In this document: positions 1 to 64,000 of the stretch, piece after piece
Numbering within the stretch: position 1 is the first letter of the stretch
Layout: every line of letters begins with the position of its first letter
DNA from: Neelides folsomi
Lineage: Eukaryota; Arthropoda; Collembola; Neelipleona; Neelidae
Length of the DNA: 64,000 bases
Assembly (NCBI GenBank): GCA_034687125.1
Contig: JAQGBZ010000096.1
Location: 1-64,000 of the forward strand
Direction: 5' to 3'
The notes under the pieces: generated by a model
What the model was told of the DNA's origin: nothing
What the model saw: the letters and a program-made list of their open reading frames with translations, nothing else
Databases searched by the model: none
Translations under genes and position numbers: made by a program

Positions 1-120
1 AGTGGCTCAGGAGGATCTGGTGGAAGTGGCTCAGGAGGATCTGGTGGAAGTGGCTCAGGAGGATCTGGTGGAAGTGGCTCAGGAGGATCTGGTGGAAGTG
101 GATCAGGAGGATCCGGAGGT
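1..120 (+). repeat. 24-bp coding tandem repeat
   Basis: Four identical 24-bp copies (1-24, 25-48, 49-72, 73-96) and a fifth diverged copy (97-120) each encode SGSGGSGG. The array continues beyond the left edge. Downstream (121-450) the unit decays into irregular Ser/Gly codons, which suggests recent expansion at the left side and older copies to the right. Confidence 0.95.
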
Positions 121-810
121 TCTGGATCTGGTGGGTCTGGTTCTGGGGGTTCCAGTGGAGGATCTGGTTCTGGTTCAAGCGGTGGCGATGGTGGTAGCAG
201 TGGCAGTGGGGCTGGGTCAGGGAGTGGATCTGGATCTGGTTCTGGAGCAGGTAGCGGAGATGATGGCAGCAGTAGTAGCGGGACTGCGGCAGGTAGCGGA
301 AGTGGAGCTGCCGGTAGTTCAAGTGACGGTTCAGGAGCATCTGGGTCAGGAAGTGGGTCTGCAGGAGGGTCAGGATCTGGAGCAGGGTCAGGAACTGGAG
401 ATGGAGCGTCAGCCAGCGGGTCAGGGAGTGGAAGTGGAGATGCTTCAGGAGCAGCAGCAGCATCTTGTCCAATAGTTCAATGTGCTCCTTGTGTTTGCAA
501 TTGTGCTAATCAACCTTCAAGCACTTCATTTATTCCTCCACCACGACCTAATCATGGAACTTGGAGCGAAGTAGGTCAATTCCCATATGCTGAACCAATC
601 CCTTCATTGCCGTATTTCCCATTCCTTCCCAAAGAGAAACCAGCCAAGGGATCGAATTTGAAATATACAGATACATTCAATTCCGAAGCTGGCTATTATG
701 CTTCACTTCCTGGGTCAATCAGGGGTCATGTAGGAGTTATTTACTATAATTCTTGTGACAAAAATGCTTATAATCAACATGCTGTTATGAACTATTGTGA
801 AATAAATTAA
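1..810 (+). CDS. 3' end of a Ser/Gly-repeat protein with a Cys-containing C-terminus (partial)
   Basis: The open frame runs from base 1 to a TAA at 808-810 and enters from outside the window, so only the last 269 residues are visible. Residues 1-150 are almost only Ser and Gly with some Ala, Asp and Thr, built on an SGSGGSGG unit. A unique tail follows with a Cys cluster (CPIVQCAPCVCNC), a Pro/aromatic stretch and two more Cys near the end. The frame is chosen because it alone joins the repeat to the tail; the other open frame through the repeat (2-475) is a shadow. Ser/Gly repeats with a cysteine tail occur in secreted structural proteins such as silks, glues and mucin-like matrix proteins, but I cannot assign a family. 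No intron is seen in the visible part. A possible AATAAA lies at 882-887. Confidence 0.7.
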   Translation, partial: SGSGGSGGSGSGGSGGSGSGGSGGSGSGGSGGSGSGGSGGSGSGGSGSGGSSGGSGSGSSGGDGGSSGSGAGSGSGSGSGSGAGSGDDGSSSSGTAAGSGSGAAGSSSDGSGASGSGSGSAGGSGSGAGSGTGDGASASGSGSGSGDASGAAAASCPIVQCAPCVCNCANQPSSTSFIPPPRPNHGTWSEVGQFPYAEPIPSLPYFPFLPKEKPAKGSNLKYTDTFNSEAGYYASLPGSIRGHVGVIYYNSCDKNAYNQHAVMNYCEIN

Positions 811-1356
811 ATTAATTAAAAATATAAATTAAACTCTACTTTAATAATTTCGACTGATGTTAAAATAAGAAATTCTATTATAATAAATCCTTATTTATTT
901 CAATGTTTTATTGTGCTTGTGCTTGTGCTGTAAGAATAATTAACGATAAGTAAATATTTTATTTATTATTTATTTAAGTAATTTTCTATACTGATATATC
1001 TAAAAATTGAACGTTTGGGGTATATTATAACATTGAATAAAAAGCATATTACTATTTCACGTATAAAATTATTTAAACCCAAGTTGAGCGAACTATCTGA
1101 AACAACTTCATTTATTTTAAATAATTTTAATCTTTAATTATTAATTAACTTTTCTATTACGACTAATAATTTAATTTAGTATTTGTTCTTTATTAATTTT
1201 AATTGGTTTAACTCAAAGATTGAAAAATGTTTCAATGAATTTTAAAAGAAAGATTAACCACATAATAAATACAAAAACATCTACCAAAGTTCATTGAGAC
1301 AGTTTTAAAATTATTCCTTAATAAGTCTTTTCATTTGACTTTGTGCTTTGTGCAAA
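811..1356. other. AT-rich intergenic stretch
   Basis: This holds the 3' untranslated region of the Ser/Gly gene (AATAAA at 882-887 and further copies near 1036) and presumably the HUS1 promoter. No TATA box or other clear element is recognised. Confidence 0.5.
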
Positions 1357-2837
1357 ATGAGATTCAAAGGAAGAATCACCGACCTTCATTACATTCATCA
1401 ATTTGCCCGTAATATATCACAAATAACATTAAAAATATTGACAATTTTTCAATAAATACTCATTTATTTTTTAGATCTACTTTATAGTCTTTCAAGATGT
1501 TCCAAAAGATTTACTCTTCGAACAACGGCTGACAAGATCATCTTTGTTTTAAGCGAGAAAACTGTGGAAGATGATTGTCCGATGGCTTGGTGTACTGTCC
1601 CGAAGGACCCCGTTTTTTCTGAATATCTCATGGAAGGAATCACTCCCCAATTTAATGAAATTTTTCTTGATTTTGCATCAGGTGGTTTAATTGAATAATC
1701 AAGATATTAAATATTATTTGTATTTATATTTTTGCATAAGTATTTATACATTAATATTGAATTAACAATTTTGATATTCCAATAGACGTTATTGCAAGCT
1801 GTTTGAGCAACTTAAGGACTTGTCGAGATGTAATCGAATTGAAAATTAAACTGACGAAAAAACACGTTCCTTGCCTTACATTCGAAATTGAATCTGTAAG
1901 TGAAACATTTTACTTGCGCAATTTTTTAATGAATTTTTAAAAATATACTTTTTATACCACTATTATGTATTAACATTCTTTTCCCTCAAATCTAGAAAAC
2001 CCTTAATTCAAATTCCACTGTTGTTCACGATATTCCTGTCAAGCTAATTCCAAGAAAGGATTGGGGAGATTACCAAGAACCAAATGTCCCATCATTTGAA
2101 GTAAAAAAAATTTAAATTGAATTTCAACTATTGAATTCTAAAAATTGAATTCTAACTTATTATAAAAATATTAAGTAAAATTGACCAAGACATTTTTTTG
2201 TTTCTTTTTAGATGAGCTTAATTCTCCCAGAGCTTAAAGATTTGCGTTTGGCATTGGATCGACTTAAAACTGTGGACAAACGGATTTGTATAACTGGATC
2301 AAATCTTGGAACTCTCATTTTATCCGCAAATTCATTGTCAGTCAAATCAACTGCAAAATTCACAAATCTCAAACGGGGTGACAAAGATCCAGACGGTAAG
2401 AAATAAGCTAATGAATTTACATCTAACTATAATTTATAAATAATTTATAAACAAGAGGTATGAATGTTTGCTTAATTAACATGTTTAAATGTTCATTATA
2501 CTCTTTTTATGTAAAGAATTGGATGCAAGCGCTTTGGTGGACCTTGATGTTCAAAACACTGGATACTTTGGAGTTGAAGTTGGAATTAAACAAGTAGCGA
2601 ATCTTGTCCCAACCGAATCATTCAAACCGTCTATTAGCATCATAAGTATGACCCATTCTAACTCTATTGTTAAATTAATTTTTACTTATTTATTACTTGA
2701 AATCATATTTGAAACAAACATAAAGCTTTTTTTACATTTCAGGTATTTCTCAGCATAAACTCCTTCATTTATGCTACCAGTACGAGGACATCAACATCCA
2801 ATATATCATCCCAGGTCGGAGCTCTGAACTTATCTGA
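1357..2837 (+). CDS. HUS1: HUS1 checkpoint clamp subunit (9-1-1 complex)
   Basis: Seven exons: 1357-1408, 1475-1681, 1786-1895, 1996-2100, 2212-2395, 2517-2645, 2743-2837. All introns are GT-AG and phases match, giving 293 aa (human about 280). HUS1 is the PCNA-like subunit that with RAD9 and RAD1 forms the ring loaded at DNA damage to activate ATR signalling. Conserved landmarks are the N-terminal MRFKGRITD, MEGITPQFNEIFLDF, LKIKLTKKHVPCLTFEIE, the linker VVHDIPVKLIPRKDW and the C-terminal LLHLCYQYEDINIQYIIPG, which follow the family from end to end. The ATG at 1357 is chosen because it gives the conserved M-[KR]-F start. The gene lies 607 bp upstream of ALKBH1, another DNA-repair-related gene, on the same strand. 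No missing segment is apparent. Confidence 0.93.
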
Positions 2838-3444
2838 AACTTTTTATTGTTTCAAACATCGCAACAAACCTGTGATTTTAATTGCCTTGTATCTATTCTA
2901 ATTTTAATATGACATTTTAAGAAACTTAAAAATCAGATAACATTTTAAAAAAGAATTCATTTTAAAACTTTTTAATTAATTTTTATCTAGGTACTAAAAA
3001 TGCTATCAATGCTTTATCATTTACTCCAGAAGTTAATTTTAAAATATTACCATCAATAGCCTTTTAATTTATCCTCACTTTTTTTTAATTTTCATGACCA
3101 ATAACCATGAAATATTATCTATACCTTTATTGATAGGTGTACTAATTATAATTACATTAATATCTAAGTGCGAACCACATTTTATCCACATTATACAAAT
3201 ATATTATGTATTCTATTTTATATTAACAATAAGTTAAGTACTGTACTTTGTATTACTAAATTTGTAATAAATATGTTAGATATTATTTAGGCAATAATTT
3301 AATTCTTTTGATGTTAATATTGATTGTGAATAAAAATAAAAATATACTAATTTCTCAACTTACAGCTAAAAGGAATACCGTAAGCTAAAAGTTGTATCTC
3401 TTGTCCGCTAGTGTTAAATTCCGTATAATGTACAAATTGAGATA
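2838..3444. other. HUS1-ALKBH1 spacer
   Basis: Very AT-rich sequence with possible poly(A) signals (near 3267 and 3331). A five-codon upstream ORF (3428-3445) ends on the ALKBH1 start codon. Nothing else is recognised. Confidence 0.5.
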
Positions 3445-4870
3445 ATGACCGAAACTGAAGATTTGTTCAAAGAAACTTTTAAAAAATATCGAAAAACTGT
3501 CGATTCTCATATTTTTGACATAGAGAATAATTGTTCAATTAATGGAGTTAATGTTAATAAAATCGAAATTGAAAGCAAATGTCACTCCACTCCATTTGGT
3601 CTCATTTCTCCTCAAAAATGGATTGTTTACAAATTCGACTTTCCATCCGGTACACATTTTTATTTATTACTTTAATTTTAAAAATAATCATCATTAATGA
3701 AAAGAATTGAAGCCAGAAATTTTTTTTAACAATTCTAGGCTTAATTTTTATAAAAAATCCATTTACACCTGAAGGACAACGATATTGGATTTCTCAGTGT
3801 CTCACAGAATATCCCTCACCTCCTCATATCACAAACATTCTTAATTTGAACACCAAATTAAAAAAGCCAACTGATACTAAAATTGATATTTGTAATGAAG
3901 ACAATGAAAAAATTTATGAAAACGATAAATTCTTCAGGAAACTTCGATGGATCACTTTCGGTAGTTAAACATTTTCTTATAAAAATAACACTACTCAAGA
4001 TTAACTTTCTTCAATTTTGTTTTTAGGCTATCATCATAATTGGGATACAAAGGTAATACATTTTATTAAAGAAAATTACAATTTATTAATGATTCAATAA
4101 ATTAACAAAAATTTAATTAATGATTCGTTTTATTTTAATCATAATCTATCATTTGACACAGGTCTACGAGGAAAGTAGCAAATGTGATTTTCCTCTTGAT
4201 CTCAAAGGTTTGACAAAACATATGGCAAATGTTCTTGGATTTGAAGATTTTGCTGCTGAAGCTGCAATCGTTAATTATTATCATCTTGATTCGACCCTTT
4301 CCGGTCATGTGGATAAGTCAGAAGAAAATAAAGAAGCTCCTTTATTTTCAATAAGGTGATTTATTTCTTAATTGTATATTAAACTAAAACATTTAAAAAA
4401 CATTTTTTATCACATTATATTATTTTTTAATACTTTACTCGGATCTGTTTAATTACCATTATCATCAATGATTCATTATTTACAGTTTCGGCCAAACAGC
4501 GATATTTTTAATCGGAGGATCCGAAAAATCCACAAAACCTTTGAGTCTGTACCTTCGAAGCGGTGATGTTGTAATAATGGCAGGAAGGAGCCGAGCATCT
4601 TATCACGCTGTTCCCCGAATAATTAAAACTAACGAAGAACCCTGGAATGATCTTCCATCTTCAATCCGTTGTAAAAAAGCTAAAAGAGAAGAAACTCTCG
4701 ATTGTGATTGTAAGGATTCTCCCATCAATTTTAATTCTAATGTATTTCAACAAGTGATTTCTAAATGGTCCTCATTCTCTCAACACTATATAAGCGAGTC
4801 ACGAATTAATTTAAATGTGCGACAAGTTCTTTTACCTGGAACATCTAAACTACAAAAACAAAATGATTAA
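3445..4870 (+). CDS. ALKBH1: ALKBH1-type Fe(II)/2-oxoglutarate dioxygenase
   Basis: Five exons: 3445-3649, 3739-3960, 4027-4052, 4162-4355, 4486-4870, giving 343 aa (human 389). AlkB homologue 1 is an Fe(II)/2-oxoglutarate demethylase reported to act on tRNA and other nucleic acid substrates in nucleus and mitochondria. The catalytic set is intact: the HxD pair H200/D202 in LSGHVDKSE, the distal iron ligand H256 in SYHAVPRI, and the 2-oxoglutarate arginines R322 and R328 in RINLNVRQV with the family's six-residue spacing. The substrate-side motif NYYHLDSTL is also present. Exon 3 is a 26-bp micro-exon supported by phase (G|YHHNWDTK|V). Start ATG 3445 is the first in-frame ATG and overlaps the stop of a short upstream ORF. 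I see no clear mitochondrial presequence. Possible AATAAA at 5037-5042. Confidence 0.93.
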
Positions 4871-7800
4871 AAACATTCAAATATTGTATTTACACACGCG
4901 AATTTTCATTTCTATCCATTTAGAAGGAAGGAGTTTATAAATAGTAAAGTTAATTTAATAATGATGGATGAATGTGTTCATTGACTTTTAAGTTCAATTT
5001 TAAGGAAACTTGGATCATAAATCTCATTTTTTCCTCAATAAATTCCAAGTTGATTAAATAAAAGTGAAATTTGAGTTTTTATATTTTTTGGCATCGTTCC
5101 TCAAATTGAACGTCCTTTCAGCGTCATATGATTATAAATTGTGTTTAAAGTCTCAAACGCCTTCATCTCGCCCTTCAATTCATTTTGAGTGAGAAATGTA
5201 AACAGTCACTTTGTTTGTCGGCACCTCAACCCTCAACATCTTTTCATACTCGCAATTCTTCCCATGAATCACTTTGGAATTTAAAAACAAAGAGAATCAA
5301 CAGAAGGCCACGAGAGGAATCTCAACAGACATCAATAAACGACCATTTTCCTCCCCATGCAAAAACTCACATTAAAGAGAGATCAAATTTCTTGTTCGGG
5401 TTGTTAAAAAGGGCCAAAGTGGCCGTGTGGTTGTCTTCTGCTCTGTTGACTGTCTCTCAAGGTCTTCCCTACATTAGGAAATCTTCCAAATGATTCCTAT
5501 TCATAGAGGTATATAAAATTAAGTGTTTGATCGATCCACTCCCACGTAACTTTTTTTTATTACCAAATCATTTACCATTTGCCATTTAATATTGGCCAAG
5601 CTCATTTCCGCATTTATTTACAAATATTTTATAAATACTTGATATTTATATATATGAAAGGGAAGTGCTCAATAAACTCTTTTTCAATTTCATTCGACTA
5701 TGTAACATTCGTATTTATACAAGATGTAAAATATGGTCTTGTAAAGATTGATTTTACTGATTTACTCCAAACCCTCTATCAAATTAATGTGAAGGGTAAA
5801 TGCGTATATAATTAGCCAGATAAGCTAAAAGTGGATTGTTTAAACAACCATTTGAGTGTGACCCTTTTATCAATCTTTCATCTATTGGAATATATTCGAG
5901 GAAAAGATAAAAAGTGATGAACGTGGATATTAAAATCGAGAAAGGTCAAAGTCGATCCAAGACTTTGAATGTATGTAAATGTAATAAAAACACTTAAACC
6001 TTCCCACTCCTTTTTATCATAAAGCAAAGAAATACATCACATTCAAATTTTCATTTCGATCTAATTGATTCATTCATTCATTAAAGTTTATGAGTTATGA
6101 ATAATAAAGTCTATTTTGTATTTATTTAACTAATATAAAATGGTAATGGTTTTCATTCGAACTCATAAAATTCTTATATTTACTCTACATAAATAGTACA
6201 ACTACTGCGTTGTTACAAAGTTACAATATTACATATTACATACATTTATGTACGTATTACCTACATTACAATTAGCTGATTATTCTCATTACTCTCTCTT
6301 AATGAGGAAAGGATCTTAATACTGTTAAGTAATTTAAGTCTACCATAGTACCTGTTTAATTAAATTCACAAAAAGTAAACAGCATATTAAATCTTTCGTT
6401 CCAATGGGAATGGGAGCAATAATGAATATCAACTAAATGGTTTTTCAGATATGGACATTATATCCATTTGTACATTTATCCATCCCACTATAACATAGCT
6501 TGAACTCATTTCTCATTTCTGATAAAGGAAGTTTGCGAGTGCGGAGAAAGAGCATGGCGTGTTGTAAAGAAAAGAAGTAAAAAAATGGATTTTCCCCAAT
6601 GAAATGATAACACCACATTCATTTGGCTAAGTGCGAGCTTCTCTCTGAACTTTAACATCAACTTATATGAGCACAATGGGGGATCGTGGGCGAAATCGGG
6701 CGAGACAAATATGTTAGAGAGAAAAATGTTGAAATTGATAAGTCCCTGTTGGTAAAACAGGGATATTGACATTTAGTAAAACATTCTCCATTGGAACACA
6801 AGAACATGAGAGCACGTAAATAACAAATTTTGCGTCCTATGACGAAGCCAAAGTCCAAACACACGGAAATACATAAATACCTACAAATACATACAAGTTC
6901 TTAATGTTTGTATATTACTTGTAAAAGCATTAAGAATTTAATTGACTCTGGCATACCTTCACTTATTTATGTACTATTATAGTAAATCAAGATTACGAGT
7001 AAAAGAATGTTTATTTAGTTCATACTTATTAAAGACATTAAATTATGAATCGATTTCTTCCATAACCCAATGATAATGATTCATTCACCATATCAAGTTA
7101 GACTTATTATGCCAAAGGTATTTTCACCTCACCTTTCCCACCTGACTAATGAAAATTGACGATCCTTTCGACTTTCCCTTCACACTCGTCCATTAAAGAA
7201 GCGCCGATGAGGAAACACATTAAGAGTTGAGCATGGAAAACTCATCGATTATATTTATCCATACTTATAAAACTAATCTACTGTTATAAATATATAATGT
7301 ACCTGGTATATGTTTTATAGTAAGAATGTTAAATGAATCATTTACCCAAACATTGTAAATTGCGAATTAGTCATTTTAAAAACATTTCTCCATTATGGAT
7401 CGATAGAAGTAAAAGTAGGTACACAGACTATATAAGTAGCAATGTTAATGTTAATAATGGATGATGAGTTTTACAAGTGCGTTGAATTCTTTAAATATTG
7501 AACTGAATGAGTGGACGTAACATTTTAATAATATATTTTCCATGGTGGAGGAGTTGGGCGATGGGAAGGGTGGAACGGCGCTCTTGTGACCCGAAAGGAG
7601 TTGACGCGTTGTTCTTCCCATTCCTCTTCTCTTCCTCCGACAGTCAGCATCCCCTTCAGAAAGAGTGAAGACACAAAAGGGTGAAGTAACGACATGGTAC
7701 ATTGAATCCAACTAGTTTAACCTACTTGATAATTTAATCAACTTGAAATGGATTAGAGTGAGTTAAATAATGGCGGTTTATTCTTAGACCGAGTGTTTGA

Positions 7801-7919
7801 CAGACGTTGGGTTGTGTTTTTGGCAAGAGACTCAAGGTAGAGTGAGAAGAATGTGGGTGACATAGCCAGACCATTGCGTGAGGACATCAAGTAGAGCATT
7901 GGGTAACGAGTCGTTGAGG
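4871..7919. other. Noncoding stretch: ALKBH1 3' end and PLD3 upstream region
   Basis: Apart from poly(A) signals for ALKBH1 (5037, 5057) no exon is supported here. Open frames at 5185-5493 (+), 6506-6864 (-) and 7451-7711 (-) lack an ATG start or any recognised motif. The GC-richer patch at about 7550-7700 just upstream of the PLD3 first exon is the best promoter or leader candidate, but no TATA box is seen. Confidence 0.4.
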
Positions 7920-10900
7920 ATGCCCATGTTCTCGCTCGATTTCGGCTATCGAAAGTCGACGGACTCGTCGGGGAACAAGTCCTCTTTCTCGAGGTCTTCC
8001 TCCGATGAGACGTTGAGGGGATCACTTAAGAGGGAATTCGGCCAACCTTATTACAAGGTAAGAAAATTCACTAAAACTTATTTTTATATAAAATTGTCAT
8101 TGTTTGTACCACATTGTCATCTTTTTAATCCAAAAATTCATCCAAAAATTGTCATCTTTTTAACATTATTTAACATTTAAAAGTACCGTATATCAAGTTA
8201 AATAAGTATAAAGCAAAATGGCCAACTACTCTATAAGATTAAACTTTAGAGTAAATGATTAATTACATTGAAAATAAAGGAAATATAGAAATGTAAGTAA
8301 TTAGCAGTAGATCCATTAGTGGTAGTTTAAGGCTGGAGTTGTCGCTTAATTTTCGCATATTATGCATAAAGACTTTGATAAGGTCAAATAATTATTTAAT
8401 ATTTCTTTAAACTGTAACCCGACTCTGTATACTCTATAAATGAATATAGATAAGCGATTTCGGACATGTGCAATCAAGAGCTTCATGTATACATTAGTTT
8501 AAATGAATTGTTGCGGATTTAATATAAAAGCTTTCTCGTATAGTCCAGACAAATGCAAATTGGTGTATTGTTTCAGTATAAAATAATTCATTTGAATCAT
8601 TTGTATCTGTAATCCGATTTTGCAGCTAAAGTTTAAACAATGACGCAGAATTGCAGACTATAGATTTTAAAACTCTGTCCATTAAAAGCTTTAAAGGAAG
8701 ATTGGAGTATTTAAGTGATAATGAAAAAATAATCCTCAACTCAATGTCAGCAGTAATTGAATCTGATAAAATAAGTTAGAAATGAAATTGGCGTTTTTCT
8801 GATTGACATTCAAAATTGCTTATGGAGTTAAATTAATTAAAATGCTTATGAGAGATTGCTTATTAAGCATTAGCTGGAGGAAGCCATTGGGTTAAAAGTT
8901 TAAGCATGGGAAAGATAGGGGAAAACAGTTGGTTGAACTCGACATCTTCAAAGTCCTAATAGACAAAAGTGGAAACATCCTTCGCGCCATCACTCTTTAC
9001 ATTCCTCCTTGTTTTCACCTTTTTCTTCTTTTTATTTTATTATTGTTTGGTTTTAACGATTATTTAATATTTAAACCATTTATAGGATAAGAGAGTTTAG
9101 GTTGGATTTTAGGCTAATTCATATTTCAATCTTTTATCCAAATCCCTTGAAGGTTGAAGTCCCGTGATAAATCTAATCGCCGTTTGACATAAGGTGAATT
9201 TTACCAAAAATGATTTCATAAAATATTAAAAGATCTACTTCAATCCAAAATGTTCAATGATTCAATTGGATTCTACTACAGAAATATTTATTAATATTAC
9301 ATATATGTATGTACCTGTACATTATGTCTGTGTCTGTGTATTAAGTACAAGTATATTAAGTTCTGTACCTATACTTAAAAACCAAAACGCATTTTGGATA
9401 TATTTGAATCGAGAATTGAAAATTCATATTTGTTCTATTATAAGAATTTTTGTAATTTCCTCGAGGAAATTGCTCACATTCATATTTGATCATTTAAGTG
9501 AGTGATGTCTTGTCAAAATTACCCAATTTTATTATTTATGAGGAAATTCCAATTTGAATATTGCAATTTTTCATTCGCTCTTTTCTCTCGTTCTTTCCAC
9601 ATTGTTTTCCTCTGCCCGGTTCCTCTTATTTATTCTCCAGCTTCCCTTGTAGGCAATCTTAATTTTATAATAAAAGTCCATTTTATAAAGGTTTGCTCTC
9701 AAATTATAAAATAATAATGTATTTTGGCCTATTTTATAATCATTTTTTTCTTCCAATTCCAAGATCAATACTAATGCCAAACCCTCGTTTTTAATTTGAA
9801 CAAAGGGGATACTTGCGAAGTGTTTATGAATTTATGAATTTAATAACAAATTGTTAAGTGAGTTAAGACATAGGATATTATGTTAACGGGTTAAACGAAC
9901 AACTAACAAAACAAATTAATCAGTTGAACAAATATTCCGGTTTTAATTTGTTAATAAATTAACTAATTTGTTAATTAGCTTAGTGTGTGTTTATTAAGCG
10001 GTTGCTAAATGAGGTTTTTACTTTCAGACGGCAGTAGAAGCGAAAGGAGAATTGGATTTCGGAGAATTGGAATTGGAGCTCTTTGACTCGAGATACATGG
10101 TTCGGGGACATAAGGAGCCCAAGTGGCGCGGGTATAAGTATAAACTAAAACTCATTAAATATCAGTTTCATTACATAGCTCACATTAATTAATTTAATGA
10201 TCATTTAGTTGCAATACTCATCGTGTTAGATTCCTTTTTAGTAATGGCAATTTGTAATTTTGTGATTCAAGGTGGTGTAAACCGTCATGCATTCCGATCT
10301 CAATCATCCTAGTACTCATCGCACTCGTCGTTATTCTCTCACTCCTGGATCAGAAGTGGGAAGATGAGCGAAGAGAAGAACAAGCCAAGTTGATCCAAGA
10401 ATGGGCAAAATGCCGCACAACTTGCAAGTAAGATTTAAATTAAGATTTAAATTAAGTTTAAATATAAATTTTAAATTAATGGCTTAAAATTCATATATTT
10501 ATTAAACTTTTCTGATTAATATTAATTAGCTATTTAAAAATATTTCAACCCATTGAATAATAATGGGGAAAGTTTTGAAAGAATTTTAATTGGGAATTAA
10601 TCATTTAAAAGGATGAGCATCGTGGAGAGTCTCCCAGAAGGGATTTATTTCAATGGGACGATAAAGAATCCATCAACGTACGACGCTTGGCTCAACTTGC
10701 TCGAATTGGCCGAGAATGAAATTGACATTGGGGCTTACTATTGGACGCTTCAAGATTCGCACGAAACTGCTGATCAGGTAAAACGGCTTATTTATCTTTA
10801 TTCATCTCTCTCCTTTTATTTCGCAATAAATTTTTCATAAAAATGTAAACGATCCCAATATTCCTCTACTTTTATTCCCAATCATAAAAAGGGAATAAAT

Positions 10901-13147
10901 AAAGATCCTGAATGAATGAGATAATTTTTGGCACGACATGAACGAAAAGAGTAATGGGAAACACATGCCGAGTTTTGTATCTCTCAATATGAGAAAAGGA
11001 TGGGAATGGTCGGGAAGGAATCTGAGGAAATGAACTGGTAATAAACGACAACATAAAAAAAACCAGGGTTGAACGCATTAAACTTGTCTCCCTTGACTTT
11101 GCCCGAATTACCCGGGACGCGGAGTAAATCACTTTTTTACAACTCCTATTTGATATATTTAAAGAGTGAATAAGGCGAATGGGAAGGGTTTATTATTCTT
11201 ATTATTAAAAAACCATTATGAAGAGACCAGAATTCTATGGCCCGTGAAAATCATGGCAGGATTTTGCAAAATAAATAGTTGTAAAACGACATTCTAATTT
11301 TGTGTCAAACAGGGTCGAGATATTTTCAAACGGTTGATGGAGGCTGGAACGACACGAGGACTTAAAATCCGAATTGCCAAGAACATTGACTCTCATTCGA
11401 TGCCAAATATCGATACGAAAGAATTGGAAGATGCCGGGGCAGCGTCGGTCCGAAGCGTCAATTTTACCCGGCTTATCGGTGATGGGATTCTCCATACAAA
11501 AATTTGGGTTGTTGACAAACAGCATGCATACATTGGATCAGCTAATTTGGATTGGAGATCTCTGACACAAGTAAATTTTTAATTAATATTTAAATATTGT
11601 AAATATTAATCATAATCATTTTAAAAAGTATTTTACAAGAAAGAATTTTTATGTATTTTGGGTTTATGAACATTTATTGAATATTTTATTTGCTTTATGT
11701 AATTTGTAGAATCTGTAGAATGCAAATTCATTTTATTTTTACACCTGTTTTTGGCAATAAACACGACAAAAGAAATGTCTTTGAATGTAAAAAATGTAAA
11801 TATTAGTAATAAAAAATAATGCATTTAATGTGTTTTCATATAAAGGTGAAAGAATTGGGTGTTTTAATCACGAACTGCAGTTGTTTCGCGAAAGATCTCC
11901 AAAAGATTTTCGAGGTTAGGAATTCATTGCCAATTTCCCTCAAATTCTTTCCTAATCGTGATTTGATTTCAGGCCTATTGGGACATGGGAGTCGAAAATG
12001 CCAAAATCCCCACCGTTTGGCCTTCCAAATTTACCACACTTTACAATAAGAATCACGAAATGGACATTTCCTTCAATGACTCCAAATACTCTTCATTTAT
12101 CTCCGTAACTATTAAATTTAATTACATTCGATTTAGAGTCATTCGCTCAATGAAGTCAATGATGATTGATCTAATTTCCAGAGTTCTCCGCCAACCTTTT
12201 GTTCCAAAGGGCGAACGAGCGATCTGGAGGCGATCTTCCATGTGATTGACTCAGCTTCCGAATTTGTCCACATCGCCGTCATGGATTATTTCCCACTTCT
12301 TATTTACACACCGAAAACAAAGTATTGTTCTATTAATATTTTTATTCTTTATCAGCAAATTAGGGCGGAAACAGAGAAGCATCTTCTTTAAATTTTTATA
12401 CTATTTAATTTATTATAATTATTTAATTTATCTATTTGATTGGCTTATATAATTTATTTTCAAAAATCTTTTCAAAAGGTCTTGGCCAGATATTGAAAAT
12501 CGATTGAGGAGTGCAGCTATCGACCGTGGAGTTAAAGTCCGACTTTTGATGGCCAAATGGGCTCATACAAGAACCGAAGCGCATCAACTTTTAAAGTCCC
12601 TTCAAGATCTCAACGGCTTGGCTCCCACTGTCGACATACAAATTGCAAGTTTTCTCACTTCATTTCCTCTTCCATTCAATTCCATTCACATTTATCCTTC
12701 TTAAATCTCATCGTAAAAAGTTAAACTTGGAACCAGCTTGTACTTTTTATATATAACTTTATGAAATTTTAGAAAATGTTCTCGGTGAATTCAACGGCGG
12801 AACAAAGCCACATCCCTTTCGCACGAGTCAACCATAATAAATATATGGTGACTGAGAAGTCTGCCTATATCGGTAATTACTCAAAACATGATATTTCCAT
12901 TACATACAATTTACTTGTATTACATTAGGTAAATTGTTAATATTTTATTAAATAATTTTCATTTTTTGTTTCAGGAACGTCCAATTGGTCAGGAGATTAT
13001 TTCGTGTCAACTGGAGGAGTTGGAGTTGTCGCCACTCCACACAATTCCTCAGAGCCTTCAGTTACCCGTGAATTGGCCGAGGTCTTTGAGAGAGATTGGA
13101 ATTCCGTTTATGCTAAAAGTCTCGAAGATGCTTTTAAAGACGAATGA
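7920..13147 (+). CDS. PLD3: PLD3-like phospholipase D family membrane protein
   Basis: Eleven exons: 7920-8057, 10028-10131, 10272-10427, 10612-10777, 11313-11570, 11846-11914, 11973-12104, 12182-12321, 12479-12644, 12773-12872, 12975-13147, giving 533 aa. PLD3/PLD4 are type II endolysosomal proteins with 5'-exonuclease activity on single-stranded nucleic acid. The sequence shows a Ser-rich cytosolic N-terminus, one membrane segment (about residues 87-106), then two HKD motifs: H249-K251-D256 in HTKIWVVD followed by IGSANLDW, and H464-K466-E471 in HNKYMVTE followed by [11 protein letters not shown]. The D-to-E change in the second motif is normal for PLD3/4. The segment [13 protein letters not shown] is nearly the vertebrate sequence. 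ATG 7920 follows an in-frame stop; 7926 is an alternative. Intron 1 is nearly 2 kb and intron 9 starts with GC. Possible AATAAA at 13223-13228. Confidence 0.92.
8058..10027. other. Long first intron of PLD3
   Basis: A 1,970-bp GT-AG intron, far longer than its neighbours. It is AT-rich and no exon, repeat or RNA gene is recognised in it. It is a reasonable place for an enhancer or alternative promoter, but nothing in the sequence shows one. Confidence 0.6.
12645..12772 (+). other. GC-AG intron (PLD3 intron 9)
   Basis: The reading phase allows only a donor after ATT at 12644, where the intron begins GCAAGT and ends TTTTAG at 12772. This joins ...VDIQI to KMFSVN... in frame and keeps the conserved run into the second HKD motif. 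The nearest GT (12649) breaks the frame. Confidence 0.75.
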
Positions 13148-14299
13148 GCCATCCGAAGGCTCTTGATCTCTGCTTCAAGACTCTAAACTTTTTTTAATCG
13201 AATGGACATTCGTATAGTGGCAAATAAACCATGGATCTTTCTCAAAAACCACTTGAGTGATTATGGATAATATGTGATTCAGTGTTAAAAATTATAATTT
13301 TATTTATTCAATGTTAAATATCACTAAATATTGAAATGCATAAATAATGAAATTAACAATTCTACCTAACTAATACAAAAGTTAAATACAAAAGTCTCTT
13401 TTCTCAATTGTGCCTTATTTAAACTAACTTATTAATGTTCAAGTTTTTAATATTATAATATTGATATTGTAATTAAATTAACACTCAATGTTTACCAATT
13501 TATAACACAGAATCAATAAACAAATTTTATTTTAAATTGTTCTGTCATGATTGAAAAGTTGAAAACAAACCATTCATTAGCACGCACTTATACATTTGGT
13601 AAAAGTACCATAAATACTTTCTTAGAATTTCAACATTAAGATCGAAGATTAACGTTAAAGAAAACTTGAATTATATTTATAAGGTAAAGCTTGAAACTCC
13701 GATCCGAGAATGAATGAATTTAAACGGGGAGAGTCGAAGGAAAAAGTCATTAGTCTCATTAGCTTAACTTATATTTAAGGAAGTTGGATGGAAGTCAATT
13801 GAAGTTTGATGGTGAGTTTCCGTGTTTGGAGCTCATTGTTCATTTATTTGAATCTCCACCTCTCTTTAACTTCATCTTGAAATCAAAGTTTTATTGGAAG
13901 GGTGGAGCAGATTAAAGATTATTACATTAAATGGATTCTCATTAATATTTCCATTCCTTCTCCTCGTTTAATCGTCTCCATTCAACCCTGCCCAATTACG
14001 AGTCATTCGGAGTCATTTGGCTCAAACCAATGAAGTGGAAAGGTATTCATACAAAATTGATCATTTTGATTAACAATTAACCAGCGAAAGTGTTTTCCTT
14101 CATTTTGCCTCCTTAGTTAGAGCCATTTATTGACCCAAGTCGAAAAGCTGGAAGTTTGATCCGGATAAACGTTATTGCATGACCATGATGCATGAATAAA
14201 TGAAATGTGTTGTTGGTCGTCGTCCTTGACAGCCGAATCGATCAACGAGAAAGAAAAAGGTATTTCCTTTATTTCTGGCTTAAAGGTGACTGAGCGGAA
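13148..14299. other. PLD3-IFT46 spacer
   Basis: It contains the PLD3 3' untranslated region (AATAAA at 13223-13228) and the upstream region of IFT46. Short uATGs occur at 14180-14200. No other gene is supported. Confidence 0.5.
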
Positions 14300-17200
14300 A
14301 TGACATCCTACGACGAGTCGATCGAAGTCCTCGATGGGGAAGAAATAAAAACACCCAAGAAGGAGGAGAAAGAAATGAGCGAACGACGACCACGGACGGC
14401 AAAACTCACCTCTGCTAACCTTCGACCTCCCCCTTCGAACCAGGAAAGCCGGCCAACATCACGACGAACGGACACAATGGTGAGTCATGAATTGTTACAA
14501 ATAATTGGTTTGTGCATTGCAATGCAATGTGTTCTTTTGTTCCCCTTGTTTGATTGAATCATCCAAATCCAGGAAGCAGATGAACGGAATTTAAGCCCGG
14601 AAACGACAGATGTGGAAGGCGAGGAAGAAGAGGAAGAGTCGCCACCCCCGCAACTCGATGGGTAAAAATTTATTTAAATTCACCAATAACTCACAAATTC
14701 ACATCGTTCACATCGTCCATATGGCTCCGTTTTCACTTTCATGCGTCTTTTTTACACTTTCACACGCACACATTCACTATGTACAGAATGTACATACACG
14801 CACTGTATTTTAAAACTCCAATTAATTTCCCGTAATGCTCAGTCTGGAAATGAAACCGACAGTTATTTTATTTTACATTTATATTATATATTATGTAATA
14901 ATATGATACAATATAATATTACCAAATATACCAAAAGTTCAAATATCTGATATCGGTAATAATTATAATAGTTTATATAGTTCAAATAGTTTTCCAAGAT
15001 AAACATCAATTATTTTAACAACAATAGAGAGATGTACAGCAATCATCTCCAGGTCCAAATGCAACGTTCGAACGATTGTTACGATGGGGTTCCGAGCAGC
15101 AGCGGAAGAACTTACATCCTTCCGGACAACTACGCCCCTGACACGTCTACAACTGAAGAAGACGACGAAGGATTTTGCAGAGAAGAATTGGAGGCGGTTA
15201 TGAGGAAATATACAGGGCCAAATGGAATGACCCCACTAGGTCAAGAGGAATACCCCGTTGAGTACTTTGAAGGAGATGATAAGATTTATGAATTTACAAC
15301 TGCCCAAGAGGTTTTTTATTTTAAAAAACCTACCCTTGTTAAATTATTAATCCTTAATTAATCCACTTTTTGTATTATTATTTTATGTGTAACATTTCTC
15401 CTTTTTGTTTACTTTATTTACTGTTTATTTTCTTATGTTTAATCAATGCATACTTTCTTCACATTCAAATCTGTCGTTAATTAGGAAGAGGAATTTGTGT
15501 CGAGAAAGAGAAAATTGCGAGAAATTCAGCTTGAAAGATTGAGGAATATCACGTTTAAACGTTTGCGAGCTTTGTCACCAACCCCAGGAGTTTTTACCAC
15601 AAATCGGTTTTTATTTGCACTTACTTTTAATTTTTACAGCAATTCAGTCCAATTCTAATCAGTTTGTTTAAACTAATCATCATCACAAAAAGAGCTAATT
15701 ATTTATTGTTTTTATTTGATTTTAGGGCGTATAATCCAAATGACTACGAAGGACTCAACGTCTCACCAGAAGTTCGGGAAATATTCGGCTACATCCAGGC
15801 GTAAGGAGATTCAATAATATATTTTCCAAATGTCGACATTTATTTATTTTATTTTATCTTATCTCAGAGTTTATCTCCCTTTCCTTCGTTTGTTCAGACA
15901 TCGGATCTGAATAATCTCACCGATGACCCTTTTATTTGTCAAAATGGAAAGTTGAGATTATTAACATATGACGACAACATGGCTAATGTCGTCCGTTCTT
16001 TTATATGCTTTTCGTGTATGTCTGCCATAATTGTATTTTTCGTGATGATTTCTACATCCCAGTTCCAACCAATTATTATCTCTCTACCTTCAATTGTACA
16101 AGCAATTATACAAGCAATTGTATTCCGCCTCTATTGACTTTTTCCTCCCCCCAGTCTTCAATCAACAGATTTTAAAAGTTGTTTCAACACATGAAAAATC
16201 TCTGTATTGATATTGGATCTATGAGGTTCTTCCCAATGAATTATTCAATTGGGAAATGAAAGGTTATGTGAGGTTAACTACGTATGGAATCAATTCAGCT
16301 CCTCCTTTACATACATTAACATACTTAAATATTTAGCAGCTTTATCTCTCTTTTCTAACGCTATTTTAAACCACATTGAATATTAAATTGAATATCAAAT
16401 CAATGCTTTTTTTATATTCCAATGCTTTTGCCCAATTTTCAGCTACACGCCGGCTGACACCAACGGGTTCCTTGATGTCAAGCTGAAGCCTTTCATACCG
16501 GAGTATTACCCAAGCGTCGGGGACATCGATGGGTTCATCAAGGTCCTAGATGAAGATTTGTTCGATGAAGCACTTGGGGTGAAATATTTGGACGAAGCTT
16601 CAACGTTTCAATCGGATCCTTCGGTTCTTGATTTGAGACTCCGCTCAATGGCAAAACAATCCTCTGCCAAAGCCGCCCTCGTCAAAAAAGTCGAAAATGT
16701 TGCAAAGAACGGGAAAGTGATTGAGAATTGGATTAAGGACATTTCTGACTTGCATAGATCAAAACCCTCTCCTTCTGTTTATTACTCAAAGTGAGGATTT
16801 TAAATTTAACGCTAAGTTATATCTACTAAATACATACACGCATACATAATACATATACTATATTTTAGTAATACTGTATCATTTTGTCTTATATTTATAC
16901 TTTAAGACGTTAAAGGCTTTTAATGCAGTGAGAGGATTTGCCATATAAAAGTAAAAGTGATGGTATTTATAATGTAATGAAAATGATATACCAATATAAC
17001 ATTATTACATTTATTTTATCACTCGTAAAATTCAGTCAAGGATATTTTTATTTTCTTCGGTATTAAAATGAATTATTAATGTTGTTGGTGAGCCTATGAG
17101 CAATAAAGCACATTAGGAAATGTGTGAAACTGATGGGAGTTTTGGAACTGATTTAAATATACTTATGCGAGGATATTTAATTTCCTCTTTGATAAAGATA

Positions 17201-17902
17201 AGAACTTTCCTTTGAGTGAATGAGAGATACTTTGTAAAAGAATTTGGGAGAGAATTTCCATAAATTGATGGGAATCTGTTTGAAGTTCTAATTTCCAATT
17301 TGAGTCTCATTTCCAACTGCCACCATGGAGGAGAATGAATATTGGAAATTGAAAAGGTTCTTGGCAAAAGACTCCTCTGATCCACCAGGGCGATAAAAAA
17401 AGACAGATTTGAAGGGGGAATCCTTGAGTAATCTATTTTCAAAGTATAGGAGATGAGACTTGGTAGTGGCGTGGGTCTGAAGTAGTCTTTTATTATCCTT
17501 CTGTCTCCATAGGCCGATGCCAGAGTTGGACGGTCTGCTCGAGGAATGGCCTCCTGAAGTGGAAGAGGCCATGGCAGCTTCCTCACTTCCGCCCCCAAAC
17601 ATCCAAGCCGACCTCAACACTTACGTTGACATCGTCTGTGGTAAGAAAGAGCCTTCGTCTTCCGTCTCCTGCCTTCAATTCCTCCTTGCCCTTTTGCAAA
17701 TCCTTACAAGAATCTTATAGAATAAGAATCTTCCTAATTTTGTTTTCTTCAAGGTCTGTTGGATATCCCGGTGTACAAAAGTCGGATCCAGAGCCTCCAC
17801 CTCCTTGCTACACTTTATTCTACAATGAAGAGAATGAATGAATATGAGAACAACAATAGCAATAACAACATGAATCAATCAGTGGACCGACTTGAATTTT
17901 AA
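14300..17902 (+). CDS. IFT46: IFT46 intraflagellar transport protein
   Basis: Eight exons: 14300-14479, 14573-14661, 15028-15310, 15485-15606, 15726-15800, 16443-16790, 17513-17640, 17754-17902, giving 457 aa. IFT46 is an IFT-B core subunit needed to carry axonemal cargo into cilia. The N-terminal 200 residues are acidic and poorly conserved, as in the family. The C-terminal domain is clear: REIFGYIQAYTP, KLKPFIPEYYPSVGDIDGF, QSDPSVLDLRLR, ISDLHRSKPSPSVYY, KPMPELDGLLEEWPPEVEE and the hallmark LLDIPVYKSRIQSLHLL near the end. The final residues are Asn-rich. ATG 14300 is the first in-frame ATG of the exon; the N-terminal exons are less certain than the rest because they have no conserved motif. 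Intron 6 (16791-17512) carries a long antisense open frame that I consider a shadow. Possible AATAAA near 17947. Confidence 0.93.
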
Positions 17903-20900
17903 AGTTGATTTTTATTATTTATTAAAATCTAATTTAAAAAATTTCCAATAAATAAATGATACAGATTCCTCGATTGTTTTTTTATTAATTCCATTAAAGT
18001 TAATGTACTTGTAAATATTCTTCCTGTTTTGCATATCACAATTTGCAAGCAACCTTTTGTTCAATTCTCATTTATCCCCTTCACTCATTTCTTCATTCTC
18101 TCTCATTCTCGCATATTCTTTATACAGCATTTGGCATTGTATTCGCCAGCTTCAACTTTTGTGAACAAGTTCGTCTCAAATTTCCCGTAGCGATCTCCGC
18201 CAAGCACCAAACCACAAAGTGTAGCTCATAAGTTCTTATAACAAACTGAGGCAAACTCATTAGGTTTTCTTCCAAAGATTCTGGTCAATTAATATGCGCC
18301 GGATAGGGCCAATATGCGTTTAGCTAATTAAACATGAACTTGATTAATTGAAGAAATGGGAAAAGGTTGATTAATCTCCAATTGGTGAACATTGGAAGGA
18401 TGGAAGTGGGTGAGGTGTGTGAAGGGAGGCCATTGGACTTTGAAGGAGGAAGGGAGGAGAGGCCAAAGGCCAAAGAATCAAATAGAGCGACCCGAAATTC
18501 AATCTCATTTATATTATCTCATTCCCTATGCATTTCCTTATATTTAATAATCATATCTTCACACTTAACTCCTTGCTCAAACAACTTCCAACAAGGCTCA
18601 TTTCCTTATATTACTCCATTTTTTATTTGTTCTACAAATCCTTAACGTGCTCATTGTTGCAATTGTAACCCAATATTATTAACTATCCTTCTTCCAATAT
18701 CATTAACTCTGGTTGGAATATTATAAGCATAGAATGTAAGCATAGAGTATAAGCATAATGTCCCATTAGCTTAAATGCAAACTCCAAATGATGTTAATGT
18801 GCCCATTGAGGGAAATTTGGAAAATGACAATTAAGTTCAAGTGAGACATAAATAACGAGACGTTTCATCCAACTGGATTTGATGTCAATTACAGAAATTA
18901 CTTTTATTGTAATTAATATAAAAAAGGAACATTACCCTCTTTTCCGTGTGATCCGATTCTTGTCAACTCTCCATCGCTTACCAATCAAAGAAACTCATGA
19001 AAAAGTAGAAATGTATGATACATCCGTATACATATTATACATCTTATATACTCTACATTCACAGGTACATTTGTATTTTGTATGTATGCATGTTGTCTTT
19101 GTGGGTAAATGTTGTATATCGTGCATTTGTGTGAGATTGAATGTGAGTCAATCACTTATTCCGACAGTTTGAATAGTCAAGCGGATTCTCATCGTGAACC
19201 TCTTTCTCATATCATTCCGAAACGGAGTTTCTCCAATCAATTCCCATAAATTATAATCTCACCATTTCTCAAACTCCTTTTCCTTAACCATCATTGAAGT
19301 CTTGGAAGTCATTTACTTAAGGATGTACACAATGTATGATCCACATGTCTACTATACGTTCTTTAGTTCGTCTTATTGGAGCAACCGAGGTGAATCTTCC
19401 CCATGATGAGTTTCGCATCTCGGAGAGTAACAGAACTTGTAGAGGAATCCTCCTTTGATATTAATAATATAAAAACAGTTCTCCACATTTCACGAACTCC
19501 CTTTATGTCCTAAGGTTCCAACCATATTGTTAAAGGCCATCATCCAACAAAGTCCAATTGGTAAACATGTATGGACGGAGAAGTTGTAAATGAAGTTGTT
19601 TATGGGTTCTCCCTATTGGACCCAATTGAACTCCTCCACAATGGGTTCAATTAAACGGTGCACAAGGCGGAAGGGATCAAGTGGCAGATGAGAGAGGGCA
19701 ACAGCATTTAAGTCCAAATCACATTTCCATCATATGGCCACAAATAACAATGGACCATATTTAACTTTAACCATTTGTATTCTATTTGAATACCAATGGT
19801 TAAATGTACTCGTATAAATAGAAAGTTGAGCCTTTACATATTGGGAATGTACATGGGATAAAAAGTGTAATTAATTCTCCTATATCATTATAGGAATTAT
19901 ATCCTTGCCAATGTGAAGGAGGAAGCGGATGGGTCGATTGGTGAATTATCTAACGGATCAAAACTATCCCATTTTCACGGAATAATGGACAGGGAAGCTG
20001 AGGCTGAAGCTGAAGAAGGAATTGAAGAAGGAATTGATGTGCGAATTCCTCGGCGGGTTTGAGAATGATAAAATATTTGACAAATGGTTGGAGGCATCAG
20101 CGGGAATATCAAATCCGTTGAGTGGATGGCGAATAAAATAGGAAGATCGTGAGATTCCCCCAAGGGAGAAGAATTAAAGTTAGTTTTAAAGGTAGGATCA
20201 AATCCTCTTTTAAAATCCTCATTCATCTCAGACCAGTTGGGATTCAAACTGTCCATCTCACATTTCACACTTGAGCAATTCGACCACTGGGGGAGATATG
20301 AAAATCTCAATGTATAGTTTTACAAACTATTAAAAGCAATCGAGTGCATAGAACCTATTACATACATTTTATGTACATTTTACATTGGCCATTTTATACA
20401 TTTTGTACGTTGCATTGAGAGAGGACGACGGTGAATTGCAACTGCAATATGAAACTTGCAATTCTCTGCTGCAATTTTCCCAATTCCCACTTCACAAATT
20501 CCCTATTTTCCATTAAAGTTAAAAGGAGTGCAATCATCATCCCACGAGACTCGCATCGTCATTTAATGTGATATTTTCATATTTAGATCCAATTTACAAT
20601 ACCAATATAACTACAAATTATAAATAAACTTTCATGTGGCAATAAATACTCGCTACTCCTATATTTATTTATAAGCTCTTATAAATGAACACATTTTTCA
20701 TGCAGGTACATTGGCCGTTAATATATTGCTCAAATAAATTGGAATCAAAGTACACAACAAACCCAACATTTATATAATGCTGTAAATACATTCTTTACAA
20801 TTTCAAGATGTTAAACATGTAGCAATAATTTATACAAACATTTATAATAGTTACAATCACTTAAATTAGCAACTATTAAACTGAAAAAAAAAGCAGAATA

Positions 20901-22850
20901 ATGCATTTTTGATTTATGGTCCGTATGATCATATCGTAAATATTCTCTTTCAAATTTTGTCAAGTAAACATTCATAAAGATTGTCCACTTGAGTGTCCAT
21001 ATGTATGTATTATGTACCAAAGGGTCAGTATCTTTAAGAGTAAGCTAAAAATAGTGATGCATGTGATGTAATTAATTGCAGTTTGTCCTCGTAAATTACT
21101 TGGTGAGCATTATTGAAGAGCCACAGAGTCTGTTGGATGATGGGTATGAGAAAAGAGTGATTTAAATGGAGGGTTCAATTAAAGTTGTTTTGTGTTGAGA
21201 ATTGCAGTTTGCAATCTGTGGTCCCCTTGCGCCAACAACATCTCTTCATCTCTTCATTACCACCAAGTTTGAGGGATGGAAGGATGGAAGTGGAGGAGAG
21301 ATAGGATCATTCGACTCAATGTTGGGCAAATGTGAAAGGAGACCGTTCAGAGGCCTTCTCTTCTGCTCCTCCACAATTTATACATCGGACACTCGTTGTG
21401 ATATAAATTACCCTCAATATCATAAACTCTCACGAAGAATCCATTATGATTATTAATATTAAAAAGAGTAATGTGGATGAGTGTTAAGCTGAAGCTAATA
21501 GTAATAGCACATTTCCTCCTTTAGGAACCTCTTTTAGGACCAACTTTAGAAGAAAAGTTGAAAAACGACCAACTCGTGGAATCGTGCTTTCCTACTTCAG
21601 AGACTTTACTCATAGGTTCTTAGAGATTGTTTTCGATCTTAAACTCTGTTTTCAATATTTTAATATTATAGGATAAATAAAAAGATTAGATCGAGAATGG
21701 CGTCGGAATTCCAAACAGAGCATATGGAGAAGTTGCAGCTGGGTTCATATTCTAAATATTGTTTATATTGGAAGATTGCTATGAAATCGTGGGTTGTTCT
21801 CCCATCGACCGTAGTGGGAGCTTTCTTATAAATACGAGCATAGAGGGAAGAGATAGGGGTTTATGGGTTGAATGGCCGGAGAAACGGATTGATAAGAAGG
21901 CGGAGAAGTCCGAATTCTTCCCCCAGCCCCGGACCCTTCAAAAGATAAATAAACAAGGAAGGGTCTACTTTAACCTTTCCTCTCTCCTGGAGATGAGGGA
22001 CAAAGGGAGACTCCAGCAAAGGATGTGAAAAACAAGTTTCAGAGGGGATGAAAAAAGAGAAGGTGAGGAGAGACGAAATAGACGTGTGGAACCAAAATAT
22101 CCTATGCATCCGATTCATAGCTAAAAATCTACATGAGCAAAATATTATTTTTGGATGATTTATAATTTAATTACATGGAATGGAAGGTTTAAATATTATG
22201 GATACAATTTTAAACAATGAAACTATTTTATTTCAATTCCAAAATTTTTAGTGAAGAATTTATAATAAAATTAAGATTTTTTTAAACAATAGTATTAAGT
22301 AGTAAAATGTACATTATATCTTGAAAAAATTAGATTCTTATTAAAAAAATTAGAAAAGTCGAAGTGAAATCGTCACAATCAATAACATTCCAATCATAAG
22401 ACTCAAGGGTTCAAAGAGCGAGGTCATTTTAGAATTTCGGTAAGACAAAAAACTTAAAATCAACCTTACATTATTGCTTCAAATATTTACATTTAAAAAG
22501 TCATAGCGCATTCCTAATACAATCACCACATTCATAACAATGAATAGTTAAATGTGGTTAAAGTAACGGTTTTGGATTGTTTACATTATTAAAATTAAAA
22601 CTACTCCTAATTGAATAAAATAAATTTTATTCGGCGTTGTAGTTTTGTTCCATCCACACTTCTAGCAAGAGCAGCTGAGGATGGAAAGAAATGCGTAGAT
22701 GGGGATCGGCGAGGGTAAAATTCCCTCAAGGCATCTCTTGTATCCTCTTCTCCCATTGGCTTTTTATTATGTTTCCTCTTCTCCTATTGGTCAGAGTTTC
22801 GTGGGGTGAGGCTCTCTCTCTCCCCTTTGTTTCTCCTTGTCGATTTTTCC
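17903..22850. other. Large gene-free stretch
   Basis: About 5 kb without a recognisable exon. Short open frames on both strands lack ATG starts, splice partners or motifs. The only structured item noted is a degenerate tRNA-like A/B-box pair on the minus strand (20239-20290). The rest appears to be AT-rich intergenic sequence. Confidence 0.45.
20239..20290 (-). other. Possible tRNA-like / SINE-like pol III promoter relic
   Basis: Read on the minus strand, TGGTCGAATTGC (from 20286) fits the A-box pattern TRGYNNANNNG, and GTTTGAATC (from 20249) fits the B-box with one mismatch, 37 bases downstream. No cloverleaf could be drawn, so a working tRNA gene is unlikely; a decayed tRNA-derived SINE or chance are the alternatives. 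Confidence 0.2.
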
Positions 22851-25800
22851 CTTGAGCAAAAAGTTGCTCCGTTGTTCCCATCCCTCAGTTAACAGTCAGC
22901 TCGGACGGAACGGAGTAACAAGACTTTGATTCTACTACTATTTTTAAGGTAACTACAATCAACCAATTCCCAATTAAACTTATCTTGCTTTACTCCTTCG
23001 AGAGCCTCCTGGAACATAAGACACTCAAGAGTCCATTTATTTGAATAACGATTTAGTAATTCGAATTCGAAGGACGAACTTCATTTGCTCACTCGATTTT
23101 TTTCATCATCTTCCATTTATTCTCCTTCTCTGTTTGATGATGTGAGCCTGAGGGCGAAAAGGGTGTACGTTAAGGAAAATAATTATTATCCTTCCCTCCT
23201 CCTGCCTTGAGCACTTAACTCTTTTGCCCTTCATCGTCCCACATCGGCCCTTTCCTCGCCCTCGCCTGTTCCTTCGTCCTCGACGTCGATGCATGGAGAG
23301 AGAGAGAGAGACTAAAACCTCGTCCTACTCTGCTCAAGGAGTTGGAGCTGGGACGAGGACGGAGATTCTATTCTTCTCATTTATCTCTATCTCAATATAA
23401 ATATAATATTAAAAGGGCAGAGGACAAAGGAGCACCAGCACTTTTCTCTAAAGCAGGTTCAACCAATTCTCCTTTTATCCTTCAAGGAAAGGAAAACCGA
23501 TACGTTTTTCCTAAGGTTCGACGGCCCCTTCGTTTCGCCCGCATTTCACTCTGGGATATATAGGGAGATTTATTTAAGTGGAGTAAGTAGACCCTTGAAG
23601 AAAGAGGATTACTCGATATATCCCGATGATGAATAGGAAAAAGGTTTTGTAAAGAAATCCAAACACATGGTCCATCGTTTAGAATTTCCTTTCGAGTATA
23701 ATGAACTTCGCATCGGGGACCGTTTTTGTGGGTCTGAGGAAATCAGAAGAGTAGGGCGAGAGCCTTTTTCCTTCAACGATGCTGCTGCAGTTATTGGGAA
23801 GGGGAAAAGCTGATTTTGAGTTCATGAGTTCACAAACTCAATTTTCGATCCGATATCATTTAACAGATTCTCTCCTATAAAATATAATGAGATAGGTAAG
23901 GTAGGAAATAGATAATGGACTCATCCAAACCCTCCCTTTCTCCTCTCACCCTCATCATAACTTTAACCAGCTACAAAAGGACACTCAAGGAGCTTTGAGA
24001 AGAACAAAGGACTCTACGAAGGAAGTCTCGTTAGACTCCATTTTTAATTTCCCTTCTTTACAATAAATTATCTAGGGTCTTTCACTTCGAGATTAATTAT
24101 TTATCCCCTTTATAATACCTGAAATCGATCCCAATTTTTATTTTCCCGAACTGAACAAAGAAATTGCATTTCCCTTTGAGGCTGCCGTTTTTATATTTTT
24201 TACCACGATTTAAAATTATTTAAAATTACCAATTATTTATTGGTATAATGATAAAGTGACTCATAATTACGACTAATAATAGCTATAAGTTATAAACTCA
24301 TAATAATATTTTAATTATTGGTTATAGGACTTTTTATAATTTGGCCAAGCTTTGTATGAGCTCTTATTTTTTTATATACTTTTTCTTTATTATCAAATAT
24401 TTATAGAGTTACAAATAGTTATGAAAATAGTTTATCATTAATTTAGGTTTAAAATTTGAGTTTTCGGTCACCACTTCCTCAGTTGTGCGACGTCCATTGT
24501 TCGCCAATCCATCCACGATGCACATGGTTAGAGTGTGTAATAATTATGCGCAAATGATGATTCAAAATATAAGTTGATTTATTCTCCCTCGGTTCTCTGA
24601 AAAGCCGTGGAATTGATAAATATTAACTATAATGAAGGTGAATGGTGAAACAGATATTTTCTCTTGTGTGAGTATTGATAAGGATTGAATTAATGGTGTT
24701 GGGGATGATATCATTCCATATTTGTGGTTTGCTCTGTCTCCCACTACTAATAGAGTATGTTGATCAACACGTATGCATGGGAGTATTTTAATGTCGAATG
24801 TAAAGTTAAATGATTTCGGAAGGCGTCGACTCCCCAATCGATGGAAAGGAGGTGTGTTGAGTCAATCAACTCACCTGAGGAATGGGAGAGTACAAGACTT
24901 GGAGGGGAGTAATGTTGTGGATGTGACCCATGTGGGTCAACCCTTCCTCCGGGCCCACACGAACCCACCTCACAACATTCACCTCATCCAAAACTCCCAC
25001 ACGGCCAAGACACAAAGGAGAGAAAATATGAGAAATCCCTTCATCGAACCTCCATCCATATTATAAATGTATATACATTTATGTATATATCTGTACATTT
25101 GGAGAGAGATGAGGAGAAGATGAAGGATTGATCGGAAACTCTTACATTTTCCAAAATGTTTTCTAGAGACTCACACTCTTGTCAGAGAGAGGATGAAAGT
25201 ACTATGAAATCCTTATTTGTACATGCCCTCTTGCACACATGTCCCTTCCCATTTAAAAAGGATTGTTTAAGTATATTAAAAATTATGAGTTTCACCCATT
25301 GTTTCTTTGTTCTTCTTCTCTTACACTCATATATAATATACTCTATATATTCGAAACATTCGAAAGGAATGAGTTCACTCGTTCATCTCATTACCATGCT
25401 CTCTATTTATTTTTATTATTATTATACCGTCTTTGTTAATGGTAGTTTAATTTTTAAATTGAACTGGATTCAGTTAACTTTGGAAATGTTGCTTTTTTTC
25501 GATTGAGGCCGAAAGCTCTCTTTTGTCAGTTTAAAAATTGATGAGGTGAGTTGCAAAGTGGTGAGATTTTAAATTTTAAAATCCCAATTTCGCAAATGAA
25601 AAACATAAATGATAGTAAGTAGATAGAGAGAGAGGGGAATGATGTGAATGCTGTTTCATCTCCTTTAGTACTTTTAAAACTTGTAATGGCCTTTCAATCC
25701 TTTGACAAATCCTCTTTGAACTCATTTGAGGTCGAGTGTTTCGAATTGAAGAGTTGTAGCGTGAAAAAGATTTTTGGTGTACTCGATGAATCCTTGTTTT

Positions 25801-28800
25801 TCTCCTGAAGGTTCTTTATAGGCTATTTACGACTCTCGACCATCAAACATCCATTTCTCACTCATACTTAAATTCGGCTGTTGTTATTTACTCCTTAAGA
25901 CTTTTCACACTGATGGACGGCTGAGTGAGTGCCAAACGTTCAGAAGCTTCGCATGATTCCAAAATTCCAAGTATGAGGGTGCTTAATGCTTAGCTTTTGA
26001 TATTTAACATTTTTAAACTTGACGATAAGGAAAAGTTAAACGTAGAAAATTTATCTCTCTTCGAACGTTTTAGCGTACAACCCTTTGCGACGTATTTTAA
26101 TATAATGAGAGAGGTGTATGTTTAAAAAGGGTTAAAGATTAAAGAGAGAAAGGGTTAATTGCATATATGAATACTATATATGAAAATGTTTTCCACTTTT
26201 GTTATCCTTATCTCTCTCTCTTCAATGTTGGTGGCCGTTGAAGAAGTTATTGTTTACTAAAGGTCAAATATGTGTTTGGGTCTGAGTTATTTAGAGAATG
26301 GCGGTTAATGAGTGGATCGAGGAAATTTTATTATTTCATTTCTAATAAGCTTATTTAGCTTATAGTACTTTAAAAGTTAATAGTCTTAATTTAATAGTAT
26401 AATAGGACTACTTAGAATGAGTTGTAGGAGACGAAGAATGTGTATTTAAAGTATATAAGTATTAAGTATGTGTACAAAAAGGAGATCAAAAATAACACAT
26501 ATGTAATCATAATCATACAAAGTTTCATTATCTCATTTAAACATGCACATTTTCTTCATTTCTTCATAATATTCACTTGCCTCGCCATGTGGAAAGATAA
26601 ATGGAGTTTTAATGTTTTTAAGCTCTCTTATTTCATTATATGGCCCCTTTAACTCTTTTTCTCTCTCCCTCTCGTCGTGTCAAGTACGTGATTCCATATC
26701 ATATGCAAATAAGCCCAATAAGGTTTGTTTTTCTCTATTTGAGCTGGAAAACCTACGTGAGATGTTTGAATACAAATAGTTTGAATTTTTGAATAGTTTG
26801 AACAGGGAGAGACTTGAAGTCTGTGAGTGTTTGAATTTGTTGATAGCTCTTTGAATATGATTACAGATTACATATGGTATTTTGGTATTTATGAATTTGG
26901 AATTCATTCCTGATGAGCTTTTGTAATTTTCCACGGAGAGACATTATTTTATTATTGGTAAAATAGGTAATGTGGATGCGATGCGAGATGGGTTATGGGT
27001 TGCATTGTGTTTATTAAACAAAAGAGTTGGGAATAATGAGAGAGGATTATTTGATGGTGTGACGTCAGGATGTAGGCGAAGAACAGGGATTCAGATTTCA
27101 TAGATAATTAGGGAGGATTTGAAGGTCACCAGTGTGGTTCCTCGCCTGGAGAAAAATGTAACTTTCGACGCAGTTGGAAACAAACGAACACGAATTCCCA
27201 TTTTATTTTATATATCCTCTGGCCAGTTTGGTTTCAACCGCAGGGATACGCACTGCTACCATCCAACAGTTTCCAACATCTATTAAATATTCCAACACCT
27301 TATCCCAATTGTTAAACCCTTCTTCTCCGCCGATTGATTCTTCAAGGTATATCAAGTGGAGTTTGATAGTTTTTGTAATTTTTTCTTTTAGCATAGCCAC
27401 GGCCATTGTTGAATGACTTGACTGGCTTGAATGTTGTTAGTCTCCCCATTTAGAAGCATTGTAACAAAATCCGCCTTTAGATTCAATTAAGCGGAGCGGG
27501 AGAATTGTGTAAAACCGCTTATAATTATAAAGTCTTTCACTATTTTTCGTCCCTGCCCTCCCCAAACTCCGCACTCCATCTTTTTTTCTTGTGTGTGGAG
27601 GACGTATCGTGGTGAGACGAGTGAAAACACGCGAATCTCGACGCATTTCAATTTTACCATACCTTTACCAATCGAATACCTTTTTACGTATACATATCTG
27701 AATTACCTTCTACGCTCATCTACGTCTTTGTGGTTGTACAAAGACGAGTGGCTAAAGGGGATTTCAAGTTTTGTTTATTGCAGGTATTGGCAGGTATGAT
27801 CTTGTTTCTAATACGTAGTTTTATAACTTCCTCTTGAGTCATTTATTTTGAAACTCACCTATAGTTAGTAGTTAGTAGTTAGTAGACTTATGTTAGAGGC
27901 AGAGGTTTTTAGAGTTTTAGAGGGCAAATTGAAGGAGGTTTTTAGAAATTGAAATTTTTAGTTTGAGAGTGAATTGAAGGACCTTTAGAGGTAAAAAGTG
28001 CATATTTATTAAATGATGAATAATAGTGGCAAATGTGTTTATTCAACGTTTTAATATTGAGTTAAGGAGTTAAGGAGTTTACATTTAGTTGGATTTTGGT
28101 GGGGTTTTGGAACGTATTGCAATTGTAATAGTAAGAGAGGTAAAATAGAAATTAATTGCTCATTGCCGTGCTTTCATTTTACTATTTATTTGAGTGAGTT
28201 CGAGTCTGTAACTCTCGAGGCTTCTCTCGTGGAGTGTGTGGTTTGAGAGAGATTCTTTGTAGTTTGTAGTAAATGGGAAGTTGAAGGAGGAATTTAGTAA
28301 GCCATCGTGATAGCAAGACCCAGAGGTCAAGCGGACTGAACGAGGAGAAACTTTTTATGACTATACCTTGGTGTATATTGACCGTTAAACTCTTTCAATT
28401 TCTTAATTTCCCGCTTGGTATACAATATATTAGATACGATTTATTTAGACTTTGAGGATTGAAGAGTATTGAATTTAGGTAAATTGGATCATATAAGTAA
28501 TTCGTATATTTTATTATCAAAATTGATTATTTGGAAAAAATGATCAGGGTAAAATAAGTTTGATAAATACAATGTTAGAGTTTTAACTTTAAAGACGTTA
28601 TCTTTTGATGACGTATCATGTTTTGTTGAAATTCTGTGAACTAATGCAATTTCAACATTACGTGGTTTCAATTTTAAATGACTCTTGAAGTCCGGACTCT
28701 CAATTTCAGCCGAGTGAGATGACGCAAGTGGACGTAACGATGATGTCCTTTTTCTTTTAATGGGGGGTGATTTGTAGGATTTGAGTGTCGAGTGGTGGAA

Positions 28801-28900
28801 TAATAGTGTTATAAATTAGAATAACGAGAGGTTGAAGAATATTAGAATTTTAATGAAATGTTATATTTAAAAATAAATTTATTCTTTTTTCTTGTTCCAG
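22851..28900 (+). other. Putative BTG 5' noncoding exon and long first intron
   Basis: A GC-richer patch at about 22640-22950 ends in TTTTTAAG|GTAACT (donor at 22949), and the next convincing acceptor before the BTG coding exon is TTCTTGTTCCAG at 28900. This suggests a noncoding first exon ending at 22948 and a 5.95-kb intron. The interval includes a perfect CRE palindrome (TGACGTCA, 27060-27067), a GA repeat (23295-23311), and no coding exon I can support. This is an inference from splice motifs only. Confidence 0.35.
27060..27067. promoter_or_regulatory. Perfect cAMP-response element (TGACGTCA)
   Basis: The palindrome TGACGTCA is the optimal CREB/ATF site. Related sites follow toward the BTG start: TGACGTAT at 28609-28616, TGACGCAA at 28720-28727, and GACGTCAT plus TTACGTGA at 29944-29958. 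Vertebrate BTG2 is an immediate-early, cAMP-inducible gene, so control of BTG by CREB/ATF is plausible here but not shown. Confidence 0.35.
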
Positions 28901-29059
28901 GTTCCTCTGGGAGTTTTTCATTGTTGTCGGAGAGTTTGTTCCGTCTCTCTCTTTGTGATCCACATCGCCGTCGTATTTAATTTCTCACGTGGAAGTTGAT
29001 CTCCTGGTGTGTGTGGGAAAAGAAGTTTCCCAGTTTGTTCTCCCACTTTCCCTGCTTCC

Positions 29060-29185
29060 ATGTCCGGGCAGAGGAAGGCGGCTACTATTCATTACAACTC
29101 AGAGAAAAAACGAGACGAAGAGTGTGTGTGGAGTGGGAAATCGAGGAATCGAAGGACTTCTTCCAAGAGCAAGTACAAGTCATGA
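29060..29185 (+). other. 41-codon upstream ORF ending on the BTG start codon
   Basis: ATG 29060 (MSGQRKAAT...) reads 41 codons to a TGA at 29183-29185 that overlaps the BTG ATG (29182-29184) as ATGA. It lies wholly in the inferred 5' leader exon (28901 onward). The peptide is basic and Ser/Lys-rich with no known motif. Such a uORF would normally reduce main-frame translation or permit reinitiation. Confidence 0.5.
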
Positions 29186-29560
29186 AAGACGAAGTGACGG
29201 TGGCGGTGAGGTTCCTCTCCCGCCTTGTCGAGAAACACTCGTCAGTGTCAGGGATTGATGCAGAACAATTGGAGGCTTTCCGAAACAACCTCACGGATCT
29301 CCTTTTATCCCGATTTAAAGACCATTGGTTTCCTGAGAAGCCATCCAAGGGCCAAGGTTACCGCTGCATCCGTCTGAACGAGATCGACAAGAAGGAGAAG
29401 AGCATCGCTCAAGCCGCCGCGGCATCAGGGCTTTCTTATGAACAGCTCCGCCTCCCGCCTGAACTCACTATTTGGGTGGACCCTAAAGAAGTTGCTTGCA
29501 GGTAATATACATCGACACTTTCTATTTATCATTATCAATTCTCTTCTCACTACTACTACT

Positions 29561-29594
<34 letters not shown>

Positions 29595-32500
29595 AATGGA
29601 GAGGATTGTAAGAGTGTAGCCATTGCCATTGTAATTGTAATTGTAAAGAGAGACGTCGCAGACCAATAAGCTGGTTGATGAGAGAAAACAATATGTTATA
29701 GTTCATTCACGGTGAATTTGCGCTCGAGTTATAGGATAGCCCCTGCATCTGCATCATTTAAATTTTGTTACCAACTAAACGAGAATTTTTATTAATGCAC
29801 ATGATGGGCCTATGTATAACTCAAGCGCAAATTCACCGTGAATGAACTATAGTCAAATGGTCTTTGTTGGTTTGTTCAATAATATAAACTCTCTCCGGTA
29901 ACTCTCCACTTTTTTAATTGTGGATTTAATGTCATTTATAATGGACGTCATTACGTGAACTCTCTTTCGTAATTTATTGGATGTTGGAGAGTTCTTCTTT
30001 TTTTCTAATCAGACGACTGACGACGTCTTTTAGATTGAGATAAAAAAATATAAAATGGAACGAGTTTAGATGGGAAATCCAATTCATTTCCGTCCATCTT
30101 TTTCTTACTTTGTAACGATTAAGAAGCTAAACTCGTTTTGTGGTTGTTATTGTATAGATTTGGAGAGCACCAAGGGTCTTTCTGCACTTTGGCGTCATTT
30201 AAGAACGGAACCGGAGAAATATTCCTGGATCAAGTGAATCTCGATGAGATTAACAAGAAGAATATCGAGTTGAAGGAGAAGGTAAAGATTTCCTTCTTCC
30301 TCTTTGATCAATTTATTCAGGTGGTGTGGTGTGTGGGTCTTTATTGCGTTTCATTAATTTGTGAATCGACTCACAAGGTCAAGTTATTACATTAAGGCAA
30401 TAGGATGATTTACCTTATTTTCCACTTTATTTATGAGGAAGCCTTTTCCTTATTTATCATCACTTCCACGAGTTGAATTGTGAACAGACGTTCATAGGAA
30501 ATAATAATAATAGGAATGAGTCATGGATGAATATATATAATAGTTTGGTAAAAATCATGGATGGTAATTGAGACTCTTTTTATACCATTTCCTATTCTTT
30601 TATTATGACGAAGAAGGAACGTGAGGGTACGTGTACTGAGCAAGGATGAAATTGAGCCGATGTGGCTGATGAGAATCAATTGAAGTTAATAATAGTAACT
30701 TCGTATGGGCTAAGTTGATCAATTTAATGGGGTTCCCCCCACCCCCACTCTTTGGTTCAAATTTGTTTATTAAGTAGATTAGATAGGGATTATTATTCCA
30801 AACAGGCTCTTTAAAAAATTTGCAAATACTTGCATACTACATTCCTATTTTCCTATCCTATCCTACCTTATTTACTTATTTACTTTAATGAAACCAATGC
30901 TGGTTTTGCGTTTTTGTAAATCACACTACAATAGATTTTTTTATCATTTTATATATGATGAACTCATTTGCTCTCTCTCTCTCTGCCTCTCTCTTCAAAT
31001 GTTAGTGAGATTGGATTGGTCGTATTAATATTAAAGTGAAGGGATGCATGGGAATGATACCATTTTGCTCATCAATTACCCCCAGAGGGACTCAATTGGG
31101 TTTGGGTGGGTCGGGTGGGGTTTAGAGAAAGAGGGATGAAAAAAGGGGCTTATGTGGATAAGTGGAATGACTGAACTACTCTCAAATTGTGTCCAATGAG
31201 GAGAAGGTTGATTTTGTTTAGAATTACGATGATATTATGTATAATATACATGTAGTCTTGTAAAAGAGTTGAGTTCATTCCTTTTGTGTAGTCGTCGTTG
31301 AGATCTTGTTTTTGGAAGTGTGCTACGCTGACGAGGGCCGACGACGCTGCTTTTATGATTCTTCTCTTCCATGGGTTGTATTAGATTGTGTGGAGTGAGA
31401 GGAGTGAAGGAGGTCGGGGTGGGAAACTGGGACGCATCCTTCCTCCCACAATCCCTATCGTGAGAGGCCAATGACCAAAGTGTTGCATAATATGAGTACA
31501 ATTACTCCACATTTACAATTACACTAAAGAAGTCGGCTCTAGGTATATATAGTCTATATTAGGCTTTAGGGATGTATTGAAAGAGAAGGACTCATTTAAA
31601 TATTTGGTTTACAATCCTCGTTTACTTTAAATACATTCTATGAAACTCTGTATATTTTAGATGTAGATTTTGTATTTTTGTATTTGGTCGTGTGTATTAT
31701 CATGGTATTTGAAAAGCCCTGGTTCTTTTTCAACCTTTTTCATATACGTATTTGGACGTATTATTTGTATTTGTATATGGAGATGAGAGACAGAGTGATT
31801 GATATCTCTCTCTTTTTTTTGAGTCCAAAGGATCCACCATGTGTGTACTTTTTTATTTATCAATTTTTCTTTTGTACTGCTGGTGGTGCTCTCAACTTGT
31901 TTTGTCATAATAAATATTGGCTCGTTGGATTAGCAAGTTGCGGAGGCTATTGGAGAGACGTCCTCATTTTTCCTCAACGCCTCACTACTAACTAAGTCGA
32001 CAATTGATTAAATGTTCCAATTGAGCTATGTTATGAGAACATGATGATGAGAATAGGGACTTTAATTGAGGTGGTAGAGTGAGGTTTTATTATATGAGGG
32101 ACAGATGGAAAGGATTTTCTTTTCCTTGTATAGGAGCCAAAAATGATTTTTAAATATTTAATTTGTCTGTAATTTGTAAAGAACTCGGGGAATTTGAAGG
32201 ATTTGATCAAATTGTTCAATTTTTATCGTTACTAACTTACTACATACATATATAATATTTATATATTAGTTCTTATAGTTGTATTGTTTAGGAATTGAAG
32301 GAATAATTTAATCGAGATTGATGAGAGGCCATGGAGGCTGATGAGCCCATAGTTAGTACAGTTTGTTGTAGAATTGAGTATAGTTGGGGAAATAAATCCT
32401 TGAGTGGAGGTAAATTATTCAAGAGTTAATGGTAAAGGGTTGGAGGTGAAATGAGTATTGGCAGGAAAGTGTGTTTGTAAAAGGAGGTTTGAGGACCACG

Positions 32501-33237
32501 ACGACTACTTTCCACATTACATTATGACGTGAGAGAATTGCAATTACCTCGATCCCCTTCACGCTCCACACACGTCGAAGGAAACATTTTTTTGTGGGGT
32601 GATAAGCGGCCATTTTTAATTTAATTATCTCTTAATTAATTGCGATCATCTCTTGTGGGTCAAGTAGGGCCTGGAAGATGGAGAGCTTGTAGGAATGTTT
32701 TAACATGTGGATCATTATGATCATTAATTTAATAATGAATTTTTAATGGAGATAACTATTATATATTTTTAACAGATTCTCTAACCATTTTAATTTAAAT
32801 GATTTTTAATAGAGATTCTCTAACCATTTTATTTTATTTGATAGGTAACGGCTGAGATGAACACGCGTAAAAATGGACGCCGTGGGTTCTTGGCCCCGTC
32901 CCCCGGAGGATTCAAAGGTGGACGGAGTTATTCGAACAACGGGTTCAACGGTGGACCTCATGGAGGTCACGGGCACCTTCAGCACACTCCGTCTCCCGCA
33001 GCCGTCTCGTGGTACAACTCGGTGAATAATAGTTCTAGCATGGATAATATGTTCTCGACCTCTCCGCCGTCCCAGTACATGTTCCCGTTGGCGAAATTTT
33101 CTCCGCCGAAGTATGGGTACGAGATGAGGTCATCGAAGTGGTCATCGCCACAGCCGCACTTTCCCCCTCCTGCAACAAGCAAAGGAGACAAGTACCACTG
33201 GTTCAACAGCTCCAACAAATCCACCATCAAGGCTTAA
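29182..33237 (+). CDS. BTG: BTG/Tob family antiproliferative protein
   Basis: Three coding exons: 29182-29501, 30158-30281, 32845-33237, giving 278 aa. BTG/Tob proteins bind the CAF1 deadenylase of CCR4-NOT and promote mRNA deadenylation, restraining proliferation. The BTG domain fills residues 1-115 and has HWFPEKPSKGQGYRCIR (box A region), RLPPELTIWVDPKEV (box B region) and the start MKDEVTVAVRFLSRLVEK. Box A (GYRCIRLN) resembles BTG1/2/3 rather than TOB. The C-terminal half, coded by exon 3, is low-complexity (Gly/Ser/Pro/His/Asn) and ends KYHWFNSSNKSTIKA; I see no PAM2 motif. ATG 29182 is the first ATG in this frame after the inferred 5' acceptor at 28900. Introns of 656 bp and 2.6 kb contrast with the short introns of other genes here. 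The 5' leader carries a uORF and CRE-like sites. Confidence 0.9.
29563..29592. repeat. (AT)n microsatellite
   Basis: About 15 uninterrupted AT dinucleotides in BTG coding intron 1. Confidence 0.95.
29697..29851. mobile_element. Fold-back element / MITE-like inverted repeat
   Basis: Arms 29697-29733 and 29815-29851 are 37 bp long and complementary with one mismatch; weaker complementarity continues inward to about 29752 and 29795, leaving a loop of roughly 40 bases. The ends read TATAGTTCATTCAC...GTGAATGAACTATA, so TA flanks fit a Tc1/mariner-type target duplication. It sits in BTG coding intron 1. No coding capacity. Alternatives are a hairpin RNA precursor or a local inversion-duplication. 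Confidence 0.6.
30282..32844. other. Second coding intron of BTG
   Basis: A 2.56-kb intron with T-rich and CT-repeat patches (30971-30984). Several open frames on both strands have no motif or splice partner. No gene is supported inside it. Confidence 0.5.
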
Positions 33238-36200
33238 TTAAACCTCTCCCAACAACATAATTTTTATTAAACCGTATATAAATGAAATATTTGAAGAATT
33301 AACCTGCTCTACATCATTATTGATTCGAATGTGAAGTCCGCCGATGCACAGAGTGAATATATTATATATTACACCACTCACACAACATTTAAAAACATAT
33401 TAAAACTTAACTATTATTATTAATAATATTATTATGATTATAATTTAATTAAAATTAATTGACACGATTTAAGGTAATTATTATAATTAAGTAGGTGTTT
33501 AAAAATAAGAGAAGAGGAGAATGTGAAGAGTATTGTTGTAATTTCTCCTTTAAATGAACATTGTTGTAAGCCCATGAAGAACATCTTCCAGTCCGCATTG
33601 CTTTTTTCCCTTTTATTTTCCTCTCCCGGGATCGCCGTCGTTTCTCGTTGTCTGCAAAGACATTTTTAATTATAGGCCTCAGTTACCGACATTTATCTAT
33701 ATTGAAATTGTCTCTAATCAGAGAATTTTTAAATACACTACTACTACTACTATTACAACTATACTATAATTATATATTTTTTGGGGAAGGCATTTCGGGT
33801 CAACTTGGAGAAACTGAGAGAGAACCAAAACGGAGAAACCTGAGAGTTTTAAAAATAATTGATTACAAGGGTCTCGTGTACAATTTAATGAGAAGAACGA
33901 GGAATTATTTAATGTGTTTTTTTCTGAATATTATGCGTAATTTTAAGCTTATTTAAACGCCCACGACTGAATTCCTTGAACCAAATAGGACCCTGGGAAT
34001 TATTTACATTACTTGAGTTTAATTAATCTCTTGATTGCAACGTTGAGGATTTTTTAACCCGGTGTTTAAATAATTCTTTAAATCCTCCTACGCCCCCTTT
34101 TACCGGACTTAAATGTTTACTTTTGAACATTTTTATATTATTTAACGTCACGTTTTTTGTTATCATTTTGCCTTTAGTCTCCTCGCATTTATTTTGAAGA
34201 ATGGAAAGAACGTGAATTTGTTTTTTATTAAAAATTATTTAATCATATAACTTTATTATATATGACATCTTACCCGCCGTAATTTATATATATATTAAAG
34301 ATTTATATTTATTAGGACTAGCCTTTTTGTTTTTATTGTTAAGTACATGTGTAATTTTATAGGAAAGTTTGAGACGAAGTCGAAGCCAAAAAGACCAGCT
34401 GTGATGAGTCAAAGTTCAACTCACGTGCATTATTATTATATTTAATTAATTACTATCATTTAATGATTTTTTATATTTCTTTATTTTCTATTTAATGTAA
34501 TTGACACACTCGGGGTTTTTCATTTCAAGTCTTTTAATATTTAGGTTGATAATAAATAATAATTTAGCGTGTTATTTGGATGAGTATTGGTAAGCTGAAG
34601 GCGAGAGAACCTTTGTACCTTTTTAAATATTTCTTACTTTTTAGCGATCAACATCATCAATTTAATTGTGATTTGAGTTGAACGTCCCTGTGTTCTTTGT
34701 CCTTAATCTCATTTGAACTTTAATTAGGTTTCATTTTGAATGCGAGGCTTTATTTTAATCATTAATTAGTTATTTATAAATATATCTCATTTTCCTTAAA
34801 TCAAGTCATTTTTTTGTTTAAATTAATTGTATTTGGAAAATTACTCTAACTAAATAGTTTTACCTACACAAGTATTTAAAAAATCCTTTTCTTCAATCTC
34901 TCGCCTTTGGTTTAGAGAAAGTCAATTTAACTGTAGGAGTTACAAGTTAATTAATTTTAGGTTTAAGGTTCATTTTTACAAGTCTTAAGATTTAATGGAG
35001 TTTTAAGGTTCGAAGGTGTAGCCATAATGTCTTTCTCAGAGCATCGTTAAAATATCTAGTTTAAATAGCTTAAATTAGGGGGTTGAATCGAATCGAAGGG
35101 AAAATTAAATGTAAGGGAATGAATTTAAAATGTACATATACTTTAAATTAGATCGTATTAAAAATAGTTAAATATAGGGGGCGGGGGGGAGGGGAACTCA
35201 TAAGGATTTTAGGGAATACAAAAATCGGCGTCACGCAAAAAGAGTTTAAACCTACAAATGTGTAATATTTAATTAATAAACTCGTAATATCACACCTGGC
35301 TCTAGTCGAGGAAGGAACAATCACAATTATCAAATTACATTATTTACAATGGGGGGGACGACGAAACCTTTTACAATTTCTCAACACTGGGAGTACAAAA
35401 AAAGAATAAAACAGAGCGAGTGTTGTCGGTGTATGTTGTTGTTGTTGTTGTTCTCCGGAGGTTTGCGGTTTTCTCTCTCAAGTTTCTTCATGTTTAAATC
35501 CCCGGGTTTTGCTTCTCCCTAATTGTGATATATTACTTACATTTAAATATGTAGATTTTAGATAATATGAAAAGTATATATTAAAACAATCCACCTGGTT
35601 CAATGAGACTGCCTATGAATAATATACTCATGGTAGAGGGTTTTATTACATAATTATTATTATAACGAAGATATCAAAACAAATTGTCAATTAGATTCTT
35701 TTTCCTCTTTTTATTACTTTTTCTCTTCAAACGAAGGATGCAAAATGGCGATGTCGGGAGTTGGGATCCAATTAGGGTGAAGTAGGATTAATTACATTTT
35801 ACGTTTAATTTAAATATATGAATATATTAATGCAAAGGAATGATGAGTTAAATATTATAAAATGATGAGTTAAATTTTTTCTTTTGAGCTTTAGTTGATT
35901 ATTATTTTTTTCCTCCTGTTTAATTGTTTTTTAAATACAATTAAGTATACTACAATTGTACACTTTTGAGTTCAATTCTCTTTTTACAAATTTTAAAGAA
36001 GTTGAATTTACCCAGTTTGACAAACTAAAGAATTTTTCCCTTCTCAGGTTTTCTTTTATTTTGTGTATTTTAATTTTAATTAAGGAATGGGTTTGAAATT
36101 GATGCATTTGACTGGATGTTTTGTTTTTATAAATTTTATTATTCTAGTTTTAGTTAAATAACCTGTTGGATTAATTTTACAAAAATTTACGAAATTAATT

Positions 36201-39200
36201 TTAATTAATATTTACAAATTATTTTTCATTCCCTCAATCAACCCTACCAATGATGTTTGCATAAAGATATTTATGTATTTATTATTTCACACATAATATG
36301 TAATGTTCTAAAACTATTTACCTTTTTTGTCAATCTTAATTGTAGTTGAATTTAAAACGAAATAACTCTCTTTTTATCACAAACAAACTGATGACGAAGG
36401 GAGAACTTTGAATTTTGATCAATCCACCAAACTACTAATTTAATACAATTAATTTTACGATTAATTAGTGATTATAATTAATTAAACTTTTTCTACAAAA
36501 TGTAATTCATTGTGATTTTTTACTCTTTATTTCCCCCTTTCCCCCTTCAGAGGTTTTATGAATTAAAAGCTTAAACTGAGAGATTTCGACTCTAAACATC
36601 CCCCAACAATGTGTTTTAAATACCTTTAATTAAAAATGAATTCTACGTGTTTAATATTTTCCTTTCTTTGGAAGTCGGAATCTCAAAAACTTGTGACAAA
36701 GGCGAAACAACTTTCATTTTTTTTCTTTTCACACTCGATAGTACAATTTGGATTTTATTTGCTTAAATATATAATATAATTTGTATTATAAATAGGATGA
36801 GGAGGGTGAAACACGTTAAATGTTTTACAACAAATAATAACCAAATGCTTTCACAGTTCTCGGCGTCGTCAGTTTTCGAAAAAAATGTGTTTTTAGCTTA
36901 AAAATATAAATGATATGATTAATGTACTTTTAGTTTATTTAGAATTTATAGTTGTTAGGAATTGTAATTGTACAACGCTCTTCATCCTCATTAACACGTT
37001 TAATTACCTGTACACACCTTAATGTTATTTAAGGGAAATAATATTGATGATAAGTTACGCAACTCTTTTATGAAAATGATGTTTAAAAAATATTATGCAA
37101 ACTCTCATCGTGAATTTGATTGTGTTGGAAGTTTGGGATGTGTGGTGAAAGTGGAATATTATATAATATAAAAAATGTTTCCGAGAGAAAATGTATTTCA
37201 AAGGCGGTTGACTTCTACTACAAGAGTTTTTTTAATTTTAAGGAATTATTACAATTTAATAGTCGAATATTTCTATCTTTTAGCTGAATTTAAATATAAT
37301 TAAAAATATGTGTAAATGTATTATTGTAACGTTGTCTAATCTTAATTAATAATACAATAAGTCTCAGAACGATTTTTAAATCTAAAACTAGCGTCTTTCT
37401 TTCTGTTCTTTATTTTTTGCTTACTCAAATTGCATGGCCTTGTTGGATGATCTTGACGTCTTGAAGGAGATTGGAAGGACGGGGAGGAGGAAAAATGGGA
37501 ACGACTGAATATTTATTCATCAAACCAGTTAAATGTTTAAGGAAGGAGGAGGAGACGAATTAGGGAAAGAGACTGAAATTAAAACGAAAAGAGGGAAATC
37601 GTTAATTAATTTTAACGAGGATTAAGTAATTGTAAAGGGCAGTGTGATCTCCGTTTCGTACCTGGGCCCTTTGGACAGAGTGATGGAGTCCCGAGATCCT
37701 TCTCCTCCCCGCAGACAGGTGTCTTTCAACTTCCTGCATATCCCTGCTCTCTCATTTTAATCCTGGACATTTAGCTTAATTACAATTAAGTAATTGGATA
37801 TACTCAAATGAATTTTAGAGATTTTCCAGGCCAATCCCTTAAAAGCACATTTACAGAGTTATCAAAGTTTACTGCTCACACACGTCTTTTTTAAATTGGG
37901 GGAAAAGTTGGATTTTAAGGCAAAGAACAAGAAGGAGAATTTGTTGGAGAATTGAGGGGAAGAGATGATGTAATACAGAGATGTAGTTTGGAAGATTTTC
38001 AACAAATACCAATTTATAGAGATTTCATTATAAAAGCAAACTTTGTAATTTAATACAATTTTTCAATTTTCTACAATTTTTCTCTTCATGATCAAATTTT
38101 AATATCCATTTTAAAACAAACTGAAGAGTTAACTGAAGAATTAAAAGTGAAAAAAATAGGAAAATGGGAAACTAGATTCGCTTGTAAGTTCCGTCTCACT
38201 TGATAAACTTTCCACAAAAATTAAAACTACACAATTTCAAAAATCGAGCTCAGATTTTTAATCACATTTTAATTTCCTTTTCTAAATGTACAATTAACTT
38301 AAATCTTGCTAGCATTTACACAATTTATTATCACTACTATTGTAATATTAATGTATCAGATAAGGTCTTTATGATAAGGATAAATGTACTAATAAGGGAT
38401 TTAAACCCGTTTGGAAAAAAGAATTGAGAAGCAAATGGTGTGGAAGCCTAATGAAGGCATTTTAGAATTTTGTAGTTTTAGTTGGAATGTAAACCTTTTA
38501 GCCAAATAAGCTTTTGTATACAAATTTTCATCATTCTCTTTAAACTATTTAAATAATACTAAATGTGTGGAAGGAGGATTCTGTACAAAAGAACAATTTA
38601 CATATTTAAGTGTAGATTGAGGACTCGGGAGCGGCGGCCGGATTCCAAATCGGTCGAGCTATGTCAATTTAATTTATTTACACAAAAAAAGTCAAAAAAA
38701 TGAGTGAAACCCTCGATGTGATACATCCGATGACAAATCAAGCGATGAGTCCAGGGAACCTCTCAACCCCCTCTTCTCTTTCATATTCAATTTAAAGGAT
38801 AATTGCTAAATTAAATTGAGGTTGAAACAAAGAGGAATCGGTGAGAGAAACAAATATGCAATATTGTTGTATTGAGAATTTTAATCGGATCGGAGCCGCT
38901 CCCGGCCCTTAAGTACAAATCGTATAATCGTAATACTATTTACAAATATTGAATCATCACACGTCTCAAAAAATATTTATAAAATTACCTAATTAAACTT
39001 ACCTTTACAACTCATGATGGGACAATGAGGATTTTAAGAGATTTAGATGAATTAATTAATTGTAAACCTAATTAAATAATTAAGGATGCACCATGTGAGT
39101 CTTCTTCCTTCTCAACCCTCTTCTACTCCTCCGGTGTTCGAAGGAGATTTCATTAAATAGACGACTTACACACTTCTTCAAAAACTATGATATAAAATAA

Positions 39201-40050
39201 TATGATAAATGAATTACACAGTAATTACATTCAATATTTGTATAGTTTATTGTAGCTGTTTATGGGTGATATACATTTGAAATGGCTTGAAGGATTTAGT
39301 AATGGTTTAAAATATTTAATAAATAATATATGTAATTCACAAAATTACATGCTTTTACATCAATATTATATATTATATCAAATCCTTTTAAACGTAAAAT
39401 GTTTAGAAAAAAAGTACAATTGACCTCAAGTACTGTACCATACTTAAACCCTTCTTCAACAAGATCGAACAAAGAAGAAGCGTTGTAATTAAATGGTAAA
39501 AACTAATATTAAAAGTTTAAAGGTGAAAAATGATATTTAGAAAAAACCAGTTGATTAGGGTGAGTAGCTTAAACAAATAGACTTAAATCGTACCTCTTCA
39601 ACGAAACCATCGGAATTGATAAAATATTAAAAAAACTCAACATGATGGCGAGTTTAAATTACTAAAATAATAATGCGTAATTTATAGCTTAAAAAACTGG
39701 ATGTTAAATGAGCCAAAGGGGGGTTTAAAAATATTTAAAAGTTATGATACAATTATTATATTATTAAAAATGTCCTTCAACTCTCCTCCGCCCTAGAGGA
39801 ACATTGTATCGTTTTAGGTCAATGGCTCTATTCAAGTTTCGTACATTGTACGTTGTCGGGGTTGAGGTTGAGATGTTGTAATACAATGGAGGAATTAATA
39901 GGTTTAAACAACAAAAGGTCCTTAGATCATTCTCTATTTAAGATTATAATACAAATTATGACACTCATCGTAGTTGGAAAAGAAAATGAATAAAAATTCT
40001 GTACAGTTTTTATCGAGTTGAAACATTGAATGAGTTGCCTTTTTTTAATT
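33238..40050. other. AT-rich convergent 3' region between BTG and d4
   Basis: 6.8 kb that probably holds long 3' untranslated regions of BTG (+) and d4 (-) and intergenic DNA. Two small GC-rich islets stand out: 37650-37760, which includes a 25-codon ORF (37683-37760), and a complementary pair at 38626-38635 / 38895-38904. A GTT repeat lies at about 35437-35451. No conserved coding exon is recognised. Confidence 0.45.
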
Positions 40051-43000
40051 TCATTTCTTGTGGAATTCCGCGAGACACAACGTGCATGACCATGAACCCT
40101 CTGGAGGAGTTTCCAACGGAGGAGCCAAACAATACATATGATATCCACGGTCACAATCGTCACAAAACAGCAGTTGATCCTATTCATTCAAAATTTAATC
40201 ATTATAATAATTTAAACTACAATTAACAATTTACTGTAAATTACATTTTTAATTTAAATTTTACTCACGTCATTGTCAGAAGTTCCACAAATGGAGCAAC
40301 ATTTGCATTCAATACACTGCCACCGATATTTCTTCACAGAGATAATCATGTTTGCAGTAAATTGGAGACAAGTAGGATGACCTAAAATATTATTAAAATT
40401 CAAAATCCATATAACATTTTAAAATAATTTTAAATATAAATCATTTTTATAAATATTTTTACAGGAATGTCATTATTAATTGGGATAATTAAAATGAATA
40501 TTTACCGGATCTTCCACAATCAGAACAAGAAACAAGTTCTTCAGGCGATCCCGACTTTTTATTCTCAACAGCATCACCCAGACAGAAATCGCAGTAAGTA
40601 GATGGTTGAACTCTTGGTTTATTCTCATGAATATTTCCTCTCCCTTCCAAAGGCCGCATATTTTGTGGCGGGAGTTGTTGCTGCTGCTGCTGCTGCTGCT
40701 GTAATTGTTGTTGTTGCTGCTGCTGCATTTGCTGTTGATGTTGTGGTGGCATTTGTTGCGGAATGTGTTGTTGTGGGAGAAGATGTGGTGGGGGTGGATG
40801 ATGCAAATGTGGCGGTGGAGCTCCTGGTGGAATCGGTGGAGCTAAATGACTCGGAGGATGTTGTTGAGGTGTTAATGTAGGAGGTTGCATCGTCCCACCG
40901 CTCATCTGCTGGGGAAGGAGAACTGGTGGTGGAAGAGACGTCGTTGGTCCGGACATTGGTCGTCGGCGACCTGGAAAAAATAAATTTTGAGTGATGGGTC
41001 GAGTGAGTTGTGGACATTTGGACTAACCTTCGGCGTTCTTTCAAGGAGGACCTTCGCCACCCGGCTTGAGAGATCCCGAAGGGAGTCCAAAATGCCCTGC
41101 GCTTTTATTGGTCACTCGGACCATTGAAACAAAAACCCTATTTCTTTCCCCAGTAAAATCCAATTGATGCCAAAATATTAAAATTAATAAAATCAAACAA
41201 TTAAAAAAAGTTAAAAGAGAGAGGATTCAAACCGGTGTGATTTTATTTCGAGTTTTCTTAATGTCTAATCAATAGTTAATATTATATACAAAATTAGTCA
41301 ACAATTCTACAAGTTTTTAATTTTTATCGAAAAAAATTTTTATAATTATAATTTAATTTTATAATTATATTTTAATTTTTTTAATATTGTGTGTAAACTT
41401 TTACAAAAAAAAGAGCGATAACAGTGATAAAAATTCGTGCTTGTTTATTTTTTTAAATATCATTAAGGTAAAAAGGTAAAGGTGGGCTAAAATTGATGGG
41501 AGTGTGCGATTCTCATTTTTCTCTTAAAAGTTACAGTCTTTTTGTCACAGGTTAACGTGTGAGCGATTTATCAAGGGAAAACATTTTTTTCTAACCACTC
41601 ATCATTCATTTAAACATTATTCGATTAAACTTCCTTAAAAACTACCAAACGAAGCTACAGATTTATGTCATCTCTACTTTGATCAGAATCGTTTTGACTT
41701 GTGTTCTCTTCTCTATTATTTACAGCAACTGGCATCAAATCAAGCTAACTGGTAAATTAATAACTAGTGAAACATTTCTTTTCTCCTCAGCACCAACGAG
41801 TTTCATTCAGACTTAGGAATTAAATAGTAACTTCAACGTCTTCTAAGCACTCAGGAATAACAATCAACATTTAAAATATCTATAATTAAATAGCCTCATG
41901 ACTAAAAATCCAACTTTTGACTTTCTCACTCTCATTCGATTTGATTTTAAAGGCAAGACTTTGGGAATTAAATAAAAAACGCAGTGAAACTTACACCTGA
42001 CAAGAATACATTCACTTATCAACATTTTTCATACTTGTAAAATAATTAATGAAAATAGGGACTTAAATAGGAAACTGCATTAAACATAAATGATTCAAGT
42101 GAACAAGCTCATTGAGTTAGCGTCGTAGATCGTGTTGCATCGATGTAGGGAATTGGTGAATTACAAAGAAAAATTGTTTAAATATTGTCAAAATGGTCTT
42201 TAGGATTGGGATCATAAGAGAATTTGGTCAAATATTGTAATATTTAGATTTTCTATAACCACCTGAACTGTCGTCTCTTTTGGGAGACGCCGAAGCCATC
42301 ATTTCCTCTTCTTCCTCATCCTCTTTGTCCTTATGAGAATGAGTGTAGTGATATGTAAGCCCCGGTCTCGTCTTATATCTCGCTCCACACACTAAATAAA
42401 TTGAAACATAAAATAAAATAAAACCCATTAGTTAAATATAAAATGTTATATTAAAATCATTGCAAATATTTATCTGATAAATTAGCTTACAATCGCAAGC
42501 AAAAGGCTTCTCAGAATCCGTCAAGGGATCATAAGTGATTTTCCTTCGTCCTCTTGTATTTGGCTGTTGAATAAAAATATTATTAAATAAATATTACAAC
42601 AATGCATTTAAAACATTCTGAAAATTAAATAAAGCTTAAAATCTTACTCTGGTTTTAACAGGCTTTTTCTTGGCCTTTCTCTTGCTAATGCTGTCTTCAT
42701 AATCGCAATCGGAATCTGCATCAGGTTCATCGAATTCTCCTGCATCAGGGAAGTCTTCGTAGTCATAATACCACTCCTAGGATAATCACAATATAAATAT
42801 TTAACAAAATAATTAAAAGATAATTAAGATTTTAGATATTGGTGATTTAGAATGATTTCTATATTTTAAATTTTTTTGTACTTGGCTAATATTGGCAGTT
42901 TGTTTTCCATGGTCTTCCTTTACATTGTCTTTTGGTTCTTCTGGTGTTCCAATGACAACTGATGGTCCCGGAGCTTGAATTTCAATTGGTGGTGGCGGAT

Positions 43001-43618
43001 GCGAATGTGTTTCGAGTTCTTCTGGTTCTTTGCGGATGTTGCTAGGAGCATACCGTGGTTGCATAAAACTATTGAGATACTGCCTTCGTTTCTTTCTCCA
43101 TCGTCGAGAGGGATAGGTGTACACTTGACCTTGTTTCATCCCTGGGAGTCTTTGGCGAGAATCCATCCATAAATTGGAATGATTTTGGGCAACTCCTAAT
43201 AATCAATCAAATCAAATTATATTGAACAATACGCCTTCATGTATCTATCTAATATGAAAATTAAACTAAACTAAACTAAAAAATTAAACTCACCAGTTTG
43301 CGAATCGAGAAAAGGAAGTCGCATGGTTCGTTCAGAAGAAAGTCGGGAATTGTAACTGGATGCATTTTCGATTGTTTCACGATACGTCGGATCGCTGAGA
43401 TAGCTAAAACGAAAATCAAAATAATTTAAAAAAGTTATTATAATTATTAAATTATACAATAGTATATTAGATCGAGTAAGTTTTTATAAATTCGATTAAA
43501 GTCAACCTCACTAATAAGCAAAGATATATTGTATATATAGGTATTAAAATGGAAATTACGCTTGTATTTTTGCGACTAGTACAGGATTGATGACAATTTC
43601 GCTCGCCATGATTTTCAT
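40051..43618 (-). CDS. d4: d4/DPF family double-PHD-finger protein (BAF45-type subunit)
   Basis: Nine exons on the minus strand: 43560-43618, 43294-43403, 42882-43195, 42648-42776, 42491-42563, 42260-42391, 40506-40970, 40269-40381, 40051-40179, giving 507 aa. DPF/d4 proteins are accessory subunits of SWI/SNF (BAF) complexes that read acylated histone H3. The N-terminal Requiem domain is clear ([31 protein letters not shown]), followed by an acidic stretch, one C2H2 finger ([20 protein letters not shown]) and a tandem PHD unit from about residue 398 to the end (YCDFCLGD...[38 protein letters not shown]). Exon 7 inserts about 110 Pro/Gln/His-rich residues with poly-Q (40680-40730) between the finger and PHD1, longer than in vertebrate DPF2. 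ATG 43618 directly follows an in-frame TAA; ATG 43609 is the alternative start. Confidence 0.94.
40680..40730 (-). repeat. CAG/CAA poly-glutamine tract in d4
   Basis: A run of GCT/GTT triplets on the plus strand encodes an interrupted poly-Q tract in the linker before the PHD fingers. Pure CAG runs of about seven triplets are likely length-variable. Confidence 0.9.
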
Positions 43619-44300
43619 TTAGCCTTTGCCACTCCCTTTTCCATAAAATTAAAAAAGTATCCTCATTGAATTCACCATCCCCATCAGTAAATGTCAAATC
43701 CCTCAAGAGTTGAAATTATAACATTAAGCTTATCCTAAAAAGAGATTAAATAATAGTTTAATATTAAAATCTGATTTCTCAGATAAAATAATAGAAATGG
43801 CAGAAAGCCGATAGAACCATGTTGCCAATTTTATAAAAATGCAATATAACCAAAGCCCTTTATTTTGTATTGGGTTTATGAAATGTTGCAACACGTGGAA
43901 GAACCAAGCCATGGTTTGTTATTGGTCCATATAGGAAAAGCTCTTCGCGCAGGCCAATCGACATTCTTCTTCCTTCCATTCAAATCTCTAAACCATTTGG
44001 CCGTTACTTGATTACAATTTTTCGTCGCGGTTTCAGTCAGGCCATTCTCGGTCTCGTCCGTCCTCGTTTCACAATTACATAAACTTTAATTTTAATAAGT
44101 GTTAATTGACGCTAATTAGCGTTGGGAGCCACAAGCAAAACAGTTCAAGTTTATATTTTAATACGTTTAACACGCAGCAGGTAAGCGACTGATATACGAA
44201 ATAGGCATATGCCTATGAATTGTTAATGAAGAATTAATCGATTATTCATATTGGCATTGTTTATTGAATTAACTATTTCTATTATAGAGTTCATTTGAAG
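43619..44300. promoter_or_regulatory. Head-to-head promoter region d4 / BUBR1-like, with a noncoding BUBR1 leader exon
   Basis: The two start codons face away from each other across 682 bp. On the plus strand a strong donor CAG|GTAAGC at 44181 pairs with acceptor TATTATAG at 44287, implying a noncoding BUBR1 exon ending at 44180, a 107-bp intron and 13 leader bases before ATG 44301. No TATA box stands out. Confidence 0.5.
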
Positions 44301-47300
44301 ATGAGCGATAGCAGCAGCAGGAGCAGCAGCGACTCTGGATCTGTCTCGTCTCTTAAGCCAGGATGGGAGTTGTCAAAGGAGAACATCCAGCCTTTGGCGG
44401 GAGGTCGTGTCTTCTCGCAATTACGACATTCCTTTGAGCATTCTGACCAGAGAGAGATGGAAGTGAATGAGAAGATCAAGTAATTAAATATTTAATACAT
44501 TGCAAAAATTAGAATTCTCTTTGTAGGTCAACCAATGATTATTTGCAACTTACAACCATATAGGCGTAGAATTTAGGATTATTAGATAGACAATTTTATA
44601 ATTTGTTAGTGTTTTATAATTAAATCTTATAAAATAACATGAATTATATAATTTTCAGAGAGCTTGAAGACAATATCAAGAAGTATAATGGTTCAGATCC
44701 ACTTGATCCTATTTGGCGTCTGGTGAGCTTCTGCGAACAACATTGTCTGACTGGGACAAATTCAACTTACGAGAAGATTTTGAAAAAATCAGTCAAATTG
44801 TTTGTGAAGGATGATCGTTACAAATGTGATCGAAGGTTCATCGACATTCTTATAAAGGCGGTGAGGCATTTTCTACCACTATGTCCCTTACAAATTAAAC
44901 TATCTTATTCATAACTTTAATTTGCCTTAAACGAATAAACTTATTTTTAACACATGCATAAGATTGTAATATTTTACTTATTTCATATAGTTGATGCATG
45001 AGACTAGAGAGAAGCGGATTGATATATATGAAGCTGTAATGAGCCAAGGAGTTGGAAAATTGGATAGCAAAATATACCTTGCTCTCGCAGAGAACTACGA
45101 AGGACAAAATAATCTTCAGAAAGCTATTCAAATCATCAAGAATGGGATTGCGGCTAATGCTCAACCTATTCAATATTTGAATGAAGCCCTTGTGTAAGTT
45201 TCCCATTCATTGAATATTGATTTTGAATGTCATTGGCTAGGTATTTTTAATATTCAATGAACCATTTGTTTAGTCATTTGGAAAACCAAGTTGTTGAGGA
45301 ATTGGCTAAGAAGATGAAGAACATGGATTGCACCAACGAGCGTAATTTCGGAGCTTCGGTTCCAAAAGTTGGTGAAGAAGCGATTAGCGATCGGCATGGA
45401 CTCCCATTAGCTGATCCAATAAGCACAAAATATGCTCATGGCAAGCAGAATTCTAACCCTAAGAAGTTTGACATTTTTCAGGTAAGCACAAGAATTCCAT
45501 TTCAATTGAGTCAATATTTTTATGGTATTTGTATTTTTACGACTGGTTTTTAAATTATAATTTTTAATTTAGGAAGAGAATACTGAAAATGCAGATCCTG
45601 AAGAAAATCAAGCTGAAGCAATTGAAATCAACTTTGGAAAAAAGCGTGAGATCGAAAATGATTTGAGGACTGAAAAATGGACAGCAAAGGACTCTGCACT
45701 TCCATTTGTTAATCCAAGGAAAGATGAACCAACTCCCATCAAGAGTAAATTATTTATTCCTTATATTTATTAATTTTTCATTGTTAAAATGCAATAAAAA
45801 TTTAATAAACTTTATTTTACAGTTTACGAAGAACCAACATCTTCTCTTGAAGTCGAGAAAATTCCGCATCCGATACAAATCCAATTTGCGGTTCCTCCAT
45901 TGAGTGAAAGGAAGACCGAGAAACGCGAAGAGGAATTGAAAGTTGTTGGAGGATATAAACAAAGACCAATGTATTCTAAGGTATGTTTCGTACATTCTGT
46001 ATCAATACCTAATATCATACAGTATTAATATTAATTTCATTCAAACAGAATTATCAATACAGCCTCTGACCTATATGTAAAAAATATTAAAAATTAAATT
46101 CTTATTACAGTTTACGCGTAATGGCAAAGAAATTTCGTTCGAGGAGCGAAGGGCAGAAATCTATGAGAGGAGACGCTTAGCCAAGGAAGCGCAAAGGGCG
46201 AAGGAGGAGGCAGAGCGAACTGAAATTGAAAGAGCAGAACGAGCTGAGAAGGAAATGATTGAAAAGCAGAAGCGTGAACAAGAAATGAATGAAAGACTTC
46301 AAATGGAGCAAGAAAAAGAAAAGAAAGTCAATTTTAATCGTGGGTCAGCTCGAGCCCAAATTCCCAATCATGAGAAAGTTCAATTGGAGTCAGTGATCGA
46401 GAAGTTAAATAATCTTCTTCAAAGATCCACAGAGGAAAAAGAAGTAGCTGAAGGGAAAGTAACAATGCTGGGAGAAACTGTTGAATTATTGAAGTCAGAG
46501 AAAGATGAAATTCTCAAAAAATTATATTTACTCGAATATGAAACCGACCAAATTCGAGCAGACTACATGGAAAAAACTCGAATTGCCACTCAGCTTACTG
46601 AAGAAAATGATGGTTTAGTTGAGAAGAATCGTGAATTGGAGAAGGCTCTTGAAAAAGCAGAATTCGAATCTGAAACTGCAATTTTGGATCGCGAGTCTCT
46701 TCAAAGAGAAATTGACGGATTGAAGATTGTGTTGGATGCAGAGAAACAAGAACGACTGTCTTTTGAATTCAAATTTAATCAGCTCAATCAGGTCAAACGT
46801 GGGAATGATGCAGAGAGGAGCATTTATGATTCAGCTAAATCATTTTATCCAGGAAGAGAAGCAATGGAAATGGCTTCTATGAACACTACGAGATTCTCAA
46901 TGACTGAAATGCCCTCACCTCCAGAGATCGAAATTACTGAAGCTTTCTCTGCATTCCCAGCAGATATGACTAACATGACACGGAGTGAGTTTGTCACATC
47001 GCGAAACTTCATGGAGCCTCCATCATGTGCTATTTATCCATCTCGTAGTGTTTCTGCGAATAATGTTGAAGGAGCTCCGGGACAAACTGGGCCTGTGAGG
47101 AAATTGGCATTTACTCTTTATGAAAGCCGGATGGAACAGAGCAAAATGGCGGAAGCGATTGAGAAGTCAATGGAGGAAGAAAATGAAGATAAACCATTGG
47201 ACTTTCGGTATGCTTCACTTACAGCTGCAGCTGCCAATAAGGAAAACTTCTTCCCGGATATTGAAGTTAAAGTGGAGGAAGAGGAAAATAAGGAAAATTG

Positions 47301-47994
47301 TTACGGGTATCTTGAGGAGAAACCCAAGAGGAGACTTTCGGGAGTTTTACTTCCGTCAACTGATGCCGAGCGTCAAGTGAGTTTACATCTTTTATTAAAA
47401 TAATTAAATTTAAGGCTACTTAAAATTATTAATACTAAAGTTAAGTAATATTCATAATTTTATTCTTGGTATTTTTTAAGGAACTCGTGTATGAATATGA
47501 TTGTGATGAAGAAATTTTGGGCCAATTTAACAAAACGGAGAATTTCAATGTTTCCAATCTCACTCGAGCTCTGAACCTCAATCCTTTACCAATGATCAAC
47601 TCAACGCCACAAAGAAGTTCATTCCCAACTCGGCCATCAATGCCAATGTCGAGTATGCCCAATCCAGGCAGATATCAAGATCCTCATGTCAATTCAATGA
47701 ACTATCAGCAGAATGAGAAGACCAACTTTACCAATCCGTATTTCCAGTACGATTTCTAAACTTTAAACTAAAATATCTTATTTCCATTTTTATTGAATTG
47801 AAAATTAATAATTAAAAATTTATATTTAATTTTTAAGGGGTAACAACTTGAGCATGATTCAAGAAACATCCAAGGAAGCTTACACTACCACTGGAAGTTC
47901 TTCGTCCAATTTGACCAGAGGGTCGACGGCTTCTTCAGTTTACTTCCCTCGCTCTGCCCCGCGATCAGAAGGAAGATATATTCACCATAATTAA
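44301..47994 (+). CDS. BUB1B: BUBR1/MAD3-like spindle checkpoint protein without kinase domain
   Basis: Nine exons: 44301-44479, 44659-44860, 44991-45193, 45274-45481, 45573-45744, 45823-45980, 46111-47376, 47481-47746, 47838-47994, giving 936 aa. BUBR1/MAD3 is part of the mitotic checkpoint complex that inhibits APC/C-CDC20. KEN1 is intact (WELSKENIQPL, K26-N28) and is followed by the MAD3/BUB1 TPR region (NGSDPLDPIWRLVSFCEQ, FIDILIKALMHETREKRIDIYEAVMSQGVG). FDIFQE (260-265) fits the ABBA pattern, IKIYEE (320-325) is a weaker match, and ISFEERRAE (from about 382) matches the conserved FSFEE-RAE block of BUBR1. Residues 423-620 are coiled-coil-like. Two further KEN sequences lie at 751-753 and 768-770. 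No kinase domain follows. If exon 8 is not spliced it ends ...YFQYDF instead. The gene is tail-to-tail with the polyamine oxidase. Confidence 0.88.
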
Positions 47995-48326
47995 ATTATT
48001 TTATTTGTTTTTTAATCTTCCTTGTAAAAGTCTGCCAATTTCGATCAACTTTGTATTACTACTCATTTAAGCTATCATTAGTTTTTATACCTTTTAAAAA
48101 ATGCACAGTAATGAGTGTTACTCAACTCAACAAATCATCTTTTTTAATATTTTACCTTAATCTTGTTTTAATCTAATTTTATTAATTGTAAATATATTGG
48201 GCCATTGAAGGGTTATGAATTGGAATTTTAGTATTGAATGATTGAATGCGATAATGATTTTTAATGTTTGATTAAAAGTGATTTTATTTGCAAACAAAGT
48301 GTATTGTATAATTGATTGTAAGATAT
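47995..48326. other. Convergent spacer
   Basis: 332 bp between the stops of the BUBR1-like gene (+) and the polyamine oxidase (-). AT-rich 3' untranslated sequence only. Confidence 0.6.
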
Positions 48327-50518
<2,192 letters not shown>

Positions 50519-51768
50519 TCCAAATGTCGATTAAAATACGGAAGGTCAGTATTGACAAAGAAGGATTGTTTCAATAAAACTCTAAAAATTGGAAATCAAG
50601 TATAAACACAAGCCTAAACGCTATTAAGGTTATTTTAATTCAAATGTCATTTATCTTATTACCTTTAAATCTCCATTGTATGATTGTAATTTTGTTAAAA
50701 TCTACAAGACGAAGAGAATTGATCCAACTTGCAATGTGTTCGATCCAAGTTTTTCATCGTATCTCATGCCGACGTGCAGATTGGAGATTGGAGAGTAATA
50801 AATAGAGATGTAGAGTATATAGGTAATAATGAGTATAATTATACTTAAAGTAATAAGAGCTATTAAACTATGACTTATTATAACTGCAATACTTATATAT
50901 TTAATATTTAAAAGAGTAAAAGTAAATCAATTTTTGCATTCATTCAGAATTTGGTCTCGTGAAGGATATAGGAAATAGCAAGATGGCAAATGTCTCAGTC
51001 GACCCATTTAAATTGTAGGAAACTTCAAAAGACAAAAAACGTATCATTTTTATTACCTCCAATTCAATTCAAGTCTAAAAGCCCAAGAGAAACTCTTGAA
51101 GATCTGTTAGAAGACAAAGAGATTGAAACGAGGCCTTTAGGCTAATTATCATAAGAGTTCATCATCAACCTCCCAGGATTCCATTTACCAAATGAGGACT
51201 TTTCAACATAAGTTTCAAATGGACCATATAATTGCCGGAACGATTAGCCATCTCCACTCCATGGAGTATGGTTGAACCATAATGGTCCTCATAGTGGGTG
51301 AACTTGAGGAGATTCCCAAAGGAGAAGATCATGTCTAAATATGGGAGGTGGACGAAGGTGGAAGCTGAAAAAGGAAATTCCTCTTCGAACTCCCCTTCCT
51401 TAATAAATGACCTGTTGGGCTGAAAGAGCCAAATAAGGTGACAACTAATGTGACGGCACGAGAAGGCAACTTTTATTAATAAGTCTTTAAAATTACAATT
51501 TACATATTTCAAACTTGTTATACATTTTGAGCCTCTAATCCCCAATTGATGTACAAAAAGCCCATCGGACAAATTAATAATATAGAAGTTAATATAAATT
51601 AATACACAGAGAGTTGAAAATAATTAAAAGAAACAATTATTATTATTGTATAGAACGAGAAAAATGGAGAATTTATGAAATTGCGTTTTTAAAATAGCAA
51701 TTTTTTGCTCACGGCGGGATTAAGGTACTATGTGATTGAATAATAAATGGAAATTTTGTTGATGATGT
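50519..51768. other. Spacer between polyamine oxidase and sHSP-A, with an orphan open frame
   Basis: It holds the polyamine oxidase upstream region and the sHSP-A 3' untranslated region. A minus-strand open frame (51165-51572) has no ATG in its first half but begins to look exon-like after a good acceptor (CTCTTTCAG, ending at 51423); it matches no family I know. Confidence 0.35.
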
Positions 51769-52845
51769 TTAAGCAGCGGCCATTTGAATGTTAATGTTGT
51801 GTTCTTTCGGGAATCCTCCGTACTTGCTGGTGCTCTTCAACGAAGACGAGAGCGGGGCGGGGAATTTACGCCGTTCTTCCATTCTTGAACTCGTCATGGT
51901 CGAAGTGCTTCCAATGTTGCTTCCCATGTTGTTGCTGATGCTGCTGTTCTGAATCGGAATTCGCTTCTCGGTGATGGCAGGTAACGAAGTTTTGACACGG
52001 GGAGCCGTAATGACCAGAACTCCGTCAGAAGACAAATTGCACTCGACTGATTCGGGTCGGACATCGTCGGGGAGTTGGTACTTGCGAGAGAATTGGCGAG
52101 AGACGAAAGATTTATTCGCATCTCCGTCCTTCTTCTCCTCGTGCTTTCCTTCCACAACAAGGAAATTGTCAACAGTCTTCACTTCAACTTCCTTTGGACC
52201 AAATTGTTGAACTTCCAACATGACCTGCAAAATTAAAATATTTAACGTTATTCAAATATTTATTACAATTTTTAAATTTTTAAAAATTCTCATTTATAAA
52301 AATACTCAATTATCTAAATATTTTTTATCACGAATATTCGAATAAAAAAGTGATTGTTGAAATCAACTATATAATTTTTAATAATAATTAATTTTAATAA
52401 TAATTAATTTATTATTTTTTACCTGGAACTTGTCGTCGTCGTATTTCATTTCTGATGGGAATCCATTGGACATCATTTGCATTTCTTTAAACGGTTCCCA
52501 ATTGTTCTCAAACTTCATCATCGTATTGAAGTTGCTATTTCCATTGAACGAATTATTGTTGCTGTTGAATGGCACCATCGTTCCTCCTCCGTTCATGGTG
52601 TTGTTTCCAGAATTCAACGTACTCGTTCTCGAACTCGAGTTTGTCACCGACCGGTTGTTCCCAATGTTCCCAAGCGTGCTGTTCCCGAAAGTTGAATTTC
52701 CCAGGTCTGAATGGGAGTTGGAAGTTGACTCGAAGAACTTCATGGTTTCTTGAAATTGTTTCTCCATCATTTTCCGACAGTCTTCGAAGAAGGGATCACG
52801 GAAGAAGGAGTCTCGAGAGTTGAGTGGTAATGTGGACAGAGCCAT
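51769..52845 (-). CDS. Small heat-shock protein A (alpha-crystallin domain), long Asn/Ser-rich N-terminus
   Basis: Two exons on the minus strand, 52423-52845 and 51769-52224, giving 292 aa, long for an sHSP. Residues 1-141 include an amphipathic start (FFRDPFFEDCRKMMEKQFQE) and a 90-residue Asn/Ser/Gly/Thr-rich stretch. The alpha-crystallin domain follows the intron: VMLEVQQFGPKEVEVKTVD, LVVEGKHEEKKDGD, SFVSRQFSRKYQLPDDV and the hallmark LSSDGVLVITAPR. IPIQ in the tail resembles the I-x-I/V oligomer motif. sHSPs are ATP-independent holdases. The gene is divergently oriented to sHSP-B and shares with it an intron at the identical residue of the domain start. A GAAnnTTC heat-shock half pair lies about 430 bp upstream (53272-53279). 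ATG 52845 is the only sensible start. Confidence 0.92.
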
Positions 52846-55400
52846 GTCAGTAAGTTCTTAAGTAAGAATGTCTTCAACCTACACCTTCGTCTCAGGCCAA
52901 CTGAATAGCAGAGGTGTGGGGTGAGAGAGTTAAATACGGTTCAGCCTCAGGTTGTGGGCGGGAGCTAAATGGAGAACAGCTCCTGAGTCACACTTTTCCA
53001 CTCGTGGGCGATTTTGCCACAAATCCGCACAAATTCACGTCTCCTCACCTCTTTCAAGTCGTAGGTTGCAAAAACGAGTATTTGATTGAGAGCCACACAC
53101 GTAAATCCTCCCCCACAGGAACAATATCACAAATTCTCAAAGTTCCTCTCTTGGGCACAACAAAGTCGAGGATGACTCCATTCCTATTTAAATTATTTAA
53201 TACACGAGTACTCGTATTATGGCACCTAATTGAAATAGAGCAAAAAACAAATATTTTTCTACAATCCTCCAGAATGTTCAAAACGAAGAGGAGTGAAGGC
53301 GGACGGATGCGCGGAAATGAACAATGTGGAAATGGAGACCTTCAACTTCAACTAAATAAATTAATCGACTCTCTAAATACGCGTTGAAAGTAAACAAAGT
53401 TTTTGCGCTCCTTCCTATATAAGTATCTGTATTTATTTTAATGGTCTTAATAGTAATAGCCAGACAACACATTCATCAAATCTGGGATTTTACACAGAGA
53501 CCCAATGAGATCATAAATAAGGCATGGAGTAATAGGAAGTGCTTTGTTGCTTTATATGGCCATTCTCTCAACACTTCGTTATCCTCATTAGTTCACGCTC
53601 TGTTGGATATTCCCTTAAATATTAAAATCATCTAACGACTCGTATCTGATTCGTGGATCGAGCAGGAAATTACAATTAGGATGTTATTGTTATTCTTTTT
53701 ACTTATTATTGTTATTATTGAAAATGGATGTAATGAGATTAAGATTAACGATAAGCCTTCATTTTTATTAATTTTTATTTTTGTATAAAAAATATTGACC
53801 AAATTGAGTAATCCCCAAATGTGCTTTTAGACTGAATGAAAAAACTTGGAATTTGGCAAAGTATGTCAATTTTGCATGGGCGGATGGTTAGTCGTTGGTG
53901 GTGAGATCAGGATATTTCTTTTATTTCTAATATCGATTAACTTTAAGTCCAATTAAAGTGTTTGGGTGATGAATCATCATTTTAAATGGATCGTGTCATT
54001 ATAATCATATGTACATTATTTATATAAGTATGGTATAACTATAGTAAATAATAAATTATGAATTTATATTATGATTAGAGTCGTAAATCATTTTTTATCC
54101 ACAGGGAATTATACCTTAAAATTACACAGTTAAGCCATTTTTATTAATATATAAATGCAAAGTGTTAAAAGATGGAATGCAACTGCATGTCTATGCGTTA
54201 AAGTGCAAATAAATTATAATTAAACTTGCGTGTTTGTTGTAGCTTTTACTTTATGGTTCATATCTGCAGCATATGCTTTTAAGTGTTCTAAGCCTCATAA
54301 AATTTAAATTCTTGTTTAGTGTTGTAACAAGCCATTGAACAGATTTTCTCTAATTTGTATGAGCCTGTAAAGCAGGGAGAATTATTAGCCAGGAAGATTG
54401 GAGTGTTTAAATCTTTAAATAATAATTCTGCTTCTTTTCCGTCTGACGTTTCTTCTTGTTAGTTAATATCCCAATTCATAAGCCCTGTAAGTATTGAGGG
54501 GAAGTGGAAGGTGAATTAATGGACGTGAGATGATGTATGGTAATGGCAAGATCTATTTTTGCGAGTGCGATCATAGGAGTGTAATTTGGGCGAGCGTGGA
54601 GAAGGTCAATGTGTCCTACACCACTTCAGAGGACAGAACACAAAAAACCAAATCTCAATCCTCATCAGAGCCAAAATAAACAACTTCTCATCTTCATCTC
54701 TCCGATAGGGGAAAATGAAATGACTCTCACAGAAAAACTCCTTAATAACACTCAAAATTATTCTTTTTTCTTATCGGCATAATTGACCCTTAAGCTAATT
54801 ATTGTAATAAGAATACATATAGTCATATCAATTACAATTACAATAGATATACAATTACAATCATATCATGTGCATAAATCAAAGAATTGGCTTTAAGTAA
54901 TTGGCTTCATTCTTCGTAGGAAATCTTAATCTGGCATATAATATAAGTATCATACCTACATATTTTATTTATGATATACCTAGGTATATTATGATATAAG
55001 CATTAAAATGCTAAATTGGGATGTTCTACGATTTATGTGTTGTATTTTTTAAATGTGAAATACAACACATTGTGACACTAAATAATAAATAAAGTTTAGT
55101 TTAGTTATTCCAAGTAGATACTAATAGGTATTGTTTTTAGCTTACCTAAGCGAATTCTAGTTTAATTTAATAATACATTTAAATAAAGTGCACTTTTAGG
55201 TGGAATTTTGTGAGTCAATAATATTTTTAGATTTGAAGAAAATGAATTTCTTTCATTTTAACCCATTTTAGCTACGCCGCAATGTGAATGAAGGAGTAAC
55301 GAAATTACTAAAGTACATAGGTATGTAAACGGATGACTAATGTTCCATACCCGAAACAGGGTGAGGAGCTTTGCGGGCCTTCTGACAATGAGTAGGCGTT
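52846..55400. other. Intergenic region between the divergent sHSP genes
   Basis: About 2.5 kb of shared upstream DNA. A GAATGTTC heat-shock-type dyad (53272-53279) lies on the sHSP-A side. A perfect 13-bp hairpin (55035-55047 with 55058-55070, 10-base loop) lies nearer sHSP-B. No gene is supported; the open frames at 52914-53387 (+) and 53054-53281 (-) have no motif. Confidence 0.45.
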
Positions 55401-55412
55401 CAAAATAAATTT

Positions 55413-55533
55413 ATCGAGAATTTTCGTATAAAGTTAACTTTAACTACGCTTCCTTTTGGCACCCCACACGTATAAAAGGGCCAAGAAGTGACAAATAGAA
55501 GGTTCTCGACCGATTTTGGATACCTATATAAAA
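55413..55533 (+). promoter_or_regulatory. sHSP-B heat-shock promoter: two HSE-like sites and two TATA boxes
   Basis: HSE-like sites: GAAttTTC at 55418-55425 and GAAggTTCtcGAc at 55498-55510. TATA boxes: TATAAAAGGG at 55471-55480 and TATATAAAA at 55525-55533. The order HSE-TATA-HSE-TATA suggests tandem or alternative core promoters for the plus-strand sHSP about 210-330 bp upstream of its ATG. HSF1 control of sHSPs is well established; occupancy here is inferred. Confidence 0.6.
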
Positions 55534-55630
55534 GTAGATCCAGAAAGAGTGGGGCACATTCTTATCAAACTCTCCAACCGACTCGAATCGGCCCGTCGTT
55601 TCAAACACTCAACACATTTCTCGATGTCAA

Positions 55631-55742
55631 GTGAGGTTGGTGAAATTCCTCTTCGTCATTTTACCCAACATTTATCTTCAATTTTCACTCATTCGTGAAA
55701 GTTTTTCGCTTGTGAATTCAAATTCTCTCTAATTTTTTCCAG
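55631..55742 (+). other. Probable 5'-leader intron of sHSP-B
   Basis: Donor GTGAGG at 55631 and acceptor TTTTTTCCAG ending at 55742, immediately before ATG 55743. An upstream ATG at 55624 would be spliced into a second frame that overlaps the main start for 19 codons including the stop. Confidence 0.5.
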
Positions 55743-56456
55743 ATGTCTTTCCGCCGTATGTACCGAGATCCTTTTTACGGGCGGTCAAATAACTGGTGGT
55801 CCTCCGGATTTGACGTTCCAGCAAGAATTTTTGACCAGAATTTCGGGCTTGGACTCTGCGACGATGATTTGCCAACTTTTTGTCGTGGAGTTCGACCAAG
55901 GGGATCAAAGGAAACCGGATTTTCTGAAGTGAAGAACGATATTGAAAAATTTGAGGTATGAAATTTTTTAATTAATTTATTTAATTAAATCTTTAACTTA
56001 TTTTAACTAAATATGTCAGTGTATTTAATTGTAGTAATGTTCATAACTAGGATATTCTTTCTAAATTGTCTTTTTCTGTAGGTTTTGTTGGACGTTAAAC
56101 AGTTTACCCCTGAAGAGTTGAATGTGAAGACGGTTGACAAATACATCGTAATCGAGGGCAAACATGAGGAACGAGCTGATGAACATGGATTAATCACCAG
56201 GAACTTCTGCCGAAAATATCTTCTTCCTGAAGACGTTCGTGCCGACTCAGTGAACTGTTCTTTCTCTTCCGACGGAGTTCTCACCATCACGGCCCCAAGG
56301 ATTCGCCCTCAAGAGGACACCAAGGCCGAAAGGCCAGTTCAGATCCAAGTTACTGGAACTCCAGCTACAGCTCGAGGAACCACTGGTGGATCTTCTCCCA
56401 CGAAGGGAAAGGAGACCAATATTCCCGTCAACAATGAGCAAACAAAGACCAATTGA
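55743..56456 (+). CDS. Small heat-shock protein B (alpha-crystallin domain)
   Basis: Two exons, 55743-55955 and 56082-56456, giving 195 aa. A 71-residue aromatic/Arg-rich N-terminus (MSFRRMYRDPFYGRSNNWW) leads into a typical alpha-crystallin domain: VLLDVKQFTPEELNVKTVD, IVIEGKHEERADEHG, FCRKYLLPEDV and the hallmark FSSDGVLTITAPR. The tail is hydrophilic, Thr/Lys-rich, with VQIQV similar to the I-x-I/V motif. Typical metazoan sHSP size, similar to Drosophila Hsp20-27 and lethal(2)essential-for-life types. The single coding intron lies at the first residue of the domain (KFE|VLLDV), exactly as in sHSP-A (KFQ|VMLEV), so the pair are old duplicates that kept the intron. The promoter has HSE-like and TATA motifs. 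Confidence 0.94.
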
Positions 56457-56992
56457 GTCAATTTAAAGGAAGTCGTCCCACGCTTAATGGATTTCATCAA
56501 CGACGCACATTAATTGTTTAAATTCTTTATGTAAATCGGATATTTTCTTATTTCATGTATTATATAAATTATTAAATTCAATCGTGATCCATCTTGTTAA
56601 ATTGTAAATCCTAATTTATTTGATGTTGTACCTAAATCTGAAATAAGAATACTTTCATTGTAAGAAATTTATCATTAAATACAGGATCATAAACAGAAAT
56701 AAGCATTAGGAATTGGGAAGTTTGCTCCCTAAAATTGACATGCATTTGGGGCTGAATGAGACATTGAACAAAGCCGCATATCGCGAACTGAGAACGTTTT
56801 AAATGTCTAGGAAGGGGCGACTTGAGATTAATAGTTTGTTTTGATTTTCTCTTTACGTTTCCTACTTGGAGATCATCGATTTGACTCCATCAGCGTTAAA
56901 ATCTTAAATATCAATACAATAGTAATTTTTTACCTTTAATCAATAATTAAAAGTTACAAGACGAATGAAGCCGTGGGAGGGTTTTTGAGCCC
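56457..56992. other. sHSP-B to B9D2 spacer
   Basis: AT-rich 3' untranslated region of sHSP-B followed by the B9D2 upstream region. A seven-codon uORF (ATG 56965, TGA 56986-56988) ends four bases before the B9D2 ATG. Confidence 0.5.
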
Positions 56993-57967
56993 ATGGCCGA
57001 ACTTTACATTATTGGACGACTCGAGAGTGGAAAAGGATTTGGGGCTACGGGACTCTTTGCAAAATTCTCTTTTCACACAGGTATAACAAGTTCAATGTGC
57101 GATTAAATATAATTAATGATCAGTTGGCTATGCTTATGTTAATTAAATTGCCAACGTAAAAGTGTCTAATATTATTATATTGATATTTTAACATTAATCT
57201 TTATTTAACAAAATGTAATCGGAAATAATACAGTGTTTTAAATAGACCATTGTGTACATTTTCAGAGTTAATAAAATTCTTAAAGATTTTCTTTTTTACT
57301 CATGCAAAAATATAGGAAGCGGGTGGAAAAAAGTAGAAGGCAAAGCAGAAGGGCAAACTCAAGTTGACACTCCGCTGTACAATCAAGAGGCTCAGTGGTC
57401 CCATCCAATTGATTTACACTTTGCGACCAAAGGCATTTTAGGTATTCTTTACTTACTAAAGTTAATCACTGTCCCAATTTATAAAATTTGTCTTTAATTT
57501 ATAAACCAACTAACAATTTCCTCCAGGCTGGCCGAAACTCCTCGTTGAAGTTTGCAGACAAGACGAATTTGGTCGGAGTGATTTAGCTGGATACGGAATC
57601 TGTCACGTTCCGGCTTCTCCTGGTCACTACAAATTAGAAGTTCCCACTTGGAGACCTTCAGGTTGATCGAACATTTAATTATGGATATAGATATAATATA
57701 GATATAAAAATAATTATATCGAAGAGAAACTTTTAATGACCCTTTAATTACTTTAACTTAATTACTTTAACTTAATTTGTAGGAAGCCACAAAGACGAAA
57801 TTCTTCGTTATTTTATTGGAGGCTCACGAGAATTGTCTGAATTGGATCTCGTGGTCAATTCGAGTGAACGATATCAACTGAAGACGATTCCCTCGGGAGT
57901 CGTCTCAATACACCTTGGGATTATCACGAGAAACTTTGACAAGTTCGGAGTGGAAGTTTCAACATGA
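56993..57967 (+). CDS. B9D2: B9D2 transition-zone protein (MKS complex)
   Basis: Four exons: 56993-57080, 57316-57441, 57527-57661, 57783-57967, giving 177 aa (human 175). B9D2, with B9D1, MKS1 and tectonics, builds the diffusion barrier at the ciliary transition zone. The B9 domain covers the whole protein, with near-identity blocks: [64 protein letters not shown] and [15 protein letters not shown] 56993 gives the conserved [10 protein letters not shown] start. The stop TGA (57965-57967) overlaps the ATG (57964-57966) of tectonic, a gene of the same complex, so this looks like the first cistron of a two-gene unit. Confidence 0.96.
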
Positions 57968-60329
57968 ACTTTCTCCTTTGCTTTCTCCTCTTCCTTCCAT
58001 TTGGGTCACTTCATGAATTTGACCCAGAACCAGAGTCAACTATGACCCCACAAACAACGACCACTGCAGGAAAAAATGGCAATAATTCCCAAACTACAAT
58101 AAGCCCAACAACTTCAGCCACCGGCATCAACGGCTCACAAACGACCTTAAATACGACTACCGTTACAAATGATACAATATCAACAGAAAAGCCAAAAAAG
58201 CCAAACAGAGAACCAAATAATTTTCATTGCATTTGCGATTTGACTGTAAAAATTCAAAAACAACCAAGCCAAACAAAATTATAAATATAAATATATATTT
58301 TTTATTTAGTTAAACGGATGCGACATTAATTGCTGTTGTGACCCCGACTGCTCCGCAAGGAACCGGAAGGTTTTTACAGATTGCCTTGAAGAAGATTACT
58401 TGAAGTCGGAAATTGACGAGGATAAGAAATGTTACAAAACTGAGTTTCTCTTTCGAAACAACACACCGTTCCTGCTTCAACAAAAGACCAAAAGTTTATT
58501 TTGTATTGTCAACGACAATTACAGGAAGAAGAAAAGATATGAATCCCCAAAGGTTTATTTTAATTAGAACATCTTTAGAAAATAAATAATTTATAATCAC
58601 AAAACATGCAACAATGCAGTGTTTCAATCTATTAAAACGAATAAATGCTTGAATTTAATACTTTTTAAAATATAAAGGTATCGGCGATAAAATCAGCCTT
58701 TGCGTATGAGGAAGCTCTGAAGGAAAAGAAATTCTCTTGGAACACAATCTTCCCTCATGAAGAAACGATTGAGAATTCTACCTATAAGTTTGGAAGCCAA
58801 ATTTGGTCTTTGAAAGAGTCCGAAGGAACTTTGAAATTATTTCCTTTCAGTAATTTTTAAATACCTTACATGCCTTACAAGCCTTACAATTTTAGTCATA
58901 TTTTTATGCAGGTATAAGAACAGGTATAAGACAGGTATAAGAAAAGTGACATGAGCTATTATAGGTTAGGTATAAGAGATAGTGATAAATCAATAGTAAT
59001 TAGTTCTTTTTTTTTTAAATATTTAGGCCTCCCATCTTCATACGATAGTCGCCAATGTGTTGCATCCGAAGGGGTCAAATTTCTCAAGCCAATCTTAACT
59101 TCCTGCACAATTCTTCTTCCAGCAATTTCATCTTGTGAGGAGATAGAAGAATTGAATGTGAATTCTTACATCCAAAATCTCAGTTTCCTCTCTACAGGAA
59201 TCTTTTCAAATTCCACACAACCAAATGTCACATCAATTGTTCTCTGTGATCCTCGAAATCTCACTGGTTGCTCTCCAATTACAAATTTCCCATCACCCAA
59301 GCTGGAAAAGAATGTTTGCTCCAACGTGTTGAAATCCCTCACTTTCTTTTTTGTCCACGAAGGGATTGAAGGCTTGAAAGAAACTCTCGTGAGAGCAACA
59401 TTTGATAAATTGCAGAAAACAACGTCAGCTTTAGAATTAAGTCTTTCCTTCTCAGCTCAATTCTTATGGGGAGATGAAGGAGAAGTTGGGATTTGGACGC
59501 GGAGTGGAAACCCGGGTTATTTGGTTGGAAAACCAATTATAATGGGGAATCGGAAAGAGGATGAGAAAATTGCTCTTAATGATCATCAACATTATATGAA
59601 GATTCACGGGTCAGAATGTTCGACCAGGAATGAAGTTTTGTTCGGGTATAGCCACAGAGCAGTTTGTTTAATTAGTTTGAAAAGATTTTTATCATGTGAA
59701 GCCATTGAGAAAGAAATTGCCATTTTGCTGCTTGGCATTATTCCACAAAATGTGACCAATCGGTAAAGTTTCTAATCAATGACTTTTATATTGGATTAAA
59801 ATATTAATTATTAATTTTTATGTCATTTAAAGTTTTAAATTGATTTAAGTTATAAAAGAAATGATTTTTATTGAATTTTAGATATGTTTCATCATTTGGA
59901 AATCCTTCAAAGAAAGTTTCAAGTGAATGGATCCAAATTGAAGCTTCCGGGTTGCCATTGAGTGATGGGAAATCGTTCAATCCGGTTGAAAAAGGATGCG
60001 ATTTGAAAACATCTTTAAGAATTCGGATCATTTTTTCTTATGTTGGATCTGTCCATTTCCCACAAGCAAAGATCCTAAGAGTTTTAATGGACATGGGAGG
60101 AGACAGGAAAATCCCACCTGGAAATCGCACCGAGTTCTTGAGAATTGGAACTACTGTGGACTTTGAGGACATGACTGGACCATCAGTGGAAAAGCGACTT
60201 CCTTTGCCAACCATCACCCTCTCGCTTCCACACAACTTCTTTTATCCGTTTTCACCATCAAAGGCCAATTTCGTCCATGTCAGGTTCATCCCATGTGTTT
60301 GTACATTTCTTTTTCTTATCATTTTTTAA
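57964..60329 (+). CDS. tctn: Tectonic family protein (MKS complex)
   Basis: Five exons: 57964-58245, 58310-58552, 58678-58849, 59027-59762, 59882-60329, giving 626 aa (human TCTN1-3 about 590-700). Tectonics are secreted or membrane-anchored transition-zone proteins that work with B9D1/B9D2/MKS1 in ciliogenesis and Hedgehog signalling. A signal peptide ([17 protein letters not shown]) leads, then a Thr/Asn-rich linker, the family's Cys cluster (CICDLTLNGCDINCCCDPDCS, about residues 89-109), the DUF1619-type body with SGNPGYLVGKPIIMG (about 393) and a hydrophobic C-terminus (VCTFLFLIIF) suited to membrane anchoring. The start is chosen because only it gives a signal peptide; it overlaps the B9D2 stop as ATGA, leaving no separate intergenic promoter. 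Many N-glycosylation-type NxT/S sites agree with an extracellular protein. Confidence 0.9.
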
Positions 60330-60841
60330 AGTAATTGTATTTGTGCCTAAAGTTTTAAAATACAACTAACGTAATTTTAATGATATTGCGATTTCACCAT
60401 ATTCCCGTAAATGATAAGTGAATTAACTAAATAAGATTTGAGTGCATAATTTGCATTCATTCATACATTTTGGTAACATAACCGTTTAAGAAATTTCCAT
60501 TTAATACGGGATTTAGACATTATCGTTATTTTTAATTTAAATTAAGATCATTATTATATCAAAAACTTTTTACTTTATAATATACAATTGTCAATTATAA
60601 CATTATAAGCACAGGCATCGGTTCAACAAAAATTACTCGTCATGCAATATTTATAATTAATAAACATTTAAATACCTATAAGTAATTCATCATGTTTTAG
60701 TAAAAACAAATTCATAATAATAATAACTCGCAAATTCATGATTAATAACATTAAAATCAAGTTAACTAATTAGTCCTTAAATACAAATAATTAAACTTGT
60801 CATTTAATTACCTATTTTATACATGGTAATAATGGAATACT
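60330..60841. other. Convergent spacer tectonic / XRCC4
   Basis: 512 bp of AT-rich 3' untranslated sequence from both genes. No gene or element recognised. Confidence 0.6.
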
Positions 60842-62108
60842 TCAAGAAAAGAAAAGTTGCTCCAAGAGCTGCGATCCGCTTTGATCCAGATCAACGTTCC
60901 CAACTTCCTCATCCCTTGATCTCTTTGGCGAAGGTGACCGGTCGTTTTCTAATGGAGGTGGAGAACTTCTTTTATCTGCTTTTCTCAAAGTGTTATTTAG
61001 CTTCCTTGGACCTCTTTCAAATTGAATGTCCAATAATTGAATTTCCTGCGATGAGTCCAAATCCGTTTCACTGTCGTCTAAAATCCTCATGGCGGTCCGG
61101 CGCTTCTTTGGCACAATTTTCTCTTTACTTTTCGCTTTACTTCTTTTGGTGTTTTGCGAGGATTCTTCTTCAGTTTCTACAAGATATGCAGCGTCTCCTT
61201 CGTCAGTCTCCTCAGGTGGTGAGGAATCTTCAATGTCGATGACTTCAGCTGGCGGTTTTGCTCCTAAATCTTGGATCTTCTTTTCAAGTTCTTTTAAATA
61301 TTCTTTCTTAGATGCCAAGCACCGTTCAAATGCACGATATAAAAAGTCTTCTCTTTTGTTTTTTTCTAGTTGAAGATCTCGAAGTGCTGTGGCATGCTTG
61401 CGATTTTTCTCACGTTCTGCTTCAACTTCTTGTTTGAGCTTTTTATTTTGCGAATGAAGATTACGAATGGAGTCGATCGTATTTTGTAGAATATTGGAAA
61501 GTGCGTCGACGTTGTTACTCTACAAAAAAGGTTTAAAATGAAATAAATATTTATTACAAAGTTAAATGCAATTGTAATTTCATAATTAAAAATAATTACA
61601 AGTTGATTTATTTTAAATAATCCAATTTCATTTCTTTCTCCTTTTTCAGATTTCCAAAATTGCAAGAGTTCCTCTGTGTTTAACGAACTATTGTTAAGTA
61701 AAAGATCAACACCGAAATCCGTTTCAGTCAATAGCAAGCATTTTTTTAAATCTTCAATGTCAGTCTTCTCTTTGCTCCTCTTTGATATATCAAAATCGCT
61801 CTTCACCTACAAATAGTAATTACAAATATAAATAACAGGTATGATTTTAAAGAGAATCAAGTAATATTTTAATATTTTAATGCACTTTTAATTTTTACTA
61901 AGCCATTTAATATTTTTCATTATTTTATAATAGAAATATTGGAGCTGACCTCGGCATTAAATGTCGTAATTTTATCTTCTGAATCAAAAACAATTATTTG
62001 GACTTGAAGCTCTTTTTCTCCCAAATTGGAAATTGAGTAGAGTTTGCTCTCTTTGTTTTTTCTTACTTTTTCGTAATTTAGACCAAGATTAATTAAAGCG
62101 TTGGCCAT
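60842..62108 (-). CDS. XRCC4: XRCC4-like non-homologous end-joining protein
   Basis: Three exons on the minus strand: 61950-62108, 61600-61806, 60842-61519, giving 347 aa (human 336). XRCC4 is the scaffold and stabiliser of DNA ligase IV in non-homologous end joining. The N-terminal third is strand-rich like the XRCC4 head (LGEKELQVQIIVFDSEDKI...IEDLKKCLLL, then LQFWKSEKGERNEIGLFKI). A long helix follows from about residue 123 (SNILQNTIDSIRNLHSQNKK ... FLYRAFERCLASKKEYLKEL), matching the coiled-coil stalk that holds the ligase IV site. The C-terminal 140 residues are acidic/basic, Ser-rich and probably disordered, with KPPAEVIDIEDSSPPEE and basic KKRR/KRSR patches usable as nuclear signals. 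Family identity rests on architecture and partial similarity, since XRCC4 diverges fast; XLF, PAXX or another XRCC4-superfamily member are alternatives. Confidence 0.75.
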
Positions 62109-62396
62109 TCTCAACAAAATAATTTGTTCTTCTATTATAAAATTAAATTTAATTGTAGATTAAAATAGATTTATGATAGTATCATTATTTTATAATGTAA
62201 AACTATGACAATGTAAAATTATAAAATATTTGCCCTAAGCATCACACTAAAATAAGGACTGGATGTTCGCGGGTAACCCAAAAATTCGCATATTCAATAT
62301 AAAAAGAAATAAATCTGGACTCGACAGGATTTTGGACTTTCTTTCTGGGGCTGGAGAAATCTTCTTTGAAAAAGAAAGTCATTTAAATTAATTAAA
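62109..62396. promoter_or_regulatory. 288-bp bidirectional promoter XRCC4 / cyclin K
   Basis: The ATGs of XRCC4 (-) and cyclin K (+) face away from each other across only 288 bp, so both promoters must lie here. No TATA box is evident. On the plus strand a 42-codon uORF (62263-62391) ends five bases before the cyclin K ATG, if the cyclin K transcript starts upstream of it. Confidence 0.6.
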
Positions 62397-63689
62397 ATGC
62401 CTCGGTGGTTTTACGAGAAAAAAGAACTTCGTCAGAGTCCATCCGTCCATGCCGGGATGGACCCTGAAATGGAGGCGAGATACAGAAGAGAAGGAGCCCG
62501 CTTCATAATTGATCTTGGATCTGCAATGAAGTTGACGCTAACGACAATGGCCACTGGAGTTGTCTACTTCCATAGATTCTACATGGTCCACTGTTTTCAG
62601 TCCTTTTCTCGTTATGTAAGTTTTCAAAATTAATTAATTAAACTTTAGAATTAACTAATTATATTGAATATTGATTAATTATTTTATATTGGTTCAGCCC
62701 ACTGCCTGCGCTTGTCTCTTCTTGGCAGGGAAAGTTGAAGAGACGCCGAAGAAGTGTAAAGACATGATCAAGACGGCCAAGACTCTTCTCCCAGAGTCAA
62801 AATTTGCCCAATTTGGCGATGATGAGAGAAATTCATTGGTATTTTTATTTTAAAATAATTTCTACAATTTCGATTAAAGTCAGCAATTTGATTAATTGAT
62901 TACATAATACATTTATTTAATTTTGTGACCTCGTTGAATCTGGATGTAATGATGAATAATTTACAGGAAGAGGTTATGACACTCGAGCGAATTCTTCTTC
63001 AAACAATCAAGTTTGAGCTCCAAGTCGAGCACCCCTATACGTTCCTCCTTAAATACGCCAAATCCCTGAAAGGAGATAAAAACCGATTGCAGAAGATGGT
63101 CCAAATGGCATGGACATTTATCAACGACAGGTATTTTATAAATAAATAATTAAATTATCCAATAAAGACATTTCAACGTAATTAAAACATATCTAACCGT
63201 TTCAGCTTCTGCACAACACTCTGTCTTCAATGGGAGCCTGAGATCGTTGCGATCGCTCTCATGTATTTAGCAGGGAAGTTGAGCAAGTTTGAAGTTGTTG
63301 ATTGGAACGGCCGTAACTCGGATCATCTCCGTTGGTGGGACATGTTTGTCAGTGACATGAGCATCGATCTCCTAGAAGATATTTGTCATCAAGTATTGGA
63401 TTTGTATGCTCAAACCCAAACTCAACCACCAGGCGAATCTCCTCCTCAGCCACCTCCGACCCCAACACCAAATACAAACGCCCCATCACCATCGCCCGTT
63501 CGACCCCTATCAGCAGCAAGCACTCCGACAACTCCATCATTTTATCAAGGATTTAATCAACCTCCACCTCCTTTGCCACCGCAAGGATACCATCCAAGAA
63601 CTCCAACATTTCCACCATATCCACCTTCCTATCCACCTCTCCCACCATCAAGATTTCTTGCACAACCACCACCACCTCCACCAAAATAA
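62397..63689 (+). CDS. CycK: Cyclin K (transcriptional cyclin, CDK12/13 partner)
   Basis: Four exons: 62397-62615, 62698-62838, 62967-63130, 63206-63689, giving 335 aa (human CCNK 580). Cyclin K activates CDK12/CDK13, which phosphorylate the RNA polymerase II C-terminal domain during elongation and support expression of DNA-damage-response genes. Both cyclin folds match closely: [101 protein letters not shown] and [13 protein letters not shown]. The tail (from about residue 270) is a Pro/Thr/Ser-rich low-complexity region ending in PPPPPPK, much shorter than in vertebrates. Exon 2 ends DDERNSL, a small divergence from the family's DDPKEEV join; the phase supports it. It is head-to-head with XRCC4. 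Confidence 0.94.
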
Positions 63690-64000
63690 TTATAAAATAA
63701 TTATTAAATTATTATAAAACTATTTCTTTTTTAATTATAAATAAATATTTATATGTTTTCTAATTTCCTACCTTAATTAACCTCCTGCCAGCGATAGTGG
63801 AAATACTTACTTTACCTATATAAGTTAATTACAGTCCTTGTTATTCATTTCATCATAGGGGATTTTTTTGGCGCATTAGCACTTTTGCGAAATTTATTTA
63901 ATGGCCAAGTGGAGGGTCTGGTGTTTTCTGGTAGGGGATTTGTGCATATTTCGCCATATGAATGTGTAAAGAGTAGGCGAGTGTCCACGAGGGACATTAA
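63690..64000. other. Cyclin K 3' untranslated region and downstream DNA
   Basis: AATAAA at about 63739-63744 is a likely poly(A) signal. Nothing else is recognised to the window edge. Confidence 0.6.

Follow-up and report, generated by a model that had tools for sequence, protein, structure and literature searches.

Described dicistronic loci

In fly genome release 6.04, FlyBase annotates 159 dicistronic gene pairs (PMC4528330). Fly loci with only polycistronic transcripts have stop-to-start distances from -34 to 319 nt, and a functional relation is known for only "a few" of the pairs whose products are not similar to each other (PMC4528330). According to the same authors, most fly dicistronic pairs fail the requirements of a scanning mechanism.

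In some loci the second cistron is reached by leaky scanning. Drosophila stoned (stnA/stnB) and Snapin have a first cistron that is short of AUGs and a first start that is off consensus (PMC11892635, PMC3372440), a signature credited to Wall et al. 2005 (as cited in PMC11892635). In both cases the second cistron is attenuated by in-frame AUGs in the first, and lmgB, whose upstream partner lmgA has three more in-frame AUGs, is not efficiently translated (PMC3372440). The same signature has been described for green algal bicistrons (Duenas et al. 2025; PMC11892635), in which an AUG-poor, shorter first ORF with a weak start precedes a longer second ORF. The spacing in these algal loci is short, with medians of 40-183 nt.

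Caliciviruses and influenza B virus have the TURBS element, which in influenza B is about 45 nt long (PMC5972666). These viral loci combine a stop-start overlap with the motif UGGGA and a structured segment upstream.

Results

B9D2 and tectonic overlap by four nucleotides

Two neighbouring genes were rebuilt from the sequence of the window, i. e. the whole stretch of 64,000 nt that was analysed (Table 1). Both gene models and the overlap between them are direct observations. The spliced coding sequence of the first gene comprises 534 nt in four coding exons and yields a protein of 177 aa. This protein is a member of the B9 family: its residues 4-164 match the whole Pfam B9-C2 profile (1-166 of 166; E 9.6e-52, above the curated cut-off). 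Going by its similarity to vertebrate B9D2, we take it to be B9D2 and not B9D1 or MKS1. The PDB search with B9D2 returned two retroviral nucleocapsid/Gag chains (E 0.041 and 0.076), which were judged to be chance matches, and a search of viral contigs for relatives gave three pattern matches, none of which was confirmed. Tectonic has a spliced coding sequence of 1881 nt in five coding exons, which yields 626 aa with Pfam matches to TCTN_DUF1619 (E 1e-19) and DUF1619_N (E 3.8e-13), both above the curated cut-off.

Table 1. Features of the B9D2-tectonic locus (positions in the window)
Feature	Position	Strand	Remarks
B9D2 gene, first cistron	56993..57967	+	spliced model rebuilt from sequence; Pfam B9-C2
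B9D2 coding exons	56993-57080, 57316-57441, 57527-57661, 57783-57967	+	three GT..AG introns
B9D2 start codon, putatively weak context	56993..56995	+	gagcccATGG: C at -3, G at +4
Possible 7-codon upstream ORF	56965..56988	+	ends 4 nt before B9D2 ATG; applies if transcript begins further upstream
Tectonic gene, second cistron	57964..60329	+	spliced model; Pfam TCTN_DUF1619, DUF1619_N; hydrophobic N-terminus
Tectonic coding exons	57964-58245, 58310-58552, 58678-58849, 59027-59762, 59882-60329	+	four GT..AG introns
ATGA overlap	57964..57967	+	tectonic ATG 57964-57966 over B9D2 TGA 57965-57967
UGGGA, core of viral TURBS motif 1, weak lead	57916..57920	+	48 nt upstream of tectonic ATG
Structured RNA segment before overlap	57844..57967	+	predicted MFE -38.3 kcal/mol

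The original prediction, made from the same DNA, had claimed that the B9D2 stop and the tectonic start overlap, that both exon models are consistent from end to end, and that the two genes leave no intergenic room. All of this holds. The introns, three in B9D2 and four in tectonic, are of the GT..AG type, both proteins have Pfam matches, the coding overlap consists of the 4 nt ATGA, and the distance between the genes is thus -4 nt. From 56456 to 62397 there are three more gaps between coding sequences (536, 512 and 288 nt); the -4 nt stands out from them, though the sample is tiny. A B9D2-tectonic fusion protein is ruled out, since B9D2 closes with a stop codon and tectonic is read in a different frame.

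The claim that ATG 57964 is the sole start giving tectonic a signal peptide was likewise upheld. Upstream, the tectonic frame is shut by a TGA at 57937-57939, and the 8 codons (24 bases) between this stop and the ATG include no ATG, CTG, GTG, TTG or ACG. In this frame, residue 27 is the next Met and already lies past the hydrophobic stretch. The putative signal peptide was judged by Kyte-Doolittle hydropathy (mean +2.56 for residues 3-14). Hence 57964 is the only start with a hydrophobic N-terminus, barring an upstream exon spliced there. Tectonic may have such a further exon that is not seen in the DNA, from which transcript ends cannot be read.

Directly upstream of B9D2 lie two HSP20 genes in opposite orientation, 51772-52857 (-) and 55624-56456 (+), about 2.8 kb apart, each with a Pfam HSP20 match on one stretch. 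An XRCC4-like gene, named by eye, is located at 60842-62108 (-); its exon 60845-61519 has no Pfam match. The window has a third ciliary gene at a distance of about 40 kb from the B9D2-tectonic pair: IFT46, with an exon at 16387-16791 (+) that matches Pfam IFT46_B_C (E 4.4e-38). At the left edge of the window, an open frame of Gly-Ser repeats (SGSGGSGG...; 1-807, +) continues off the edge. A scan of the window for X-boxes was uninformative: it gave 75 matches to a loose consensus, 12 to a worm-type one and none to a strict one, and of the matches listed, just one falls between the start of HSP20 and the B9D2 ATG, at 56305 within the HSP20 coding sequence.

The B9D2 coding sequence is free of internal ATGs

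The most telling feature of the locus, missed by the original prediction, is the lack of ATGs in the B9D2 coding sequence. When spliced, it contains exactly two ATGs in any frame, its own start and that of tectonic, with none between them; this too is directly observed. Four nulls gave an expectation of 3.5 to 8.7 other ATGs, and the three of them that are based on permutation or simulation gave P0 values of 0.001 to 0.004. The expected number was 3.5 in synonymous permutations, which keep the protein and the codon use (P0 0.004), 5.7 in a first-order Markov model (P0 0.0033), 4.8 if codons were used as in nine further coding stretches of the window (P0 0.001), and 8.7 at the raw ATG rate of these nine stretches (102 in 6210 nt). 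Seven of the nine have a Pfam match above cut-off; the remaining two, an XRCC4-like and a coiled-coil stretch, have none and were counted as coding by their length. Three of the stretches were long enough to be cut into overlapping slices of 527 nt, and none of the 757 slices was free of ATG (minimum two).

The depletion is specific, yet not unique. Of the 64 trinucleotides in B9D2, ATG ranks lowest by z, but TAA is nearly as depleted (0 versus 4.2 expected, P 0.006). Among the control stretches, the XRCC4-like one, which is the longest exon of its gene, is also poor in ATG (3 versus 6.1 expected, P 0.02), whereas P was at least 0.18 for the other eight. B9D2 has no internal Met, where 2.8 would be expected at the rate of its neighbours (33 in 2070 codons; P0 0.06). 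Possibly, B9D2 proteins are poor in Met regardless of any tectonic downstream. The hypothesis of AUG avoidance was framed post hoc, once the sequence had been seen.

Where the ATGs are lacking bears on the mechanism. Exons 1-3 contain no ATG beyond the B9D2 start (3.1 expected, P0 0.0084), and these exons are located at least 181 nt (181-530 nt) upstream of the overlap. The part of exon 4 before 57964 is also free of ATG, which is unremarkable at an expectation of 0.43 (P0 0.57). The B9D2 introns have 8 ATGs in total, and another 8 are found in the 536 nt from the HSP20 stop to the B9D2 start. Neither a promoter just before tectonic nor reinitiation at the ATGA gives a reason to avoid AUGs 181-530 nt upstream; scanning ribosomes do.

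This is what speaks against a tectonic promoter within B9D2, an alternative also named by the original prediction: it would lie in an intron or in exon 4, with genes that overlap but are not translated from one mRNA. Such an internal promoter would be in line with the fly dicistronic loci, where monocistronic alternatives from downstream promoters are common (PMC4528330). An exon 4 without ATG before 57964 befits a leader, albeit not beyond chance. Perhaps a noncoding first exon is spliced onto the exon 4 acceptor at 57783; the acceptor of B9D2 intron 3 scores well (6.9). Simple TATA and initiator strings are present in B9D2 but have little meaning. However, an internal promoter leaves the ATG-free exons 1-3 unexplained, and we regard it as rather unlikely.

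Start contexts and the 5' leader

The start contexts can be read directly from the DNA. Tectonic has an A at -3 (tttcaacATGA), whereas B9D2 lacks a purine there. A purine at -3 is present in five of the eight start candidates listed, too small a set to fix a consensus for the species. In the genomic sequence, the starts without it are those of B9D2 and of two HSP20 candidates, one of which sits right after a possible intron. The comparison of B9D2 with tectonic suggests a difference in the direction that fits leaky scanning, despite the G at +4 of B9D2. The 5' leader of the B9D2 mRNA may include the ATG at 56965, which opens the short upstream ORF listed in Table 1.

Splice acceptors and polyadenylation signals

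Spliced-leader operons occur in several animal groups. In such an operon, trans-splicing just 5' of tectonic would turn one pre-mRNA into two separate capped mRNAs. Before the tectonic ATG there are two AGs, with exon starts at 57931 and 57951, whose scores of 0.3 and 0.8 fall in the same range as those of the weakest true acceptors. With each left out in turn, three of the eleven true acceptors score -1.0, -0.6 and 1.3, the best exon 4 AG having 0.8 bits; since true acceptors score that low, a weak cis or trans acceptor in exon 4 is conceivable. Yet the best exon 4 AGs score below nine of the eleven, and an acceptor serving the tectonic ATG would sit within the B9D2 coding sequence and cost B9D2 its stop. 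We therefore consider trans-splicing highly improbable. Rfam at gathering thresholds gave no match in the 64,000 nt, which says little about a spliced leader because leader genes may sit elsewhere.

Downstream of the B9D2 stop, tectonic intron 2 has an AATAAA at 58581 and another at 58640; the one after these, at 60659, lies past the tectonic stop. With these positions, a B9D2-only mRNA ending in tectonic intron 2 is possible, and a shared 3' end is also possible.

Sequence and predicted structure upstream of the overlap

One dicistronic mRNA could also yield tectonic by termination-reinitiation at the ATGA with the aid of a TURBS-like element or, less likely, through an internal ribosome entry site. 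Stop-restart signals of the form AUGA are known, and the core of TURBS motif 1 reads UGGGA (PMC5972666), which here is placed 48 nt before the tectonic ATG, a distance similar to that in the viral elements. However, 660 of 5447 coding positions (12%) have a UGGGA within the preceding 80 nt, which is the chance rate of UGGGA alone. The 124 nt up to the overlap have a predicted fold more stable than that of synonymous permutations (P 0.0075), and only one of 153 tiles of 120 nt from both coding sequences, a tile overlapping the same segment, folds lower. Compared with dinucleotide shuffles the z is only -1.83, and 9 of 200 shuffles fold as well. In the predicted fold UGGGA is mostly paired (opening cost 3.5 kcal/mol), and TURBS motifs 2 and 2* were not identified. 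Reinitiation past long ORFs is weak, the second product being about 82-fold lower in one studied human case (PMC5972666), and it has no need of AUG avoidance far upstream. The predicted structure and the UGGGA upstream of the ATGA are thus a suggestive lead for reinitiation, but as the source of tectonic we consider reinitiation or internal entry unlikely.

B9D2 exon 4 contains an RNA hairpin of 9 bp with a 4-nt loop (57883-57904, +), which precedes the tectonic ATG by about 60-80 nt and belongs to the most structured segment of the B9D2 and tectonic coding sequences.

Discussion

In published dicistronic mRNAs, leaky scanning is marked by a first cistron poor in AUGs and a weak first start. 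Leaky scanning is the best explanation for this locus. That B9D2 and tectonic are expressed from one spliced dicistronic mRNA, with tectonic reached by leaky scanning, is what we prefer over all rivals, with somewhat better than even confidence. That there is a dicistronic mRNA at all, whether read by leaky scanning, by reinitiation or by internal entry, we consider likely. These gradings are a matter of judgement, and all come from the DNA of one genome.

According to the preferred explanation, a single spliced mRNA would begin upstream of B9D2 and end beyond tectonic. The majority of ribosomes would initiate at the B9D2 AUG, which has no purine at -3. Some would pass it, meet no further AUG over about 530 nt and initiate at the tectonic AUG with its A at -3. 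The purpose could be a constant ratio between the two partners of the MKS transition-zone complex.

The original prediction had proposed one transcript for both genes. This part gains indirect support: from the ATG-free first cistron and its start without a -3 purine we infer co-transcription, since the lack of ATG in exons 1-3 (P = 0.008) would be left without a reason if tectonic had a transcript of its own. Its proposal that tectonic is translated by termination-reinitiation has the suggestive features described above on its side but fits worse than leaky scanning, which it had not considered. Leaky scanning in turn has the TAA depletion, the ATG-poor XRCC4-like stretch, the G at +4 of B9D2 and the post hoc origin of the hypothesis against it. 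Also against it are the two HSP20 start candidates that lack a -3 purine, a Met content that may be low in B9D2 proteins generally, the ATG at 56965 in a possible leader, the AATAAA sites in tectonic intron 2 and the view of the FlyBase authors on most fly pairs (PMC4528330).

A more far-reaching version, which we put forward tentatively, is that selection keeps the whole first cistron free of AUGs and that the weak B9D2 start sets the ratio of the MKS partners, perhaps with a cellular TURBS-like reinitiation signal at the ATGA as a backup, and that the arrangement is perhaps old. The fly orthologues presumably have the consecutive gene numbers CG42730 and CG42731. This numbering could mean that the genes are adjacent in the fly too, a hint at a conserved arthropod transition-zone operon.

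The locus resembles stoned and Snapin, whose second cistrons are reached by leaky scanning, in its AUG-short first cistron and perhaps in a first start off consensus (PMC11892635, PMC3372440). Unlike stoned and Snapin, the putative B9D2-tectonic dicistron has products that share one complex and cistrons that overlap by 4 nt. With the green algal loci it has in common a short AUG-depleted first ORF with a probably weak start, a longer second ORF and a short spacing, -4 nt as compared with the algal medians (PMC11892635). In contrast to these, it is an animal pair with introns and a single locus known from DNA. Mocs2/CG42503 and other "rule-benders" of FlyBase are likewise functionally linked neighbouring cistrons, with spacings down to -34 nt (PMC4528330), but the fly functional pairs encode different proteins. 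The calicivirus and influenza B TURBS loci share the stop-start overlap, the UGGGA at a similar distance and the structured segment upstream (PMC5972666). Their counterpart in B9D2, however, has its UGGGA mostly paired in the predicted fold and no identified motif 2 or 2*, and AUG avoidance far upstream, a feature of B9D2, is no part of the viral mechanism as presented there.

PMC5087661 assigns B9D2 and tectonic to one MKS module, in agreement with the original prediction; the word "cistronic" is absent from the text of this fly MKS paper. Our literature search, which did not extend to the supplement listing the fly dicistronic pairs, found, among the papers listed, no account of a B9D2-tectonic dicistron and no paper on CG42730/CG42731; the fly pair may already be annotated as dicistronic. 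The view that functional pairing in such an overlap is unusual for a metazoan needs to be divided. The overlap itself is less rare than this implies, given the 159 fly pairs, but functional pairing is indeed known for only "a few" non-similar pairs (PMC4528330). B9D2-tectonic is probably another case of a known kind of dicistronic gene, unusual in that its partners share one complex.

Joint action of the two products is known for few animal dicistronic genes. Should a single mRNA indeed encode both B9D2 and tectonic, then how strong one start codon is would determine in what ratio two components of the ciliary gate are made. Other genomes can be searched for the same signature, a coding sequence that is AUG-free and lies right upstream of another gene.
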